This document shows, one piece after another, positions 1 to 64,000 of a DNA stretch of 64,000 bases; the stretch's first letter is position 1; each line of letters begins with the position of its first letter. The DNA comes from an uncultured bacterium. Its GTDB lineage: Bacteria; Bipolaricaulota; Bipolaricaulia; RBG-16-55-9; DRJF01. A model generated the notes under the pieces. The model did not search any database, was not told where the DNA came from, and saw only the letters and a list, made by a program, of their open reading frames with translations. The translations under genes and the position numbers were made by a program. The DNA is taken from contig CAJXGD010000001.1 of the NCBI GenBank assembly GCA_913053845.1, positions 1-64,000 of the forward strand, in the 5' to 3' direction.

Positions 1-97
1 TGCTTTGATCCATGGCCAACCAAATCCATTGTTTGTTCTCTTTGTCTCCTACAAACGACCACACCTCATCACACAATAACGTCAGGCGCCCTTTTTT
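1..97 (-). CDS. insB: IS1-type InsB' transposase, partial, expressed by -1 frameshift
   Basis: In the -1 frame relative to insA the sequence is open from the A-run to the window edge. It encodes a peptide containing LLCDEVW, SFVGDK and WIWLAMD. This is the start of the IS1 InsB DDE domain, where the Asp of CDEVW matches the first catalytic acidic residue. There is no start codon of its own: an in-frame TGA lies just upstream of the A-run, so synthesis should depend on frameshifting from insA. Only about 32 codons are visible. Confidence 0.75.
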
Positions 98-378
98 TCA
101 GCTCCCTGGGCTTGCTGCTCCTGCGCCTGATAGAGCTGATTGACGTAGTGCTGTAGCCAAGTCTCAGACACATCGGTAACTCGGGCGATCCCGGCCAAGG
201 GTAGCTTTTCCAACAGCAACTTATTGATCAACTCTTTGGTCTGTGGTGAAATCAATTTCTGTTGAGGGTTCTGGACGAATTGCCTGCCACACGCTCTGCA
301 TTTGTGGTTCTGTTTGCCGTTATGGATCCGGCCGTTTTTGACCAGATGATCGCTCCCACAACGTGGACAACTTAGCAT
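82..378 (-). CDS. insA: IS1-type InsA: zinc-finger DNA-binding protein of the insertion sequence
   Basis: This 98-residue protein begins with two CxxC pairs (CPRC near residue 4 and CRAC near residue 28), the zinc-ribbon typical of IS1 InsA. A helix-turn-helix-like segment follows (about residues 45-80) with the family pattern of a short loop and a TWLQHYV helix. In IS1, InsA alone binds the terminal repeats and represses the element; the InsAB' fusion made by frameshifting is the transposase. I chose the ATG at 378 because a GGAGGG ribosome binding site sits six bases upstream; a longer reading from 435 has no such signal. The 3' end carries a run of seven A residues that forms the frameshift site, and the stop codon lies a few codons later. 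The gene looks intact. Confidence 0.82.
   Translation of the reverse strand: MLSCPRCGSDHLVKNGRIHNGKQNHKCRACGRQFVQNPQQKLISPQTKELINKLLLEKLPLAGIARVTDVSETWLQHYVNQLYQAQEQQAQGAEKKGA
91..97 (-). promoter_or_regulatory. programmed -1 ribosomal frameshift site A AAA AAG
   Basis: Read on the minus strand in the insA frame the heptamer is A-AAA-AAG, a canonical slippery sequence of the type used by IS1-family elements and dnaX. Slipping back one base places ribosomes in the insB frame, which is open from this point. The insA stop lies 7-9 bases downstream. Confidence 0.7.
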
Positions 379-570
379 CTTGATCCCTCCTCGTATCGAA
401 GAGTTCAGTTTACCATCCTTACCCCCTTGGCACAACCCCTATGATGGTGCTCAGCCAGGACTATGATTGTTATCAGGCTGGAAGTTGATCCAGATCATGG
501 CAGGGCGAATATTTGCCAACCTGGAGTAGCCCGTCAGGATGTCGGCCCCCTGCATCAGGGGCCGTTGGGG

Positions 571-1710
571 TTAAGCCAGCATCTCTCTGGCGATGATCAA
601 CTTCTGGATCTCGTTGGTGCCCTCGTAGATACGGGTGATGCGTGCATCGCGATAGAGCCGCTCGACCTTGTAATCTTTGATATAGCCATAGCCTCCATGG
701 ATCTGGACCGCGGCATCGGCCACCTGGGAGGCGATCTCCGAGGCATAGAGCTTGGCGATTGCGGCCTCGGCGATGTAATTTTGGCCTTGATCCTTCTTCC
801 AGGCCGCTTGATAGACCAGCAGCCGGGCGGCTTCAACTTTGGTGCGCATCTCGGCCAGCAGGAATTGAATGGCTTGGAAACGGGCGATCGCGCGACCGAA
901 AGCCTGACGCTCGCGCGCATAGCTCACCGATTCTTCCAGTGCCGCCTGGGCGATTCCCAGAGCTTGGGCCGCGATACCGATCCGACCGGCATCGAGGGTG
1001 GAGAGCGCCATGCGAAAGCCGGCTCCCACTTCACCCAGCAGTTGCCCGGCGGGCACCGGGCAGCCTTGAAAGTGCAGCTCGCAGGTGGAGCTGCCGCGAA
1101 TGCCCATCTTGTCCTCTTCTTTGCCCACGGTGAAGCCGGGCGCAGCGCGCTCGACCAAGAAGCAGCTCACCCCATGCTTGCCCTGCTCCGGAGCGGTCGC
1201 GGCGAAGACGACGAAGAGATCAGCGAAGGCCGCATTGGTGATGAAGCGCTTGGTCCCGTTGAGTAGGTAGCCATCGCCTTGAAGCTGGGCGGTCGTCTTG
1301 AGTGCCCCAGCATCGGAGCCGGACTCCGGCTCGGTGAGGGCAAAGGCCCCCATCCACTCACCACTGGCCAGCCTGGGCAGATATTCACGCTTCTGCTCCT
1401 CCGAGCCGAACTCGACGATGGGGTGCTCCACCAGCGAATTCTGCACGCTGACCGCCGTTGAAGTCGAAGCGCAGGCCCGGGAGAGCTCCTCCATCACGAT
1501 GGCATAGCTCAGGGCGTCGGCACCGATGCCTCCATAAGTCTCCGGCACGCCCATGCCCAGATATCCCAGTTGGCCCAGTTTCTTTAGGCTATCCAGCGCC
1601 ACCCGATGGCTCTGATCGAGCTCTTTGGCTTGCTCTTCCAGCTCGGCCCGGGCGAAGTCACGCGCCGAGCGGCGAAACATCTCCTGTTCTTCCGTCAGTG
1701 CAAAGTCCAT
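571..1710 (-). CDS. acyl-CoA dehydrogenase (short-chain/butyryl-CoA type)
   Basis: A 379-residue FAD enzyme that introduces the first double bond in fatty acyl-CoA beta-oxidation and passes electrons to ETF. All family blocks are present: the N-terminal helical domain, the FAD-binding segment with ALTEPESGSDA (about residues 121-131), the middle beta domain with DKMGIRGSSTCEL, and the C-terminal bundle with QIHGGYGY. The C-terminal motif IYEGTNEIQ places the catalytic Glu at residue 363, the position used by short-chain acyl-CoA dehydrogenases. A strong AGGAGG site precedes the ATG, and a promoter lies at 1750-1779. It is a single-gene unit. Partner functions appear elsewhere in the window: thiolase at 38159 and an ETF:quinone-type oxidoreductase at 55715. 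Exact chain-length preference cannot be read. Confidence 0.92.
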   Translation of the reverse strand: MDFALTEEQEMFRRSARDFARAELEEQAKELDQSHRVALDSLKKLGQLGYLGMGVPETYGGIGADALSYAIVMEELSRACASTSTAVSVQNSLVEHPIVEFGSEEQKREYLPRLASGEWMGAFALTEPESGSDAGALKTTAQLQGDGYLLNGTKRFITNAAFADLFVVFAATAPEQGKHGVSCFLVERAAPGFTVGKEEDKMGIRGSSTCELHFQGCPVPAGQLLGEVGAGFRMALSTLDAGRIGIAAQALGIAQAALEESVSYARERQAFGRAIARFQAIQFLLAEMRTKVEAARLLVYQAAWKKDQGQNYIAEAAIAKLYASEIASQVADAAVQIHGGYGYIKDYKVERLYRDARITRIYEGTNEIQKLIIAREMLA

Positions 1711-1749
1711 TAATTAGGTCATCCTCCTCTAATGATTACTACTCAACTT

Positions 1750-1779
1750 ATTGTAGCCGAGCCGCGCCCGGCCGGGCAA
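1750..1779 (-). promoter_or_regulatory. sigma-70 promoter for the acyl-CoA dehydrogenase
   Basis: On the minus strand TTGCCC (1774-1779) and TACAAT (1750-1755) are separated by 18 bases, which places transcription start about 30 bases before the ATG. Confidence 0.5.
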
Positions 1780-2090
1780 AAGCGACCCGACCGCTGTCCC
1801 TCCCGCTTAGGGTCGGATTCGGTCACCTGGGGAGCGTGCTTCCGCAGCCAAAGGCCCCGTCCTTAATACAGTATATATCTGTAATCAGGGTGGGCGCTAT
1901 GGCCCCCTAGCAGCAGCTATCGGCCGGATAAGCACCTGCTGGTCTGCACTTACAGCCAATTATCGACTCGGTAGAGGCAGGTTGGCACCACGCCGGAGGG
2001 CCAGAATTGGACGGATGACTTAGCGAAGAAACACAGCAAGTTCTTTCTGATACGACTCTCATGGTTAATAAACGTTTGGTTTCTTAATTT
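1780..2090. other. intergenic stretch without a recognisable gene
   Basis: Between the acyl-CoA dehydrogenase promoter and the end of the first beta-helix gene I see no coding potential, tRNA or clear terminator. A short imperfect palindrome (ACAG-N7-CTGT) lies near 1869-1883. Confidence 0.5.
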
Positions 2091-4457
2091 TCAGGGGACG
2101 ATCGTCCAGGCGGTCAGGGCCAACAACCGCCAGAGCGACCAGTCACGGAGATGGGGAGGATCCGGCGGGGAGTTGCCGGCGGCCAGCGCGATCGGCTGGC
2201 CTCGCAGCCGGTCCAGCGGTAGCTCTCCGCTGACCCGATGAAAGAGAGGCTGCGCCTGACCGGGCAGCAACTGCCACCGTCCCCGCTCCAGCGAGTAAAG
2301 CCGCAGCTCGGCCGCCGGCACGCCGGGCGGCAGCTCGGCATCGCTATAGACGACGGTCAGTTGGGCTGTGCCCTCCTTGAGCCCGTTCACCTGCACGGAG
2401 ACGAACTTGATCGGGTCTTTCAATAAGGGCGCGCCGGGCGGCGGTCCGGAGAGCTTGGCGGCGATGAGCAATGCTCGACTGGTCACCAGCGGCGCGCTCT
2501 GGGCCAAGGCCGGAGCACGATAGATCTCCAGATCGAGATCGGCCCGGTCGCTCACATCGAACTGAATGCGATTGCCCCGCGGCCAGTTCAGCGTGGCACC
2601 GGCGACCGAGGTGAGGGCCAGCTCCCCAGGGAGTGCCGGCAACCAAGGAACGATCTGAGCCAGCGGCAGGCCGATCACCGCGTTGCCCCCGCCGTTAAAG
2701 GCCCCGGCCGGCCCGCGCGGGTCGCCCCACCAGTTGCGCCTGGCGCTCACCAGTGGGCTCTGCAGCGCCTCCAGGCCAAACTGGGTGTTGCCGCTGATTT
2801 GATTTCCTTGCAGGTCAACTTGACTAACTTGTGAGAGCAGCACCCCGCCCCGGCTATTATTGATGACTTGATTATCTTGCAGGTCGGCGCTTGCCACGCC
2901 TTGCAGGTGCAGGCCGCGGGCGCCGTTGTCCTGGATCAGGTTCTTGGCCAGATAGAGACCGGAGCCTCCTTCGGCGTAGAGCCCTTCGTTCTGGTTCTGG
3001 GTGATCGTGTTACCCTTCAGCCGCGTGCGGTCGGCTTGCTCCAGCTTCAGACCGGAGCGGGCGTTGGAGGTGATCAGGTTGCCTGAAAGCAGGTTTTCCG
3101 GGCTTTTCTCGATTAAGATACCATCATCGCCGTTCGAGGCGATCTGATTATCTTGCAGCCGGTTGTTCCCCGCGTTGGTGATCGCGATCCCTTGAGCGCC
3201 GTTATCGTGAATCAGGTTGGCGGAGATCGTCTCGCGCGAGCCGGCCAAGAGCGCCAGCCCTGCGCCGTTGTTATCCTTAATCTCGTTGCCCCGCCATACG
3301 TTTTGGCCGTCGCTGGCCTCCACGCGCCCCCCCTCGGAGTCGGAGCCGGCGATCAGGTTCTTTTCGAGCAGATTGCCCTCCGGCCGGCCGGCGGCGGTCC
3401 CGCTGAGCAGTACCCCCACCCCATTATTCTCCAGCCGATTCTGACCTATCCGGTTGCCGCTGACCATACCGACCAGCCAGAGGCCGGGCGCACCCCAGCC
3501 GGCATTATCTTCTATCTGATTGTCGGTGATAACATTCTCCTGCGAGCCATCGCGGATAAAAATCCCGCCGGCGCGGTTGCGGCGGATCGTATTCCCCGTC
3601 AGCCGATTGGCCGAGGCGCCCCACAAGAAAAGCCCGATCTCGTTGGAGCTCAGCTCATTGGCGCTGACGAGGGTATCGCTGGCCCGCTTGAGCATGATGG
3701 CGGCCAGCATGTTGTCCGATATCTGGTTTTTGACGATCTGGGTCTGGCTAGAGCCCAAGATCTCCAGGCCGCCCAGCCGGTTGAAAGTAATAATATTCTC
3801 TTGGATGATTGCGCCTTGTAGGTCTTTGAGCAGCGCGCCGGCGCCGCCGTTGCCCCGGATGCGGTTGGCGATCAGCTTGAGCTCCCGCGCATCGCGGGCG
3901 CTCAGGCCATCCTGACGATTGTTAAATATCCGGTTCTGGCGCAGCAGAACTTGCCGACTGCCGCTTTGCACCCCGATCAGCACTCCGACCGTCCCATCGT
4001 GGATCTCATTGGAGATCAGCTCAGCACCGTCGCGGCCGATGGTCACCCCCGGTCCTCGGCCTTGCGGGTCAATGGAAAAGCCGCTTATCTGGACATCTTC
4101 GGCCTCGATGAGCAGTTGGCCGCGGATGATCGTCTTCTTTGCTCCGGCGGTGGAGCGCAGGATTAGCCCCTTGGTCCGGATGACCAGCGTCCCGGGATAG
4201 ACGCCGGGCGAGACCAAGACAAGATCGTGCTCGCCAGGCTTGGGGTAGGCCTCTGGAGCGAAGAGCGCTGTCAGGGTACGATAATGATAGTCATGATTGC
4301 CGTCTTCAGCGGTAGGACTGTTGATGTCCACGGTGAAGACCGGTCCCTGCGAGGTGGCCCAGGCGAGTTGTAAGCTGACGAGCAGCGTCAGCAGCAATAG
4401 ACCGATGGTAACGGCGCCCTGACGGATCGCCCTCCAACTAAAAGGCCTATGCCACAC
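2091..4457 (-). CDS. secreted right-handed parallel beta-helix (NosD-like) protein, copy 1
   Basis: About 788 residues. An N-terminal signal peptide (hydrophobic stretch around residues 15-35, ending AWA) is followed by a conserved N-terminal cap (FTVDI, then YRTLTALFAP, then PGVYPGTLVI). A long series of 22-24-residue PbH1 repeats (about residues 100-590) follows, with the pattern xNxIxxNxxxGIxL. The repeat region closes with NWWGDPRGPAG and a C-terminal beta domain of about 190 residues. Such folds occur in periplasmic NosD, carbohydrate-active and surface proteins; no catalytic signature is visible, so the role is unknown. The TTG at 4463 abuts the ribosome binding site, whereas GTG at 4457 sits six bases after GGAGG, so I prefer 4457. 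It lies 15 bases downstream of copy 2 and is probably co-transcribed. No copper or nitrous-oxide genes are nearby, so a true NosD role is unlikely. Confidence 0.82.
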   Translation of the reverse strand: MWHRPFSWRAIRQGAVTIGLLLLTLLVSLQLAWATSQGPVFTVDINSPTAEDGNHDYHYRTLTALFAPEAYPKPGEHDLVLVSPGVYPGTLVIRTKGLILRSTAGAKKTIIRGQLLIEAEDVQISGFSIDPQGRGPGVTIGRDGAELISNEIHDGTVGVLIGVQSGSRQVLLRQNRIFNNRQDGLSARDARELKLIANRIRGNGGAGALLKDLQGAIIQENIITFNRLGGLEILGSSQTQIVKNQISDNMLAAIMLKRASDTLVSANELSSNEIGLFLWGASANRLTGNTIRRNRAGGIFIRDGSQENVITDNQIEDNAGWGAPGLWLVGMVSGNRIGQNRLENNGVGVLLSGTAAGRPEGNLLEKNLIAGSDSEGGRVEASDGQNVWRGNEIKDNNGAGLALLAGSRETISANLIHDNGAQGIAITNAGNNRLQDNQIASNGDDGILIEKSPENLLSGNLITSNARSGLKLEQADRTRLKGNTITQNQNEGLYAEGGSGLYLAKNLIQDNGARGLHLQGVASADLQDNQVINNSRGGVLLSQVSQVDLQGNQISGNTQFGLEALQSPLVSARRNWWGDPRGPAGAFNGGGNAVIGLPLAQIVPWLPALPGELALTSVAGATLNWPRGNRIQFDVSDRADLDLEIYRAPALAQSAPLVTSRALLIAAKLSGPPPGAPLLKDPIKFVSVQVNGLKEGTAQLTVVYSDAELPPGVPAAELRLYSLERGRWQLLPGQAQPLFHRVSGELPLDRLRGQPIALAAGNSPPDPPHLRDWSLWRLLALTAWTIVP

Positions 4458-4472
4458 GCCCAACCTCCTCCT

Positions 4473-7400
4473 CTAGGGGCCCGGCACCCAGCGCCAAGCG
4501 CTCATCTTGGACTGAGCTGCGCCCGGTGAGATCATCCAGCCGCCCGGACGCGGCAGCCAGCGTCCTAGCGACGCATTGAAGCGGAAGAGCTGCGGCGCGC
4601 CGCAGCTCCAGGCCAGCGTGCTCAGTCTGATCCGGCGCGGCCGCAGGCCGAGCAGCACCAGGTCGGTGGCCGGTGGGTTGCTAGGAGGTGCAGAGATCTG
4701 GGCCAACAACGCCCAGCCCGGAGCGCGCAGCCCCGCCAAGCGCAGGCGCAGTCCGGGCAGCGCTGCCCAGGAGAGCGTCTCGCTGCCGCTCAGCCAATCG
4801 CTCAGGACTTGCCAACTCCGCGGCAGGTCCAGCCGCAGCAACGCACTAATAAAGCGGGCAAGTTTTTCACGAACTGAGCTTGGCCTGAAGCGCAGCACTG
4901 CCAGTCGCTGATCGCGGGCAAAGGGCTCAGTCAGCCAAGGGAATATCTGGCTCAGCGAGACCCCCTGGGCCGAATCACCCGGACCCTGGGGGCTGCCCCA
5001 CCAGTTGAGTTGGGCGAAGAGCTCGGGCGCCTGCCGAACCTGCAAATTGAAGGGACCGTCGTCCGCGAGATCATTGCGTGCGGCAGTCACCTCGGAGCTG
5101 GCCTCCACGCGCAGTCCGCCGGCCCGGTTATGCACGATGCGATTGTGCCAGATCCAAGCCCCGTCGGCCTTTTCCAGCGAGACGCCCAGGCCATTGGCCT
5201 CGATAAGATTATCTTGGAGGCGGGCGTGGGCCGCTCCGCGGACCCAGATGCCGATCTGTGCCCCTTGGATATCGGAGCGCAGCAGCTGCGCTCCGGTGGC
5301 CCGGATCTCCACCCCGACGCCGCCGCGAGGCCGGATCTGCAGGTCCTGGACGGTGACACCCGGGGCGACGATCAGGATATGTCCATAAATAATTGCCGGA
5401 TGGTCCGGATCAGCCGAGCCCAGGGTAGCACCAGGCCGATCGAGCCGAAAATCCTGAGCGTACTCGCCGGCCGGCAGCAGCACCTGGCCCGCCTGAGGAA
5501 GGGTCGGAGCGGGAGTCGGCGCAGGCCGGACCTTCTGGGGTGGGCTCTGAGGAGCTTGAGGTTTTGCCGCTTGCTTCGGAGAAGTCGGCGGCGGCTGAGC
5601 GGGAGTGGCAGGCGACTTGGCCGGGGCCAGCGCGATCAACCCCTGGCGCAGCTCACCGACCGGTAAGCGGGCGGAGACTTGATTGCTCTGGAGATCAACC
5701 CGGCTCTTAAGCCCCTGCCAGCCGGGAGCGACCCAGCGGAACAACTGCAACTGCGCCGGGGAGCTCCGGCCGGGCAGCTTTGCCGAGTCATAGCTCAAGC
5801 TGACCTCGGCGCTTCCGGAAGAGAGGCCGGCGAGCTGCACATAGGCAAAGGCCAAGGCATCGCGTAGAGGCGTGATATGCTGTCTTCCTACCGGGGTGGG
5901 GCTGGCCAAGAGCAAGAGCGCCCGTCCGCCCTGAGCGCCCGGCAGCAGGCGCAGCCTCGCCCCGGCGACGTCGCGGGCGTCGAGCGTCTCACCCCCTCGG
6001 GCCTGATCATAAATCTCTCCCCGCACCGAGCGCGCGGCGACCTCTGGAGGCGGTGCCGGTAGCCAGGGAAATACCTGCGCCAATCTCAGGCCACTCGCCA
6101 ACTGAGCCGCAGCCGGACCGCCCGGCGAGACCCCCGAAGGGCCTTGGGCCGCCGCCCACCAGTTGCGCTGCGCCCTCAGCCCGGCGACACCTGGCTCGAC
6201 CTTCAAGCCAAAAAAGCCGTTCGAGGCGAAAGAGTTTTGGGAAAGATCTATCACGCGCGAGCTGCCGCCGATCAGCACCCCGCCCTGCCGGTTGCCCCGG
6301 AAGCGATTGCCGGTCAGATCGCTTTGGACGACGCCCTCAAGCTGCAAGCCCACTTCCCCGTTGCCCTGCAGCAGGGAATCGTATAGACGCAATTGCCCCG
6401 CGTCCTGAGCACCAATCCCCGCGCCGCCGTTGGCCCGCAAGCTGCTGCTCTGCACGCGCACCGAGCGCACGCCAGACAAGATCAGCCCCGCGTCGTTATT
6501 GCCGGAGATCTGGCTATCAGCGATCCAGGTCCGGTCGGAGCCGGACTCCAGACGCAAGCCAGCTTGACCATTCCCCATGACCCGCTCGCCCACCAAGCTA
6601 TTATCAGGGCTGTTCTCCAGTAAAAACCCCTCGCGGCCATTGTGCTCGATCAGATCATCCTGGAAGCGATCGCGGCCGCCGCCGCTGAGATGAACACCTA
6701 TACCCAGATTATTCTGAATAATATTCTTAATGATTATATTGGCCCCGCCGGAGTTTCCTATAAAAATTCCCTCGGCTTTAGCGGCGCCGATCCGGTTGGC
6801 GATCAGCCGATTGGCCCGCGGCCGGCCCCCGGCATCGGCCCGCAGCACGATGCCCCGATAATTATGCTCGATCCGGTTCTCGCTGATCTGGGAGCCGGAG
6901 ACCCGGCCGCGTAATAGGATGCCGGCCGCTCCCTGCTGCGTATGGCCCTCGATGCGGTTCTCGCTGAGGCGATTATCGTGAGAGCCCCGGGTAGCACTGC
7001 CTTCAATGCCGATACCCCCAGAAGCGACGTGGGCTTGGTCGTTATCATGAAGATAATTTTTCGATATTAGATTATCAGATGAATTGTTTAGAGAAATCCC
7101 AAAAGCAGCATTGTCGCTCAGCTCGTTGGTAACCAGGCGGCTGTTGCCGCCGGCTATCAGCTCGATGCCCGCCCCGGCATTGCTGCCGATCTTGCTCCGG
7201 CTGATCTGCGCTCCTTGGGCATTCTCGATGCGGATGCCGGCCGACCCGTTGAGCGATACGGTCGAGCTGGCGAGCTGCACTCTATCACTTTGCTCAATTA
7301 CGATCCCGGCGCCGCCGTTGCCCTGGACCTGCAAGCCGGATAGCCGAGCGGCAAAACTGTCCTGGGCGATCAAGATGCCTGAGCCGGCATTATGGGAGAT

Positions 7401-7934
7401 CTGGCTATCTCGCGCGAGCAAAAATGGGCTGCGGCTGAGCTGCAGGCCGGCCGAGGCAGCGCCGGAGAGGCGGTCGTGGAGCAGTGTGGCGCCGGGAGCG
7501 TTGGTCAGTCGCAGCGCGGCCGGCGCCCCGGCGGCCTCCACGGTGAAGCCCTCCAAAGTTAGATCGGGAGCGGCAAAGCTGACCTCCCCTTGGATGACGG
7601 TCAACTCCGGGCCGGCGGTCGCCCGCAGGGTCAGTCCCTTGGTGCTGATGAGCAGTGCGCCGGCATAGACGCCCGGCGCGACCAGGACGAGATCGTGCTC
7701 GCTGGGCTTGGGGTAGGCACCCGGAGCGAAGAGCGCCACCAGAGTGCGATATTGATAATTGCCATCCTGATCGGCGGAGGCCGGCCGACTGATATCCACG
7801 GTGAAGAGCCTGCCCGACTCGACCGCAGCGCTGGCTGCACTCAGTGGCCGATAGCTCCCCCCCAGCAGAGCTGCCCCCACCAGGACGAGCAGCACGGTTA
7901 CGATGCGCAGCCGGCTTAGCGAGACAAGCTGCAT
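4473..7934 (-). CDS. secreted beta-helix (NosD-like) protein, copy 2, with two helix domains
   Basis: A 1153-residue exported protein. It has a signal peptide (about residues 1-35), the same N-terminal cap as copy 1 (FTVDIS, YRTLVALFAPG, PGVYAGALLI), and a large PbH1 beta-helix (about 110-620) closed by NWWAAAQGPSG. A beta domain of about 150 residues follows. A Pro/Ala/Gln-rich linker (about 760-810) then leads to a second, shorter beta-helix (about 815-970) closed by NWWGSPQGPG, and a C-terminal domain of about 180 residues unlike the other copies. The second helix begins with GEYAQDF, the usual opening of such repeats. A GGGGAGG ribosome binding site precedes the ATG. It may bind or modify polysaccharide at the cell surface, but no active-site pattern is recognisable. 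Confidence 0.8.
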   Translation of the reverse strand: MQLVSLSRLRIVTVLLVLVGAALLGGSYRPLSAASAAVESGRLFTVDISRPASADQDGNYQYRTLVALFAPGAYPKPSEHDLVLVAPGVYAGALLISTKGLTLRATAGPELTVIQGEVSFAAPDLTLEGFTVEAAGAPAALRLTNAPGATLLHDRLSGAASAGLQLSRSPFLLARDSQISHNAGSGILIAQDSFAARLSGLQVQGNGGAGIVIEQSDRVQLASSTVSLNGSAGIRIENAQGAQISRSKIGSNAGAGIELIAGGNSRLVTNELSDNAAFGISLNNSSDNLISKNYLHDNDQAHVASGGIGIEGSATRGSHDNRLSENRIEGHTQQGAAGILLRGRVSGSQISENRIEHNYRGIVLRADAGGRPRANRLIANRIGAAKAEGIFIGNSGGANIIIKNIIQNNLGIGVHLSGGGRDRFQDDLIEHNGREGFLLENSPDNSLVGERVMGNGQAGLRLESGSDRTWIADSQISGNNDAGLILSGVRSVRVQSSSLRANGGAGIGAQDAGQLRLYDSLLQGNGEVGLQLEGVVQSDLTGNRFRGNRQGGVLIGGSSRVIDLSQNSFASNGFFGLKVEPGVAGLRAQRNWWAAAQGPSGVSPGGPAAAQLASGLRLAQVFPWLPAPPPEVAARSVRGEIYDQARGGETLDARDVAGARLRLLPGAQGGRALLLLASPTPVGRQHITPLRDALAFAYVQLAGLSSGSAEVSLSYDSAKLPGRSSPAQLQLFRWVAPGWQGLKSRVDLQSNQVSARLPVGELRQGLIALAPAKSPATPAQPPPTSPKQAAKPQAPQSPPQKVRPAPTPAPTLPQAGQVLLPAGEYAQDFRLDRPGATLGSADPDHPAIIYGHILIVAPGVTVQDLQIRPRGGVGVEIRATGAQLLRSDIQGAQIGIWVRGAAHARLQDNLIEANGLGVSLEKADGAWIWHNRIVHNRAGGLRVEASSEVTAARNDLADDGPFNLQVRQAPELFAQLNWWGSPQGPGDSAQGVSLSQIFPWLTEPFARDQRLAVLRFRPSSVREKLARFISALLRLDLPRSWQVLSDWLSGSETLSWAALPGLRLRLAGLRAPGWALLAQISAPPSNPPATDLVLLGLRPRRIRLSTLAWSCGAPQLFRFNASLGRWLPRPGGWMISPGAAQSKMSAWRWVPGP

Positions 7935-8068
7935 GATAACCTCCCCTGACAGTAGCTAACGGTTAAGAAGAGCGAGGAGATGGAGCCCCGCCGTGCCCCA
8001 TCTCCCGCCGTTCTGCCAACCAGTTGCCTGGTTCCTCCTGTTTTGAGGCGCCCGTTTTGAGGCGGTTG

Positions 8069-10432
8069 CTAAGGAGCAGCTTTTCCGGTGGCCAGCGCGA
8101 TGATCGCCCCGGCGCGCAACTGCTTCACCGAGATCTGACCGTTGACCAGGTTGATCTTGGTCTGACTCTGGCCGGTCAGCCGATCCCAGCTTCCCTTGTC
8201 CGGGTTGTAGTAGAAGAGCGCCAGATTGGCCTTCTTCACCCCATCGGCCAGCTCGGCATCGTCGTAGCCGACCTCGATCAGGGCATCGCCGGCGGCGAAG
8301 CCGGAGGTGAGCACGCTTACCGTCTTGACCACACCGGTCAGGCCGGCCAGCAGGTTGGGCGGAGCGGCGTTGCAGGCCACCAGATCGGGCGGTTGCCGGC
8401 TCTGACACTCGGAGAGAACCCTCGGTTGCCCCTGCTGGTATTTGCCCAGCACCGCCGCGCCACGGTCTTCCTTGGAGAGGTTGAAAAGCTCGACGCGCAG
8501 ATCAGCCCGATCCATCGCATCCAGCTCCACCTTGCCCAGACCGAAATCGCGCAGCATGAAGCCGGTCACCGAACTCTCGATCAGTTGATTGTGGCCGGCG
8601 GTCAGCCAGGGCAGCACCTGCTCAGTGGTCAGTCCCAACACGGCGTTGCCCGCACCTTCGAATACGCCGGCCGGACCGCGTGGGTCACCCCACCAGTTGC
8701 GCTGCGCCTGGATCTGATCCACCTGGCCGCTGGTGCTGAGCCCGAAGATCACATTGTCGGTGATGTCATTGTTTTGCAGATCAACCACGTTGCAATCGTT
8801 GAGTGCTATGCCGCCTTCAGCATTGCCGCTGACGGTGTTGGTATCGATGTCCACCCGCACCGAGCAGGTGGAGAGGGCGATGCCCCGCTCCAAGTTGCCG
8901 GAGAGCGTATTGTCCTCCAGGCGCAGCGTGCCGACCTTTTGGCCGAAGATGGCATCCTGCTGGTTGTTCTGAATCGTGTTCCCCAGCACAACCACATCGT
9001 TGACCCCGGAGAGGAAGACCCCCTCCTGCTCGCCAGAGGTGATGGTGTTCTTGATCACGCTGGTGGCGTCGGCCCCACTCATCAGCGCGATCCCTTGACC
9101 GCCGTTGGCGGTGAGCGTGTTATCATGCACCGTGTTGCGGGGACTCCCCTCGATCAGGATGCCCTGATCGCCGTTGGACTCGAGGCTGTTGCCCGCCACT
9201 TCGTCATTGCCCTGGCCGGCGCTGATATACAACCCGACGCCGTTATTGCTGTTGATCTTGTTCGAGCGAAAGACGTTTTGCCCGGCGGAGGCCTCCACGC
9301 TGATCCCGTCCTGATCGGAGTCGCTGATCTCATTGCTGACCAGGGTATTATTGCTCGGCGAGTGCTTGGCGGTCGACTGGGTGAACCGGATGCCGAAGCT
9401 GTTGTTGGAGAGAGTATTGTTGAGCACGATGCTGCCGGTGACGTCGCCCTCCAGCAGCACTCCGGAGGCGCCGGCCTTGATGTTGCCCAGTATCTGGTTG
9501 CTCTCGACGGTGTTGCGCTGGGCGGCCTGGTCACCCTCACGCAGGGCGATGCCCCCGGCTCCGTTGCTGCTGACCTGGTTGCCGCGCACCTCGTTGTTAT
9601 CTGAGGCGACCAGCGAGATGCCATAGAGGCTGGAGGAGCTGACGGTGTTGTCCACAATGGTGTTGCCATTGGCCACTTGCAACTCTATGCCTTCCAGGCC
9701 GTTGCCGGTCAGTTGGTTCTTGGCGATCTGGCCATTATCGGAGCCGGAGATGGAGATTCCCTCACCCTGATTGAGGCTGATCGTATTATCAGTGATGAGG
9801 AACCCGTCGGAGTTCTCTTCGATGGAGATGCCGGAGGTGCCGTTGCTGCGCACTTTGTTCTTCTCGATCTGCGCGTTGCGGCTGTTGCCCAGCACCCGGA
9901 TGCCTATCCGGCCGTTATTAAAGGGCTCATTGCCGGAGATCAGCACGTCGTCGCTGCTTCCCTCCACCAGGATGCCCTCATGCTTGGCGTCGTGGAGCTT
10001 GTTGCCCACTAGGTGCACCTGAATGTTTTCCACTACGACCGCGTCGTCGAAGCCATTGGCATTGATATCGAAGCCTTGCAGCAGTACACCCTTGGCCTGT
10101 ATATCTATCGAGCCCAAGATCTTGGTCCGCTCCGCTCCGCCTGAGGACTGCAACCGGAGCCCTTTGACGCTGATAGTGAGCTGTCCCTCATTGTAGATGC
10201 CGGGATCAACCAGAATGGTGGCGTTATCGGGCAACTCTTGAGGGCAGTTGGTCAAGGCCGCCTTGATGCTGTGGAAATGGAAATCACAGACCTTATCTGC
10301 GGACGGTGGGTTTTTTGCATCCACAAAGACGATTGGCCCTCCATGATGCGCCAGGAGGGTAGGGGCAGGAGCCAAGGCCAGTAGCGCGGCCAGCAGCACG
10401 AAAAGACTGATGAGTCCGGGTCTATCTCTCAT
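8069..10432 (-). CDS. secreted beta-helix (NosD-like) protein, copy 3
   Basis: About 787 residues from the ATG at 10432, chosen because AGGAGG lies eight bases upstream; the longer reading from 10492 lacks one. A signal peptide ends near LLAHHGG. The N-terminal cap differs from copies 1 and 2 (VFVDAKNPP, FHSIKAALTNCP, with two Cys that could form a disulfide). PbH1 repeats follow (about residues 100-600), rich in Asn and Asp ladders, closed by NWWGDPRGPAG, and then a C-terminal beta domain ending GAIIALATGKAAP. The C-terminal domain resembles the one in copy 1. It is first in the minus-strand run of three paralogs and probably the promoter-proximal gene. Function unknown. Confidence 0.8.
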   Translation of the reverse strand: MRDRPGLISLFVLLAALLALAPAPTLLAHHGGPIVFVDAKNPPSADKVCDFHFHSIKAALTNCPQELPDNATILVDPGIYNEGQLTISVKGLRLQSSGGAERTKILGSIDIQAKGVLLQGFDINANGFDDAVVVENIQVHLVGNKLHDAKHEGILVEGSSDDVLISGNEPFNNGRIGIRVLGNSRNAQIEKNKVRSNGTSGISIEENSDGFLITDNTISLNQGEGISISGSDNGQIAKNQLTGNGLEGIELQVANGNTIVDNTVSSSSLYGISLVASDNNEVRGNQVSSNGAGGIALREGDQAAQRNTVESNQILGNIKAGASGVLLEGDVTGSIVLNNTLSNNSFGIRFTQSTAKHSPSNNTLVSNEISDSDQDGISVEASAGQNVFRSNKINSNNGVGLYISAGQGNDEVAGNSLESNGDQGILIEGSPRNTVHDNTLTANGGQGIALMSGADATSVIKNTITSGEQEGVFLSGVNDVVVLGNTIQNNQQDAIFGQKVGTLRLEDNTLSGNLERGIALSTCSVRVDIDTNTVSGNAEGGIALNDCNVVDLQNNDITDNVIFGLSTSGQVDQIQAQRNWWGDPRGPAGVFEGAGNAVLGLTTEQVLPWLTAGHNQLIESSVTGFMLRDFGLGKVELDAMDRADLRVELFNLSKEDRGAAVLGKYQQGQPRVLSECQSRQPPDLVACNAAPPNLLAGLTGVVKTVSVLTSGFAAGDALIEVGYDDAELADGVKKANLALFYYNPDKGSWDRLTGQSQTKINLVNGQISVKQLRAGAIIALATGKAAP

Positions 10433-10598
10433 AGCAACGGACCTCCTTCTGTGGTTTGAACCAAGCGATTTGACGCTGCTCATCAACTTCACCTCATTCC
10501 AGCGGGTTGCTGCCTGAGGGCAGGCTGACCCGATTATAGGGACAGTTGTCCGCCGCGACTGTAATCGCTGTCACCTGGTCAGCCCAGGGCGCGGCGGC

Positions 10599-10628
10599 TT
10601 GCAAGGCCCGCGGGGCATCTCCTATAAT
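10599..10628 (+). promoter_or_regulatory. promoter of the NYN-domain gene
   Basis: TTGCAA (10599-10604) and TATAAT (10623-10628) are 18 bases apart. The leader to the GTG start is about 110 bases and contains the palindrome at 10669-10683. Confidence 0.45.
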
Positions 10629-10668
10629 ATTCATACTGCATCACTGTGTTCTTTGACAATATGGCAGA

Positions 10669-10683
10669 CCCAGGTGACCTGGG
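10669..10683. promoter_or_regulatory. operator-like palindrome CCCAGGT-g-ACCTGGG
   Basis: Two perfect 7-base arms flank a single base. A loop of one base cannot fold as a hairpin, so protein binding is the likelier role. A related half-site (ACCTGG) lies near 10573. Confidence 0.4.
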
Positions 10684-10744
10684 GGCCGCTCGGTCGGTTA
10701 ACGCTATTCGGTTTGTCGGTTGAAAACGGTGAAAGGAGCATTCA

Positions 10745-11557
10745 GTGGTCCCATCTGCTAGCAATGGAGAGCAGGAAAGCAAGAAAACCGTCGTCTTTAT
10801 CGACTTAGAGAACATCTATATCGGATTTCGCAAGCAGTACGGTCGTGATCTCACCGCCAGGGAGCTGGTGGAGAAAGCGCGCTCCTTCGGGGGCGTGAAG
10901 ATGATCAATATCTACGGCGACTTCAGTGAGCCCACCTATCCCCAGTGGTTCAAACTGGAACTGGACAATCAAGGGGTGCTGGCGACCAACGTCCCCAAGG
11001 ACCGCGACCGTGACGGCCACCCCACCAAGAATCGCATTGACATTCGGATCGTGGTGGACATCTTCCGCGCCCTGGCCTTCCGCCCGGAGCTGGAGCACTA
11101 CGTGCTGATGACCGGGGACAAGATTTTTTTGGATGTGCTCAATCTGATCCGCAACGATTTCGGCAAAGAGGTGCTGGTCTCCGGCATCGAGGGCACGGTG
11201 GCCCAGGTGCTGCAGCAGGCCGCCGAGTTCGTGCCCTTCAACGCCGACAGTAGCTTCGATGAGAGCATCGGCCACTTTGTACAACTGATGGACCGGCTGG
11301 AGCACCGCGTGCTGGAGGGTACCTATAGCTACCTGGGCTGGAAGCTGGTGATAGATCAGCTCAAGGAGAGCTCGGAGTTCGGCTTCAGCGAGTGGCGCCA
11401 GGCGCGGGATTTCTTTGAGCGCATCAAGCGGGAAGGCAAGCTGATCTTGCGTTCTTATCCCGGCCAGAGCCGCGAGATCGAGGCCTATCGTCTCGACCGG
11501 CGCAACCCTCTGGTGCGGCGCATCCTGCAATTGGACGCCAATGCCAACGCCAATTAA
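10745..11557 (+). CDS. NYN-domain (LabA-like, PIN-fold) putative ribonuclease
   Basis: A 270-residue protein. Residues about 15-165 form a NYN domain: VVFIDLENIY carries the first acidic residue, the segment with TKNRIDIRIVVDI carries the next Asp, and YVLMTGDKIFLDVLN carries the GD/SxDxDF-like motif. Acidic residues at these places coordinate the metal in PIN-type nucleases. The C-terminal 100 residues (EGTYSYLGWKLVIDQL onward) look like a winged-helix or LOTUS-type domain, as in LabA-like proteins, and could bind nucleic acid. The GTG start at 10745 follows GGAG by about eight bases. It stands alone downstream of its own promoter. The RNA target is unknown. Confidence 0.78.
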   Translation: MVPSASNGEQESKKTVVFIDLENIYIGFRKQYGRDLTARELVEKARSFGGVKMINIYGDFSEPTYPQWFKLELDNQGVLATNVPKDRDRDGHPTKNRIDIRIVVDIFRALAFRPELEHYVLMTGDKIFLDVLNLIRNDFGKEVLVSGIEGTVAQVLQQAAEFVPFNADSSFDESIGHFVQLMDRLEHRVLEGTYSYLGWKLVIDQLKESSEFGFSEWRQARDFFERIKREGKLILRSYPGQSREIEAYRLDRRNPLVRRILQLDANANAN

Positions 11558-11562
11558 CTCTT

Positions 11563-12564
11563 GTGAGCCATGAAGGTGGAGCCGGCGGGGAGATGACAAG
11601 CCCTGCCCCTGCCGTCGCTCCGGGCGTCAGGCGTCTCCAGGTTCCCAATCCCTATTTCGAGGGTCAGAACAACGTCTATCTCCTTGAGGGGGAGCCGCTG
11701 ACGCTCATTGACGCCGGCATCAACACCCCGTTGTCCCTGGCGGCGCTGGAAAGCGGTCTGCATAGCCTGGGATATGCCCCGGAGGAGTTGGAGCAGATCG
11801 TGCTCACCCACAAACATCTCGATCACTTCGGTCTGGCCCGTAGCTTGCAGGAGTGCTCCGGCGCTCGTGTCTACATTCATCAGGCCGATTGGGATGAAGT
11901 TACGCACTTCGAAGCAACTCACGCTCAGGTCACGCGGCGCTATCGAGCCTTTCTGGCCGAGTGGGGCGTGCCGGCCGAGCTGATCGGCTCACTGGCCTTT
12001 TTGCGCAAGGATTACAGCCGTCTGGCCCGCTCGGTGGCGGCCAAGCCCCTCAGTGATGGCCAGCATTTGCAGCTAAGTCAGGGCGAGCTGATCGTCATTC
12101 ATACGCCGGGGCATACCTGCGGCTCGGCCTGTTTTCAGTGTGACCGGTTGCTCTTTAGCGGCGACCATCTGCTGCCCAATTACACCCCCAATATTGGCGC
12201 GACCGACATGGAGTCCGGCCAGCTATTGAGCCAATATCTGGGCTCACTGGAAAAGATCCGTCGTCTGAGGGGCATCGAGCTGGTCTTACCGGGGCATGGG
12301 GAGCCGATCAGTGATATTGCCGCTCGGATTAGCGCCATCGAGGCCCATCATCGGGAGCGCTCGGGGAAGATTCTGGAGATACTGACAGGTGGACGGCCTC
12401 AAACAGTTTATCAGATCGCCCTGCAGCTCTTCGGGCAGTTGCGCGATCACCATGTGCTGCTGGGCTGCGGGGAGGTTTGGGCGCATCTGGAGGCGCTGAT
12501 CGAGGGGGGGCAAGTCGAGCAGGCCACCTCCGATCCGGGTCGCTATCTTGCAGGAAGAAAGTGA
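11563..12564 (+). CDS. metallo-beta-lactamase-fold hydrolase
   Basis: A 333-residue member of the MBL superfamily. The metal-binding motif THKHLDH lies near residue 85, followed by a His in the block HTPGHTCGS, an Asp in LLFSGDHLLPN, and a final His in LPGHGEP (about 245). This order matches the glyoxalase II-like/LACTB2-like branch, whose members cleave thioesters or other ester-like substrates with two metal ions. A C-terminal helical extension of about 70 residues resembles the winged-helix tail of LACTB2-like proteins. The start may be GTG at 11563 or ATG at 11593; neither has an ideal ribosome binding site. It begins only five bases after the NYN gene, so both are probably one transcript. 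Confidence 0.8.
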   Translation: MSHEGGAGGEMTSPAPAVAPGVRRLQVPNPYFEGQNNVYLLEGEPLTLIDAGINTPLSLAALESGLHSLGYAPEELEQIVLTHKHLDHFGLARSLQECSGARVYIHQADWDEVTHFEATHAQVTRRYRAFLAEWGVPAELIGSLAFLRKDYSRLARSVAAKPLSDGQHLQLSQGELIVIHTPGHTCGSACFQCDRLLFSGDHLLPNYTPNIGATDMESGQLLSQYLGSLEKIRRLRGIELVLPGHGEPISDIAARISAIEAHHRERSGKILEILTGGRPQTVYQIALQLFGQLRDHHVLLGCGEVWAHLEALIEGGQVEQATSDPGRYLAGRK

Positions 12565-12596
12565 TCTTGCCTTGACTCCTGACCCCACGAAGATTT

Positions 12597-12750
12597 ATGC
12601 TGACTGGTGGTCGGTTAGTAGAGGTAAGGGCCCTGCTAAAGAAAGAAGGGATCTGCTTGCTCTGCTCTGAGCCACAGGCCGACCATTGTCACCGGCGACT
12701 GGTTGCTGAGTATTTAGCCCATTTCAGGCCGGAGCTGCAAATTATCCATG
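12597..12750 (+). pseudogene. DUF488 remnant, N-terminally truncated
   Basis: Residues encoded around 12640-12746 read CLLCSEPQADHCHRRLVAEYL and continue to LQIIHG. This is the C-terminal signature of DUF488 proteins, with the CxEx-HCHRR block. The upstream two thirds of the domain are absent because the preceding hydrolase ends at 12564. The frame then runs into unrelated sequence. A different frame is open from 12748 to 12945 and ends inside the recQ start codon; I do not recognise its 65-residue product. Confidence 0.6.
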
Positions 12751-12945
12751 GGGCGGAAGCTGCTGGAGCGGTTGGGAGGCGCGCCGCGACAGCTCAGTCA
12801 GGCCGATTTCGAGCGGCGGGGAAAAGAGATCACCTATCTGGCCCTGGGATTATCGCGCTTGTATAAGAACAAGCACTGGCTCATCGTCATAGGCGTGCAC
12901 TCGATTCCCAAGTTGGCGGTTGAGATTGATTACGGGAAGTTGTGA
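12748..12945 (+). CDS. small ORF coupled to recQ, unrecognised
   Basis: Sixty-five residues, basic and without a recognised domain. Its TGA overlaps the recQ ATG by one base, which would allow translational coupling. No ribosome binding site is visible upstream and the frame opens inside the DUF488 remnant, so it may be a by-product of that deletion and not a real gene. Confidence 0.3.
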   Translation: MGRKLLERLGGAPRQLSQADFERRGKEITYLALGLSRLYKNKHWLIVIGVHSIPKLAVEIDYGKL

Positions 12946-15005
12946 TGGATTTGCTGCAACAGACACTTCAAGAGGTTTTCCAGTTTGCACAGTTCCGTCC
13001 CGGTCAGCGCGAGGTGATCGAGCGCGTACTCACCGGACAGCCCACGCTGGCCGTCCTGCCCACCGGCTCCGGGAAGTCACTCTGCTATCAGTTGCCGGCG
13101 TATCTAAAGCGGGAGCAGGGCGTCACCCTAGTCATCTCACCCCTGATCGCGCTGATGCAAGACCAGGTGGAGGCCTTGGCCCACCGAGGCCTTACCTATG
13201 CCACCTGTCTGAACAGTGCCTTGGACCCATCTGAACTGGCCACCCGCTACCGAGAGATCGAGCGGGGCAACTACCAGCTCATCTACGTGGCCCCGGAAAG
13301 ATTCGATTCACTGCGGTTTCAACGGTGCCTGCGCTCCGCGCCCGTCTGGCTATTGGTGATTGACGAGGCCCACTGCATCAGCCAATGGGGCCATGACTTT
13401 CGCCCTCACTACCGCACGCTCAGCCATCGTCTGCCCGCACTGCAGCGCGCCGCCGTTCTAGCGCTGACCGCCACGGCTACCCCGGCAGTTCAGGAGGACA
13501 TCGTGCGCACGCTAGGACTGCCCAACATGGGGTGCATCGTCGGCGACTTCGATCGCCCGAACCTGCAGCTCGAAGTGTTGCAGCTCCAGCGCCGTGAAGA
13601 GAAAGAGAGTCGCTTGATCGAGCTACTTTCGGCAGAGCAGAGCCCGGCTATCGTCTACACCAGTACGATCAAAGAGGCAAAGAATGTATATGCACTACTA
13701 AAGAAATCTAAGTTAAGCGTAGGGCTCTACCACGGCAAGCTGGAGTCGCAGGAACGGACCCAGGCGCATAGTGACTTTCAAGCCGACCGCACTCGGATCA
13801 TGGTAGCTACGGTAGCCTTTGGCATGGGCATTGACAAACCGGACATTCGTCGCATCATCCACTACAATATCCCCGGCTCGCTGGAGAGCTATTACCAGGA
13901 GGCCGGGCGCGCTGGCCGTGATGGCCGGCCGGCAACCTGCACGCTCTTTTATTCGCAGAGAGATGTGGGCACTCAGCGCTTCTTCATCGATCAAAAGTAT
14001 CCACCACCCCAACAGGTTTACTATCTGTACACGAGGATCCGCGCAGCTCACCCGCTCCCGGTTTCTGCTGACGACTTGGCTACGGCCAGTGAGCTTTCAG
14101 GGATTAGCGTCAATGCAGCACTGCAAACGCTCTGTGAGCAGGGCTGGACTGAGATGAGAGCAGGTGGAAAGTATGCTTTGACCCAACCTGGGGTGGAGCG
14201 CCCCTCGATTGACTTCCACCCATCTCAAGCTCGCCAGAAGCGTGACAACGACCGGCTGAAAAAGATGATCAGATATACGAGCGGCAACACCTGTCGCCGC
14301 GCTTACATTCTCACTTATTTTAGTCAACATGCTGCCCCTTTCTGTCAAAATTGCGACGTCTGCTCTCCTAACGAAGAGCACTTGATGGCCAGTGTTAGGG
14401 CCAATGAAACGGCTCACGCTACTACCGAGTCTGACCGTGTGGCCAGGATCATTCTGAAGGGAGTCTCAGATTTTAGAGGCCGGTGGGGACAGACAATGAT
14501 CCGAGATGTCTTACTGGGTGGTAAACGCAGCAAGCTGCTTCAGAAGAGCTTGGACAGTACCAAGGCCTATGCTCAACTGCGGTCATATCGGAGCAAACAG
14601 ATCAAAGCTTGGATTGACGAGCTGGTCTCGCGCCGTTTGCTGCAAGTAACCGCGGAAGAATACCCGAAATTGGTGATTACCGCTGCGGGTCGTCAGGCAC
14701 TGGAGAGCGAGACGCCCATCGCGCTCTCTAGCCTCAGGGAGCATCCCAAGCCAGCGGCCGCAACGAACGAAGGAGAAGACCAAGAGGTTGATCCAGCTCT
14801 GTTTGAGCAATTGCGACAGTGGCGCTATAGAAGAGCAAAGTCTCTCGATGTTCCCGCTTTTATGATAATGTATAATAGTACGCTGAAAGAGATCGTCCGC
14901 CGCCGCCCGCACAGCCTGGAAGAGCTTGAGCAGATAAAGGGTATCGGCCCACAGAAGATTAAGCAGTTCGGTCAAGAGCTCATTGATATAATACAGAGAT
15001 GGTAG
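12945..15005 (+). CDS. recQ: ATP-dependent DNA helicase RecQ
   Basis: About 686 residues. The SF2 helicase core carries Walker A LPTGSGKSLCYQLPA (about residue 40) and the DEAH box VIDEAHCISQWGHDFRP (about 140). Motif VI QEAGRAGRDG lies near 325. The RecQ C-terminal zinc site follows, with Cys residues in CRRAYILTYF and CQNCDVC (about 445-470), then a winged helix. The HRDC domain closes the protein (about 610-686) with IKGIGPQKIKQFG. RecQ unwinds forks and recombination intermediates with 3'-5' polarity and works with RecA, RecJ and topoisomerase III. The ATG at 12945 is preferred over the GTG one codon upstream. The part after about 14200 is somewhat less GC-rich than the neighbours. Confidence 0.93.
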   Translation: MDLLQQTLQEVFQFAQFRPGQREVIERVLTGQPTLAVLPTGSGKSLCYQLPAYLKREQGVTLVISPLIALMQDQVEALAHRGLTYATCLNSALDPSELATRYREIERGNYQLIYVAPERFDSLRFQRCLRSAPVWLLVIDEAHCISQWGHDFRPHYRTLSHRLPALQRAAVLALTATATPAVQEDIVRTLGLPNMGCIVGDFDRPNLQLEVLQLQRREEKESRLIELLSAEQSPAIVYTSTIKEAKNVYALLKKSKLSVGLYHGKLESQERTQAHSDFQADRTRIMVATVAFGMGIDKPDIRRIIHYNIPGSLESYYQEAGRAGRDGRPATCTLFYSQRDVGTQRFFIDQKYPPPQQVYYLYTRIRAAHPLPVSADDLATASELSGISVNAALQTLCEQGWTEMRAGGKYALTQPGVERPSIDFHPSQARQKRDNDRLKKMIRYTSGNTCRRAYILTYFSQHAAPFCQNCDVCSPNEEHLMASVRANETAHATTESDRVARIILKGVSDFRGRWGQTMIRDVLLGGKRSKLLQKSLDSTKAYAQLRSYRSKQIKAWIDELVSRRLLQVTAEEYPKLVITAAGRQALESETPIALSSLREHPKPAAATNEGEDQEVDPALFEQLRQWRYRRAKSLDVPAFMIMYNSTLKEIVRRRPHSLEELEQIKGIGPQKIKQFGQELIDIIQRW

Positions 15006-15112
15006 TCGCAGAGGCGCTTTCTGCCTTAGGTGTTCATCGGCTCCGGAAGTTGCCCTATGCTGACAGTAGTGGTTTGCTTATCTCTGATGACAAGCTCCAC
15101 CCTCCGGCAGAT

Positions 15113-15141
15113 TTGCTTTTCCCAAGAGCGCTCCGTAAGAT
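15113..15141 (+). promoter_or_regulatory. promoter of the M1-like peptidase gene
   Basis: TTGCTT (15113-15118) and TAAGAT (15136-15141) are separated by 17 bases, about 40 bases before the TTG start. Confidence 0.4.
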
Positions 15142-15182
15142 ACAGGCCACCTCAGTTGTACACTAAGCAGGAGGGATAATCC

Positions 15183-18062
15183 TTGAAGCGTAGCCTCTTG
15201 ATCACCACCCTAATGGCGCTGGCGCTTGTGGCCTCCGCCGGCCAAGCTTTAGCCCAGCAGACACCGTCGTTGCCCTATAATTACTATGATCTCGAAGTCA
15301 GGCTCAACCCCACACGACAAGCACTGGTCGGCCAGGAGACCATCGTCTACTTCAACGACTCCGCCAGCCCTCTGCCGGCCATCTACTTCAACCTCGCGCC
15401 CAACTACTTGAAATCACCCGACCCCTATCTCTCACCTTTACTGCTCGACGAGAGCTATCCCGATGGCTTTGACCCCGGCTGGCTGAAGGTCAAGTCGGTC
15501 CAAGATGAACAGGGCGCCAAGCTCTCCTACCGCTTGCTGCCCGGACCACCGACCTTCCAGAACTTCTCGCTGGCCGATACGCTGATGCGCGTCGAGCTGC
15601 CCCGGCCGCTGCCCCCCGGCGCACGTCAGACGCTGATCATCGGTTTTGCCACCAGATTCCCCAACTCTACCAGCGGAGACGAAGCCTACTACCGTGATAC
15701 CTATACCTGGCGCTCCGGCTGGCAACCGGTGGCCGTGCCGGCAAAATACTTAACACAGGGCAAATATCCCTCCAATGCCCAGACTCCCCCTAAGGAGATC
15801 CAACCCTCGGCCCTCTATGAGCTGACCTTGACGATTCCCGCCGGCTACCAGGCGGCCATCGGCGCCGATCACCAGGAAATCATCAGCCGAGACGAGCAGC
15901 AGCATACCGAAACGATTCATGCCCTCTCGGCCACCCCCACCCGCTCGGTGCCGCTCAGCATCGGCAAGGATTACCAGCATTACAGCTTGGCCCATTCCGA
16001 TATCCCCATCGAAGTCTATTATCTGCCCGGCGATCAGGCCGCCGCCAGACTGATCGCCAGCTACGCCGCTGAAAGCTTGGATTACTATCGCCAGCGCTGG
16101 GGAAAATACCCCCACCACCGCCTGTTGATCGTCAGCAGCGCCTCTGTTTCCGCCGGCTTCTCCGGAGCGGCCGCCGATGAGCTGATCATCTTGAATCGCA
16201 GTCTATTCGCAGATAAAGACTTGGCTGTGCGCGGCCTGATGGACCGTTGGCTCGATCAGATCATCGCCCACGAGATCGCTCACCAGTGGTGGGGCATCGG
16301 CATCGGGGCCGATCTCAACGCCCAGAACTTTCTCAGCGAGTCCTTCGCCCAGTATTTCTCTATCACCTATTTTGAGCATAAATATGGTAGTAAAGGCGGC
16401 AACGTCTTTCAACCCAAGCGCGATGGTCTGTTGGAGCGCTATGTCAAGAGCCAGTTCGGCTATATCAACCTGCGCCAGCACCTGGAGGGCGATCTGCCCT
16501 ATATTACCGCCTTTGACAATCACTTCGATGAGGCGATCATCAAGCCGCAGCAGCGGACACGCTATCTCAACCAGACGGCCGAGCGCCTCTACAACAAGGG
16601 CTATCTGGTCCTGCGCGCCCTGCGAGGGCTCTTGGGTCAAGCGCAGATGGACCGGCTGCTCAAGACGGCCCAGCAGAAGTATCTTCACCGGGTGATGACC
16701 GTCGAGGAGCTGCGCACCCTGGCGGAGCAGCTCTCCGGCCAAGACCTGACCCTCTTCTTTGAGGACTGGCTCTATCGGAATCAAGATAGCCAGAGGGGCA
16801 GAGCCGGCCAGGCGCCTTATATCGATCTAGGAGTGGCCCAGGTACGTTCTAGCTTGCAACCCGATGGCCAGTACCAGAACGAGATCGTGCTCACCCGCCG
16901 GGGCTCGGCCCGCCTGCCGGCGCAGTTGGTGGCCACCTCTGCCAGCGGCCATATCTATCGGGTGACCTGGCAGGTCGCCCAGCAGGCTGAGCGCCGTTAC
17001 ACGCTGCTGCTGACCTCAGACTCGCCGCTCACCGAGGTGCAGCTCGATCCGAACTCCTGGCTGCCGGATGTCAATCGGCTGAACAACACCTGGTTGCAGG
17101 ATGAGCCCTTCGGGCGCAAGCTAGACGTCATCCTCAACGGCGATAACGCCATGCCGTTGGACGCCTATCTCATCCGCTTCGATCCGACCCGCCAACTGCT
17201 GGAGGGTGGCTTTTTGCGGGAGCATCGCTGGTGGATCGGCAATGGCTTCGCCGGCTTTCTGCTCAACCTGCATCGTGGCTCCAGTCTGAGCGCCTCCCTG
17301 GATCTGATCGGCCAACTGGCCGGGAAACTCCAGTGGACCAAGAGCTTCTACTCCTGGCCGGTGACCGGCTATCCGGGGCGCTATTGGCAGGCCTCCGACC
17401 TGCTCAAGCTCTCGCTGGTGCGCAGCTCCGACGCCAGTGGCCATCCGGGGCTGGATCGCATTCTGGGCGCGGCCCATCGCATGATCACCTATCTGGATCT
17501 CCGTTGGCGGCATAAAGAGTCGCTCAGTGGGCTTTATAGTTATTGGCTGGCCCTGCAGGATGATCCCTTCTCCTTCCAGCGCTTGCAGTTGGGCGGCTCG
17601 CTCAGCCTCAGAGTGGCGCCGCAGGCCGCGCTGACTCTCAGCCTGGCCGGAGGGTGGGGCCAAAACCTTTCAGGGCTCTTTCACTTTAATTTAAGCGAAC
17701 TACGGGGCTTTCAGAAAGCGGTGGGTTATCCCTTTCCCGGCAACGTGAAGTTCTTCGGGCAACTCTCGCTGCACTATCCTATGCAGCGGGATATGAACTA
17801 TGACCTGTTAGGGCTGGTAGCTCTAGGGCGCGTGGACGAGCGGCTTTACCTGCAAGGGGCCAACACCTGGCAGCGGCTGGACGATATACGCCTGGATCAG
17901 CTCAAGGTGGAGCTGGGCTTCGAGCTCACTGCTGTGGGGCGCACCTTCGGTGGGCTGTTCCCCTTCGATGTTACCGTAGGATTCGTCTACCCACTGTCGG
18001 GCATCAACGAATCGGCCCGTCAGGTCAAGCAATACTTCCGTATCTCGACCCCGCTGCTCTAG
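15183..18062 (+). CDS. exported M1-like (gluzincin) peptidase with C-terminal beta-barrel-like domain
   Basis: A 959-residue exported protein starting at TTG (GGAGG eight bases upstream). A signal peptide of about 25 residues ends ALAQ. The N-terminal beta domain and thermolysin-like domain follow the M1 family: zinc ligands His363 and His367 in HEIAHQWWG with catalytic Glu364, and the third ligand Glu386 in NFLSESFAQ, exactly 19 residues on. The M1 exopeptidase motif GxMEN is replaced by AGFSGAAAD, so aminopeptidase specificity is doubtful. From about residue 640 to the end the sequence alternates in short amphipathic strands with aromatic girdles and ends in YFRISTPLL, as in outer-membrane beta barrels. 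This suggests a surface-anchored peptidase in a diderm cell. The barrel assignment is inferred from pattern only. Confidence 0.78.
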   Translation: MKRSLLITTLMALALVASAGQALAQQTPSLPYNYYDLEVRLNPTRQALVGQETIVYFNDSASPLPAIYFNLAPNYLKSPDPYLSPLLLDESYPDGFDPGWLKVKSVQDEQGAKLSYRLLPGPPTFQNFSLADTLMRVELPRPLPPGARQTLIIGFATRFPNSTSGDEAYYRDTYTWRSGWQPVAVPAKYLTQGKYPSNAQTPPKEIQPSALYELTLTIPAGYQAAIGADHQEIISRDEQQHTETIHALSATPTRSVPLSIGKDYQHYSLAHSDIPIEVYYLPGDQAAARLIASYAAESLDYYRQRWGKYPHHRLLIVSSASVSAGFSGAAADELIILNRSLFADKDLAVRGLMDRWLDQIIAHEIAHQWWGIGIGADLNAQNFLSESFAQYFSITYFEHKYGSKGGNVFQPKRDGLLERYVKSQFGYINLRQHLEGDLPYITAFDNHFDEAIIKPQQRTRYLNQTAERLYNKGYLVLRALRGLLGQAQMDRLLKTAQQKYLHRVMTVEELRTLAEQLSGQDLTLFFEDWLYRNQDSQRGRAGQAPYIDLGVAQVRSSLQPDGQYQNEIVLTRRGSARLPAQLVATSASGHIYRVTWQVAQQAERRYTLLLTSDSPLTEVQLDPNSWLPDVNRLNNTWLQDEPFGRKLDVILNGDNAMPLDAYLIRFDPTRQLLEGGFLREHRWWIGNGFAGFLLNLHRGSSLSASLDLIGQLAGKLQWTKSFYSWPVTGYPGRYWQASDLLKLSLVRSSDASGHPGLDRILGAAHRMITYLDLRWRHKESLSGLYSYWLALQDDPFSFQRLQLGGSLSLRVAPQAALTLSLAGGWGQNLSGLFHFNLSELRGFQKAVGYPFPGNVKFFGQLSLHYPMQRDMNYDLLGLVALGRVDERLYLQGANTWQRLDDIRLDQLKVELGFELTAVGRTFGGLFPFDVTVGFVYPLSGINESARQVKQYFRISTPLL

Positions 18063-18067
18063 AAGCG

Positions 18068-18952
18068 ATGAGAGTGGTGCGCAGTAGTGCCGAAGTGAGA
18101 GCCGCGCTCAAGAGAGCGCGCGCCGCCGGCGCAAGACGGCTGGCGCTGATTCCCACTGCGGGCGCACTGCATCGCGGCCACCTGAGCCTGGTCCAATTGG
18201 CCCAAGCTCAGGCCGATTACCGGGTAGTAAGCCTCTTCGTCAACCCCACTCAGTTCGGTCCCACCGAGGACTTTACCGCTTACCCTCGCGATGAAGAGTG
18301 CGACCGTCGGCTGCTAGAGGAGCAGGGAGTGGAGTTGCTCTTCACCCCGCCGGTCGAAGATATTTATCCCCAAAAGCCGCGCCTCGGCTTTGAGATCTCC
18401 GGACTGGCCGATCACCTCTGTGGGGCCAGGCGACCGGGCCACTTCAACGGCGTCCTGCTCATCGTGGCCAAGCTTTTTAACCTGATTCAGCCTGAGGTGG
18501 CCGTCTTCGGCATGAAGGACCTACAACAACTGGTGATCATCAAACAGTTGGTGCGCGAGCTGAGCTTCGACATTCAGATCGTCGCCGCTCCCACGGTGCG
18601 CGAGCCGGACGGCCTGGCGCTGAGCTCGCGCAATCGCTATCTCAACCCGGAAGAGCGTCGGCAAAGCTCGGCACTCTATCGGGCGCTTGAGCGAGGCCAA
18701 GCGCTGATCGCGGCCGGCGAACGGCAGGCCGAGCGGGTGATCGCCGAGATGAAGAGCCTACTCGAGGCCGAGGCCCCGCTGGCTCGGCTGGATTATCTGG
18801 AGATCGTTGATCTGGCAAAGCTGCAGCCCTTGAAGCAGCTGAGCGGGCGCTGTGCGTTGGCTTTGGCCGCTTATTTTGGGCGCGCCCGGCTGATAGACAA
18901 CCTGGTGCTGGAGGTGCGAGGTGAAGCCGTCCGCGAGCTCCGAGCGATCTAG
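18068..18952 (+). CDS. panC: pantothenate synthetase (pantoate--beta-alanine ligase)
   Basis: A 294-residue cytoplasmic enzyme that joins pantoate and beta-alanine using ATP, the last step to pantothenate for coenzyme A. The HIGH-type motif is PTAGALHRGH (about residues 30-39; most homologs have PTMGALHEGH). VNPTQFGP follows, then AVFGMKDLQQ (usually FGEKD) and the KMSKS-like LSSRNRYL (about 182). The Met-to-Ala and Glu-to-Met changes sit in substrate-binding loops but leave the catalytic His and Lys/Asp pattern intact. It starts five bases after the peptidase. Its stop codon shares four bases (CTAG) with the convergent darT stop. No panB or panD is in the window. Confidence 0.9.
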   Translation: MRVVRSSAEVRAALKRARAAGARRLALIPTAGALHRGHLSLVQLAQAQADYRVVSLFVNPTQFGPTEDFTAYPRDEECDRRLLEEQGVELLFTPPVEDIYPQKPRLGFEISGLADHLCGARRPGHFNGVLLIVAKLFNLIQPEVAVFGMKDLQQLVIIKQLVRELSFDIQIVAAPTVREPDGLALSSRNRYLNPEERRQSSALYRALERGQALIAAGERQAERVIAEMKSLLEAEAPLARLDYLEIVDLAKLQPLKQLSGRCALALAAYFGRARLIDNLVLEVRGEAVRELRAI

Positions 18953-19923
18953 AATGGGGCATCCATCAATGTATAGGAATTAGCATACGCTAAATGCCCA
19001 TCGAGCTTGATTTGTATAGTGTAGTGAGGTAGTGTTATTGGTAAGTCGATTTTGATATCTTTGGTTACATAGAAATTCTCTTTCCCCAGGTGGTAATCAT
19101 TCAGTATGACTTGCAGGCGGAACGGCCCGGGAGATCGAGTATCAGGCGAAAAGCGTGCAACCACATGATTTGCACTGAGTTCAACCGTTTCAATGAAGGT
19201 GTGAGCTCGAAAAAATAGCATACTGCGGGTCGTGGCCACAATCATTTCCTGGTATTGCCGTCGCAGCTTGGGAGATAATAGGGATAACAAGGTCTCCTTC
19301 TCAGCAGCGGAGCGGCAGTAGATGAAGCTCAGGGAGGTTAGATCAAGTTTCTGCGGCACGATGACCTCCGCATTACGCCGAAAGGTTATGTCGGAATCCT
19401 GGTGAGGGTCGAAGGGACCGGTGTGGTAAATCCTTGCCCAAGGGAGGTTCTCCAGCTCAGCCGCTGTGGAGAGGCGTTGGGCACGAGGGCTGGCCAGGTT
19501 GCCATCTGAAAACTGACAGTCAGCGCGGGTGAGAATTGCGTTAGAGTCAAACAGGAAAAAGACTGGTACAGGGCAATGTGCATGCAATGGGGTTATCTGG
19601 TCTATCGTTCGTATACCCTCGATATGATATTGTGTCGGAGTTTTAGGTCGAAAATAGAGGCGCACATAATGCTTAGCCGAGGTGGCAGTACCTGCCAGCA
19701 CACGAGGACTACCACTGTCTACGGTTGGTTGATGAGCCTCCTCAAGATAGTTACGACAATGGAGACAACCTTCCTGTAGTATCTTTGCGGCATTGCGTAC
19801 ATCAGTATAATGAAAGACAAACCGGGGCCACCAACGCCTTTCCGAACGCTTTAGCCAGGATTGATCAGCTAGAGCCTGCAGGCAACTAAGGATTTGCGCT
19901 GTATCCAACTTGCGCTTGACCAT
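18949..19923 (-). CDS. darT: DarT-like toxin: DNA ADP-ribosyltransferase (DUF4433) with extra C-terminal domain
   Basis: About 324 residues. Residues about 35-205 match the DarT fold: FHYTDVRNAAKILQEG at the start (NAD-binding block), YVRLYFRPKTPTQY (about 86-99), and RRNAEVIVP near the end, whose Glu (about 186) matches the catalytic Glu. DarT adds ADP-ribose to thymine in single-stranded DNA and blocks replication. Typical DarT is about 210 residues; here about 100 extra beta-rich residues follow, which I do not recognise. The start is uncertain (19977 or 19923); no clear ribosome binding site exists and both overlap the upstream antitoxin gene, as expected for a coupled toxin. The locus is AT-richer than its neighbours, suggesting transfer. 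Confidence 0.75.
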   Translation of the reverse strand: MVKRKLDTAQILSCLQALADQSWLKRSERRWWPRFVFHYTDVRNAAKILQEGCLHCRNYLEEAHQPTVDSGSPRVLAGTATSAKHYVRLYFRPKTPTQYHIEGIRTIDQITPLHAHCPVPVFFLFDSNAILTRADCQFSDGNLASPRAQRLSTAAELENLPWARIYHTGPFDPHQDSDITFRRNAEVIVPQKLDLTSLSFIYCRSAAEKETLLSLLSPKLRRQYQEMIVATTRSMLFFRAHTFIETVELSANHVVARFSPDTRSPGPFRLQVILNDYHLGKENFYVTKDIKIDLPITLPHYTIQIKLDGHLAYANSYTLMDAPF

Positions 19924-20854
19924 AGGTGGTAGGCAAGGCTGACTTAAAAAGCGGCAATTGCGTCTGCTGACGTCCACGGTTGAAGGCGAGAGGGAGCACC
20001 TGCAAGCCTATGATAGGTGACCGCCGGAGATCAGCATAGTGCACAGCGACTTTAACCGGTTTCACATATGACAAACTAGCAAATAGAGGGGCCAAATAAT
20101 ACACCTGCCGGCTGAGACTGGGTACGATATTGCGTGTGGAGAACCCATGAGTTCTAAGCTGCTGCCAGAAAGCCATTAAGCTATCATAGGGGACATAATA
20201 GCGCTTATTGGAAGCAACTATCTCTATTGCTCGTGGTGCATGTTTCACTGTAGCAATAAATGGATGGTGATTGGCAATTGTTTCAAAGCTATGTCTCCTA
20301 CCTAACAACTGCTCAATGTCTTCCCATACTTCAGAGAAGGGTAAGCTGGTAGGTTCAGAACGTAGCCATGCTTTCATCACTAGGGGGTCCTCATGTTCTG
20401 GGACAAAAGCATCTTTAAGGTCTGGATATACAAATACGTCTATAGGCAATCTGCTTAAATATTCGTGCATTAGGGGTTGAACGTCTTTCTGAAAGTCTAG
20501 ACCCCCATTCCCGCAGCCGAGGGGGGGGAAAGCAATACTCTGAATACCTAATTTGGTATAGGTAGCGACAAATTTACCCAGACCAGTCCCAATATACTCC
20601 AAGCGCGAGGGATTGCGCCAATGCTGCTTGGTGGGAAAGTTGAGCACCCATTTGTTAGCGCTCTTGTAGAGCCAGAGTGTCCCGATCTTTAATTTCCCCT
20701 GCTCACAGAGCTGACGATACTGTTTGAACATCTCTGGGAACAGTCGCTTGAAATCGTAAGCCACACCTTTACCCATCACACCCACAGTATTGACGGTGTT
20801 AACAAGCACCTGTGCCGGGGCCTGGAAAATATTCCCACTTACATATAGAATCAT
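19886..20854 (-). CDS. darG: DarG-like antitoxin: macrodomain DNA ADP-ribosylglycohydrolase
   Basis: About 322 residues. The N-terminal macrodomain (about 1-150) shows VSGNIFQAPAQVLVNTVN, then GVMGKGVA with the Lys expected in the DarG active site, and PPLGCGNGGLDF as the ADP-ribose loop. This domain removes the DNA mark placed by DarT. The C-terminal 170 residues do not show the KLAYFLQ-type segment of common DarG antitoxins and instead read as an unrecognised alpha/beta domain. I chose ATG at 20854 because GAGGTGA precedes it. The gene is upstream of and overlaps darT, and both are driven by a good promoter at 20901-20929. Confidence 0.8.
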   Translation of the reverse strand: MILYVSGNIFQAPAQVLVNTVNTVGVMGKGVAYDFKRLFPEMFKQYRQLCEQGKLKIGTLWLYKSANKWVLNFPTKQHWRNPSRLEYIGTGLGKFVATYTKLGIQSIAFPPLGCGNGGLDFQKDVQPLMHEYLSRLPIDVFVYPDLKDAFVPEHEDPLVMKAWLRSEPTSLPFSEVWEDIEQLLGRRHSFETIANHHPFIATVKHAPRAIEIVASNKRYYVPYDSLMAFWQQLRTHGFSTRNIVPSLSRQVYYLAPLFASLSYVKPVKVAVHYADLRRSPIIGLQVLPLAFNRGRQQTQLPLFKSALPTTYGQAQVGYSANP

Positions 20855-20900
20855 GGCCATCACCTCATCGTGGCTCATAGAGCATTGGCCCTATGTTTTT

Positions 20901-20929
20901 ATTATCGCAGACAGCGAGGGTCTTGGCAA
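20901..20929 (-). promoter_or_regulatory. promoter of the darG-darT operon
   Basis: On the minus strand TTGCCA (20924-20929) and GATAAT (20901-20906) are separated by 17 bases, about 45 bases before the darG ATG. Confidence 0.6.
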
Positions 20930-21013
20930 TTCCGCCGGTAAGCAGTTGAGGTGTTTAACAGTCTCGATCTGTGGTAAACTTATCCCTAGAGCTTCCATGG
21001 AGCGGGGAAACTG

Positions 21014-21505
21014 GTGATAAGCAAATCCAATACGTCCGAGCGCTCGCTTGAGTCATGCGTCACTGCCAACCCCGAAGAGACCCGTGCTTGGGGTCTCAAG
21101 CTGGCCCGGCGCCTCCAAGCCGGCGATTGCTTGTTGCTGATCGGTGAGCTGGGAGCGGGCAAGACCACTCTGGTGCAGGGCATCGCCTCCGGTTTCGGGG
21201 TGCCCCCGGAGAAGATCCGCTCGCCAACTTTCGTGTTGATCCGAGAGTATGACGGACAGATTCCCATCTACCATGTGGACGCCTATCGGCTGCGCTCGGC
21301 CGAGGAGCTGCTCGACGTCGGCTTCGAGGACTATCTGGCAAGTGGTCGGGGACTGGTGATCGTCGAATGGGGCGAAGTCGTCCGGCCACTCTGTCCGCCG
21401 GATAGCTGGGAAGTGCGGCTGGAGATCCTAGATGAGCATAGGAGACGGCTTACGAGTTTCCTGGGCGCACACAGGAGACGAAAAAGGCATAGAGACGGAG
21501 ACTAA
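21014..21505 (+). CDS. tsaE: tRNA threonylcarbamoyladenosine biosynthesis ATPase TsaE
   Basis: A 163-residue P-loop ATPase that works with TsaB, TsaC and TsaD to make t6A at position 37 of ANN-decoding tRNAs. The Walker A motif is GELGAGKTTLVQGIA (about residue 43), followed by SPTFVLIREYDG and the Walker B-like HVDAYRL; VIVEWGE near residue 117 is also typical. The length fits the family. The C-terminal tail is unusually rich in Arg and His. GTG at 21014 follows a GGGGAAA stretch. TsaB and TsaD are not in this window. The next gene starts seven bases downstream and is probably co-transcribed. Confidence 0.92.
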   Translation: MISKSNTSERSLESCVTANPEETRAWGLKLARRLQAGDCLLLIGELGAGKTTLVQGIASGFGVPPEKIRSPTFVLIREYDGQIPIYHVDAYRLRSAEELLDVGFEDYLASGRGLVIVEWGEVVRPLCPPDSWEVRLEILDEHRRRLTSFLGAHRRRKRHRDGD

Positions 21506-21511
21506 ACTATC

Positions 21512-22510
21512 ATGGAGCGCGCCGCAGGGCTGAGCGTCGCAGATTTGCAGGTCCCAGACATCAGGCGCTCGGTGTTGGAACTGATCGCTCAGGTGCCGGC
21601 CGGTCGGGTGACCACCTATGGCAGGCTAGCCACCGCCTTGGGCGATGTGGTCGCCAGCCGTGCTGTGGGCCGGATCATCGCTGAAGCCGGCGCAGAGTAC
21701 CCTTGCCATCGGGTGGTCTACCGCGATGGGCGCGTCGGCACTTGGCGAGCCGGCGAGAGCCTAAGACGCCTGCGGGCCGAGGGCATCCGGCTCCAGGAGG
21801 ACCGCATCGCTGACTTGCCAGGCTTGCTCCTCTCCGAGTTCAGCTCAGAGCAGCCGCTCAAAGCGCTGCGTGACCTGCAGGACGAGCTGCGCTCCCGCAT
21901 CTCGACCGAGCCCGCCCGCTCAGAGTATCGCACCGTCGGCGCAGTGGACCTCTCCTATCCGGGGCCCTGGCAAGCTGTGGGAGCCTACGTGCGGCTGGAG
22001 GCCCGGAGCGGGCGCTTGCTGGATTTTCAGACGCTGCAGTCGGAAATAAACTTCCCCTATATCCCGAGCTATCTGTCCTTTCGCGAGTTGCCGGTCTTGC
22101 TCGCCTTGCTGAGCCAAACGCGACAATCCGGATTGCTTCCCGATGTTTTGATGGTGGACGGCAACGGGATATTGCACCCACGCGGCGCCGGGATCGCCTC
22201 GCATCTGGGAGTATTGCTGGATTTACCGACCATCGGGATCAGCAAATCCCTGCTCTGCGGCCAAGTTGATCTGAGCGGCATGAAGCGGGGCGAGGCACGA
22301 GAGATCAGAGATGCCAAGCGAGCAAATAGCATCATCGGTGCGGCGCTCAAGACCGGTGAGCGGTCCAAGCCGATCTTCGTCTCCATTGGCCACCGGATCG
22401 ACCTGGACTCAGCGATCGAGCTGACGTGGCGGCTGGCCTTAAAAAAGCTTCCGGAGCCGATCCGGCAAGCGCATCGGGCCTGCACCGTCGCAGCGCACCC
22501 TCATGCTTAG
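21512..22510 (+). CDS. fusion of O6-alkylguanine-DNA alkyltransferase and endonuclease V
   Basis: A 332-residue two-domain DNA repair protein. Residues about 15-95 are the active-site domain of an alkyltransferase: VPAGRVTTYGRLA, the Arg-finger segment ASRAVGRII, and YPCHRVV with the acceptor Cys65 retained, unlike Trp-bearing ATL proteins. Residues about 115-325 are endonuclease V: GAVDLSYPG (Asp146), PYIPSYLSFRE (Glu192), DVLMVDGNGILHPR (Asp216), then HLGVLLDLPTIGISKS and the SIGHRIDLDSA segment. The first domain would remove alkyl groups from guanine; the second cuts next to deoxyinosine. A bifunctional protein of this architecture was characterised from the archaeon Ferroplasma. Its stop overlaps the pyruvate kinase stop. 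Confidence 0.9.
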   Translation: MERAAGLSVADLQVPDIRRSVLELIAQVPAGRVTTYGRLATALGDVVASRAVGRIIAEAGAEYPCHRVVYRDGRVGTWRAGESLRRLRAEGIRLQEDRIADLPGLLLSEFSSEQPLKALRDLQDELRSRISTEPARSEYRTVGAVDLSYPGPWQAVGAYVRLEARSGRLLDFQTLQSEINFPYIPSYLSFRELPVLLALLSQTRQSGLLPDVLMVDGNGILHPRGAGIASHLGVLLDLPTIGISKSLLCGQVDLSGMKRGEAREIRDAKRANSIIGAALKTGERSKPIFVSIGHRIDLDSAIELTWRLALKKLPEPIRQAHRACTVAAHPHA

Positions 22511-23928
22511 ACCCGCTCGACCTTGATCAGGTTGGTCGTCCCGGAGACTCCGAAGGGTGCGCCGGCGGTAAGGACTACCCAGTGACCTTTTTGGATCAGC
22601 TCGGCCTGCAGGGCCACTTCGACCGAGCGGCGCAGTATCTCGTCGGTGCTGCTCTCCGAGAAGGGGATCACCAGTGGTTGGACGCCCCAGATGAGGGACA
22701 GCTGGTTTCGCACCTGCTCAGAGTAGGTCACGGCGACGATAGATTGGGGTGGGCGGAACTTGGCTACCAGTCGGGCCGTGGCTCCCGAGCGCGTCGAGGT
22801 GATGATCGCGGCCGCGTCGATATGCTCGGCGATCAGGCAGGCTGACTGGCCGATCGCCTCTGTGGTGCTCACTCGCCGCACCTCTGCAAGCCGCACCTGC
22901 GGCTCAGCTCGCTCGATGCATTGGGCAATCCGGGTCATGATCTGAACCGACTCGACCGGATAACTTCCGATGGCCGTCTCCTCCGAGAGCATGATCGCAT
23001 CGGCTCCGTCTAGAATGGCCGTAGCGATGTCCGAGACCTCGGCCCGCGTTGGCCGGGGGTTATCCACCATGGATTTGAGCATTTGCGTGGCGATGATCAC
23101 CGGCACACCCCGCTCCCGACAGCGCTGGACCAGACGCCGCTGAGCGAGCGGCACCTCTTCCAGGGGAATCTCGACGCCCAGGTCTCCCCGGGCTACCATG
23201 ACCGCATCGGAGGCGGCGATGATCGCCTCACTATTGGCGATCGCTTCGGTTGTCTCCATCTTGGCCACGATGCCGGCCCCGCAGCCCTTGAGAATCTGGC
23301 GCGCTCGCTCGATATCTGAGGCCTGGCGCACGAAGGAGACCGCCAGATAATCAATGCCGCAACTGGCAGCGAACTCGATGTCCTGGCGATCGGCCTCGGC
23401 GAGGGAGGGCAGTCGCGCTTCGGGGAGATTAACCCGCTTGTGATCACCCAATACGCCAGAGTTCTTCACCTGGCAGCGGATGCCCTCTGGACTGCTGGAG
23501 AGTACCTGTAGCTCGATCTCCCCGTTGGCCAGCCAGACGGCGTCGCCGGGGTGCAGATGCTGCCAAAGGTCGGGATAGTCTATCGGGATGCGCTCGGCGT
23601 TGCCCAGCAACTCGGCCGCCACCAGCGAGAGCTCTTGGCCGGCGCCCAGCTTCAGCCGGCCGCCGGCCAGCGCTCCGGTGCGGATGCCCGGCCCCTTGGT
23701 ATCGGCCATGATGGCCAAAGGCAACCGGGCTTGAGCGGCCGCCTCCCGCGCTCGCCGGATAGTCTCCCGGTGCTCTTCCGGGGTGCCGTGGGCCATGTTG
23801 ATGCGGATTAAGTTCATGCCGGCAGATAGCAGCTTGATTAGCATCTCCGGCTGCCAGGAGGCCGGGCCGATGGTGGCGATGATCTTGGTGCGCTTAGCTG
23901 CCGTCTTGACGGTGACAGGAGTGCTCAT
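22507..23928 (-). CDS. pyk: pyruvate kinase
   Basis: A 473-residue glycolytic enzyme making pyruvate and ATP from phosphoenolpyruvate. Seen in order: TIGPASW at the N-terminus, RINMAHGTPEEH (about 43-54), the B domain (about 75-170), MVARGDLGVEIP (about residues 240-250), IIATQMLKSM, and the C-terminal domain with TRSGATARLVAKFRP. Catalytic Lys and Mg ligands are in the expected places. There is no C-terminal phosphohistidine domain. It is transcribed alone towards the endonuclease V fusion, and the two stop codons overlap. Confidence 0.95.
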   Translation of the reverse strand: MSTPVTVKTAAKRTKIIATIGPASWQPEMLIKLLSAGMNLIRINMAHGTPEEHRETIRRAREAAAQARLPLAIMADTKGPGIRTGALAGGRLKLGAGQELSLVAAELLGNAERIPIDYPDLWQHLHPGDAVWLANGEIELQVLSSSPEGIRCQVKNSGVLGDHKRVNLPEARLPSLAEADRQDIEFAASCGIDYLAVSFVRQASDIERARQILKGCGAGIVAKMETTEAIANSEAIIAASDAVMVARGDLGVEIPLEEVPLAQRRLVQRCRERGVPVIIATQMLKSMVDNPRPTRAEVSDIATAILDGADAIMLSEETAIGSYPVESVQIMTRIAQCIERAEPQVRLAEVRRVSTTEAIGQSACLIAEHIDAAAIITSTRSGATARLVAKFRPPQSIVAVTYSEQVRNQLSLIWGVQPLVIPFSESSTDEILRRSVEVALQAELIQKGHWVVLTAGAPFGVSGTTNLIKVERV

Positions 23929-24105
23929 GCCCCAAAGTTTAGCACGCCGAGGCTCAGAAGGGAAACTGGCGAGCTTTCACCGTTTTTTCAGACGGATTTC
24001 CCGCGGTTCCCCCCCGGTGGCTATGGTGCTGTCACCGGTAAGCAGTTATAATAAGAATATCCTAAGGCGCAAGAGCGCCGCTAAGACCCCCAGGAGGTCG
24101 AGATC

Positions 24106-25008
24106 ATGGTGAGTCATCGGAAACAGCTTGTCAGGGTGGCAGTCGCAGTGGCCATCTTGGCCTTAGCGCTTCCCCTGGCAGCGCAAGCGCAGGTGAGCAC
24201 AACTATTTTGATGGGCACGGTCATGCAGGTCACCCAGGTGGGCAACGAGCGCTTCGTGCAGTTGGACACCAACGGGAATGGCCAGAGCGATCTGCTGCTG
24301 CAGCTCAACCCCGGCGACACGGTGCTGAACGCGCAAGGGCAGCCGGTGGCTGCCGACCAACTCCAGGTGGGCGGCTATATTACCGTGCCCACGGCCCAAA
24401 TAGATTCCCACAAGGGCTATTACGAGATTCCGGAGTCGCAGGGCTCCGCTGCCGGTGGGTCCGGGACCACTGCTGCAGCTCAGGTGCCCCTGAGCGGAAC
24501 GGTCGTACAGGTCAGCCGGCAGGGCAACGAGTTGGTCGTATCTCTCGATACCAACGGTGACGGTACAGCCGACATTCAGATCAAGCTCCAAGCGGGCGAC
24601 GCAGTGCTAGGCCCCAACGGTCAGCCCGTAGCCTTGAGCGATATTGCCGTCGGCAGCCAGATCAGCACCCCTTATTATAGCTATGATGCTTCCAGTGGCA
24701 CCTTCGAAGCTCACAGCGCAGCCGAACAGGCCAGTAGCTCGAATCAAGGCAGCAAGCAGGACAGTAGTGCCGACAAGAGCAAAGATGGTCAGGACAAGCA
24801 AGATCCAACCGCCGACAAGAGTAAGGATAAGCAACAACAGGAGCAGGAAGCCAATAAGAGCAAAGACAAGAGTCAAGGTAAAAGTCAGGATAAGAGCCAG
24901 GATAAGAGCAAAGATAAACACGATAACGGTGGCGACGGCGATCAGAATAACGGCAATGGCAACGGTGACGGTAATGGTGGTGGCAACGGTGGTGGAGGTG
25001 GGGACTAG
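24106..25008 (+). CDS. secreted protein with two EF-hand-like repeat modules and a charged low-complexity tail
   Basis: A 300-residue exported protein (signal peptide ending AAQAQ near residue 29; CAGGAGG before the ATG). Two homologous modules of about 90 residues follow. Each has a hydrophobic opening (MGTVMQVTQVGNE, SGTVVQVSRQGNE), a Ca-loop-like DTNGNGQSD or DTNGDGTAD, and a PGD/AGDAVL...GQPVA turn. From about residue 205 the chain becomes a K/D/S/Q-rich repeat (KSKDK, KSQDK), then Gly/Asn/Asp-rich to the end. The loops resemble dockerin or thrombospondin-type-3 calcium sites. I do not recognise the family as a whole. The tail may be disordered and cell-wall or matrix associated. A TATAAT at 24047-24052 is a likely -10. 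Confidence 0.72.
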   Translation: MVSHRKQLVRVAVAVAILALALPLAAQAQVSTTILMGTVMQVTQVGNERFVQLDTNGNGQSDLLLQLNPGDTVLNAQGQPVAADQLQVGGYITVPTAQIDSHKGYYEIPESQGSAAGGSGTTAAAQVPLSGTVVQVSRQGNELVVSLDTNGDGTADIQIKLQAGDAVLGPNGQPVALSDIAVGSQISTPYYSYDASSGTFEAHSAAEQASSSNQGSKQDSSADKSKDGQDKQDPTADKSKDKQQQEQEANKSKDKSQGKSQDKSQDKSKDKHDNGGDGDQNNGNGNGDGNGGGNGGGGGD

Positions 25009-25211
25009 CCATCGCTGAGCCAACACTCTCTCTCCCTTGTTTTAAAGGTGACCGCCGTCATATCTTTTCCTGATCCGGATCATGGCCTGGGTAATCTCAC
25101 TCGGTTATACTCGTCTTTAATTGTGAGGTAAGATCAGGTAGTCCTATTCGGCAAAAGGAGGCATTGTGTTGAAGGTAGCTAGCATCGTCTGGGGCAGGGA
25201 GGGGAAAGCAG

Positions 25212-25649
25212 ATGGCCACAGCGGCTCCTGAGCGAACTGTCAAAGCAGGTTGGTGGGAGAGCTTCTATCAGGGCTTGACCTATCGCGGCTACGAGGGCCA
25301 TTGGGCCTGGATTTTCCACCGGGTGACCGGTCTAGGAGTGTTGCTCTTCCTGACCTTGCACATCGTGGACATCTTCTTGCTCACCTTGGGGCCGGGGGTC
25401 TTCAACTCGCTATTGGCACTCTATAAGGCCCCGGCAGCTCGCATTCTGGATGTCTTCCTGCTCTTTGGGGTGCTCTTCCACGCCGTCAACGGCCTGCGCA
25501 TCGTGATCATAGACTTTTGGCCCCACGCCACCAGGGCACACAAGGCGATCTTCTGGGCCGAAGTAGCCGTCTTCCTGATTGTCTTCGTGCCCTCAGCGCT
25601 GGTCCTGCTCGCACCGCTCTTCGGCTGGGGAGGAGGAGCTCAATCATGA
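25212..25649 (+). CDS. sdhC: succinate dehydrogenase cytochrome b subunit SdhC
   Basis: A 145-residue membrane anchor with three hydrophobic helices (about 35-60, 75-98, 112-135). FHRVTGLGVLLFLTLHI holds a heme-ligand His candidate and FHAVNGLRIVI a quinone-site type segment. Together with SdhD it anchors the catalytic subunits and passes electrons to quinone. Its stop overlaps the sdhD start (ATGA). The operon order sdhCDAB is classical. A possible -10 TATACT lies near 25107. Confidence 0.9.
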   Translation: MATAAPERTVKAGWWESFYQGLTYRGYEGHWAWIFHRVTGLGVLLFLTLHIVDIFLLTLGPGVFNSLLALYKAPAARILDVFLLFGVLFHAVNGLRIVIIDFWPHATRAHKAIFWAEVAVFLIVFVPSALVLLAPLFGWGGGAQS

Positions 25650-26044
25650 GACCAAGCAGTGCCGAACGCGCTTCTTCCGGTAGCTTTGAGCTCTTCGCCT
25701 GGCTTTTCATGCGCATCTCCGGGGTGATCCTGCTGGGCATGGCCGTCTTTCATCTGTTCTACATGCACTTCGTCTTCGGGGTGGAGAGGATGAACTTCAA
25801 TACGATCGGGGCGCGCTGGCAAAACCCGCTTTGGCGGGTCTTCGACTTCTTCCTGTTGGCCTTTGCGCTGTTCCACGGCTTCAACGGTCTGCGCGTCGTC
25901 CTCGACGATTATCTCAGCCAGCGACCCGGCTGGCGCGTGCTAGCCAAAACCCTGGTCTTCGTCCTGGTCGTGGGCCTGATGAGCATCGGAGGCTACGTCA
26001 TCTTCACCTTCCCGGCGGCGGCCAATCTGGCGGCGGTACCCTAG
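25646..26044 (+). CDS. sdhD: succinate dehydrogenase membrane anchor SdhD
   Basis: About 132 residues with three transmembrane helices and conserved His in FHLFYMHFVFG and FHGFNGLRVVLDD, the typical second anchor subunit. The start is the ATG at 25646, overlapping the sdhC stop by four bases with GGAGGAGG upstream; a longer reading from 25517 lies in another frame of sdhC and is not real. Confidence 0.88.
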   Translation: MRPSSAERASSGSFELFAWLFMRISGVILLGMAVFHLFYMHFVFGVERMNFNTIGARWQNPLWRVFDFFLLAFALFHGFNGLRVVLDDYLSQRPGWRVLAKTLVFVLVVGLMSIGGYVIFTFPAAANLAAVP

Positions 26045-26074
26045 AGTCTCAGCTAGCCCAATAAGGAATAACTC

Positions 26075-27817
26075 ATGGAAATTCATCATCATCAGTATGA
26101 AGCGGTCATTGTGGGTGCTGGGGGCGCGGGGTTGAGCGCGGCGGTCTACGCCGCACGCGGTGGAGCCAATGTCGCCGTCATCAGCAAACTCTATCCCCCC
26201 CGCTCGCACACCGGCGCGGCTCAGGGCGGCATCAATGCCGCGCTGGGCAACCTGGAAGAGGACCATTGGGAATGGCATATGTTCGACACGGTTAAGGGCT
26301 CGGACTACCTAGGTGACCAGGAGGCCATCGAGCTGATGGTCCGTAAGGCACCGGAGATCGTCTACCAGCTGGAGCATCTGGGCCTGCCCTTCGATCGCAC
26401 GCCGGAGGGCAAGATCATGCAGCGCCCCTTCGGTGGCCACACGCGCAACTATGGCGAAGCCCCGGTCAAACGCTCCTGCCACGCCGCCGACCGCACCGGT
26501 CACATGATCCTGCAGACGCTCTATCAGAACTGCATTAAAGAGGGGATCACCTTCTTCGATGAGTTCCACGTGCTCGATCTATTGCTGGAAGATGGGGTAT
26601 GTCGCGGTGCGGTGGCCTATGAGATCGCCACAGGCGACCTGCATGTCTTTCATAGCAAAGCGGTGCTCTTCGCCACCGGCGGCTGCGGCCGGATTTTTTC
26701 CTTCACCAGCAATGCCCATGCCCTTACCGGCGACGGCCTAGCCAGCGTCTATCGCCGAGGGGTGCCGCTGGAAGACATGGAGTTCTTCCAGTTTCATCCC
26801 ACCGGGCTTTATCCACTGGGTATCCTTATTACTGAGGCGGTGCGCGGCGAGGGCGGTGTGCTGCGCAATGACCAGGGTGAGCGCTTTATGGAGCGCTACG
26901 CGCCGACGATCAAAGACTTGGCGCCGCGCGATCTGGTCTCGCGGGCGATCTACCTGGAGGTTCGCGAGGGTCGAGGCATCGGTGGCAAAGATTATGTCCA
27001 CCTGGATGCGACCCAGCTGGGTCAGGCGATCATCAAAGCCAAGCTACCAGAGATAGCGGATTTTTGTCGCACCTATGTGGGTGTCGATCCAGTCAAGCAG
27101 CCGATACCGGTCAAACCGACGGTGCATTACGCCATGGGTGGCATCCCCACAGACATTGATGCCCAAGTGATCGTTGACGATCAAGGGACGCCGGTCGCCG
27201 GCCTCTACGCCGCCGGGGAGTGCGCCTGCGTCTCGGTGCATGGGGCCAATCGTCTGGGCTGCAATTCACTGCTGGACATCGTGGTATTTGGCCAACGCGG
27301 CGGGGTCAGGCTAGCCGAATATGTCAAAGGAGCCGACTTCGCACCGCTGCCCCCTGAGCCGGAGGCCTGGTCGGTGAGTCAGATCGAGCGCTTCCTCAAG
27401 GGTCCTGGTGATCATCAGGAGAAGATCGGCGCGCTACGGGCCGAGATGCAGGAGCTGATGATGCGTGATGTGGGCGTCTTCCGCACAGAGGAGCCCCTGC
27501 GGCAGGCACTGGCAGGGCTCAAGGCACTCAAAGCACGCTACCAGGAAGCCGAGATAGATGACCGGGGCCATCGCTTCAACACCGACCTGCTGGAGGCGAT
27601 TGAACTGGGCAACCTGCTGGAGCTGGCGGAGGTGGCCGCCGCCGGAGCGCTGAACCGCCAGGAGAGTCGGGGGGCGCACTATCGCGAAGATTTCCCCCAG
27701 CGCGACGATGCCAACTGGCTCAAGCACACCCTGGCCTGCAAGGTCGCAGGTCAGATTGAGTTCTCTTACAAACCAGTCTCGATCACTAAATTCCAGCCCA
27801 AAGAGCGCAAGTACTAA
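26075..27817 (+). CDS. sdhA: succinate dehydrogenase flavoprotein subunit SdhA
   Basis: A 580-residue FAD subunit that oxidises succinate to fumarate. The dinucleotide motif [11 protein letters not shown] starts near residue 13. The His that bonds FAD covalently is His45 in SHTGAAQGG. The block with [14 protein letters not shown] and [10 protein letters not shown] and the active-site region RDLVSRAI are present. The substrate and FAD loop [13 protein letters not shown] is near residue 390. The length is normal. Confidence 0.95.
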
Positions 27818-27840
27818 CAGTCAGGGAGGAGCGAAACAGC

Positions 27841-28539
27841 ATGAAAGCGCACTTCAAGATCAAGCGCTTCAATCCGGAAAAAGACCGCGAGCCGCATTGG
27901 GAGGAGTATGAGCTAGAGGTCGAGCCCACCGAGCGGGTGCTGGATGCCCTACAGACAATCAAGTGGGAACAGGATGGCACGTTGACCCTGCGCCGTAGCT
28001 GTGCGCATGGTATCTGTGGCTCCGACGCCATGGTTATCAACGGGAAAAATCGACTGGCCTGTAAGACACTGATTAAAGACCTGGGCAGTCATATCACCGT
28101 CGAGCCTCTGCGCGGCCTGCCGGTGATCAAAGATTTGATCATTGATTTCACCGATTTTTTCGCTAAATATCGCTCTATTAAGCCCTATTTCATCAACGAT
28201 GAGCCACCTCCGGATGTGGAGCGGCGTCAGTCACCTCGGCAGCGGGCGCGCTTCGACGATACGACCAAGTGTATTCTCTGCGGGATCTGCACTACGGCCT
28301 GCCCGGTCTTCTGGGCCGACTCGCGCTATCTAGGCCCGGCGGCCATCGTGCAGGCACATCGCTTCCTCTTCGACAGCCGCGATCAGGGTGCCGAGGAGCG
28401 GCTGCCGGTGCTGAGCGCCCACGGCGGCGTCTGGAAGTGCCGCACCGTCTTCAACTGTACCGATGCCTGCCCCCAAGGCATAGACGTCACCGGAGCGATC
28501 GCTGAGGTGAAGAAACTGCTACTCTTCAGGAAGCTCTAG
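27841..28539 (+). CDS. sdhB: succinate dehydrogenase iron-sulfur subunit SdhB
   Basis: A 232-residue electron-transfer subunit. The [2Fe-2S] site is CAHGICGSD with a later C in LACK; the third ligand is Asp, as in E. coli SdhB. The [4Fe-4S] site is CILCGICTTACPV (about 141-153). The [3Fe-4S] site includes CRTVFNCTDACP (about 200-211). GGGAGGAGC precedes the ATG. It closes the sdhCDAB operon, and the next gene begins 15 bases later. Confidence 0.95.
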   Translation: MKAHFKIKRFNPEKDREPHWEEYELEVEPTERVLDALQTIKWEQDGTLTLRRSCAHGICGSDAMVINGKNRLACKTLIKDLGSHITVEPLRGLPVIKDLIIDFTDFFAKYRSIKPYFINDEPPPDVERRQSPRQRARFDDTTKCILCGICTTACPVFWADSRYLGPAAIVQAHRFLFDSRDQGAEERLPVLSAHGGVWKCRTVFNCTDACPQGIDVTGAIAEVKKLLLFRKL

Positions 28540-28553
28540 CCAGGAGGAAACTT

Positions 28554-29444
28554 ATGGCCGTGGTTCGCACCCCCGAAGCACGCTTCACCCATCTGCCCGG
28601 CTTTCCCTTTCAGCCACATTATCTGGAACTGAGTGGGCTGCGCCTGCACTATCTGGACGAAGGTCAAGGTGAAGTCATTCTTTGTCTGCACGGCGAGCCA
28701 AGCTGGTCATATCTGTATCGCAAACTGATCCCTCCGCTGGCGCGTGGCTATCGGGTCTTAACCCCGGACTTCATCGGCTTCGGTCGCTCGGATAAACTCA
28801 CCGAGAGGGGCGAATATTCGTTTCAGTTGCATTGCGATACCCTGGCTGGCTTCATCACCGCGCTGAGATTGGAGCAGATCACCCTGGTCGTCCAGGACTG
28901 GGGAGGCCTGATCGGCCTGCGGCTGGCCACCGAGCTGCCGGAGCGCTTTGCCCGCTTGGTGATTATGAATACCGGCCTGCCCACCGGTGAGCAGCCGATG
29001 TCGGAGGCTTTTCTACGCTGGCGAGCCTTCGCCCAGAACACGCCGGACCTGCCGATCGGGCGGGTGATTCGCTCCGGCCTGGCTCATCCCGAAGAGGTCA
29101 CAGCGGAGGTCATCGCCGCCTACGAGGCACCCTTTCCTGATGGCTCTTACAAGACTGGAGCGGTGGCTTGGCCCATGCTGGTGCCGATTCATCCCCATGA
29201 TCCCGGTGCGGAGGCCATGCGCCGGACGCGCCAGGCACTCTCCCGCTGGCAGAGGCCGGCCCTGGTGCTCTTCTCCGATGGAGACCCCATCACGCGCGGC
29301 GGCGATCGCTTTTTTCGCCGGCTGATCCCCGCGGCAAAAGCCGAGCCGGAGCTGGTGATTCATGATGCCGGCCACTTCCTGCAAGAGGAGCAAGGTGAGG
29401 AGATCGCCAGACAGATTGCCGGGTTCATCGCCCGGCGGTCGTGA
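28554..29444 (+). CDS. haloalkane-dehalogenase-like alpha/beta hydrolase
   Basis: A 296-residue alpha/beta hydrolase of the haloalkane dehalogenase class (HLD-I/DhmA-like). HGEPSWSYLYR (residues 46-56) forms the oxyanion region. The nucleophile is Asp115 in VVQDWGG, with halide-binding Trp116 adjacent. The acid is likely the Asp in FSDGDPITRG (about 245) and the base His in DAGHFLQEE (about 274). Epoxide hydrolases and other esterases share much of this pattern, so the substrate is not certain. AGGAGG precedes the ATG. It follows sdhB closely and may be transcribed with it, though the functions are not obviously linked. Confidence 0.82.
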   Translation: MAVVRTPEARFTHLPGFPFQPHYLELSGLRLHYLDEGQGEVILCLHGEPSWSYLYRKLIPPLARGYRVLTPDFIGFGRSDKLTERGEYSFQLHCDTLAGFITALRLEQITLVVQDWGGLIGLRLATELPERFARLVIMNTGLPTGEQPMSEAFLRWRAFAQNTPDLPIGRVIRSGLAHPEEVTAEVIAAYEAPFPDGSYKTGAVAWPMLVPIHPHDPGAEAMRRTRQALSRWQRPALVLFSDGDPITRGGDRFFRRLIPAAKAEPELVIHDAGHFLQEEQGEEIARQIAGFIARRS

Positions 29445-29474
29445 TTGCATCTCCCTGCCGGATTAACCTATAAT
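29445..29474 (+). promoter_or_regulatory. promoter of the CBS-ACT / proline dehydrogenase unit
   Basis: TTGCAT (29445-29450) and a perfect TATAAT (29469-29474) are 18 bases apart, 27 bases before the ATG. Confidence 0.55.
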
Positions 29475-29500
29475 CATCATAATCAGAGGAGGGAGAAAAC

Positions 29501-30154
29501 ATGTTTGTACGCATGTGGATGACGACTGAGGTGATCACCGTCACTCCGGATACCCCGATCATGGATGCCAGCAGCCTGATGAAGGAAAAGCAGATCCGTC
29601 GGCTGCAGGTGGTAGACAAGCGGGGACAATTGGTGGGTATCATCACCCAAGGAGACATACAGGAGGCCAGCCCTTCTGCTGCCACCAGCCTCAACATTTG
29701 GGAGCTTAACTACCTGCTGGCCCGCATGACCGTGGCAGAGAGCATGACCGGTCGCGATGAGTTGGTGATCATCTCACCGGACGATCCGATCGAAGAGGCG
29801 GCTATCCTGATGCGTCAACGTAAAGTCGGAGGACTCCCGGTAGTCAAAGATGATAAGCTAGTGGGTATTATCACCGAATCAGATCTCTTCGAGGTGATGA
29901 GCAAATTGCTGGGCATCGATCGCGGCGGCACGCGGCTCACCCTGGAACTGGAAGATGAACCGGGTGCCCTGGTCGAAGCACTGAGCGTGATCAAAGAGCA
30001 TCAGACCAACGTGCTCTCGGTGGTGACCTGTGAGGAGTGCCGCAGCAGCCCTGAGCGCGGGGTGGTGGTCATCCGCATAGCTGATTATGATTTCCGTGAG
30101 ATCGTCCATGATCTACACCAGCACGGGATCAACGTGCTGGACGCACGGACCTGA
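29501..30154 (+). CDS. CBS-pair plus ACT-domain protein (AcuB-like)
   Basis: A 217-residue cytoplasmic protein with two CBS motifs (about 1-60 and 75-130; each ends in LVGIITxxD) followed by an ACT domain (about 140-217; LTLELEDEPGALVEALSVI). CBS pairs bind adenosyl nucleotides and ACT domains bind amino acids, so this is probably a sensor or regulator. AcuB of Bacillus, in acetoin use, has the same layout. The stop directly abuts the GTG of proline dehydrogenase, which suggests a role in amino-acid or energy sensing for that enzyme; this is inference. Confidence 0.85.
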   Translation: MFVRMWMTTEVITVTPDTPIMDASSLMKEKQIRRLQVVDKRGQLVGIITQGDIQEASPSAATSLNIWELNYLLARMTVAESMTGRDELVIISPDDPIEEAAILMRQRKVGGLPVVKDDKLVGIITESDLFEVMSKLLGIDRGGTRLTLELEDEPGALVEALSVIKEHQTNVLSVVTCEECRSSPERGVVVIRIADYDFREIVHDLHQHGINVLDART

Positions 30155-31096
30155 GTGCTGGCAACTATGCTGCGTCGTCTCTTCCTGGCCCTCTCAGAGA
30201 GTGAGCGGCTGCGAGATTGGTTGGTCCGAACCAGAGTCTCGCGACGGGCTGCGCGGCGTTTTGTAGCCGGTGAGGAGCTGAGCCAGGCCTTGGAGGTCAC
30301 GCGGGTGCTGGCTGGCCAGGGCATCAAGACCACCCTGGACCATCTGGGCGAGAACACCCACACCGTTCAGGAGGCTCAGGCAGCGGCCGGCGAGTATCTG
30401 AAGATACTAGAGTCCGTTCGGCAAAACGGGCTGGAAGCCAATGTCTCCCTGAAGCTAAGCCAGATGGGTCTGGAGATTGACGAAGAGCTATGTTATCAGA
30501 ATCTGGCCCAGATAGTCGCTGAGGCTCAAGAGAGTGGTAGCTTCGTCCGTATCGACATGGAGGGCTCAGATACCACTGAACGGACGCTCCGACTCTACGA
30601 GCGGCTGCGCACTGCAGGCTATGAGCGGGTCGGCGTGGTGATTCAGGCCTATCTGCGACGCAGCGAAGCGGACATTCGGCGACTGATCGCCCGCGGCGCA
30701 TCGGTAAGGCTCTGCAAGGGAGCCTACGCCGAGCTTCCAGGGGTGGCCTTCGCCAGCAAGCATAAGGTAGACCAGAACTACCGGCAGCTCTTGTCGTTGC
30801 TCCTCGGCGAGGAGGCAGAAGCGAAAGGGGTGCAGGTGGCGATCGCCACCCATGATGCTGCCTTGATAAATTGGGCCAAGCAACTGATCCAAGAACGGGC
30901 CAGCTCAACTGAGCAGTATGAGTTTCAGATGCTCTACGGAATCAGGCGTGACTTGCAGCGGCAGTTGGCTCAGGCCGGCTATCCGGTGCGCGTTTACGTT
31001 TCTTATGGCCAAGAGTGGTATCCCTATTTTATGCGCCGCCTGGCCGAGCGGCCGGCCAATCTATTTTTCCTCTTGCGCCAGTTGGGGCGTGGTTGA
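30155..31096 (+). CDS. proline dehydrogenase (monofunctional)
   Basis: A 313-residue FAD enzyme oxidising proline to pyrroline-5-carboxylate with electrons to the quinone pool. The (beta/alpha)8 barrel motifs are seen: ANVSLKLSQMG, FVRIDMEGS, GASVRLCKGAYAE, FQMLYGIR, and the C-terminal YVSYGQEWYPYFMRRLAERP which binds proline. It starts at GTG 30155 directly after the upstream stop (ATG 30167 is an alternative). Pyrroline-5-carboxylate dehydrogenase is not in the window. A strong hairpin terminator follows. Confidence 0.92.
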   Translation: MLATMLRRLFLALSESERLRDWLVRTRVSRRAARRFVAGEELSQALEVTRVLAGQGIKTTLDHLGENTHTVQEAQAAAGEYLKILESVRQNGLEANVSLKLSQMGLEIDEELCYQNLAQIVAEAQESGSFVRIDMEGSDTTERTLRLYERLRTAGYERVGVVIQAYLRRSEADIRRLIARGASVRLCKGAYAELPGVAFASKHKVDQNYRQLLSLLLGEEAEAKGVQVAIATHDAALINWAKQLIQERASSTEQYEFQMLYGIRRDLQRQLAQAGYPVRVYVSYGQEWYPYFMRRLAERPANLFFLLRQLGRG

Positions 31097-31102
31097 AAGA
31101 AA

Positions 31103-31139
31103 AGCGAACCAGGGAGACTAGAAGCCTCCCTGGTTCGCT
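31103..31139. terminator. bidirectional hairpin terminator
   Basis: Perfect arms GCGAACCAGGGAG and CTCCCTGGTTCGC (31104-31116 and 31126-31138, plus one more A-T pair) enclose a 9-base loop between convergent genes. There is no long T-tract. Confidence 0.75.
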
Positions 31140-31211
31140 GCCAAGATCCCCGTATGTGTTGCTACTTGCCGCCAAAGGGGCGATCCTAGCTTATTCTCAC
31201 GCGCACGCGCT

Positions 31212-32606
31212 TCAGCGCAGCAGAGCTACCGCGACGGCACCTAGCCCGGCCAGCAACCCGATGAGCGCTAGACCGTTAGCCGCATCCGCCTTCATCTCCG
31301 CCCGCTTGATCTGTTTAGCAGTCAGCTGTTGGAGCTGGGTAACTTGCTGCTGGACGTTCTGGATATCGGACCGGCTGGGAACGCTGGCGAGCGCGCTCTG
31401 CACCTGCTGTGCCACCCCAGCCTTAAGACCAGCAAGAGAGCCCTGTAGGTCGGTCAAGCTCTTCTTGTTGTTCTCCGCCTCGATGAGCACATCAGAGATC
31501 TTCGCCGTCAGACGATCCACTTTCTTGGTGACGTCCGCCGGAACGTGTGGCTGTTGAGGTTGAGGCCGCTGTACTTTGGCCTTCTGGGAAAGCGCTTGCA
31601 GTTGCGCTTGCAGCGCTTTAAGCTGTGTGCTATTGGCTTGTACACGCTCTGCGACGCCCTGCAGTTGCTTAAATTCGCCCAAGCGTTTGACGACGTCCTG
31701 CAGACGTGCGATGCCTGCGGCTTGTTTATCCAGGTTGGAAGCGAGCTGAGCCACGCTGGCCTGCAAAGAACCGATTGTCCCGGTCATACTGCTGACCTGG
31801 TTGGCAGTATCTTGTAGTTGACTCAACCGCTTATCAGCATCATCCAGACGTGCAGCCAGTCCACCGATACTGCTATCAGTCTTAGCGGCCAGATCGCTGA
31901 TACTGCTGTCGGTCTTGGCGGCTAGCTTGCTCATGCTACTGCCAATCTTAGCTGACAGGTCGCTCATGCCACCGTCCAGCTTGGTGGACAGATCACTGAT
32001 ACTGCTACTGGTATTGGCAGATAGATTGCTAAATGAACTCTGTAGATCGGAGAGCTGCCCTTCGGCCGTATCCATACGGCTGAGCAGCGAACCGAGGTTG
32101 GCCTGCATAGCGTTGGTCAAAGCTACAGCGTGATCGGAGCCTTCTTTGATCTTGCTGATGCCCAACTCGTTCGCTTTGATGCGATTGCTCAGTTCCTGGG
32201 TTGTCTTGGTGAGTTGATCGGACAACGAAGCGAGATCGGCCTTTTGTTGGGCCACCTCACCGGGCAGGTCGGCCAGTTGCTTCACCGCATGGCTCAGCGT
32301 GGCCACCGTGCCATCCAGACGCTTGACCTGGAAACCATTGTCCTTGACGATCTGTTCGACGCTATACAACCTAGGGCCAAACTGCTGCACGGTACTTTTG
32401 CTCGCGTCGGAGACCTGTTGAATCTGCAATGCGAGCGACTTAACGACCATTTCCAAATTGCCGAGTTGACTCTCCAGCTGAGTCAGCTTAGCTTTGAGCG
32501 CTTTGGTATCGCTCTGGGCATAGGCTGGGCTCAAGGAGAAGAAGCTAAGGAGCGCCACCAGCACGAGGATCAGTGACGTCCGCTTGAAGCCTGTAAATTT
32601 GATCAT
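31212..32606 (-). CDS. exported long coiled-coil protein with hendecad repeats and C-terminal membrane helix
   Basis: About 464 residues. A signal peptide (hydrophobic segment about 10-30, ending AYAQS) is followed by nearly continuous heptad coiled coil. The middle (about residues 200-255 of this start) holds about five 11-residue repeats of the type SDLAAKTDSSI. At DNA level this is a 33-base tandem repeat, 31866-32012. A Pro/Gln-rich break lies near residue 360-370. The C-terminus has a hydrophobic helix (LALIGLLAGLGAVAVALL) that could anchor it in a membrane. I prefer ATG 32606 because GGGGGG lies nine bases upstream. The layout suggests a rod spanning the envelope. No named family recognised. 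Confidence 0.75.
   Translation of the reverse strand: MIKFTGFKRTSLILVLVALLSFFSLSPAYAQSDTKALKAKLTQLESQLGNLEMVVKSLALQIQQVSDASKSTVQQFGPRLYSVEQIVKDNGFQVKRLDGTVATLSHAVKQLADLPGEVAQQKADLASLSDQLTKTTQELSNRIKANELGISKIKEGSDHAVALTNAMQANLGSLLSRMDTAEGQLSDLQSSFSNLSANTSSSISDLSTKLDGGMSDLSAKIGSSMSKLAAKTDSSISDLAAKTDSSIGGLAARLDDADKRLSQLQDTANQVSSMTGTIGSLQASVAQLASNLDKQAAGIARLQDVVKRLGEFKQLQGVAERVQANSTQLKALQAQLQALSQKAKVQRPQPQQPHVPADVTKKVDRLTAKISDVLIEAENNKKSLTDLQGSLAGLKAGVAQQVQSALASVPSRSDIQNVQQQVTQLQQLTAKQIKRAEMKADAANGLALIGLLAGLGAVAVALLR
31866..32012 (-). repeat. 33-base tandem repeats encoding hendecads
   Basis: Units begin at 31866, 31899, 31932, 31965 and 31998 with an exact period of 33 bases. They encode the 11-residue coiled-coil repeats of the exported protein and show moderate divergence. 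Confidence 0.85.
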
Positions 32607-32662
32607 GTGGTACATCCCCCCTTTAGCGTTACCCCATTCTAGGGGAGAAGACTCGCCTGAAC

Positions 32663-32678
32663 AGTAATGACAATTACT
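32663..32678. promoter_or_regulatory. palindrome AGTAAT-N4-ATTACT upstream of the coiled-coil gene
   Basis: Perfect 6-base arms with a 4-base spacer lie about 60 bases upstream of the start. It is an operator candidate. Confidence 0.35.
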
Positions 32679-32870
32679 TTGCGACAGAAGAGCCCTTGGC
32701 AAGCCACTAATTAACGGCAGCGCTCTCAGAGGCTCTCCTTTGGCCGATTGCCAACTGTCCTGCCTATTGATATAGCTCCCGCCGGCCAAACTGCAAAAAT
32801 AGCCCTCTGAGAAATCCATGAGAGATATGCCCTATGAGAACAGGCTTTTGTCTCAGTTGGCGATCCTTAA

Positions 32871-32895
32871 GTCCGTTAATGGTACATTAACGGAC
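32871..32895. promoter_or_regulatory. perfect 10-base inverted repeat after the cyclophilin gene
   Basis: Arms GTCCGTTAAT and ATTAACGGAC are separated by five bases, ten bases past the cyclophilin stop. A hairpin terminator is possible, but no T-run follows. A further half-site ATTAACGG occurs at 32710-32717, which favours an operator for the downstream coiled-coil gene. Confidence 0.5.
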
Positions 32896-32904
32896 ATGAA
32901 AGCA

Positions 32905-33516
32905 CTACTGACTTTCCATGGTGATCTTCTTCATCACCAGTGGCTGAAGGGGACGATCCCGGCTGTCGGTAGCGACCCGACCCATCGCCAGCACGACATT
33001 CAAACCCTCGATGACCTGGCCGAAGACGGCATACTTGCCGTCCAAGCTGGGCGCAGGAGCCAGGGTGATGTAGAACTGGCTGCCGGCGCTGTTGGGGTCC
33101 TGAGTGCGGGCCATGGCTACCATGCCAGCGCGATCGTGGTTGAGACCCTTGACGATCTCCAGCGGGATGGTCCAACCGGGGCCACCTGAGCCATCACCAT
33201 TGGGATCTCCCCCTTGGATGACGAAGCCGGGCACCACACGATGGAAGGTCAGGCCATCATAGAAGTGCTGCTTGACCAGCTTGATGAAGTTGCCCGCGGT
33301 GATGGGGGCTTCCTTCAGGAAAAGCTTGATCTTGAAATTGCCCTGATTGGTCTCCACCAGCGCGATGGGATCGGTAGTCGGCTCGTTCGCCTGTGTGGTC
33401 TTGCCGGTCGCGGCCGGCTTGGCAACAGAGCTCTTACTCGTTTGCTTGGCATTACAACCACTCAGCGCCAGCAACATCACCACAGCACCCAAAGCGACTA
33501 TTCCCTTCTTTCTCAC
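32905..33516 (-). CDS. cyclophilin-type peptidyl-prolyl isomerase, lipoprotein
   Basis: A 203-residue protein with a lipoprotein signal (LALSGC, lipid-bearing Cys21) and a Ser/Thr/Lys-rich linker to about residue 50. The cyclophilin domain follows, with [15 protein letters not shown] (catalytic Arg), the segment [13 protein letters not shown] and [11 protein letters not shown]. It speeds proline isomerisation during folding of exported proteins outside the cytoplasmic membrane. Lgt, needed for its lipidation, is at 49908. Confidence 0.92.
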
Positions 33517-33556
33517 TTCGGAAACACTCTCCTTTATATATTTGGCGTCTCTTGTC

Positions 33557-36289
33557 CTATAGTCCGCCCCAGCTCTGCCCGGCTTTAACTTCGACTTTCA
33601 GCGGTACCTCAAGCTTCATGACCTGCTCCATCGCGCGCTTGATCAGCCCAGCGGCGGCCGGGGCCTCGGCCTGATCAACTTCAAAGAGCAGCTCATCGTG
33701 AATCTGCAGGAGCATATCGCAGCGCAGCCCACTCTGGCGCAGTGCTTCAGCTACGCGCAGCATGGCCAGCTTCATGATGTCGGCCGCGGAGCCTTGCACC
33801 GGCGCGTTGACGGCGTTGCGCTGCTCATAGCTGCGTCGCGCCCAGTTGTGGCTCTTGATCTCCGGCAGATAGCGCCGCCGGCCGGTGATGGTGCTCACAT
33901 AACCTTGAGCCTCGGCCAACTGCACCTGCTCGGTCGCATAGGCCTTGACCCGCTCATAGCGCCGATAATAACTGTCTATATAGCTTTGGGCCTCCTTTTG
34001 ACTTATCTGCAACTCGCGCGCCAGCCGATAGGCACTGATCCCATAGATGATCCCGAAATTGATCCGCTTGGCAATTCCTCGCTGATAGGCGTTGACCTGC
34101 TCCGGAGCCAAGCCGAAAAGCTCCGCTGCCGTCTTGCGGTGTAGGTCCTCGCCAGCCCGGAAGGCGCGCAGTAGCTCCGGATCACCGGAAAGATGCGCCA
34201 GCACGCGCAGCTCAATCTGCGAGTAGTCGGCTCCCAGCAACAAGCGGCCCGCCGGGGCGATGAAGGCGGAGCGAATCTGGCCACCCAGCGCTGTGCGCAC
34301 CGGGATATTCTGCAGATTGGGATCGCTGGAGGAAAGCCGCCCTGTGGTGGTCACGCTTTGATTAAAAGTCGTGTGAATCCGCCCGGTCTCCGGGTTGATG
34401 TAACTGGGTAGTTTTTCCACGTAGGTACCGCGCAGCTTCTCCAGCTCACGATATTGCAGGATCAGCTCCGGCAGGGGATGCAGGTCGGCCAGCTCGCGCA
34501 ACACCTGAGCATTGGTCGAGACGCCGCTCTTGGTTTTTTTAATCGGCTTGATCGGCTTGAGCCGCAGTCGCTCAAAGAGCACCTCGGCCACCTGCTTAGG
34601 CGAGCTGGGATTGAACTCGCCGCCGGCCAGCCGGGCCATCTCAGCGCGCAATACTTCGATCTGCTTGTGCAGCTCCCGCGCCTGCTCTTTCAGGATGGCC
34701 GGATCTAGCCCAATGCCGGACAGCTCCATCCTGGCCAGCACCGGGATCAGCGGCAGCTCGATCTCCGAGAAGAGCTCCCAGAGCCTATCGGCCCGTAGTT
34801 TCTCGCTCAGCGGTCGGCGCAGGCACAGCACCGTCTCGGCATCGGCGACGGAGTAGCGCGCCGCTTCGTCTATAGGAACTTTACTAAATTCCTGTTGGCT
34901 TAGCTCTTTATACGGCTGCATGGCGCGATGCAGATAGTGCGCGGCGATCGCAGCTAAGCTCTTGGGGCTGCCCGGCTCCAGCAGATAGGCGGCGATCATG
35001 GAGTCGAAAGCGACCTGCCGGAGTTTAATCCCGTAGCGCCGCAATATCTTCAGATCATACTTAATATTCTGCCCTAGGAGCTCTTTGCCGGGGTTCTCCA
35101 GCAGCGGCCTGAGCCGAGTGAGGGTTTCTTCCAGCCCCAACTGGGGCGGCGCGCCAAGATAGTCGTGCGCCAGCGGCAAATAGTAGCCGCGGCCCGTCTC
35201 TACCGCCAGTGATATGCCGACTATCTGGGCCCGCAGCGCGTCCCGACTGCTTGTCTCCAGATCGAGCGAGATGGCCGGAGCCTGACCCAATCGGGCTAAG
35301 AGCACCTCAAATTGCTCCTCGCTAAGCACGATCTCAACGGCGATCTCGGCCGGCCGGAGCGGATCGAGCGCCAGCTCCTGGAGCAGGCTGCGGAACTGCA
35401 ACTGCTGAAACAGCTCGCGCAACCGCGCTCGGTCGGGAGCATGGCAGCGGCATTTTGCCAGCAATACCGCTGAATCCTGTTCCAAGGGGACCGCTTGCAG
35501 TTCGACCAGTTGGCGACTCAGCCTGGCCTGCTCGGCGTAGTTGAGCAAAGCATCCCGCGCGCGCCGATTGCTCACCCGTTCGGCCTGGGCCAGCAACCCT
35601 TCCAGTGAGCCGAACTCGCCCAACAGTCGCTTGGCGGTGACCTTGCCGATGCCGGGCACGCCGGGCACGTTGTCCACCGCATCGCCCACCAAGGCCAGAT
35701 AATCGCCGATCTGCTCCGGTGGCACGCCCAAATGGCGTCGGACCCCTTCCGCGTCCAGCAACTCCAGCGCCTGCCCCGCTCGGCCGGCCGGTCGCAAGAG
35801 CTGCACCCGCTCACCCACCAGTTGCATCAGGTCCTTATCACCGGAGAAGATCAGCGCTGGCAGATCCCTATCAGCCCGAACCAGCCGACGAATCAAGGTG
35901 GCGATCAGGTCATCGGCCTCGTAACCCGGAGCGGCGAAGTGCGGCAGACCCAGAGCCTCCACCACCTCCTGGATGCGCGGCAATTGCACAGCCAACTCTT
36001 CTGCCATCGGCGGGCGCTGCGCCTTATACTCGGCGTACAGCTGATGGCGCCACGTGGGACCGCGCGAGTCGAAGGCCACCGCGGCATACTGGGCCGGATA
36101 ATCACCCAGCAACTTGAGCAGCATCCGGCTCACCCCGTAGATCGCCCCAGTGGGAAAGCCCTCAGCAGTAGACAGACCTGACATGGCAAAATAGGCCGGA
36201 TAGATCAGCGAGCCGGCGTCTATCAGCAGCAGCCGCGCTGCGTTAGCTTCGTCTGTGCCTGGATCAGGTGGTCGAGATCGGTCGGCCAT
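33557..36289 (-). CDS. polA: DNA polymerase I
   Basis: About 910 residues from the ATG at 36289 (AGGAGG upstream). Three domains: the 5'-3' exonuclease (about 15-290; [34 protein letters not shown]); a 3'-5' exonuclease whose three metal motifs look intact ([26 protein letters not shown]), so proofreading is likely active; and the polymerase ([49 protein letters not shown]). The O-helix Phe is present. The gene overlaps the end of ruvC by 26 bases and is last in a six-gene operon. Confidence 0.96.
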
Positions 36290-36767
36290 TGATGCCTCCT
36301 CGGCTGCGCAGCAGATGGCAGAGCGCGATGGCCAGCGCATCGGCCGCATCGTCCGGTCGGGGCAGGGTATTCAAGTTCAGCAGCCGTTGGACCATCGCCT
36401 GCACCTGGCGCTTGCCCGCCCGCCCGTAGCCGCAAATCTGACGTTTGACTTCTAGCGGCGTATACCCGCTGATCGGCAACTCATGGCCGGCCAGCAAGAT
36501 GACCCCACGCGCCTGCGCCACAGCCATCGCCGTAGTGACGTTTTTGCAAAAGAAGAGCCGCTCGACCGCCATAGCCGCTGGCCGCGCTTCGCTGATGAGT
36601 GCGCACAGCTCCTCATAAATCATCTGCAACCGGGCCGGATCGGCCTGAGCGGCCGGCGTGCGGATCACCCCGGCTTCGATCAGCCGATAGACACGATCCC
36701 CTGAGCCAGGTTCGATCAGGCCATAGCCCACGATCGCCAGGCCGGGGTCTATGCCCAAGACCCTCAT
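36264..36767 (-). CDS. ruvC: Holliday junction endonuclease RuvC
   Basis: About 167 residues. The catalytic acidic residues are seen in LGIDPGLAIVGYG (Asp6), AVERLFF (Glu), and DDAADALAIA (two Asp near residue 140). It resolves four-way junctions together with RuvAB, which are not in the window. I use ATG 36767, whose ATGA overlaps the stop of the upstream gene; the longer reading from 36830 lies within that gene. Confidence 0.94.
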   Translation of the reverse strand: MRVLGIDPGLAIVGYGLIEPGSGDRVYRLIEAGVIRTPAAQADPARLQMIYEELCALISEARPAAMAVERLFFCKNVTTAMAVAQARGVILLAGHELPISGYTPLEVKRQICGYGRAGKRQVQAMVQRLLNLNTLPRPDDAADALAIALCHLLRSRGGINGRPISTT

Positions 36768-37297
36768 GGCAACAGCTTTTTCAGCACGGCCAACCGCGGA
36801 TCGCCCCACCGTTCCGGTGGACAGTAACATGCTCCCAGATTCAGGTCATGGCCACAGTGGGGGCAAAGCCCCTGGCAATCAGGTTTACAGAGATATTTGG
36901 GCTCCAAGGAGTTAAGTATCAAGCTGTGCAGATAAGGCAATAATTCCAGCTCTTTAGCCTGACGAGGATAGAAAAACTCCTCAATCGGCAACCCCTCAGC
37001 CCCGGCGGCCGGCTCCTCGCGCAGCACAAGCTGCTGCTCCAACATGATCGGCACCCTGACCGGTGCCAGGCAGCGGCTACAGGAGAGCTCGATCTCGGTG
37101 GCAAGATGCAGATCTAGATAGATTAGTTGCTCCTGATAGAGGGCCTGACCCCAGATGTGCAGCGCCTGAGTGAAAGATAAGCGACGCTCGCCCGACCCTG
37201 CTTGGCCCCGCTTGGCTATGCTAAGCGTCCCGGTCTGATCGAAAGGCACCATTCGACCCCGTTGTCGCCTGAGTCGCTGTAGTTCAAGCTTGAACAT
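36764..37297 (-). CDS. YceD-like (DUF177) protein
   Basis: About 177 residues. The Cys pair in ELSCSRCLAPV (central) and the C-terminal cluster CKPDCQGLCPHCGHDLN define the DUF177/YceD family, linked in many bacteria to 23S rRNA accumulation and usually found beside rpmF. Here rpmF is absent and ruvC follows instead. The start is uncertain: ATG 37297 gives the usual length, ATG 37321 is possible; neither has a strong ribosome binding site. Confidence 0.8.
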   Translation of the reverse strand: MFKLELQRLRRQRGRMVPFDQTGTLSIAKRGQAGSGERRLSFTQALHIWGQALYQEQLIYLDLHLATEIELSCSRCLAPVRVPIMLEQQLVLREEPAAGAEGLPIEEFFYPRQAKELELLPYLHSLILNSLEPKYLCKPDCQGLCPHCGHDLNLGACYCPPERWGDPRLAVLKKLLP

Positions 37298-37341
37298 ATA
37301 TCTTTGGTAAGGGCGAAACATTGGCCATAAATGCTTCGCCC

Positions 37342-38172
37342 CTACTGCTCTCCCTGGACGGCAGCGAGCACCTGGAGCGCCCGCCTGACCGGTCCCACAT
37401 CGTGGACGCGCAGGATCTGCGCTCCGTGGAGCGCGCCGATCAGGCAACTGGCGATCGTCTCCTCCAGCCGCTGAGAGACCGGACGATGTGTGATAGCCCC
37501 CAGGAACGACTTGCGTGAGGTGCCCAGCAGGATCGGCCTCCCCAGTTTAGCCAATTCGCCCAGCCGTCTCAAGATCTCGCTGTTATCCTGAGGTCGCTTG
37601 CCGAAACCAATCCCCGGATCAAGGATGATTTGCGCGCGCACGATGCCTCGGCTCTGTGCAAAAGCCAGTCTTTCACGCAAGAAATCGCCGATCTCGCTCA
37701 TCACATCATCATAGTGTATGAGCTGACTCTGCATAGTTTGTGGGGTACCACGCATGTGCATCAACACCACCCCGGCGCCGGAGGCGGCAACGACCTCGGC
37801 CATCTGAGCATCGAAGCGCAAGGCACTCACATCGTTGACCAGCTCAGCTCCGGCTGCCAAGGCCGCCTGCGCGACCGAGGCCTTGTAAGTATCTATTGAG
37901 AGAGGCAACTCCGGCAGAGCCTGATGCACAGCGCGCACTACCGGCAGCACCCGCCGCAGCTCTTCCTCCGGCGGAACCGACTGCGCACCGGGCCTGGTGG
38001 ACTCGCCACCTATATCCAAGATGTCGGCACCCTCTTGGGCCAGCCGCTCCGCCTGACGTAGGGCGGCATCAACTTTAACATAGCGGCCACCGTCGGAGAA
38101 TGAGTCCGGCGTGACGTTCAAAATGCCCATGATCAGTGGGCGGCCTCCGGGTTGGTCGCTATTCTCGCTCAA
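37342..38172 (-). CDS. folP: dihydropteroate synthase
   Basis: A 276-residue TIM-barrel enzyme joining 4-aminobenzoate to the pterin pyrophosphate in folate synthesis. Motifs: MGILNVTPDSFSDGG (about 15-29), DIGGESTRPGA, SIDTYKASVA, NDVSAL, DPGIGFGK and LLGTSRKSF. The likely start is TTG 38172, overlapping the thiolase stop by 14 bases; ATG 38130 would also give a full core. Confidence 0.94.
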   Translation of the reverse strand: MSENSDQPGGRPLIMGILNVTPDSFSDGGRYVKVDAALRQAERLAQEGADILDIGGESTRPGAQSVPPEEELRRVLPVVRAVHQALPELPLSIDTYKASVAQAALAAGAELVNDVSALRFDAQMAEVVAASGAGVVLMHMRGTPQTMQSQLIHYDDVMSEIGDFLRERLAFAQSRGIVRAQIILDPGIGFGKRPQDNSEILRRLGELAKLGRPILLGTSRKSFLGAITHRPVSQRLEETIASCLIGALHGAQILRVHDVGPVRRALQVLAAVQGEQ

Positions 38173-39292
38173 TGATGGTGGCGATCCCTTGACCGAAGCC
38201 GATGCACATGGTGATCAAGGCCCGCTCCGCCTCCCGGCGCTCCAGCTCGTGCAAAGCGGTGGTCATCAGCCGCGCGCCGGAACAGCCCAAGGGATGGCCC
38301 AGGGCGATCGCCCCACCATTGACGTTTAGCTTCTCCCAGTCGGCGTCGAGCTCCCGTCCCCAGGCGAGCGGCACCGAAGCGAAGGCCTCGTTGACCTCGA
38401 AGATATCGAGATCACCAAGCTGGAGGCCGGCCCGTTTCAAAGCCAGCTGGGTCGCCGGAATCGGGCCGGTGAGCATGATGGTAGGATCAACTCCGATCAC
38501 CGCCCAGCTCAAGAAATGTGCCTTGGGCTTGAGTCCCAACTCTTGGGCCTTCTCCCTGGAGGTGAGCAGCAGCAGCGCAGCGCCGTCGCTGATCTGGCTC
38601 GAGTTGCCGGCGGTGATCACCCCAGCGGGCCGAAAGGCCGGCGCCAGGGTGGCCATCTTCTCCAGGCTGGTATTGCGGCGGATGGTCTCATCCTGTCTGA
38701 TTAATTCTCCGGCGACCGGCACCGGCACCAGCTCGGCCGCGAAGCGCCCCTCGTCGGCCGCCTGCGCAGCTTTCCGGTGACTTTCCAGGGAGAACTGGTC
38801 CAGCTCGCGGCGCGAGATCTTCCATCGCTCGGCGATCCGCTCCGCCGACTCGCCCTGGACTACTATCTCATAGCGCTCGGTGAGCTTGGGATTGAGCGGT
38901 CCCAGGTCGGAGGCCATCAGCTCGCGGCTCATGCTCTCTACTCCGCCGGCCAGCACCACCTCGGCCAGGCCGGTGGCGATCTCCTGGGCGGCGAAAGTGA
39001 CCGCCTGCTGGCCGGAACCGCAGAGCCGATTGACGCTGGTGGCGGCCACCGAGACCGGCAGGCCGGCCGCCAGGGTGATCAGGCGGGCCAAGTTGCCGCC
39101 CTGCTCGCCTTTCTGGGTGACGCAGCCGATGATGACGTCCTCTATCAGGCCGGGCTCGATGCCGCTGCGCTCCAGCAGCGCCTGTAAGACGACGATGGCC
39201 AGATCATCGGGGCGGATATCTTTGAAGGCGCCGCCGTTCTTGCCCACGGGGGTGCGCAGCGCCTCGATGATGACCGGCTCGCGGAGTCTCAT
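38159..39292 (-). CDS. acetyl-CoA C-acyltransferase (thiolase)
   Basis: A 377-residue thiolase. The nucleophilic Cys is in VNRLCGSGQQ (about residue 91), then GGVESMSR, NEAFASVPLAW (about 305), VNGGAIALGHPLGCSG with the catalytic His, and the second Cys in MCIGFGQG (the family usually has CxGGG). It either splits 3-ketoacyl-CoA in beta-oxidation or condenses acetyl-CoA. With the acyl-CoA dehydrogenase and EtfD-like protein in this window, degradation is the more likely direction. It directly follows the MTH865-like gene. Confidence 0.9.
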   Translation of the reverse strand: MRLREPVIIEALRTPVGKNGGAFKDIRPDDLAIVVLQALLERSGIEPGLIEDVIIGCVTQKGEQGGNLARLITLAAGLPVSVAATSVNRLCGSGQQAVTFAAQEIATGLAEVVLAGGVESMSRELMASDLGPLNPKLTERYEIVVQGESAERIAERWKISRRELDQFSLESHRKAAQAADEGRFAAELVPVPVAGELIRQDETIRRNTSLEKMATLAPAFRPAGVITAGNSSQISDGAALLLLTSREKAQELGLKPKAHFLSWAVIGVDPTIMLTGPIPATQLALKRAGLQLGDLDIFEVNEAFASVPLAWGRELDADWEKLNVNGGAIALGHPLGCSGARLMTTALHELERREAERALITMCIGFGQGIATIIERE

Positions 39293-39293
39293 C

Positions 39294-39548
39294 TTAGATC
39301 AGGCCCGCTTCTTGCAGCCCGGCCATCACGTCGCGCAGCAGATCATCGGCGTTCTCGTAGGGAAAACTGGCTCGACCGGAGAGCTTTTGGCTCATCTCCA
39401 TCGCGGTAAACGATTTGTCACCGGCTTGGAATTGGGTCATCGGCCCTTGGGGCAGGACCGGAAGCAGATCCATCACGCTCTTGACCGGATAGTTGGCCTG
39501 GCTAAAGATTTCTTTCAGTTGCGTCTCCAGCTCTTCTCGTGCGGCCAT
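39294..39548 (-). CDS. MTH865-like small protein
   Basis: An 84-residue protein resembling the MTH865 family: an N-terminal helix with LKEIFSQANYPV, the turn LPQGPMTQFQAGD, and the end FPYENADDLLRDVMAGL. The archaeal prototype has an EF-hand-like helical fold and unknown function. It stops one base before the thiolase start codon and heads a six-gene operon. The assignment rests on pattern recall only. Confidence 0.65.
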   Translation of the reverse strand: MAAREELETQLKEIFSQANYPVKSVMDLLPVLPQGPMTQFQAGDKSFTAMEMSQKLSGRASFPYENADDLLRDVMAGLQEAGLI

Positions 39549-39587
39549 CTTAACTTACACCTCCAGGAAAGATAGAATGCTAGCTAT

Positions 39588-39617
39588 ATCTTAGCTGACC
39601 GAAAATCCCTCTGTCAA
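39588..39617 (-). promoter_or_regulatory. promoter of the MTH865-thiolase-folP-yceD-ruvC-polA operon
   Basis: On the minus strand a perfect TTGACA (39612-39617) and TAAGAT (39588-39593) are 18 bases apart, 40 bases before the first ATG. Confidence 0.6.
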
Positions 39618-39667
39618 ACGGCTGGCGGTCCCTCAGGTCAGCAGTTATTGAAGACTCTTAGACTTAG

Positions 39668-39740
39668 CGCCCCCAAGGGGAGTCGAACCCCTGTTTCCGG
39701 CTTGAAGGGCCAGCGTCCTAGGCCGCTAGACGATGGGGGC
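39668..39740 (-). tRNA. tRNA-Glu (anticodon TTC)
   Basis: A full cloverleaf on the minus strand: 7-pair acceptor GCCCCCA/TGGGGGC, D arm with GTCTAGCGGCCTAGGAC, anticodon arm CTGGC-CCTTCAA-GCCGG, and T arm around GGTTCGACTCC. The anticodon is TTC and the discriminator G. Position 33 reads C instead of the near-universal T. CCA is not encoded. Confidence 0.88.
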
Positions 39741-39754
39741 CAGCGGACTACTCA

Positions 39755-39784
39755 ATTATAGCCGCCGGTCGGCTGCTGCCGCAA
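39755..39784 (-). promoter_or_regulatory. promoter of tRNA-Glu(TTC)
   Basis: Minus-strand TTGCGG (39779-39784) and TATAAT (39755-39760), 18 bases apart, 14 bases before the tRNA 5' end. Confidence 0.5.
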
Positions 39785-39799
39785 CAGAATAGTATTGCA

Positions 39800-39828
39800 T
39801 TGCCGAGCGCTCGCTGCTACGCTATAGT
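39800..39828 (+). promoter_or_regulatory. promoter of the jelly-roll protein gene
   Basis: TTGCCG (39800-39805) and TATAGT (39823-39828) with a 17-base spacer, 36 bases before the ATG and back-to-back with the tRNA promoter. Confidence 0.5.
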
Positions 39829-39863
39829 GACTGGGCACAAGAGATTGAAAGGGGGAGCTCAAC

Positions 39864-40535
39864 ATGCGAGGTATATCGGTCTTCTGGCTCATTGCCGCCG
39901 TACTGGCGCTGCTCTGGTTGGTGGTCAGCTCCAACGTGCCACCCAGTCCCCAACTGCTCTTCTATGATAACTTCAATATGACCCTCAAAGGCCAGCCCGA
40001 CCCGGCCTGGCACCTGCCTCAGTCGGCCAGCTACAAGGCCGCCCGCTGGATCGTCAGCGATCAGGAGAGTTACACCATCGAGAAGGCCCCCCTCGGCCAG
40101 CCGCTGCTCAGCTTCACCGGCAGCCCGGACTGGCAAGATTATCGCCTGGAGCTTGATGTCTCTTGGGCCTCCCCTCGCCTGGACAACGCGGTGGTCATCG
40201 GAGTGCGGGTGCGCGACGCCGATAATCTCGTGGGGCTCTTCTATCAGCCCGGCCAGCCGGTGCTCTTCAAGACCAAACGGGAGGGCCACTGGCAAGCAGT
40301 TGAGGGCCAGCAAGCGCTCCTGCTGCAAGCGCCGCTCAATTCCAACGCCCACCTGACCATCACGGTAGAAGGCGACCGCTATCGCGCTTATCTGGGAGAT
40401 CAACTGATCGTCAGTGCTACTATCCCTGGCTTCCCCAGCGGCTATATCGCCCTACAGACGGCTATGGCCGATTTCAACGGCACCCCTGTGGCCGCCCAAT
40501 TCGATAACCTGCGGGTGCTCAAGCTCTCACCTTAA
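39864..40535 (+). CDS. membrane-anchored protein with concanavalin/LamG-like jelly-roll domain
   Basis: A 223-residue protein with one N-terminal hydrophobic helix (about 5-24, signal anchor or signal peptide without a clear cleavage site). A domain with FYDNFN, DWQDYRLELDVSW, NAVVIGVRVRDADNLVGLFY, ITVEGDRYRAYLGDQL and a final FDNLRVLKL follows. This strand order is typical of DUF1080 and LamG-type sugar-binding jelly rolls. No catalytic residues can be assigned; it probably binds glycans at the surface. GGGGGAG precedes the ATG. Confidence 0.68.
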   Translation: MRGISVFWLIAAVLALLWLVVSSNVPPSPQLLFYDNFNMTLKGQPDPAWHLPQSASYKAARWIVSDQESYTIEKAPLGQPLLSFTGSPDWQDYRLELDVSWASPRLDNAVVIGVRVRDADNLVGLFYQPGQPVLFKTKREGHWQAVEGQQALLLQAPLNSNAHLTITVEGDRYRAYLGDQLIVSATIPGFPSGYIALQTAMADFNGTPVAAQFDNLRVLKLSP

Positions 40536-40612
40536 AGGCAAGACAGATATCCTAGCAGCAGCACGCGGCCGTCCTTGACCCGGCCTGTCCGGCCGCTTTA
40601 AGCTAAGCAACC

Positions 40613-42319
40613 ATGACTGCTCTGCTTGCGGTGTACACGGCGAGCTTGGTGGGGAGCAGATGGGGGGCCAAATCGCATCCGCAGCAGCTCTACCTGGCCC
40701 TGCTGGCCCTGCCGCTGCTCTTGAGCCTGACCCTGGGGATAGCGCCCCGCTTCATCGGCTTGCTGTTGGGGCTGGCCCTGATCCGGCTGATCGTCCGCCT
40801 GGGCCGAGGGCGTCCCGCTCCCCTACAAGAGGGGTTCGGCCTCTTGGGACTGGCGCTCGCCGGAGTAATAGCTTTTCAGTTTGGCTTTCGTATCGAGCAG
40901 ATCACCAACCCTTGGGGGGGAGTTTTCGCCTTAGGCGCGCTCAGCCTGCCGCTTACCGTTCTCTGGACGATAACCATGGGCCGCGCTTTAGGACTGCTCA
41001 GCTTGCTTGACCGCAGCGGACGCCTGCTCACCCAGGTCCTACTGGTGGCGCTGAGCGCCCTACTGGTGGTCGAGCTGCTGCAGCGCACCCAAGTGGGGCC
41101 GGCACCGCTGGCGCTGGGGTTAAGCCTGTTGGGCTTCCTGCTGGGCAGTTGGCGCCGGCCGCAGGCGCTGAGCTCGCTGAGCAACGAGCTGGGCTTTTGT
41201 CTGGCTCTGCTCTCGATCGGCGGCCTGATCAAGGTCAGCACCTCCTTGGCCCTGCTCAGCCCGCTGTTGGCCTTGGGACTACCGCTCTTAAGCAGCCAGC
41301 TGGCCATCGTGGCCCCGGCCGGCTGGCACTGGCCCACGGCCCAACTGCTACGCTCTCGCTTGGCTTGGCGGGGGCACCGCTGGCACCTCTCGGCGCTGTT
41401 GCTCTATTTTGGCAGCTCATCGCTGGCCCTGCTGCTGGCCGCTCTGGCCCATCCGACCCATCCCTACCTGCTGGGCGCTGGGCTGTTGCTGATACTGATG
41501 ACCTCTCTCTTGGCCATTCAACCCGGCCTGCTCTGCCGGCCGGCCCTACGCTTTAGCGGTGCCAGGCGGATTGAGCTCTTCGGCGTGCCGCTGGACCGAG
41601 TGGGACTGGAGCAGGCAGCCGCGCGGCTGCTCGGTTGGATCAGAGAGGGCAGGGGGCCTCATCTGGTGGCCACCCCGGATACACCGACGCTGATGCGCGC
41701 CGGCAGGAATCTGGCCCTCCAGAACGCCTATCGCCAGGCCTCACTGGTGACCGCCGATGGGACGGGCATACTCTGGGCAGCGCGGCTGCTAGGAGCCAGG
41801 CTGCCTCAGCGGGTCACCGGCATTGATCTGATCGAGACGGTTTGTCGCCAGGCAAGCGTGGCCTTCAACAGAGGGGATTTCAGGCGCTGTCGACTCTTTC
41901 TCTTGGGAGCCCGGCCGGGCGTGGCCGCCGAGGCGGCGGCGCGGTTAGGCAAACGCTATCCCGGCGTCCAGATCGTGGGCACCTGCCACGGCTACTTCAG
42001 AGCCGCAGAGACCGAGGCCCTCTTGCAGGAGATACGCGGGACCGCTCCGGATATCCTGCTGGTGGGCCTGGGAGTGCCACGGCAGGAGCTCTGGATGGTA
42101 GCCCACCGCGATCAACTGTCCACGCCGGTGCTCATAGGCGTGGGAGGCAGTTTCGACGTTTTGTCGGGGCGGCTGTGCCGGGCGCCCCGCAGTTGGCAAA
42201 AACTGGGGCTCGAATGGCTCTATCGCCTGATCGCTCAGCCCCGGCGCCTGCTGCGCCTCTGGCCGCTGCCGCTCTTCTTGGGGCGCCTGCTGCTGGGGCT
42301 CTTACGGATGCTGCTCTGA
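40613..42319 (+). CDS. degenerate WecA-like membrane domain fused to WecG/TagA/CpsF glycosyltransferase
   Basis: A 568-residue fusion. Residues about 1-310 form some ten hydrophobic helices that follow the layout of WecA/MraY phosphoglycosyltransferases. However, the DGLDGLA-type Asp motif is replaced around GRALGLLSLLDRSG, the GDSGS segment by SSLSNELGF, and the HHR loop by RSRLAWRGHRWH. Residues about 320-555 are a WecG/TagA (GT26) domain with an intact core: ATPDTPTLM, ADGTGILWAARLLG, RVTGIDLIE, VGLGVPRQELW and GVGGSFDVLSG. This family adds ManNAc or a related sugar to lipid-linked GlcNAc in surface glycan synthesis. The first half is probably a non-catalytic anchor. The final 28 codons overlap lon on the other strand. 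Confidence 0.82.
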   Translation: MTALLAVYTASLVGSRWGAKSHPQQLYLALLALPLLLSLTLGIAPRFIGLLLGLALIRLIVRLGRGRPAPLQEGFGLLGLALAGVIAFQFGFRIEQITNPWGGVFALGALSLPLTVLWTITMGRALGLLSLLDRSGRLLTQVLLVALSALLVVELLQRTQVGPAPLALGLSLLGFLLGSWRRPQALSSLSNELGFCLALLSIGGLIKVSTSLALLSPLLALGLPLLSSQLAIVAPAGWHWPTAQLLRSRLAWRGHRWHLSALLLYFGSSSLALLLAALAHPTHPYLLGAGLLLILMTSLLAIQPGLLCRPALRFSGARRIELFGVPLDRVGLEQAAARLLGWIREGRGPHLVATPDTPTLMRAGRNLALQNAYRQASLVTADGTGILWAARLLGARLPQRVTGIDLIETVCRQASVAFNRGDFRRCRLFLLGARPGVAAEAAARLGKRYPGVQIVGTCHGYFRAAETEALLQEIRGTAPDILLVGLGVPRQELWMVAHRDQLSTPVLIGVGGSFDVLSGRLCRAPRSWQKLGLEWLYRLIAQPRRLLRLWPLPLFLGRLLLGLLRMLL

Positions 42320-44736
42320 GCGGCTAGCTGCCTCTCCGGCAGCGCTAGCCGCAGCACTTCGGAGATATTGTCCACCAGCTTGAACTGCAAATCGGCCTTG
42401 ATCGTGGCGGCCACCTCCTCCAGATCACCCTCATTGTGGCGGGGCAGGATGATGGTCTTGATCCCGGCGCGATGGGCAGCCAGTACCTTCTCCCGGATGC
42501 CGCCGACGGGCAACACCACACCCCGCAAGGTGATCTCGCCGGTCATGGCCAGCTCCGGCAGCACCGGAGCATCGCTCCAGAGTGAGGCCAGTGCGATGGC
42601 GATGGTCACCCCGGCTGAGGGCCCGTCCTTGGGGATGGCTCCGGCGGGCACGTGGATGTGAATATCCCAGCGTTCAAATGATCCGGGGTCCAGGTCCAAC
42701 CGCTCGGCCTGAGAGCGTAGGTAGCTGAGCGCCGTCTGCGCCGATTCTTTCATCACATCGCCCAGCTGACCGGTGAGCAAGAGGTGCCCCTTGCCGCGCA
42801 TCCTTGTCGCCTCGACGAAGATGATCTCCCCGCCCACCGGGGTCCAGGCCAAGCCGATGGCCACCCCAGAGGGCTCGGTCCGCTCGGCCAGCTCCCGGAA
42901 GTAGCGGCGCGGCCCCAGCCAGGCGACTACCTGGGCCGGGGTGATCTGTCTGGCCAGCCGCTTGCCCTTGCCCCGCACCAGTGCGGTGGCCTGTTTGCGA
43001 CAGACGGTGGCAATCTCCCGCTCTAAGTTGCGCACCCCGGCCTCGCGGGTATACTCGCGGATGACCTTGAGCAGCGCCTCTTCCTCAAAGCGCGCCTGAT
43101 TGCGCCGCAGCCCATGCCCCTTGATCTGGCGCGGCACCAGATAGCGCTTGGCGATTTGCAGCTTCTCTTCTTCTGAGTAGCCCGGCAGCTCCAGCAGCTC
43201 CACCCGATCGAGCAGAGCCGGCGGGATGGGGCTAGTGATGTTGGCCGTGGCGATGAAGAGCACCCGCGAGAGATCGAACGGCTGATCTATATAGTGATCC
43301 TCGAAGCTGTTGTTCTGCTCCGGGTCGAGCACCTCCAGCAGCGCCGCTGCCGGATCGCCCATGAAATCCGAGCGCAGCTTATCTATCTCATCGAGCATGA
43401 AGACCGGATTATTGGCGCCGACCCGCTTGAGCCCCTGGATGATCCGTCCGGGCAAAGCGCCGATATAAGTACGGCGATGGCCGCGAATCTCGGCCTCGTC
43501 ACGCATCCCGCCCAGCGAGATGCGCACGAACTTGCGGCCCAGCGCCCGCGCGATAGATTGTCCCAGCGAGGTCTTGCCCACCCCCGGCGGTCCCACCAGA
43601 CAGAGAATAGGACTCTTCAAATCTTTTTTGAGCTGCAAGACTGCCAGATACTCCATCAAGCGCTCTTTGATCTTGACCAAATCGAAATGATCTTCGTTGA
43701 GTATCCGTTCGGCGCGATCCAGATCGAGCTTATCACGGGTGCTCTTGGACCAAGGCAGCTCGATCAGCCATTCTAGGTAGGTGCGCGCCACGGTATACTC
43801 CGCCGAGCCCGGATATATCTCACTCAGTCGCTCCAGCTCTCTCAGGGCGTCCTTCTCGACTTTAGCGGGCATCTTAACCCGCAGCAAGCGCTGGCGTAGC
43901 TCGATGATCTCAGGGTTATCTTCCTCACCCAACTCGTGGCGGATGGCCGAGAGCTGCTCGCGCAGGTAGCGTTCGCGCATCCCCTTTTCGATCTCACCTT
44001 TGACCTGGGTATGGATCTTGGAGCCCAGCTCCAAGATCTCGGTCTGCTCTTCGAGGAAGCGCAATAGCAGCATCAGCCGCTCTTTGACGTTGAGCGTCTC
44101 TAGGATATACTGCTTATCCTCGCTGTCCAAATCGAGGTGATGGGCGATGAAATCGGCCAATTGCCCCGGGTCCTCGAAGGAAGAGAGCGCCAGCTGCAGG
44201 GCGCCGGCCTGGGCCGGCACCAACTGGGTCACCCGCTGGAACTGGGTCGAGACCTGCTTAGTCAGCGCCTCCAGCTCTATATCGTACTCCAACTCCGACT
44301 CCAGCGGCTGTAGGTTCACGATCAGGTAAGGTTGCTGCTGCGCGACTCCGGTGACCTGGAAGCGGCTAACACCTTGGACGATGAGCAGTGCTGTCCCATT
44401 AGGATACTTGATCATGCGCAGCACGCGGCAGATGGTGCCCACCTGATAAAGATCGTCGGGCTGGGGCTTGTCAATCGTACCGTCTTGCTGGGTGAGGGCA
44501 CCGATCAACCGATCACCGGAGGTGGCGGCGTCAATGGCCAGTAGCGAGGATTTGCGACCCACTGAGAGCGGCAGGGCAGCCTGGGGAAAGACCACAGCGT
44601 TGCGCAAGGGCAAGATAGGCAACTGCTGAGGAAACTGCTCCTGTTGGATCTCAATTGCCTGCTCGGAGTGATTGCCCTCCTGTGCTTCAGGGTGAATATT
44701 TTGGACGATAGTCTTCTCTTCGCTTGAGTCGCTCAT
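42235..44736 (-). CDS. lon: ATP-dependent protease Lon
   Basis: About 833 residues. The N-terminal substrate-binding domain starts at QLPILPLRNAVVFP. The AAA+ module has Walker A GPPGVGKTSLGQSIA and a Walker B region FMLDEIDKLRSDFMGDP. The protease domain carries catalytic Ser in PKDGPSAGVTIA and catalytic Lys in REKVLAAHRAGI. It degrades damaged and regulatory proteins in the cytoplasm. I place the start at ATG 44736, whose ATGA overlaps the hsp20 stop. A basic Ser/Arg/Lys-rich tail of about 29 residues extends past the normal end and is encoded antisense to the wecG-like gene. Confidence 0.95.
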   Translation of the reverse strand: MSDSSEEKTIVQNIHPEAQEGNHSEQAIEIQQEQFPQQLPILPLRNAVVFPQAALPLSVGRKSSLLAIDAATSGDRLIGALTQQDGTIDKPQPDDLYQVGTICRVLRMIKYPNGTALLIVQGVSRFQVTGVAQQQPYLIVNLQPLESELEYDIELEALTKQVSTQFQRVTQLVPAQAGALQLALSSFEDPGQLADFIAHHLDLDSEDKQYILETLNVKERLMLLLRFLEEQTEILELGSKIHTQVKGEIEKGMRERYLREQLSAIRHELGEEDNPEIIELRQRLLRVKMPAKVEKDALRELERLSEIYPGSAEYTVARTYLEWLIELPWSKSTRDKLDLDRAERILNEDHFDLVKIKERLMEYLAVLQLKKDLKSPILCLVGPPGVGKTSLGQSIARALGRKFVRISLGGMRDEAEIRGHRRTYIGALPGRIIQGLKRVGANNPVFMLDEIDKLRSDFMGDPAAALLEVLDPEQNNSFEDHYIDQPFDLSRVLFIATANITSPIPPALLDRVELLELPGYSEEEKLQIAKRYLVPRQIKGHGLRRNQARFEEEALLKVIREYTREAGVRNLEREIATVCRKQATALVRGKGKRLARQITPAQVVAWLGPRRYFRELAERTEPSGVAIGLAWTPVGGEIIFVEATRMRGKGHLLLTGQLGDVMKESAQTALSYLRSQAERLDLDPGSFERWDIHIHVPAGAIPKDGPSAGVTIAIALASLWSDAPVLPELAMTGEITLRGVVLPVGGIREKVLAAHRAGIKTIILPRHNEGDLEEVAATIKADLQFKLVDNISEVLRLALPERQLAAQSSIRKSPSSRRPKKSGSGQRRSRRRG

Positions 44737-45098
44737 CGCGCTTTGGGTAGCACCACCTTGAGTAACCCCTCCCGACACCGGGCGGAGATCGCCTGGCGCT
44801 CTATGGGCAGCGCAAAGCGAATCTCCTTGCGGAAGGGGCCGTAGTTGATCTCCAGCTGAGCGTAGCGTACCGAGGCCGGTTTGGCCGGATCGGAGCGTTC
44901 ACCAGACAGGGTCAGCGTATCGTGCAAGAAACGGATCTGAAGCGCCTTATGGTCCACCCCGGCGAGCTCCAGGGTGACCACAAAGGCCTCCTCGGTCTCA
45001 TAGACATCGGTGGGCGGGCTCCAGTCCAGCCCTGACGCCGCACCGGTACGAAAGGCCAGCGTATGATTAAATTGATAGAGGTCGGTTAAGAAGTGCAT
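44733..45098 (-). CDS. small heat-shock protein (Hsp20/alpha-crystallin)
   Basis: About 121 residues. The alpha-crystallin domain spans about 25-115 (PPTDVYETEEAFVVTLELAGV at the start, YGPFRKEIRFALP before the end, and LLKVVLPKA at the close). These ATP-independent chaperones hold unfolded proteins. The start is ATG 45098 with GGGAG eleven bases upstream; GTG 45110 is too close to it. Translationally coupled to lon. Confidence 0.9.
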   Translation of the reverse strand: MHFLTDLYQFNHTLAFRTGAASGLDWSPPTDVYETEEAFVVTLELAGVDHKALQIRFLHDTLTLSGERSDPAKPASVRYAQLEINYGPFRKEIRFALPIERQAISARCREGLLKVVLPKAR

Positions 45099-45135
45099 TG
45101 AGCCATTCACTCCCTGCTAGTTACAAGCCGCGACC

Positions 45136-45164
45136 ATTTTAGTCGCTCGGCCGGCGGGCGTCAA
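45136..45164 (-). promoter_or_regulatory. promoter of hsp20-lon
   Basis: Minus-strand TTGACG (45159-45164) and TAAAAT (45136-45141) with the ideal 17-base spacer. Confidence 0.65.
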
Positions 45165-45182
45165 GATGTTTCGACCAAATTT

Positions 45183-45200
45183 TCACAGAGCGGTCACAGA
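45183..45200. promoter_or_regulatory. direct repeat TCACAGA with 11-base period between hsp20-lon and htrA
   Basis: TCACAGA occurs at 45183-45189 and 45194-45200, one helical turn apart and ending three bases before the htrA -35 box. OmpR/PhoB-family regulators bind such repeats in this position. Confidence 0.45.
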
Positions 45201-45202
45201 CT

Positions 45203-45230
45203 TTGCATCGCGCCGGGCATAGGATACAAT
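45203..45230 (+). promoter_or_regulatory. promoter of htrA
   Basis: TTGCAT (45203-45208) and TACAAT (45225-45230) with a 16-base spacer; the direct repeats sit immediately upstream. Confidence 0.5.
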
Positions 45231-45297
45231 ATCTGTCTCGGTAGCAGAGAGAGATATTGGCACTATAGAATCAAAGCAAGAATCAAAGGAGGTCTTG

Positions 45298-46854
45298 ATG
45301 ATGAAACGCAGTTGGCTGATTTCGCTCATGCTGCTGTTCGCCTTGATCCTGGGAACGACGCTGGGTGTTTATTGGTTGGGCCTACAGGCGCATCCGCCGG
45401 CCCTGCAAACGCCGACGGCCGAGGCTGCCCCTCCGGCAGCGGTCTCCCCAGTCTCCAGCCCGCAGCAGAGGACCCCGCCGGCTTCCCCCACCACGACGCT
45501 CAACGACACGCGGGAGAACACCATCACCCGCGCGGTCCAAGAGGTGGGTCCCTCGGTGGTGCGCATCGAGGTGGCTGGCTTGAGGCGGACCAACCAGAAC
45601 CAGTTTTTCGGCAATAACTTCTTCAACACTCCCCAACAGGAGCAACCATTTCAGGCATTAGGCTCCGGCTTTGTGATCGCCTATCGGGGCCAGAGGTACA
45701 TAGTGACCAACCATCATGTGATCGCCGATGCCAAGCAGATCCAGATCACCACCCCGCAAGGCAGGAAATTTGACGCCAAGGTGATCGGCAGCGATACCAC
45801 GATGGACATCGCCGTGCTCCGGCCGGAGGGGAGCGGCTTCGATCTGGCGCCACTGACTTTGGGCGACTCGAATCAGGCGATGATCGGCGAGTGGGCTATC
45901 GCGCTGGGCAACCCCGAAGGGCTACAAAATAGCGTCACTGTGGGGGTGGTCAGCGCACTGCACCGCAGCATTCGCAAGCCCGATGGCAACGGCAACTTCC
46001 GTGATCTGATCCAGACCGACGCGGCGATCAATCCCGGCAACTCCGGTGGACCGCTGGTGGACGCTACCGGCAAGGTCATCGGAGTCAATGTGGCCATCAT
46101 TCGCCAGGTCCAGGGCATACCGTTAGAGGGGCTCAACTTCGCCATCGCCATCAATGATGTGAAGCAGATCCTGCCCCAACTGATCGAGCGGGGCAAGTTT
46201 CAACGGGCTTTCCTAGGCATTACCATGCAACCGGTCACTCCTGACCTGGCCCAGCATTTTGGCGTGTCACCCAACCGAGGCGTGCTGATTGACGATGTCC
46301 TGTCGGACACTCCGGCAGCCCGGGCCGGTCTGAAACCCGGCGACGTCATCGAAAGCGTCGGTGGTCAGCCGGTGGCTAGCCCCAAAGATCTGCAGAGCAA
46401 GATCACCTTCCGTCCGGTGGGCTCTCAGGTGACCATCGGGCTGATCCGCGATGGCCGGCCGCTGAGCGTTACGGTCACCTTGATGGCCAAACCGGCCAAA
46501 CTGGCTCAGGCAGGTGTCCAACCGCGGACGGCCCCGGCCCAGCCTTCAGGCACGGCAGCCCTGGAACGGGACGGGATCACCGTGGCCGACTTGACCCCGG
46601 AACTAGCCCAGCAGTTTGGAATTTCTGCTGTGCAAGGGGTAGTGATCATTAAGGTCAAATCCAGCAGCGTGGCCGCCTTGGCCGGCCTCAGGCCGGGTGA
46701 CCGGGTGCTGGAGATCAACCGGACACCTCTCCGTACGGTGAGCGACTGGAACCGGCAAATCCAGAAAACTCCCAAGGGGGAAGGCCTATTTCTCACCATT
46801 CAGCAGCGGGGCTCGCCCTACCGCATCTACCTGACCCTGCAATCGAGTCATTAA
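45298..46854 (+). CDS. HtrA/DegP-type serine protease with two PDZ domains
   Basis: About 518 residues. An N-terminal transmembrane anchor (about 5-27) and a Pro/Thr-rich linker lead to a trypsin-like domain. The triad is His in TNHHVIADA, Asp in TTMDIAVLRP and Ser in NPGNSGGPLVD. Two PDZ domains follow (about 305-400 and 420-515). It degrades or refolds misfolded envelope proteins. AAAGGAGG is followed by TTG, ATG and ATG in frame; I chose ATG 45298, and 45301 is equally possible. It is divergent from hsp20-lon, forming a proteostasis locus. Confidence 0.93.
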   Translation: MMKRSWLISLMLLFALILGTTLGVYWLGLQAHPPALQTPTAEAAPPAAVSPVSSPQQRTPPASPTTTLNDTRENTITRAVQEVGPSVVRIEVAGLRRTNQNQFFGNNFFNTPQQEQPFQALGSGFVIAYRGQRYIVTNHHVIADAKQIQITTPQGRKFDAKVIGSDTTMDIAVLRPEGSGFDLAPLTLGDSNQAMIGEWAIALGNPEGLQNSVTVGVVSALHRSIRKPDGNGNFRDLIQTDAAINPGNSGGPLVDATGKVIGVNVAIIRQVQGIPLEGLNFAIAINDVKQILPQLIERGKFQRAFLGITMQPVTPDLAQHFGVSPNRGVLIDDVLSDTPAARAGLKPGDVIESVGGQPVASPKDLQSKITFRPVGSQVTIGLIRDGRPLSVTVTLMAKPAKLAQAGVQPRTAPAQPSGTAALERDGITVADLTPELAQQFGISAVQGVVIIKVKSSSVAALAGLRPGDRVLEINRTPLRTVSDWNRQIQKTPKGEGLFLTIQQRGSPYRIYLTLQSSH

Positions 46855-46884
46855 TTTGCACTTGAGCGTGAGCTACAGCAGACG

Positions 46885-46923
46885 CGCGAGCCGATCCCCA
46901 AGTCGCTAGGGGGCCGGCTCGCG
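46885..46923 (+). terminator. hairpin terminator of htrA
   Basis: Arms CGCGAGCCG and CGGCTCGCG (46885-46893 and 46915-46923) enclose a loop that can form an inner CCCC/GGGG stem. No T-tract. A second small inverted repeat, GATGCC and GGCATC, lies at 46938-46956. Confidence 0.55.
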
Positions 46924-46956
46924 TGCCTGTGATCCCTGATGCCCGAATTTGGCATC

Positions 46957-47157
46957 CCGGGACGGAACTCGCTAAGATAAGCCAGAAGGGGTTATAGGTT
47001 AAGATTGAAATTGAGAGGGATGGTGAAGGTCAAGCTCCTTTAATAACTCGACAAGCAGAAGAACCAAGCCTCGCGGACGAGCCGAAGCTATAAGAACATC
47101 TAACTGCCTTGGCGTTTTCCTGCAAGAGAGCCAAAGGCAAACTGCTGAATTAACCCC
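46957..47157. other. intergenic stretch between htrA and tRNA-Ala
   Basis: No gene is visible and no rRNA-like sequence occurs. A hairpin (TGCCTTGGC at 47105-47113 with GCCAAAGGCA at 47130-47139) may terminate the tRNA transcript on the minus strand. Confidence 0.5.
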
Positions 47158-47233
47158 TGGTGGAGACGAGCGGACTCGAACCGCCGACCCCCTGCTTGCA
47201 AAGCAGGTGCTCTCCCGACTGAGCTACGTCCCC
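47158..47233 (-). tRNA. tRNA-Ala (anticodon TGC)
   Basis: A full cloverleaf with anticodon TGC in the loop CTTTGCAAG. The acceptor GGGGACG/CGTCTCC contains the G3-T70 wobble pair that identifies alanine tRNA. CCA is encoded. Confidence 0.95.
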
Positions 47234-47242
47234 AAAAAGGGG

Positions 47243-47314
<72 letters not shown>

Positions 47315-47341
47315 CTAGCTGGTATTTCCTCTTCCGCGCTC

Positions 47342-47370
47342 AGTGTAGCGCCTGGGCCACGAGCTGTCAA
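47342..47370 (-). promoter_or_regulatory. promoter of the tRNA-Ile/tRNA-Ala pair
   Basis: Minus-strand perfect TTGACA (47365-47370) and TACACT (47342-47347) with a 17-base spacer. Confidence 0.65.
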
Positions 47371-47446
47371 ACTTCCAGCCCGGTCGAGCGGAGAGTTGCC
47401 GACGGCCCGGCCCATCGGCTACCCTGAAGGTCAGGAGGAGATCACC

Positions 47447-48076
47447 ATGAGGCTCTATGACATCTCCCGGACTCTCGCCTCCGGCATCGCCGTCTGGCCC
47501 GGTGATGCCGCCTTCCGGCGCGAGTTTGCCATGCAGATGCAGCGGGGCGACTCCTGTAATGTGGGCACGGTCACCATGAGCGTCCACACCGGCAGCCATA
47601 GCGATGCGCCCCGCCACTTTGATCCGGACGGCCTGGATATCAGTCAGGTGCCCTTGGAAAAGTACCTCGGCCCGGCCACGGTGATCGAGATTCCCGCCCA
47701 GGCCGATCGCATCGAGGTGCAGCTCTTGGCAGGCCTGGAACCGGACAAATTGCGGCGGGTGCTCTTCAAGACTCGGGCCAGCGAGCTACCTAGCGCTGAG
47801 TGGGATGAATCGTTCGTCTATCTGGCACTGGAGACTGCGGAGCTGTTGGGCCAAGCCGGCACCCTGCTGGTAGGGCTGGACTCGCCCTCGGTTGATCCAT
47901 TCAGCAGCAAGACTCTGACGACACATAAGCTCCTGTTGCGCGCCGGGATCGCCATCTTGGAAGGGCTTTATCTGCAAGAGGTCCCTCCTGGCGAATACGA
48001 GCTGATCGCGCTGCCGCTCAAGCTGCAAGGGTTCGATGGCTCCCCGGTGCGCGCCGTCCTGCGCAGCTGCCCTTAA
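47447..48076 (+). CDS. KynB-like kynurenine formamidase / cyclase-family metal hydrolase
   Basis: About 209 residues. The metal motif HTGSHSDAPRHF (about 44-55), the block GLDSPSVDPFSSKTLTTH and the end GFDGSPVRAVL match bacterial arylformamidases of the cyclase family. They hydrolyse N-formylkynurenine in tryptophan breakdown. No other kynurenine-pathway gene is near, so another amide or ester substrate is possible. ATG 47447 follows AGGAGG; the longer frame runs backwards into tRNA-Ile and is not coding. Confidence 0.85.
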   Translation: MRLYDISRTLASGIAVWPGDAAFRREFAMQMQRGDSCNVGTVTMSVHTGSHSDAPRHFDPDGLDISQVPLEKYLGPATVIEIPAQADRIEVQLLAGLEPDKLRRVLFKTRASELPSAEWDESFVYLALETAELLGQAGTLLVGLDSPSVDPFSSKTLTTHKLLLRAGIAILEGLYLQEVPPGEYELIALPLKLQGFDGSPVRAVLRSCP

Positions 48077-48079
48077 CGC

Positions 48080-48108
48080 TTGACAAAGGAGGCGTTTGCC
48101 GCTATAAA
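48080..48108 (+). promoter_or_regulatory. promoter of the regulator pair
   Basis: TTGACA (48080-48085) and TATAAA (48103-48108) with a 17-base spacer, starting just after the kynB-like stop. Confidence 0.7.
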
Positions 48109-48123
48109 CAGGCGATTTGGAGC

Positions 48124-48486
48124 GTGAACAGTCCCATGAAATTGGCTGAAGCGGACGATGAGGAGCGGCAGGTAGAGTTGGAAGTGGAGATCATCCAGCA
48201 CCTATGGGAGCAGGGGACTACCACCATTGCCAAGCTCGCGGAGGAGTGGCAGCTGAGCCGTTCCTGCCTGCGTGCTGGCATAGATAAACTGGCGCAGCGA
48301 CGTTGGGTCTATCAGCTCTGGCCCTCGCCGCAAGGGCAAGATCTATCGGTCTACTCGCTAACCTCGGGGGCAATCCAGAAGCTGCGACAACTCTCAGAAG
48401 GACACGCCCGCTATCGGCTCAAGCGGCTCTGGGACGCCTTGCAGCGTGAGCAGCGTGGTTTGCCTAGCCCGATCGTCAAGCTATGA
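48124..48486 (+). CDS. winged-helix DNA-binding protein, uncharacterised
   Basis: A 120-residue protein with a helix-turn-helix segment (about 25-65: HLWEQGTTTIAKLAEEW then LSRSCLRAGIDKLAQRRWV) and a wing-like strand, as in MarR-like or BlaI-like regulators. A basic C-terminal helix follows. No effector domain is visible. The start may be GTG 48124 or ATG 48136. The gene immediately precedes the Fur-family gene and is driven by a strong promoter, so the two are probably co-expressed. Confidence 0.6.
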   Translation: MNSPMKLAEADDEERQVELEVEIIQHLWEQGTTTIAKLAEEWQLSRSCLRAGIDKLAQRRWVYQLWPSPQGQDLSVYSLTSGAIQKLRQLSEGHARYRLKRLWDALQREQRGLPSPIVKL

Positions 48487-48493
48487 ACAAATC

Positions 48494-48865
48494 ATGTATA
48501 GGACCAAGCAACGCCATGCGATACTCGCCGTGCTGAGCGGGAACAGCTCTCATCCCACCGCCGAGCAGGTCTACTGCCGGATACGACGCCAGATACCTCA
48601 TATCAGTCTGGCCACAGTCTATCGCAACCTCAAGCGGCTGGCCGAGGAAGGCTTGATTCTGGAGCTTAGCTTCCCAGATGAGCCCAATCACTATGATCCC
48701 TGCACCGAACTGCACTATCACTTCCGCTGCGACCTCTGCGGTTGGATCTATGATCTAGAGAGCTCCCAGGTCCAGATAGCCCACCGGCTCAGTAGCCAAG
48801 GGTTCAGCGTGCGCGGTCAGCAGGCCGTCTTCTACGGCGCCTGCGCCAGTTGCCAGACGAAATAA
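48494..48865 (+). CDS. Fur-family metalloregulator (PerR-like)
   Basis: About 123 residues. The winged helix carries TAEQVYCRIRRQIPHISLATVYRNL. The metal region HYDPCTELHYHFRCDLC includes the His-Asp-His-His pattern, with Asp where PerR has its metal-binding Asp and a second Asp in WIYDLES. Two CxxC pairs (CDLC, CASC) form the structural zinc site. PerR proteins sense peroxide through iron; Fur and Zur share the fold, so this subtype call is inferred. A Fur-box-like site stands upstream of the ZIP transporter just downstream. Confidence 0.85.
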   Translation: MYRTKQRHAILAVLSGNSSHPTAEQVYCRIRRQIPHISLATVYRNLKRLAEEGLILELSFPDEPNHYDPCTELHYHFRCDLCGWIYDLESSQVQIAHRLSSQGFSVRGQQAVFYGACASCQTK

Positions 48866-48892
48866 CTCCCTTCAAGCCAATATTTGCTCACT

Positions 48893-48910
48893 AAAATGAT
48901 AATTATTCCT
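48893..48910. promoter_or_regulatory. Fur/PerR-box-like AT-rich site before the ZIP gene
   Basis: The segment reads AAAATGATAATTATTCCT, similar to Fur-family boxes (GATAAT-type repeats). It lies ten bases upstream of the -35 box of the transporter promoter. Confidence 0.45.
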
Positions 48911-48919
48911 AAATCCTCC

Positions 48920-48948
48920 TTGACAAAGTCGGACCGTTTTAGTATGCT
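48920..48948 (+). promoter_or_regulatory. promoter of the ZIP transporter gene
   Basis: A perfect TTGACA (48920-48925) and TATGCT (48943-48948) with a 17-base spacer. Confidence 0.65.
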
Positions 48949-48980
48949 TTTTGCCAACCAGGCTATTCACAAGGAGGAAG

Positions 48981-49829
48981 ATGCCACTCTCACAACTATT
49001 GCTGCTCGGGGCGATTGCGGGGTTGACGGTCTATTTGGGTCTGCCGGTGGCCTTATTGCGCCACCTCTCCTTGCGCAGCAGAGGCGCGCTCAACGGAGTC
49101 GCCACCGGCATCCTGGTCTTTTTGACCATCGAAATTCTAGGCAAGGTGCTGGAGTCTGGCGAGCGGGCTCTGGAAAGCTGGAGCACAGGAGCGGGCAGCT
49201 TGTTGTCACTGCTGACCCTTTTGGGGTTGTTGGCCGGTGGTCTGACCTTAGGTTTGGTGAGCATTCCGCTCCTGGAGCGCCGACTGCTGCGCCGCTGGAC
49301 CCGGCCGGCACCGCCGCTGGGCATCGTCGCTCAGGCGGCACACCTGCCGAGCCGGGCTCGCTCCGCAGTCGAGCTGCAACCCCATGCGCTGGCCCTGATG
49401 ATCGCGGCCGGCATCGGCTTGCATAACTTCAGCGAGGGGTTGGCCATCGGGCAGTCGGCTGCCGCCGGGGCGGTCCCGCTGGCCCTGCTGCTGATCATCG
49501 GCTTCGCGCTGCAAAACATCACCGAGGGCTTTGGCATTGCCGCTCCCTTGGCCGGGGAGAGGCCCTCGCTCCAGTTCCTCCTGTTGGCCGGCCTGATCGC
49601 CGGCGGCCCTACTTTCTTGGGCACGCTGGTTGGGGCTAGCTGGAGCTCCGAGCCGGCTTCCATCGCCTTTCTCTCACTCTCCGGCGGAGCCCTGCTCTAC
49701 GTCATCGCCGAGTTCTTTCGCTTGGGGCACGCTATGTTGGCCAAGGTCCCCTTCATGCTCAGTGTGGCCGGTGGCTTTCTCCTCAGCTACCTGACCGAGC
49801 TGGTCCTCGTCCTGACGCTGGGTGGCTAG
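48981..49829 (+). CDS. ZIP-family metal transporter
   Basis: About 282 residues with eight predicted membrane helices. The conserved helix IV motif HNFSEGLAIG and helix V NITEGFGIA form the binuclear metal site of ZIP transporters (ZupT branch), which import zinc, iron or manganese. A cytoplasmic loop between helices III and IV is short and basic. ATG 48981 follows AAGGAGG. Its location next to a Fur-family regulator and box suggests metal- or peroxide-responsive control. Confidence 0.85.
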   Translation: MPLSQLLLLGAIAGLTVYLGLPVALLRHLSLRSRGALNGVATGILVFLTIEILGKVLESGERALESWSTGAGSLLSLLTLLGLLAGGLTLGLVSIPLLERRLLRRWTRPAPPLGIVAQAAHLPSRARSAVELQPHALALMIAAGIGLHNFSEGLAIGQSAAAGAVPLALLLIIGFALQNITEGFGIAAPLAGERPSLQFLLLAGLIAGGPTFLGTLVGASWSSEPASIAFLSLSGGALLYVIAEFFRLGHAMLAKVPFMLSVAGGFLLSYLTELVLVLTLGG

Positions 49830-49850
49830 GCAGCCCCCCTCTCGCTCAGC

Positions 49851-49879
49851 TTGACGCCTCGCCCCTCCGTCCCTACAAT
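49851..49879 (+). promoter_or_regulatory. promoter of lgt
   Basis: TTGACG (49851-49856) and TACAAT (49874-49879) with a 17-base spacer. Confidence 0.65.
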
Positions 49880-49907
49880 GGGCCAACTCGCTTGGGGAGG
49901 ATGAGGT

Positions 49908-50753
49908 ATGCACCCGATTCTGTTTCAGGTCGGACCGGTGACCGTACGTTGGTACGGTCTGATGTATGTGATCGCCATCATCGTAGGGATTTTCCTGACC
50001 CGCTATCTGGTCAAGCGGCGCAGACTGGCGATCAGCCTCGATGATATTCTGGACTTCGTGCTCATCACCATCCCCATCGCCATCATCTTCGCCCGGCTCT
50101 ACTACGTGGCCTTCCAGTGGAACAGCTATTATTCCTTGCATCCCGGTGATATTTATAAGATCTGGCAGGGCGGCCTGGCCATCCACGGTGGTCTGATCGG
50201 TGGCGCCTTGGCGCTGTGGATCTTCGCCCGCTGGAAGAAGTTCTCCTACTGGCAGTTCGCAGATATGGTCGTGCCCGCGGTGATCCTGGGACAGGCCTTG
50301 GGGCGCTTCGGCAACTTCATGAATGGCGACGCCTATGGCACACCAACCAACCTGCCTTGGGGGCTCTACTTCCCGGCCCAGAGCCCGGCCGGCATGCGCT
50401 ACTGCCCCGGCACCCTCTCCGACACCTGTCAGATCCCCCTCCACCCCACGATGCTCTATGAGCTAATCGGGAATCTAATGATCTTCGGCATATTATGGTG
50501 GCTGGGCAGAAAGCGCTTTCGTGCCGGTTTTCTGACCTCGGCCTATCTGATTCTTTATTCGGCGTTGCGCTTTGTGGTGGAGATCTTCCGTGGGGATAGC
50601 CTCTATTATCCGGGCTTTTGGTTCATCGCGCCCGACACGCTCAAGGCTGCTCAGGTCATCAGTGTCTTGCTCATCGTGCTCTTCGGCGCCTTCATCGTGG
50701 CCCGCAAACTCTATCGGCGCGAGCAGCCCTCGGCCGACCAGCCGGCGAGCTAG
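49908..50753 (+). CDS. lgt: prolipoprotein diacylglyceryl transferase
   Basis: A 281-residue membrane enzyme with seven predicted helices that attaches diacylglycerol to the lipobox Cys of lipoproteins. The signature GRFGNFMNGDAYG (about residues 140-152), the early WYGLMYV and the HGGLIGG segment are typical. A substrate present in this window is the cyclophilin lipoprotein at 32905. GGGGAGG precedes the ATG. Confidence 0.95.
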   Translation: MHPILFQVGPVTVRWYGLMYVIAIIVGIFLTRYLVKRRRLAISLDDILDFVLITIPIAIIFARLYYVAFQWNSYYSLHPGDIYKIWQGGLAIHGGLIGGALALWIFARWKKFSYWQFADMVVPAVILGQALGRFGNFMNGDAYGTPTNLPWGLYFPAQSPAGMRYCPGTLSDTCQIPLHPTMLYELIGNLMIFGILWWLGRKRFRAGFLTSAYLILYSALRFVVEIFRGDSLYYPGFWFIAPDTLKAAQVISVLLIVLFGAFIVARKLYRREQPSADQPAS

Positions 50754-50998
50754 GAATATCTCAGTGCCGGTGCCTCGCTAACCGCTGAGTCTGGGAGCCC
50801 CTGACCAGGGTTGGCGCAACACCGGCCGGGAACTGGGGACTGCAAGCCTTGCGCGTCCCACAACTGTTGCAGCGGGGCTAGTGGACGTGGACGACTACGC
50901 GCTCGACGGCAATCAGCAGCTTGATGCTCAGGGCCGGGCGTCAAACGCTCTTTGCCTGGACAGACGTTATAACTCATGCAAATCAGGGGTACCGCACT

Positions 50999-51571
50999 TT
51001 GAGCATTTCAACCGAGCACACCCAGCTCATCTCGCGTTTTGTGCAGGAGCTCTCGCTCGCCGGGGGACAGACGCGCCAGGTGCATGATCTGGCTCAACTG
51101 GTCTCCGCAATCGCAGATATTCTGCGAGAGCGCCAGACCGGTCGTCTACTTGTGGCTGCCGATAACTTGATCACCGAGCTGGACCTGGTCACTCGGCTAA
51201 GAGCAAAGGGCATTGAAGTGATTACCAGCGATGAACCGGCACAAGTAGCGCAACTCGAAGTGGGACTCACCGGGGCATTGGCCGCGGTGGCCAGTTCCGG
51301 AACGCTGCTGCTGGCCGGTGGAGCCTCACTGGCCAGTCTGCTGCCACCCTTGCACCTGGCCCTGATCCGCGCCGAGCAGATCGAACCCGATTTGACCGGC
51401 GTCTGGCCCCTGCTGGGCCAAGCGATCCGCACCGGCGAGCGCGAGCTCTGCCTGATCACCGGGCCGAGCAAGACCGCTGACATCGAGCAGACCTTGGTCC
51501 AAGGCGTCCACGGTCCAGGCGAGCTGATAGTGATTATCCTCAGTGAAGATGAGCCGGGAGGACAACCATGA
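50999..51571 (+). CDS. lutC: LutC-like lactate-utilization (LUD-domain) protein
   Basis: About 190 residues of LUD domain: the segment with TGALAAVASSGTLLLAGG, HLALIRAEQIEPDL and LITGPSKTADIEQTLVQGVHGPGEL is the LutC hallmark. It belongs to the complex that oxidises L-lactate to pyruvate. I prefer TTG 50999 (AGGGG nine bases upstream), which gives the family length; the frame is open from 50921. Its stop overlaps the next start (ATGA), so the two proteins are made together. Confidence 0.82.
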   Translation: MSISTEHTQLISRFVQELSLAGGQTRQVHDLAQLVSAIADILRERQTGRLLVAADNLITELDLVTRLRAKGIEVITSDEPAQVAQLEVGLTGALAAVASSGTLLLAGGASLASLLPPLHLALIRAEQIEPDLTGVWPLLGQAIRTGERELCLITGPSKTADIEQTLVQGVHGPGELIVIILSEDEPGGQP

Positions 51572-53757
51572 GCCGAAAACGCGATTTGGCTGCAGAGATA
51601 CTCCGAGCGGTCGCCGACGAGCAACTGCAGCACAGCCTGAACTCACTGGGCGAGCGGCTGAATATGCTGCGGGCGGCAGCCTTCCCCGATCGTCAGGAAT
51701 ATGAAGCGCTGCGCCGGGAGGCCCGCCGGATCAAAGAGGAGACGATCGCTCATCTGGACAAGTACCTGGCCCAGTTGCGTGCGCAGGTCGAAGCGCAGGG
51801 CGGCAAAGTCTTTCTGGCCCAGGATGGGACCGAGGCCGCAGCATACATCACGCAGTTGGCCTCGGCGCGCGGCGTAAGCGCACCCATCGTCAAGGCCAAG
51901 TCCATGACCGCCGAAGAGATCGAATTGAATCGAGCCCTGATCGCTCAAGGCTTGCAGGTGCTCGAGGTAGATCTGGGCGAGCGGATCATCCAGTTGGCCG
52001 GGGAGAAACCGGCGCATATCATCGGACCGGCCTTCCACAAGAGCAAGGAGGAGGTCCGGCGGCTCTTCGCGCGCTGGCTGGAGATTCCTGAGGGCGATAT
52101 TCCCCAGGGCATATCGGCGATTACCGCCCTGGCCCGCAGCGCCCTACGCCAGAAATTCTTGCAGGCCGAGATGGGCATCACCGGGGTCAACTTCGCAGTC
52201 GCCGAGACGGGAACGATCGTATTGGTCGAAAATGAGGGCGATATTCGTATGACCACCAGGCTGCCGCCGCTGCATGTGGCCCTGATGGGGCTCGAAAAGG
52301 TCATCCCCACCCTGGACGACTTGCGGGTCTTCTTGGAACTGCTGCCGCGCAGCGGCACCGGCCAGAAGTTGACCAGCTATGTCTCACTGCTCACCGGGCC
52401 GCGCCGAAGCTCATCCGGCGAGCGGCCAGAGCCTGAGCGCGAGTTCCATCTGGTGCTGCTGGACAACGGGCGCAGCCGGATGCGCGCCGACCCGGCGCTG
52501 CGTGAGGCGCTCTATTGCATCCGCTGCGGAGCCTGCATGAACACCTGTGCGCCCTATCTGGGCGTGGGCGGCCACGTCTACGGCGGCCAGACATATATGT
52601 CCGGCATCGGCAACGCCTGGGAGGCCGGAGTGCATGGGTTGGAGGAGGCGGCCGGCTTCAACGAGCTCTGCACCACCTGCGGGCGCTGCACCGAGGTCTG
52701 TCCGGTGAAGATAGATATCCCTTGGTTGAACACGGTCATACGCCAGCGGGCAGGCTCGCTTACCGGCCGGGCGCGCTGGCAGCGCTGGCTGATCGGTCGG
52801 GTTGATCTATCGGGCCGCTGGGGCAGTTATACCGCTCCGCTGAGCAACTGGTTGGTGCGGGCTAAGCCGCTGCGCCTGCTGCTGGAAAAGGTGCTGGCCC
52901 TGGACCGGCGACGCCGGCTGCCCGCTTTCCGGCGTCCGACTTTGGAGCAACGCTTCCGGCGTCATCGGCCGGCCCGGAGTGATGGTCCGCTGCAAGGGAC
53001 CAAAGTCGCTCTCTTGCCCGACTGCTTCACCAATTATTATCAGCCGGAGATCGGCCTAGCAGCGATCGAATTATTGGAGCGGCTGGGCTGCTCGGTCGAG
53101 TTGGCGCCGCGACGCTGCTGCGGGCGCGGGTTGCTCTCCCAGGGGCTGATCGAAGAGGTCAAGCCCTTGGCGCGGCGCAGCATGGAAACATTGGAAAGAC
53201 TCGCGGGTCAGGGCTATGAGCTCGTGGGCGTCGAGCCCAGTTGCCTGGCAGCCTTGCGGGGTGAATATGCCCATATTATTGGGAGCAAGCGCGCCGCCAG
53301 GCTGCGCCCACATCTCTGGGAGATCTTGGAATATTTGCAGCATTGCCACCTGCCCCCCGAGCTCTTTGCCGGGCCGGAGCAGCAGCTGGTCTACCACGGT
53401 CATTGCCAGCAGAAGGCCATAGGGGCCAATAGAGCAGCTATAAGTCTATTAGCAAATATTCCGGGCGTAAAGCTTAAAGTAGTCGAGGTGCCCTGCTGCG
53501 GCATGGCCGGCTCGTTTGGCTATAAGCGAGATTTCTATCAGCTATCGATGCAATTAGGACGACGGCTGACCAAGAAACTGGAAAAGCTCGAGGGTCAGAT
53601 TGTTCTGTGTGGCAGCTCCTGTCGCGCCCAGGTTGAAGAACTGAGCGGACGGTCGGTCAGACATCCGCTGGAACTGCTGTTGGAACGCCTGAAATCAAAA
53701 GAACTGTCAGGGCCTGGCGGCCACGATGAAGAGCCAGTTGCGCGGGACAAACTGTAG
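51568..53757 (+). CDS. LutB-LutA fusion: lactate-utilization iron-sulfur protein
   Basis: A 729-residue fusion. Residues about 1-300 are the LutB LUD domain (SMTAEEIELNRAL, ITGVNFAVAETGTIVLVENEG, RLPPLHVALMG). Residues about 305-400 hold two ferredoxin-type clusters (CIRCGACMNTC, CTTCGRCTEVCPV). From about 465 the protein resembles LutA/GlpC, with two CCG domains (APRRCCGRGLLSQG and VPCCGMAGSFG plus flanking Cys). In Bacillus LutA and LutB are separate proteins. Electrons from lactate would pass to the quinone pool. No separate lactate dehydrogenase or permease is visible in the window. The last 51 bases overlap the convergent methyltransferase. Confidence 0.88.
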   Translation: MSRKRDLAAEILRAVADEQLQHSLNSLGERLNMLRAAAFPDRQEYEALRREARRIKEETIAHLDKYLAQLRAQVEAQGGKVFLAQDGTEAAAYITQLASARGVSAPIVKAKSMTAEEIELNRALIAQGLQVLEVDLGERIIQLAGEKPAHIIGPAFHKSKEEVRRLFARWLEIPEGDIPQGISAITALARSALRQKFLQAEMGITGVNFAVAETGTIVLVENEGDIRMTTRLPPLHVALMGLEKVIPTLDDLRVFLELLPRSGTGQKLTSYVSLLTGPRRSSSGERPEPEREFHLVLLDNGRSRMRADPALREALYCIRCGACMNTCAPYLGVGGHVYGGQTYMSGIGNAWEAGVHGLEEAAGFNELCTTCGRCTEVCPVKIDIPWLNTVIRQRAGSLTGRARWQRWLIGRVDLSGRWGSYTAPLSNWLVRAKPLRLLLEKVLALDRRRRLPAFRRPTLEQRFRRHRPARSDGPLQGTKVALLPDCFTNYYQPEIGLAAIELLERLGCSVELAPRRCCGRGLLSQGLIEEVKPLARRSMETLERLAGQGYELVGVEPSCLAALRGEYAHIIGSKRAARLRPHLWEILEYLQHCHLPPELFAGPEQQLVYHGHCQQKAIGANRAAISLLANIPGVKLKVVEVPCCGMAGSFGYKRDFYQLSMQLGRRLTKKLEKLEGQIVLCGSSCRAQVEELSGRSVRHPLELLLERLKSKELSGPGGHDEEPVARDKL

Positions 53758-54531
53758 CTTCAGCTCTGCGAAAACCTGGGTGACTGCCTGCTGCAGCGCC
53801 TGTCGCCCGGCTTCCAGCGGCACACCGGGCAGGGCTCCGGCGATGAAATCCTGAAATTGGCTGATCCCTAGCCAGCCCTCCAAGGGCACTGCGACCGGCT
53901 TGATGAGCTCTTCCCGCAGGGTGAAGCCTTGGGAGTGCAGCAGCTCAACATACTCGGTCGAACTCAGCTGCCGGCGGGACTCGACTTTAGCGGCTTTGTC
54001 GGGCATGAGCTGATAGCGGCTGCGCAAGGTGCGGATGGCCCGATACATCCAGCGACGGTAGAATATAGCTGTTTCTTCCGGCTGAGCGCCGGCGAAGAAA
54101 GTGGTGTTGAAGGCAAATACGCCACCGGGTCGCAGGATGCGCAGCGCCTCAGCGGCGATCTCCTCCTTCTGGGCCATCATGTGGATGGCATTGCAGAGGA
54201 TGACCGCATCCACCCGTTCGCGCACCAGGCCGGAGAGCTGCTCCGCCTGGCCTTGGACCAGCTTGACCATCTGATTGCGGGCCTCTGCCAGTTTGGCTCG
54301 GGCCTGTTGCAGGGCCTCGGCGGAAGAGTCTATGGCGATGACCAAGCTCTCCCGCATACCCTGTAATTTTTGCAGGATCAGTTGGGTCACCGCTCCGGTG
54401 CCGCAGGCCAGATCCACTATGTGTTGGCCTGGCTTGATGGCGCAGCTATTTACCAAAGCCTGGTTTACTTGGCGATAGAAGGACTGTTCCGCGAAGCGCA
54501 CAAAGGAGTAATTAACCGATTCTGGGGTCAT
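53707..54531 (-). CDS. class I SAM-dependent methyltransferase
   Basis: About 274 residues with a Rossmann methyltransferase core: motif I VDLACGTGAVTQ (about 45-56), acidic residue in VIAIDSSAEA, motif IV VDAVILCNAIHMM, and RPGGVFAFNTTF. The C-terminal part (about 160-274) is not typical of one named subfamily. The substrate is unknown; small molecules or lipids are likelier than rRNA. ATG 54531 follows AGGAGG by five bases. It lies 23 bases after the sigma factor gene. Confidence 0.8.
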   Translation of the reverse strand: MTPESVNYSFVRFAEQSFYRQVNQALVNSCAIKPGQHIVDLACGTGAVTQLILQKLQGMRESLVIAIDSSAEALQQARAKLAEARNQMVKLVQGQAEQLSGLVRERVDAVILCNAIHMMAQKEEIAAEALRILRPGGVFAFNTTFFAGAQPEETAIFYRRWMYRAIRTLRSRYQLMPDKAAKVESRRQLSSTEYVELLHSQGFTLREELIKPVAVPLEGWLGISQFQDFIAGALPGVPLEAGRQALQQAVTQVFAELKLQFVPRNWLFIVAARP

Positions 54532-54554
54532 GTTGCCCTCCTGTTCCGCTGACA

Positions 54555-55556
<1,002 letters not shown>

Positions 55557-55673
55557 CAGCATCGTCCTCCAGCGTTAGTGACCTTAGGAAAAGGCAATAA
55601 CCTCCCGCTGCTGCCAACCGGAGGCTACCTCACTTATCACTCTTGTTTTCATGCGGTATAATCTAGCGCGCTT

Positions 55674-55702
55674 ATTATATGGGCTAACGGCCATTTTGTC
55701 AA
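55674..55702 (-). promoter_or_regulatory. perfect consensus promoter of the sigma factor gene
   Basis: Minus-strand TTGACA (55697-55702), a 17-base spacer and TATAAT (55674-55679). The leader is about 105 bases. Confidence 0.8.
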
Positions 55703-55714
55703 TAGCAGGGAGCT

Positions 55715-57724
55715 TCAGTCGTCGGCTAAACCCATCGCTTCGGCGACCAGTTCAGCGATGTCTCGGTCGCGCAGCCCGGCGCTAGCCCCCTCGGCCTTGG
55801 CGGCGATGCCGTCCTCCAGCATGGTCAGGCAGAAGGGGCAGGCGGTGGCAATCGTGTCCGGTTGGACCTCCATCGCTTGTAGGATGCGCAGCTCGTTGAC
55901 CCGCTTGCCCGGCTCCTCCTCCAGCCACATCAGCCCTCCGCCGGCGCCGCAGCACATCCCTCGCTCGCGGTGGCGCTTCATCTCCACCCGCTTGCTGCCC
56001 GGAATCGCATCTAGCACCTGGCGCGGCGGCTGGTAAACCTGATTGTAACGCCCCAGATAACAAGAATCATGATAGGTTATTACCGAGTTGATCGGCTGTT
56101 TTAGCTCAATGCGCCCCTGCTCGATCAGCTCGGCGATCAACTGACTATGATGTATGACTTCGTACTGCCCGCCGAAGTCGGGATATTCGTTCTTAAAAGT
56201 ATTAAAGCAGTGCGGACACAAGGTCAGGATGCGCTTAATGTTGTATTTGGCGAGCGTCTTCACGTTGCGCTCGGCTTGAATCTGGAAGAGATACTCGTGG
56301 CCGCTGCGCCGGGCCGCGTCGCCGGTGCAGCTCTCCTCCGCGCCCAAAATGGCGAACTTGACCCCGGCAGCATTGAGTATCTTGACCAGACTGCGAGCGA
56401 CCCGCTGGTTGCGTGGATCGAAAGCCGTCGCGCAGCCGACCCAGAACAGATAGTCGAGTTCCTGAGCTTGCCCGTCCAGCTCACTTAAAATCGGGATATC
56501 CAGCCCTTTAGTCCACTCCAGTCGCTGATCGGCGGTCAGGTTCCAGGGGTTGCCCCGCCCGTCCATGCCCTTGAAGAACTCGCCGAAGAGCTCCGGATAT
56601 TTGTCCTGAATCATCACCTCATTACGACGTAGGCCTTGGATTTTGACCAGCTGATCTATCTGGACCGGGCAAGCCTCCACACAGGCCATGCAGGAGGTGC
56701 AGGCCCAGATCTCCTCCGGCTGCACCGAGAGACCCATGATCCGGCGCGGCTGGCGGGCCTTCCCGAAGACCGGCAGCTCTCCGTAAGCCTGGTCGCGGAT
56801 CTCCAAGATGATCTCTTTGGGCGAAAGGATCTTCCCCGAGAGGTAGGCCGGACAGTTGACCTCGCAGCGGCCGCACTCGGTGCAGTTAAATAAGTCCAGC
56901 ATATCTCGCCAACTGAGGTTCTTGATCGTCTCCAGCCCCAGAGGCTCCTCGCGCTCGAAGGCCCCTTCCACGTCGAGTTTTTCCATCCGACCTTCCGGCG
57001 TCGTGCGCACGAATAGAGTGTTGAAGAACGCGGTGATGACGTGGAAGTGCTTCGAGATGGGTAGGTAATTCAAGAAGGCCAAATTGGTGATGATATTGAG
57101 CCAATAAGCCCCCAGATACCAGCCGGCCAGCAGTTGGGGCGAGTCGCCGGCATAGAGTCCGGACAGAGCACTGGCCAGCGGTGCTCCCCAACGGCGCGGA
57201 TGGCCTGAGGTAGCGTCAATGATCACATCGGTGACCATCAGGATCAGGATCATCCACAAGATGGCATAGCCCCCCCAGGAGATGGTCAGACGCGGCACCC
57301 GCAGCAGCCAGCGGCGATAGAAGGCCACCAAGATGGCCAGCGTCACCAGGACGATGAAGGCCTCTTTCACCAGATTATAGAGATCGCCGATCGTGTTGTC
57401 TGGAATGGCCCAGTTCCCGTTGAAGCCGATCAAAAAGAGCTCAATGGTACGGATCATGTAGACCAGAAATCCCCAGAAGATCAGCGCATGCACCAGACCG
57501 GCGACCCGTTCCTGCAAGAGGCCCTTTTGGCCCAGGAAGTAGAGCAGGACGTTCTTCAGCCGCGCCGGCCAATCGTGGAAGCGGTCTTCGGGGCGGGTGG
57601 CCAAGCGCAAGAGCTGCCAGCGTTTCCAGAGCACATAAGCGAAGAGCCCCAGGCCGACTATGAGCAGCAGTGCCAGCCAGAGCCGGCCGCTCAGGCCTAA
57701 AAAGATGAACTGAGTTGGTTGCAT
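55715..57724 (-). CDS. EtfD/FadF-like membrane iron-sulfur oxidoreductase (ETF:quinone route)
   Basis: A 669-residue protein. Residues about 1-260 carry about six transmembrane helices (NarI-like b-cytochrome fold). Two [4Fe-4S] sites follow ([14 protein letters not shown] near 290, [13 protein letters not shown] near 345). Two CCG-type domains close it (GCATAF with SCTGD and [25 protein letters not shown] and CPFCLTM). This HdrD-like layout matches EtfD, which passes electrons from ETF to quinone in fatty acid oxidation. The acyl-CoA dehydrogenase and thiolase elsewhere in the window support that role; other HdrD-type partners cannot be excluded. There is no ribosome binding site and the promoter lies almost on the start codon. 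Confidence 0.85.
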
Positions 57725-57731
57725 GGCGGCT

Positions 57732-57761
57732 AGGATAGTGCTAGCTGCCTGGCTCTGTCAA
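57732..57761 (-). promoter_or_regulatory. promoter of the EtfD-like gene, probably leaderless
   Basis: Minus-strand TTGACA (57756-57761), 18-base spacer, TATCCT (57732-57737). The -10 ends seven bases before the ATG at 57724. Confidence 0.6.
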
Positions 57762-57841
57762 TTCTGGGCTGAGCGCTGTTGCACCGGATGCGAGCAAAGT
57801 TTATCGTATGTTGGAGTCGGGCAGAGCAGAGGTGAGTGGTG

Positions 57842-58045
57842 ATGAAGGCCGAGGAGCAGCGCGACAGATCGGAGTGGCACCGGGTCGGAAGGCTAGGTGG
57901 GCTGCCGCTCTATCGCAACCGGCGGACGGGTGAATATGCCATTGAGGCCGATTATGAGTGGCTGCGGGCGCTCTCGCCCCAGGAGGAAGAGCTATTGCGC
58001 GAGCAACTCCAGCAAGGAGAAGAGCAAGATCATCATGACCACTAA
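57842..58045 (+). CDS. small charged protein coupled to the TGS GTPase
   Basis: A 67-residue hydrophilic protein (start ATG 57842 behind AGGTGA). Visible features are the segment LGGLPLYRNRRTGEYAIEAD and an acidic, Gln/His-rich tail ending EEQDHHDH. The stop overlaps the GTPase start by 11 bases, which suggests coupling. I do not recognise a family. Confidence 0.55.
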   Translation: MKAEEQRDRSEWHRVGRLGGLPLYRNRRTGEYAIEADYEWLRALSPQEEELLREQLQQGEEQDHHDH

Positions 58046-59021
58046 TCTATCGCCGGAATTTTTAGCGGCACAGCGGCGCTATCGCGAAGCTCCCACGCCG
58101 GGAGACAAGCTGGCGGCCCTCAAGGAGATGCTCTCCACCATCCCCAGGCATAAGGGCACCGAACGGATGCGGGTAGATCTCAAGGCGCGCCTGAGCAAAT
58201 TGCAGCAGCAGCTCGAGCGCCAGCACTCTAAGCGCACGGTGCGCAGCTCGCCCTACGAGCATATCGAGCGCCACGGCGCCGGGCAATTCGTGCTGGTCGG
58301 CTTGCCCAACTGTGGCAAGTCCCGCCTGCTGGCATCCCTGTCGGCCGCCCGCCCCGAGGTGGCCGACTATCCCTTCTCGACTTTCACTCCCACCGTAGGC
58401 ATGATGAGCTTCGAGGACATCCAGATTCAACTCATCGACCTGCCGCCGCTCTCCGACTTCACCGAGGGCTGGGTCTATGGGCTGATCCGCCAGGCCGACG
58501 CCATAGCCCTGCTGGTTGACCTATCCGCTTCCGACCCTGAAGCCGAGCTGCTCGAGGCCCTGGCGCTGCTGGAGGGTGCACGCATCCACTTGGTGGATCA
58601 TCTGCCGCAGCAGCCCCTCTCAGGTACGGTCAAGCGGGCGCTGCTGCTGGGCAGCAAGAGCGACCTGCCCGGTGCCTCAGAGCATTTTAAGGCCCTGCAG
58701 GACAGTTATAGCGATCAACTACCACTGATCGCCATCTCGGTCGAGCAACGCTCGGCACTAGAGACGCTGCGGCGTGCCCTCTTTACACGCCTAGAAATCG
58801 TGCGCGTCTACACCAGGAAGCCGGGCGAGCCGCTCGTCAGGGAGCGTCCCTACACCTTGCCGCGCGGCAGCACGGTGCTGCAGGCGGCCAAACAGGTGCA
58901 CTACCAGTTGGCAGAAAAGCTGGATTATGCGCGCTTGTGGGGCTCCGCCCAGTACGACGGCCAGCGAGTGGAACGGGACTATGTGGTGCAGGACGGCGAT
59001 CTGTTGGAGTTGCACGGTTGA
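58035..59021 (+). CDS. OBG/DRG-like GTPase with C-terminal TGS domain
   Basis: About 328 residues. N-terminal coiled coil (about 10-70), then a GTPase domain: G1 GLPNCGKSRLLASL (about 94-107), G2 region YPFSTFTPTVGMM, G3 LIDLPPL (an Asp-Leu-Pro version of DxPG), and G4 LLGSKSDL (NKxD-like; here SKSD). A TGS domain (about 255-328) with VYTRKPGEP, PYTLPRGSTVLQAAKQVH and DYVVQDGDLLELHG follows. The DRG/OBG family acts in ribosome-linked processes. G4 departs from NKxD, so nucleotide specificity may be relaxed. ATG 58035 is inside the end of the small upstream gene. Confidence 0.85.
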   Translation: MTTNLSPEFLAAQRRYREAPTPGDKLAALKEMLSTIPRHKGTERMRVDLKARLSKLQQQLERQHSKRTVRSSPYEHIERHGAGQFVLVGLPNCGKSRLLASLSAARPEVADYPFSTFTPTVGMMSFEDIQIQLIDLPPLSDFTEGWVYGLIRQADAIALLVDLSASDPEAELLEALALLEGARIHLVDHLPQQPLSGTVKRALLLGSKSDLPGASEHFKALQDSYSDQLPLIAISVEQRSALETLRRALFTRLEIVRVYTRKPGEPLVRERPYTLPRGSTVLQAAKQVHYQLAEKLDYARLWGSAQYDGQRVERDYVVQDGDLLELHG

Positions 59022-59051
59022 GACCGGCTCCAAACTGCCCGATGGCGCCGC

Positions 59052-59080
59052 TTGCAGACCGGGGCGAGCCTCCCTATGAT
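59052..59080 (+). promoter_or_regulatory. promoter of the baeRF-like gene
   Basis: TTGCAG (59052-59057) and TATGAT (59075-59080) with a 17-base spacer. Confidence 0.45.
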
Positions 59081-59127
59081 AAGCTAATGAGAAGCAGCAG
59101 AGCAATTGGCATCAAGGAGGGATAGCG

Positions 59128-60309
59128 ATGCTTACCCAACAGGACCTGGAGCGGCTGGTGGCCCTCGAGGCGAACCCGGTGCTTAGCGTTTATCTCAACG
59201 TGGATCCGGCCGGGCAGCAGGCCGGGCGACCGGGCCATCGTCTCCGCTGGAAGAGCGCGCTTAAGTCCCTGCAAGAGGGTCTGCCGTCGGAAGAGCAGAA
59301 GCGCTTAGCTCCTATAGCAGAGGAGTTGGGCACATACCTGCAAAACCATCGCCCGCAAGGGCGAGCCTGGGTGCTCTTCTGGGGGATGTCCAGCCTGCTG
59401 GCAGAGTTTCACTTGCGGGTCCCGGTGGTGGACGAGGCTCAGTGGGGACGGCCCAGCTTGGTCCAACTGGAATGGCTGCTCGCTGAATATCCGCCCTACG
59501 GTGTGGTACTGGTCGACTCCCAGCGGCTGCGCTTCTTCTATCTGGCCCTAAGTGAGATTCGCTCCGAGGGGGAGCGCAGCTTGTCCGAGGAGATGAGCCA
59601 GGGCGGCGGCCAGGAAGCCCCAGCGGTGATAGCTGCGGCGGCTAATCCCAGCCGCGGCGCGGCCGGCGGTGGAGATCAGAAAGAGGCCTTCGAGGCGCGG
59701 CTGGCCGCTCAGACCCGCAACTTCTGGCGCAGCGCTGCCCAAGAGCTGCGTGATCTACAGCAAACCCAGGGCATCAAAGCGGTGGTGCTCGCCGGCCCCA
59801 AGGAGGTCAGCGAGCGCTTTCTGGAGGCTTTAGCTCCCGGCAATTCTCTAGGCACTTCTCTAGAAATCATCGGCCATCTGCCGCTGAGCTCAGATGCCTC
59901 ACCGCAGGAGATCTTGGCCAAGAGCCTGCCCCTGATCGAAGCTCAGGAGGAGCGGCGCCAGCAGGGACTGGTCGCAGAACTATTGCAACGCACCGCCCAG
60001 AGTCAGAGCGCCAGCCTGGGACTGGGACCGACCTTGAAAGTACTGCAGAGCGGGCGGGTGGCCCAATTGATCCTGACCCATGACCTGGAGGCGCCGCTGA
60101 GCGAATGCGCCGCTTGTCAATACAGTTTCCTGGCCAGCTCCGCCGATTCCTGTCCACGTTGCGGCTCAAGCGGCCTGCAAGCGGTCTCGCTGCGGGTGTT
60201 GCTCCCCCTGCTGGCCCGACGGCATGGAGCCAAGCTGGAGGTGCTCCACGGCCAAGCGGCAGAACGGTTGGCCGCCCAGGGAGGCATAGGCGCGCTCTGG
60301 CGCTATTAA
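59128..60309 (+). CDS. baeRF-type (bacterial eRF1-like) protein
   Basis: A 393-residue protein with the layout of bacterial archaeo-eukaryotic release-factor homologs (baeRF, near family 10). The N-terminal domain starts with PVLSVYLNVDP. A VLRF1/eRF1-like middle domain (about 125-280) contains VVLVDSQRLRFFYLALSEI and KAVVLAGPKEVSERFLE. A C-terminal L7Ae-like part has a zinc ribbon (CAACQYSF and CPRCGSS, about 330-355). No GGQ tripeptide stands in the usual place (GGGQE occurs near 155), so peptide release is uncertain; a ribosome-rescue role is inferred. GGAGGG precedes the ATG. Its stop overlaps the next start by one base. Confidence 0.72.
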   Translation: MLTQQDLERLVALEANPVLSVYLNVDPAGQQAGRPGHRLRWKSALKSLQEGLPSEEQKRLAPIAEELGTYLQNHRPQGRAWVLFWGMSSLLAEFHLRVPVVDEAQWGRPSLVQLEWLLAEYPPYGVVLVDSQRLRFFYLALSEIRSEGERSLSEEMSQGGGQEAPAVIAAAANPSRGAAGGGDQKEAFEARLAAQTRNFWRSAAQELRDLQQTQGIKAVVLAGPKEVSERFLEALAPGNSLGTSLEIIGHLPLSSDASPQEILAKSLPLIEAQEERRQQGLVAELLQRTAQSQSASLGLGPTLKVLQSGRVAQLILTHDLEAPLSECAACQYSFLASSADSCPRCGSSGLQAVSLRVLLPLLARRHGAKLEVLHGQAAERLAAQGGIGALWRY

Positions 60310-61103
60310 TGGCCCAAATCCTGCGCGAGCTGAACTTCCTCAGCTTCGACGGCTTCGAGATTTATGGCCACCTGAGCCTGCCGCAGGGCAACGGGCCCTT
60401 CCCGGCCGTTGTGGTGCTCACCGGTGGACTGGGCGGGGCCAAGGATGAGTTGGGCCGCTATGTCAAGCTGGCCGAGCATCGGCGGCTGGTGCCCCAAGGC
60501 TTGGCCGTCTTTACCGTGGATCATCGTGGCAGCCCCGGTCACGGTCCGGCCTTCGCCGCGCGCCAAGATTTGGGGGGTGCTGATCTGTCAGACGTGCTGG
60601 CGGCAACCCGCTTTTTGAGCGCTCGTGAGGAGATAGACTCAGATAGATTGGCGATCTTGGGTAGCAGCCGGGGTGCCTACCTGGCCGCCTTGGCCCTGGA
60701 GCAGGCCCCCTACTATCGCGCCGCGGTGCTGATGATGGGCTTCTATGATTTAGAACGCTTCTTGCGCTATGAGCGAGCGCATCGCGGGGCGGACTCTCCC
60801 TTTGTCAAACACTTCGGTCGGTCTTGGGAGGAGCTGCTGGGCCTCTTTCCCGTGCGCGATCGCTCGCCGATTCGCTTCGCCGATCGGGTGAGTTGTCCGG
60901 TGCTGCTGATTCATGGCCAGCGAGACCGGATCGTACCGCCTGAGCAATCCCGGCTTTTCCATCAAGCGTTGCAGCAGGCAGGCCACACCAGCCGGCTGAT
61001 GCTCATCCCGGAGCTAGAGCACGGCTATTCCCAGGATACGCCGCTGTGGGAAGAGGTCTGGCGGCTGACCGGGGAGTTCCTGGCCGAGACACTGGGGCTC
61101 TGA
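60309..61103 (+). CDS. alpha/beta hydrolase (dienelactone hydrolase / S9-like)
   Basis: About 264 residues. GGLGGAKDELGRY follows the first strand; the nucleophile elbow is GSSRGAYLA (Ser about 120), the acid Asp in LIHGQRDRIVPP (about 207) and the base His in ELEHGYS (about 241). This matches acylaminoacyl-peptidase-like S9 or esterase families; the substrate is unknown. The start ATG 60309 shares one base with the upstream TAA. Confidence 0.82.
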   Translation: MAQILRELNFLSFDGFEIYGHLSLPQGNGPFPAVVVLTGGLGGAKDELGRYVKLAEHRRLVPQGLAVFTVDHRGSPGHGPAFAARQDLGGADLSDVLAATRFLSAREEIDSDRLAILGSSRGAYLAALALEQAPYYRAAVLMMGFYDLERFLRYERAHRGADSPFVKHFGRSWEELLGLFPVRDRSPIRFADRVSCPVLLIHGQRDRIVPPEQSRLFHQALQQAGHTSRLMLIPELEHGYSQDTPLWEEVWRLTGEFLAETLGL

Positions 61104-61122
61104 GCTTGCCGGCAGGGTACGC

Positions 61123-61151
61123 TTGACGGACTGGAGCGCATCCAGTACCCT
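61123..61151 (+). promoter_or_regulatory. promoter of tRNA-Glu(CTC)
   Basis: TTGACG (61123-61128) and a weak TACCCT (61146-61151) with a 17-base spacer, ending 11 bases before the tRNA. Confidence 0.45.
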
Positions 61152-61162
61152 GAGATCATGCC

Positions 61163-61238
61163 GGTCCCATCGTCTAGTGGCCTAGGACGCTGGCCTCTCA
61201 AGCCGGTAACAGGGGTTCAAATCCCCTTGGGACCGCCA
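61163..61238 (+). tRNA. tRNA-Glu (anticodon CTC)
   Basis: Cloverleaf with acceptor GGTCCCA/TGGGACC, D arm almost identical to the other tRNA-Glu, anticodon loop CTCTCAA (anticodon CTC, normal T33), T arm GGGGTTCAAATCCCC, discriminator G and encoded CCA. Confidence 0.94.
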
Positions 61239-61239
61239 G

Positions 61240-62550
61240 ATGTTAACACGAAGAGCCTTTCTCAAGAGTGCCGGTGTTCTCGGCGGCGTCCTACTGCTGA
61301 GCGGCTCCGCTCGGCTGGCGGCCGGAGGCTCAAGCCGGTCGGCTCAGAACAACTGGCCTACCTTCCATCATGATCTGGCCCGCACCGGCCTGACCGCTGA
61401 AAAAGGCCAGGTGCTAGGCCCCACCCAGCTATGGCTCTCCGGCACCTCAGGTCTCAACGAGTCCTCGGCAGCCATCGGCGACATCAACGGCGACGGTCAG
61501 GCGGAGGTGGTCATCGGCTCCTTCGATCACCATGTCTATGCCGTCTCCGGTGCCACCGGCCGACCCGTCTGGCCTAAGCCCTTCAAGACGGGCTACTGGG
61601 TCTGGTCCTCGGCGGCCATCGGCGACATTGACAATGACGGTCAAGTGGAAGTAGTCATCGGCTCCAACGATTATTATTTATATGTGCTCAACGGCCGCGA
61701 CGGCACGCTCAAATGGTCCTATAAGACGCTGTCCGAGGTATGGTCCTCCCCGGCACTGGTCGACGTAGATGGCGACGGGCAGGTGGAGATCATTTTCGGC
61801 TCAGATCGGATTTATGCCCTCGACGTGCGCACCAGGCGTCCCAAATGGTCGCGTTTGACCGAGACCAGCATTTTTATCTCCTCGCCAGCGGTGGCCGACA
61901 TCGACCGAGACGGTCAGCTGGAAGTGGCTATCGGCGTGCTGGACAACCGACTCCATCTGCTGGCCGGGCGAGACGGCTCGGTCAAGTGGACCTTTCCCGC
62001 CGGTGGTCCGGTAGAATCTTCGCCGGCGCTGGGTGACGTCGACGGCGATGGCCGGCTGGAGATATTTTTCGCTGCAAGCCAGCAGGGCATCTATAGCCTG
62101 GATAGCGCCGGCCGCCAGCGCTGGTTCTTCAAGACCGGGCAAGACGTGCGCGTGCCCCAAAATCGCGCCCGTATTCGCTCTTCGCCGGCGCTAGCCGACA
62201 TCAACGGCGATGGTCAGCTAGAGGTGGTCATCGGGGCGAACGATGGCCATATCTACGCGCTGCAGGCCGGCAGCGGGAAGCTACTCTGGCAGGTTACCAT
62301 CGGGAATTATGTCGAGTCTTCTCCGACGGTGGGCGACATAGATAGCGACGGCAAGCTGGAGGTCCTCTGCGGCACCCACAATCGCTATATGGTGGTGCTG
62401 GAGGGGGCCACCGGACGGGAGAAGTGGCGCTTTTCCCCCAAGGGCAGCCAGGAGATCGTTTCCTCTCCCTCGCTGGCGGACATAGACGGTGATGGCCTGC
62501 TGGAGGTCGTCATCGGCGCCAACAGCAACGCCTTCTATGCCCTGGGTTAG
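61240..62550 (+). CDS. Tat-exported beta-propeller protein with eight FG-GAP-like repeats
   Basis: A 436-residue protein with a twin-arginine signal (TRRAFLKSAGVLGG, cleavage near residue 30). Eight repeats of about 48 residues follow, each with a calcium-loop-like DINGDGQ or DVDGDGQ, then EVVIGS and a strand with LYVLNGRDG or similar. This fits an eight-bladed PQQ-like propeller with FG-GAP/VCBS loops. No PQQ ligands are evident, so binding or adhesion is more likely than redox catalysis. The ATG lies two bases after the CCA of tRNA-Glu and there is no ribosome binding site outside the tRNA. Confidence 0.83.
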   Translation: MLTRRAFLKSAGVLGGVLLLSGSARLAAGGSSRSAQNNWPTFHHDLARTGLTAEKGQVLGPTQLWLSGTSGLNESSAAIGDINGDGQAEVVIGSFDHHVYAVSGATGRPVWPKPFKTGYWVWSSAAIGDIDNDGQVEVVIGSNDYYLYVLNGRDGTLKWSYKTLSEVWSSPALVDVDGDGQVEIIFGSDRIYALDVRTRRPKWSRLTETSIFISSPAVADIDRDGQLEVAIGVLDNRLHLLAGRDGSVKWTFPAGGPVESSPALGDVDGDGRLEIFFAASQQGIYSLDSAGRQRWFFKTGQDVRVPQNRARIRSSPALADINGDGQLEVVIGANDGHIYALQAGSGKLLWQVTIGNYVESSPTVGDIDSDGKLEVLCGTHNRYMVVLEGATGREKWRFSPKGSQEIVSSPSLADIDGDGLLEVVIGANSNAFYALG

Positions 62551-62605
62551 CGCTAGGGCTGATAGACACTCATCTCTTCAGCGGGATTAACAACAGGAAG
62601 GCAGG

Positions 62606-62638
62606 TAGGGAAGGCGGGGATGATACCCGCCTTCCCTA
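62606..62638 (+). terminator. hairpin terminator of the propeller gene
   Basis: Perfect 13-base arms TAGGGAAGGCGGG and CCCGCCTTCCCTA with a 7-base loop; no T-tract follows. Confidence 0.75.
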
Positions 62639-62639
62639 A

Positions 62640-63082
62640 ATGAGGTTAGCAACCACAGAAGGGGTTTCGGTTTCCCTCGCCCATGGGGACTCGCACCCCG
62701 ACCGGTTCCAGGCTGGGGAAAAATCCACGTCGAAGGAGGTTGGCAGAAGCGACGTGGCAAAACCCTGACCTTGCGGGCTGTTGGCCCTGGGATCCGGCTG
62801 ACAACTGATCACGGACTTTCACGGCTTATCCCTCCTATGAGCGATCATCGTCATCGAGTCTAACCACTCGGCCGCGGGGGCCGAAGGACTCCGGTCTACT
62901 CGTGAGGACGGCTCTGTCGCTTGCTGAAGTGCTCGGTGTCCTTCAGGCAAACAGCTCAAAAAGAGCGCGATCGCTCGTCGGCGAGAAGATATCCCTTCTT
63001 CGCTTGCTGCGGAGAGTATACTCCGGTTGCAGGTGGAAATCCAATGCCCCGCAGGTGAAAATTCGGTGCCAACTCCGGCCGA
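62640..63082. other. 443-base hairpin-rich region without a recognised gene
   Basis: The stretch between two convergent genes holds several inverted repeats: CCACGTCG with CGACGTGG (about 62726-62756), CTGAAG with CTTCAG (about 62924-62946) and CGGAG with CTCCG (about 63010-63025). It has no convincing coding frame; a 76-residue frame at 62902 shows no domain. It could encode a structured RNA on either strand, but I cannot match it to tmRNA, RNase P, SRP RNA or a riboswitch. Confidence 0.4.
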
Positions 63083-63514
63083 CTAGGCCGGGGGCAGCTC
63101 GGCGACCCGCCAGTAGTCGAGCACCGTATTGATGATCTTGAGAAACTCCCCGGAGCTGGGCGGCTTGGTGATGTAACCCGCCGCGCCCGAATCGTAGGCC
63201 TTGACCATGTCCTTCTCGTATTTGCTCACGGTGAGGACGATGACCGGGATGCGCCGTAGATGCTCATCCTGCTTGATCTCAGCCAGCACCTCCTGCCCGT
63301 TGATCTTGGGCAGATTGAGGTCCAGCAGGATCAGGTCAGGTCGAGGCACGCCGGCGAAGTGCCCTCGCTGATAGAGAAAATCCAGCGCCTCCTGGCCATC
63401 GCGCGCCACCGAGAGCTCGGTCTTGATCTGCCCCTTCTTCAGCGAGCGCTCGGTAATGATCACGTCGTTGGGATTGTCCTCGACCAGGAGGATGTGCAGC
63501 TTTTTGCTCTTCAC
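63083..63514 (-). CDS. CheY-like response regulator (Rcp1-like)
   Basis: A 143-residue single receiver domain: acidic pocket in LLVEDNPNDV, phospho-acceptor Asp in LILLDLNLPK (about residue 63), Thr in VIVLTVS and Lys in GYITKPP. The NPNDVxxxxRxL helix is typical of receivers paired with phytochrome-like kinases. There is no output domain. Its start overlaps the kinase stop by four bases (ATGA). Confidence 0.92.
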   Translation of the reverse strand: MKSKKLHILLVEDNPNDVIITERSLKKGQIKTELSVARDGQEALDFLYQRGHFAGVPRPDLILLDLNLPKINGQEVLAEIKQDEHLRRIPVIVLTVSKYEKDMVKAYDSGAAGYITKPPSSGEFLKIINTVLDYWRVAELPPA

Positions 63515-64000
63515 ACTCGATCACCCTCTGTGATGAGGCGTTGCGCCAGCAACGCCGGTTTGTAGGACCCTCTGGGCAAAGTGAAATGGAAGACGCTCCC
63601 CTCTCCCGCTGGGGACTCTGCCCAGATTCGTCCCCCCAACTCTTGGACGATCCGCTTACAGATGGCCAGCCCTGCCCCGGTGCTCTCGTAATCATCGCCC
63701 GGCTCAAGCCGCTCGAAGAGCTCGAAGATCTTGTCCAGATAACGCTCATCTATGCCGATGCCGTTGTCGCGCACGCTGAAGTGATATCCCTCAGCCTCGC
63801 GCTGCCAAGCGAGCTCGATCAGCTTGCGCTCTTTGCCGTTATATTTGATGGCGTTGGAGATCAGGTTGCTAAACAGTTCGGCCAGGCGGGTGCGATTGGC
63901 CATCACCTTGGGCAGATCGGGGGCGATGTGCAGCTCCACCTGGGCCAGGGCGCCCTCCAGATTCTCGCGCACCTCGGCCAACAGGTCGCTCAGGTCGATC
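63511..64000 (-). CDS. sensor histidine kinase, C-terminal part (cut by window end)
   Basis: The visible part is an HATPase domain: N box ELFSNLISNAIKYN, G1 VRDNGIGID, F box IFELFERL and G2 STGAGLAICKRIV. The phospho-acceptor His and sensor domains lie beyond 64000; the frame is open to the window edge. The F-box pattern and the partner regulator resemble phytochrome-type or PAS kinases. Confidence 0.92.
   Translation of the reverse strand, partial: IDLSDLLAEVRENLEGALAQVELHIAPDLPKVMANRTRLAELFSNLISNAIKYNGKERKLIELAWQREAEGYHFSVRDNGIGIDERYLDKIFELFERLEPGDDYESTGAGLAICKRIVQELGGRIWAESPAGEGSVFHFTLPRGSYKPALLAQRLITEGDRV

Follow-up and report, generated by a model that had tools for sequence, protein, structure and literature searches.

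We found that a divergent DarTG gene pair in the window, the 64,000-nucleotide stretch of DNA analysed here, is best read as an acquired toxin–antitoxin module in which both partners are enzymes, belonging to an antitoxin-first DarTG subfamily in which the tail domains of the two proteins form a replacement interface; we put the probability of this reading at about 0.72. The toxin is certainly a member of the DarT family and the antitoxin is certainly a DarG-type macrodomain protein, and judging from their sequences the module very likely adds ADP-ribose to nucleic acid and takes the same tag off again. Two types of DarTG system have been distinguished so far; the antitoxin is NADAR in DarTG1 and a macrodomain protein in DarTG2.

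A preliminary description had placed a DarTG pair at this locus, and we found both genes there, on the minus strand, with the antitoxin gene ahead of the toxin gene (Table 1). The antitoxin-first order with its 38-nt overlap is a feature which that description missed. For darT, homologues favour the tabulated ATG over a GTG at 19977 that opens a 342-aa ORF, and for darG an in-frame ATG upstream, at 20878, gives an alternative product of 330 aa. The locus is AT-richer than its neighbours, as had been described, with a GC content of 0.44–0.53 as compared to about 0.61–0.63 on either side. The pair was also credited with its own near-consensus promoter; there is a 10/12 site with TG upstream of darG, but because the stretch holds five promoter-like sites of that grade where 2.2 are expected, we regard this candidate as no better than plausible.

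Table 1. Positions of features at the DarTG locus, numbered along the window.
Feature	Position	Strand	Remarks
Interval gained between panC and tsaE	18953..21013		relative to same-order genomes; low GC
DarT-like ADP-ribosyltransferase toxin gene	18949..19923	-	324 aa from ATG 19923
Extra DarT C-terminal domain	18970..19197	-	about aa 243-318; predicted FN3/Ig-like beta-sandwich
DarT catalytic core	19270..19824	-	from alignments; genome match 19270-19815
DarT catalytic Glu186	19366-19368	-	from alignments
DarT Thr97 (DarT2 Met78 position)	19633-19635	-	from alignments
DarT His38	19810-19812	-	from alignments
Overlap of DarG end and DarT start	19886..19923	-	38 nt
DarG-like antitoxin gene, first of the pair	19886..20854	-	322 aa from ATG 20854; start set by homologues
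QLPLF, beta-clamp-binding-like motif	19946..19960	-	DarG aa 299-303; low-confidence, probably disordered tail
New DarG C-terminal domain, alpha/beta	19994..20392	-	about aa 155-287
DarG macrodomain	20414..20854	-	about aa 1-147
DarG catalytic Lys (TaqDarG K80 equivalent)	20627-20629	-	
Sigma-70-like promoter candidate	20901..20929	-	TTGCCA-17-GATAAT; 10/12 match, with TG

Both C-terminal halves recur together and in the same order at 16 further loci, and thus the pair represents a subfamily and not an oddity of one genome. In all 17 intact pairs (the window pair and 16 from alphaproteobacteria) darG comes first and both new C-terminal domains are present; the genes overlap by 10–38 nt in 15 of the 17, and the two Ruegeria pairs are spaced by 12–14 nt. 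Full-length DarT relatives, C-terminal part included, are found on rhizobial plasmids and in alphaproteobacterial genomes, the latter from Bradyrhizobium, Allorhizobium, a Caulobacterales MAG, Ruegeria, Novosphingobium, Sphingobium, Rhizobium and further alphaproteobacteria. At an eighteenth locus, on Rhizobium binae plasmid p3 (L005 2767-8426), IS3 and IS66 elements have disrupted darT and left darG whole, which is what one would expect of a costly toxin. The subfamily is rare: it was present in 3 of 385 alphaproteobacterial genomes, search centre included. When we surveyed 372 alphaproteobacterial genomes with a DarG model, all 13 canonical darT-darG pairs were toxin first with the canonical C-terminal domain, the three new-type pairs were antitoxin first with the new C-terminal domain, and there were no mixed forms. 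We found no description of an antitoxin-first subfamily in the literature searched, and because that search left out most subscription journals, its status as undescribed is provisional.

In a tree of 17 new and 8 canonical DarTs, the new DarTs form a clade supported at 100/100, and a long branch separates it from the canonical ones; the tree holds no DarT1 row, so this placement says nothing on DarT1. The DarT core thus lies in a clade apart from canonical DarT2, and the original view of the pair as divergent is supported. The macrodomain tree does not split new and canonical groups cleanly, because a Klebsiella DarG lies beside the window DarG on a long branch, and a single new-type clade is not rejected (p-AU 0.30). 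The closest relative of the window macrodomain is that of an alphaproteobacterium (L017), at 60% identity.

DarG matches the DarG models of PADLOC (E = 1e-62) and NCBIfam (E = 5e-58) as well as Pfam Macro (E = 3e-18). Its macrodomain matches 5m31 both by sequence alignment (E = 2e-41) and by Foldseek (E = 2e-15). Catalytic residues for comparison were taken from TaqDarG mutants (PMC5179494), and the TaqDarG residues N22, K29, K80, H82, W83 and G119 are all kept in the window. From these kept residues we safely infer that the pair would reverse nucleic-acid ADP-ribosylation, with the DarG macrodomain removing the modification via its catalytic lysine.

Beyond the macrodomain, DarG is unlike canonical DarGs. 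The PADLOC and NCBIfam models cover aa 9–153 only, corresponding to profile positions 1–145 of 329, and hhalign of its C-terminal part against the canonical one gave a probability of 0.1%, in agreement with the earlier remark that the KLAYFLQ half is missing. The new C-terminal domain is conserved in 16 aligned relatives and is predicted by AlphaFold2 (AF2) to be a compact alpha/beta fold, with pLDDT mostly 77–93 per 10-residue block over aa 171–250 (the AF2 models of DarT and DarG were made from 10-row alignments and have a mean pLDDT of about 72). Profile searches of Pfam and PDB gave no match for it. According to the title of Deep et al. 2023, as cited in PMC12170906, the canonical DarG C-terminal domain inhibits M. 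tuberculosis DarT by ssDNA mimicry. In Taq, the DarG macrodomain alone sufficed to rescue DarT (PMC5179494), so DarG need not have a second layer of inhibition.

The DarG tail may have a further role. QLPLF lies in a low-pLDDT tail behind a low-confidence linker of the AF2 model, and it fits the bacterial clamp-binding consensus QL[S/D]LF or QxxLF (PMC12309361); the DarGs of relatives end mostly in Q-x-x-L-x-[W/Y/L] (QLELAW, QMTLQW, QQELSW, QLCLSL and others). The tail could be a peptide that binds the DnaN clamp: DarG tethered in this way would clear host template strands of ADP-ribose at replication forks, with the C-terminal domains acting as the interface. We hold this possible, if rather doubtful; it is compatible with our main reading, as both can hold together. 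Shuffled tails of the same composition hold Q[LM]xLF in 0.6% of trials, and Q-x-x-L-x-[WYLF] occurs within the last 40 residues in 11 of 13 representative relatives as compared to 0.56 expected from shuffles, although the rows are related and such counts are not independent. In most relatives the motif sits at the extreme C-terminus after a variable linker, and its Q and L are kept through synonymous codon changes. One relative (L007) has a shifted overlap register and Y in place of W, which leaves an aromatic residue at that position. QYDLF closes the Klebsiella DarG, whose C-terminal region is unrelated, and QKGLF is present in the host DnaE. On the other hand, three relatives (L010, L011 and L017) are without the motif, which was picked post hoc, and the loose pattern is also found in 5 of 21 canonical DarGs. 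In alphaproteobacterial relatives, the darT start codon shares nucleotides with the final motif positions and so constrains them. When we considered the motif codon by codon as a mere by-product of gene overlap, the explanation held for the terminal residues of the alphaproteobacterial rows; it failed for Q and L in the ATGGC-type rows and for the window QLPLF, which lies upstream of the darT start.

Clamp binding is known from a different toxin–antitoxin system: in Caulobacter SocAB, a protein with a sliding-clamp-binding motif is linked to DnaN (PMC9690074). In that system it is the toxin that attaches to the clamp, stopping elongation, whereas in the window the predicted motif is on the antitoxin. 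We found no report of clamp binding by any DarG in the literature searched. A bolder version, more doubtful still, is that of a third DarTG class in which the QLPLF or QxxLx[WYL] tail would keep DarG on DnaN, so that ADP-ribosylated bases are repaired at the host fork but modified DNA lacking host-type clamps, for instance that of some phages, stays blocked. The clamp lead raises the question of whether a DNA-repairing antitoxin can distinguish host forks from foreign DNA by means of the replication clamp.

The toxin matches Pfam PF14487 (E = 2e-25; 90 bits against a cut-off of 22.5) over aa 55–236 of the 342-aa ORF, that is, over the core only, and it also matches DarT in PADLOC (E = 5e-17). 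Weak Pfam matches to CpcD, RNB, BetaGal and Tox-ART-HYD1 were below cut-off and were discarded. By Foldseek, the DarT model is most similar to Thermus DarT2 structures (Thermus sp. 2.9 DarT, 7omy, E = 4e-10), and the DarT1 structure 8baq is not among the matches listed for it, although the PDB sequence set includes that entry. We mapped DarT2 numbering from structure chain coordinates and the residues named in PMC11543638. The H-Y-E triad (H13-Y71-E160 in Taq numbering) is kept in the window as His38, Tyr90 and Glu186; across the subfamily, Tyr and Glu are present in 17 of 17 members and His in 16. The base-coordinating position is Asn. DarT would transfer ADP-ribose from NAD+ to a nucleic-acid base, with thymine in ssDNA as the default guess.

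Two other positions depart from known DarTs. Met78 is essential in DarT2, and the equivalent Met71 is essential in DarT1 (PMC11543638). In the window DarT, the Met78 position is Thr in both MAFFT and hhalign alignments, and the Arg51 position is Ala in the MAFFT alignment, with an ambiguous gap nearby. The whole clade has Thr or Phe at the Met78 position and no clear equivalent of Arg51. With Met78 replaced by Thr and Arg51 not clearly kept, the reaction or target of the window DarT could differ from that of known DarTs. Taken further, these substitutions would mean that DarT modifies another base or RNA, or that it is a decaying remnant, which would also suit the broken darT beside an intact darG in R. 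binae. We consider this unlikely, given an undamaged window gene, conservation of the triad and of a motif peculiar to the clade (YFRPxTPTQ-HIEGIR), and a macrodomain that retains all TaqDarG catalytic residues.

The last ~100 residues of DarT match no known domain and are the most divergent part of the pair. They had been noted as about 100 extra beta-rich residues, and the AF2 model indeed places seven strands over aa 244–318. Foldseek matched this tail to FN3 domains with a probability of 1.0 and TMt up to about 0.58 but weak E-values near 0.02; the model and these matches suggest an FN3/Ig-like beta-sandwich. For DarT as for DarG, profile searches in Pfam and PDB gave nothing convincing, and neither C-terminal domain aligns with known DarT1/DarG1 or DarT2/DarG2 domains, so both remain as unfamiliar as first described.

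The extra parts had been proposed to form a new interface or a phage-sensing module. The interface is the better supported of the two, because the new domains co-occur strictly in the 17 pairs and are never mixed with canonical ones. In canonical systems, one layer of control consists of the DarG C-terminal domain occupying DarT; in our main reading, a new pair of domains, alpha/beta in DarG and an FN3-like sandwich in DarT, would have taken its place. Each of the two most likely binds the other, or the core of the partner protein, and would so keep the toxin in check. Antitoxin-first order and gene overlap would couple translation, so that DarG is made ahead of DarT.

Were the new domains instead to sense infection, a phage protein would be bound by the FN3-like domain or by the C-terminal domain of DarG, and DarT would thereby be freed. 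The divergence of the DarT C-terminal domain is as expected of a sensor, and relatives do occur in defence islands and prophages. One plasmid relative (L004) lies beside SIR2-HerA and an RT_UG20 retroelement, and another (L003) beside a ThsB-type TIR gene. The L010 pair is in a prophage setting: it is flanked by a DUF5906 gene on one side and a tail tape-measure gene on the other, and an integrase is encoded close by; large genes flank the L011 pair in the same arrangement. Yet mutual binding explains the strict co-occurrence of the two domains more simply, and searches of phages, viral contigs and viral structures found no homologous phage protein. DarT was not found in phages by tblastn, scans of viral contigs gave no match with the DarT profile or with the Klebsiella DarG, and in a viral structure library the best matches of the DarG model were confined to the macrodomain. 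The sensor is thus the least probable of these alternatives. The defence context of relatives also favours our main reading of a module with a replacement interface, for which a role in phage defence is likely by analogy with DarTG.

The DarTG pair is horizontally acquired. In five same-order genomes (L036, L037, L038, L044 and L045), panC is directly next to tsaE, and a gene for an M1-peptidase/outer-membrane-like protein adjoins panC in turn; the window pair is placed exactly between panC and tsaE. The adjacency of these genes in relatives, with an AT-richer pair between them here, indicates acquisition. An assembly chimera was rejected because panC and tsaE flank the pair on both sides as in relatives. 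The source genome is a 2.3 Mb draft, and none of the 99 other genomes of the phylum holds relatives of the pair. No border repeats pointing to transposition or integration were found at the locus. The M1 peptidase gene of the window (15183-18062, plus strand) encodes a 959-aa protein with a long C-terminal region that looks barrel-like (outer-membrane) by eye; its counterpart lies upstream of panC in the five same-order genomes with a readable flank. Next to tsaE, a plus-strand gene (21512-22510) encodes a 332-aa fusion of an O6-methylguanine-DNA-methyltransferase-like DNA-binding domain (PF01035) and endonuclease V (PF04493), which by domain content would join two DNA-repair activities in a single chain.

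We compared the pair with known systems. With DarTG2 (Thermus DarT/DarG; M. tuberculosis Rv0059/Rv0060) it shares the DarT-fold ART core with its H-Y-E triad, a macrodomain antitoxin with TaqDarG N22, K29, K80 and G119, a two-gene operon, and mobile and defence settings. In contrast to DarTG2, where darT is upstream of darG, the antitoxin comes first, DarT has an extra, predicted FN3-like C-terminal domain, the DarG C-terminal domain is unrelated, Thr replaces Met78 and Arg51 has no clear equivalent, and the clade is separate (100/100). With DarTG1 (DarT1-NADAR, guanine-specific) it shares a DarT-family ART toxin with a catalytic Glu and Asn at the base-coordinating position (N104-like); however, its antitoxin is a macrodomain and not NADAR, and its toxin has the Tyr71 of DarT2 in place of the Ser63 of DarT1. 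Three traits of DarTG2 are thus missing from the pair (the order of the genes, the DarG C-terminal domain and Met78), as is the NADAR of DarTG1. The Thermosipho africanus DarTG (7omu) also combines a DarT core and a DarG-type macrodomain, but as one fused chain, whereas the pair described here consists of two genes, antitoxin first, with extra domains.

If true, a third branch, marked by reversed order, replacement of both accessory domains and substitution of a residue essential in both known types, would show how freely a toxin–antitoxin interface swaps around a conserved DNA-ADP-ribosylation cycle. The subfamily would supply new enzymes as candidates for the study of base specificity.

Other DarTG variants turned up among plasmids. 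On Klebsiella quasipneumoniae plasmid pWP3-W18-CRE-02_7 (L021 1680-2357), a DarTG of canonical order has a DarG without the KLAYFLQ domain; its short C-terminal region, helix-hairpin-helix-like by eye, precedes the QYDLF end, and its sole match in the plasmid collection is itself. A Hymenobacter sp. NBH84 plasmid (L025 1-3532) carries a DarT domain in a protein of roughly 1690 aa, with no annotated macrodomain partner beside it. On A. tumefaciens pAt1D1609b (L024 1164-2483, 2504-3979), DarT is fused to an HD domain (PF01966), and the 491-aa DarG has an unrelated C-terminal half.
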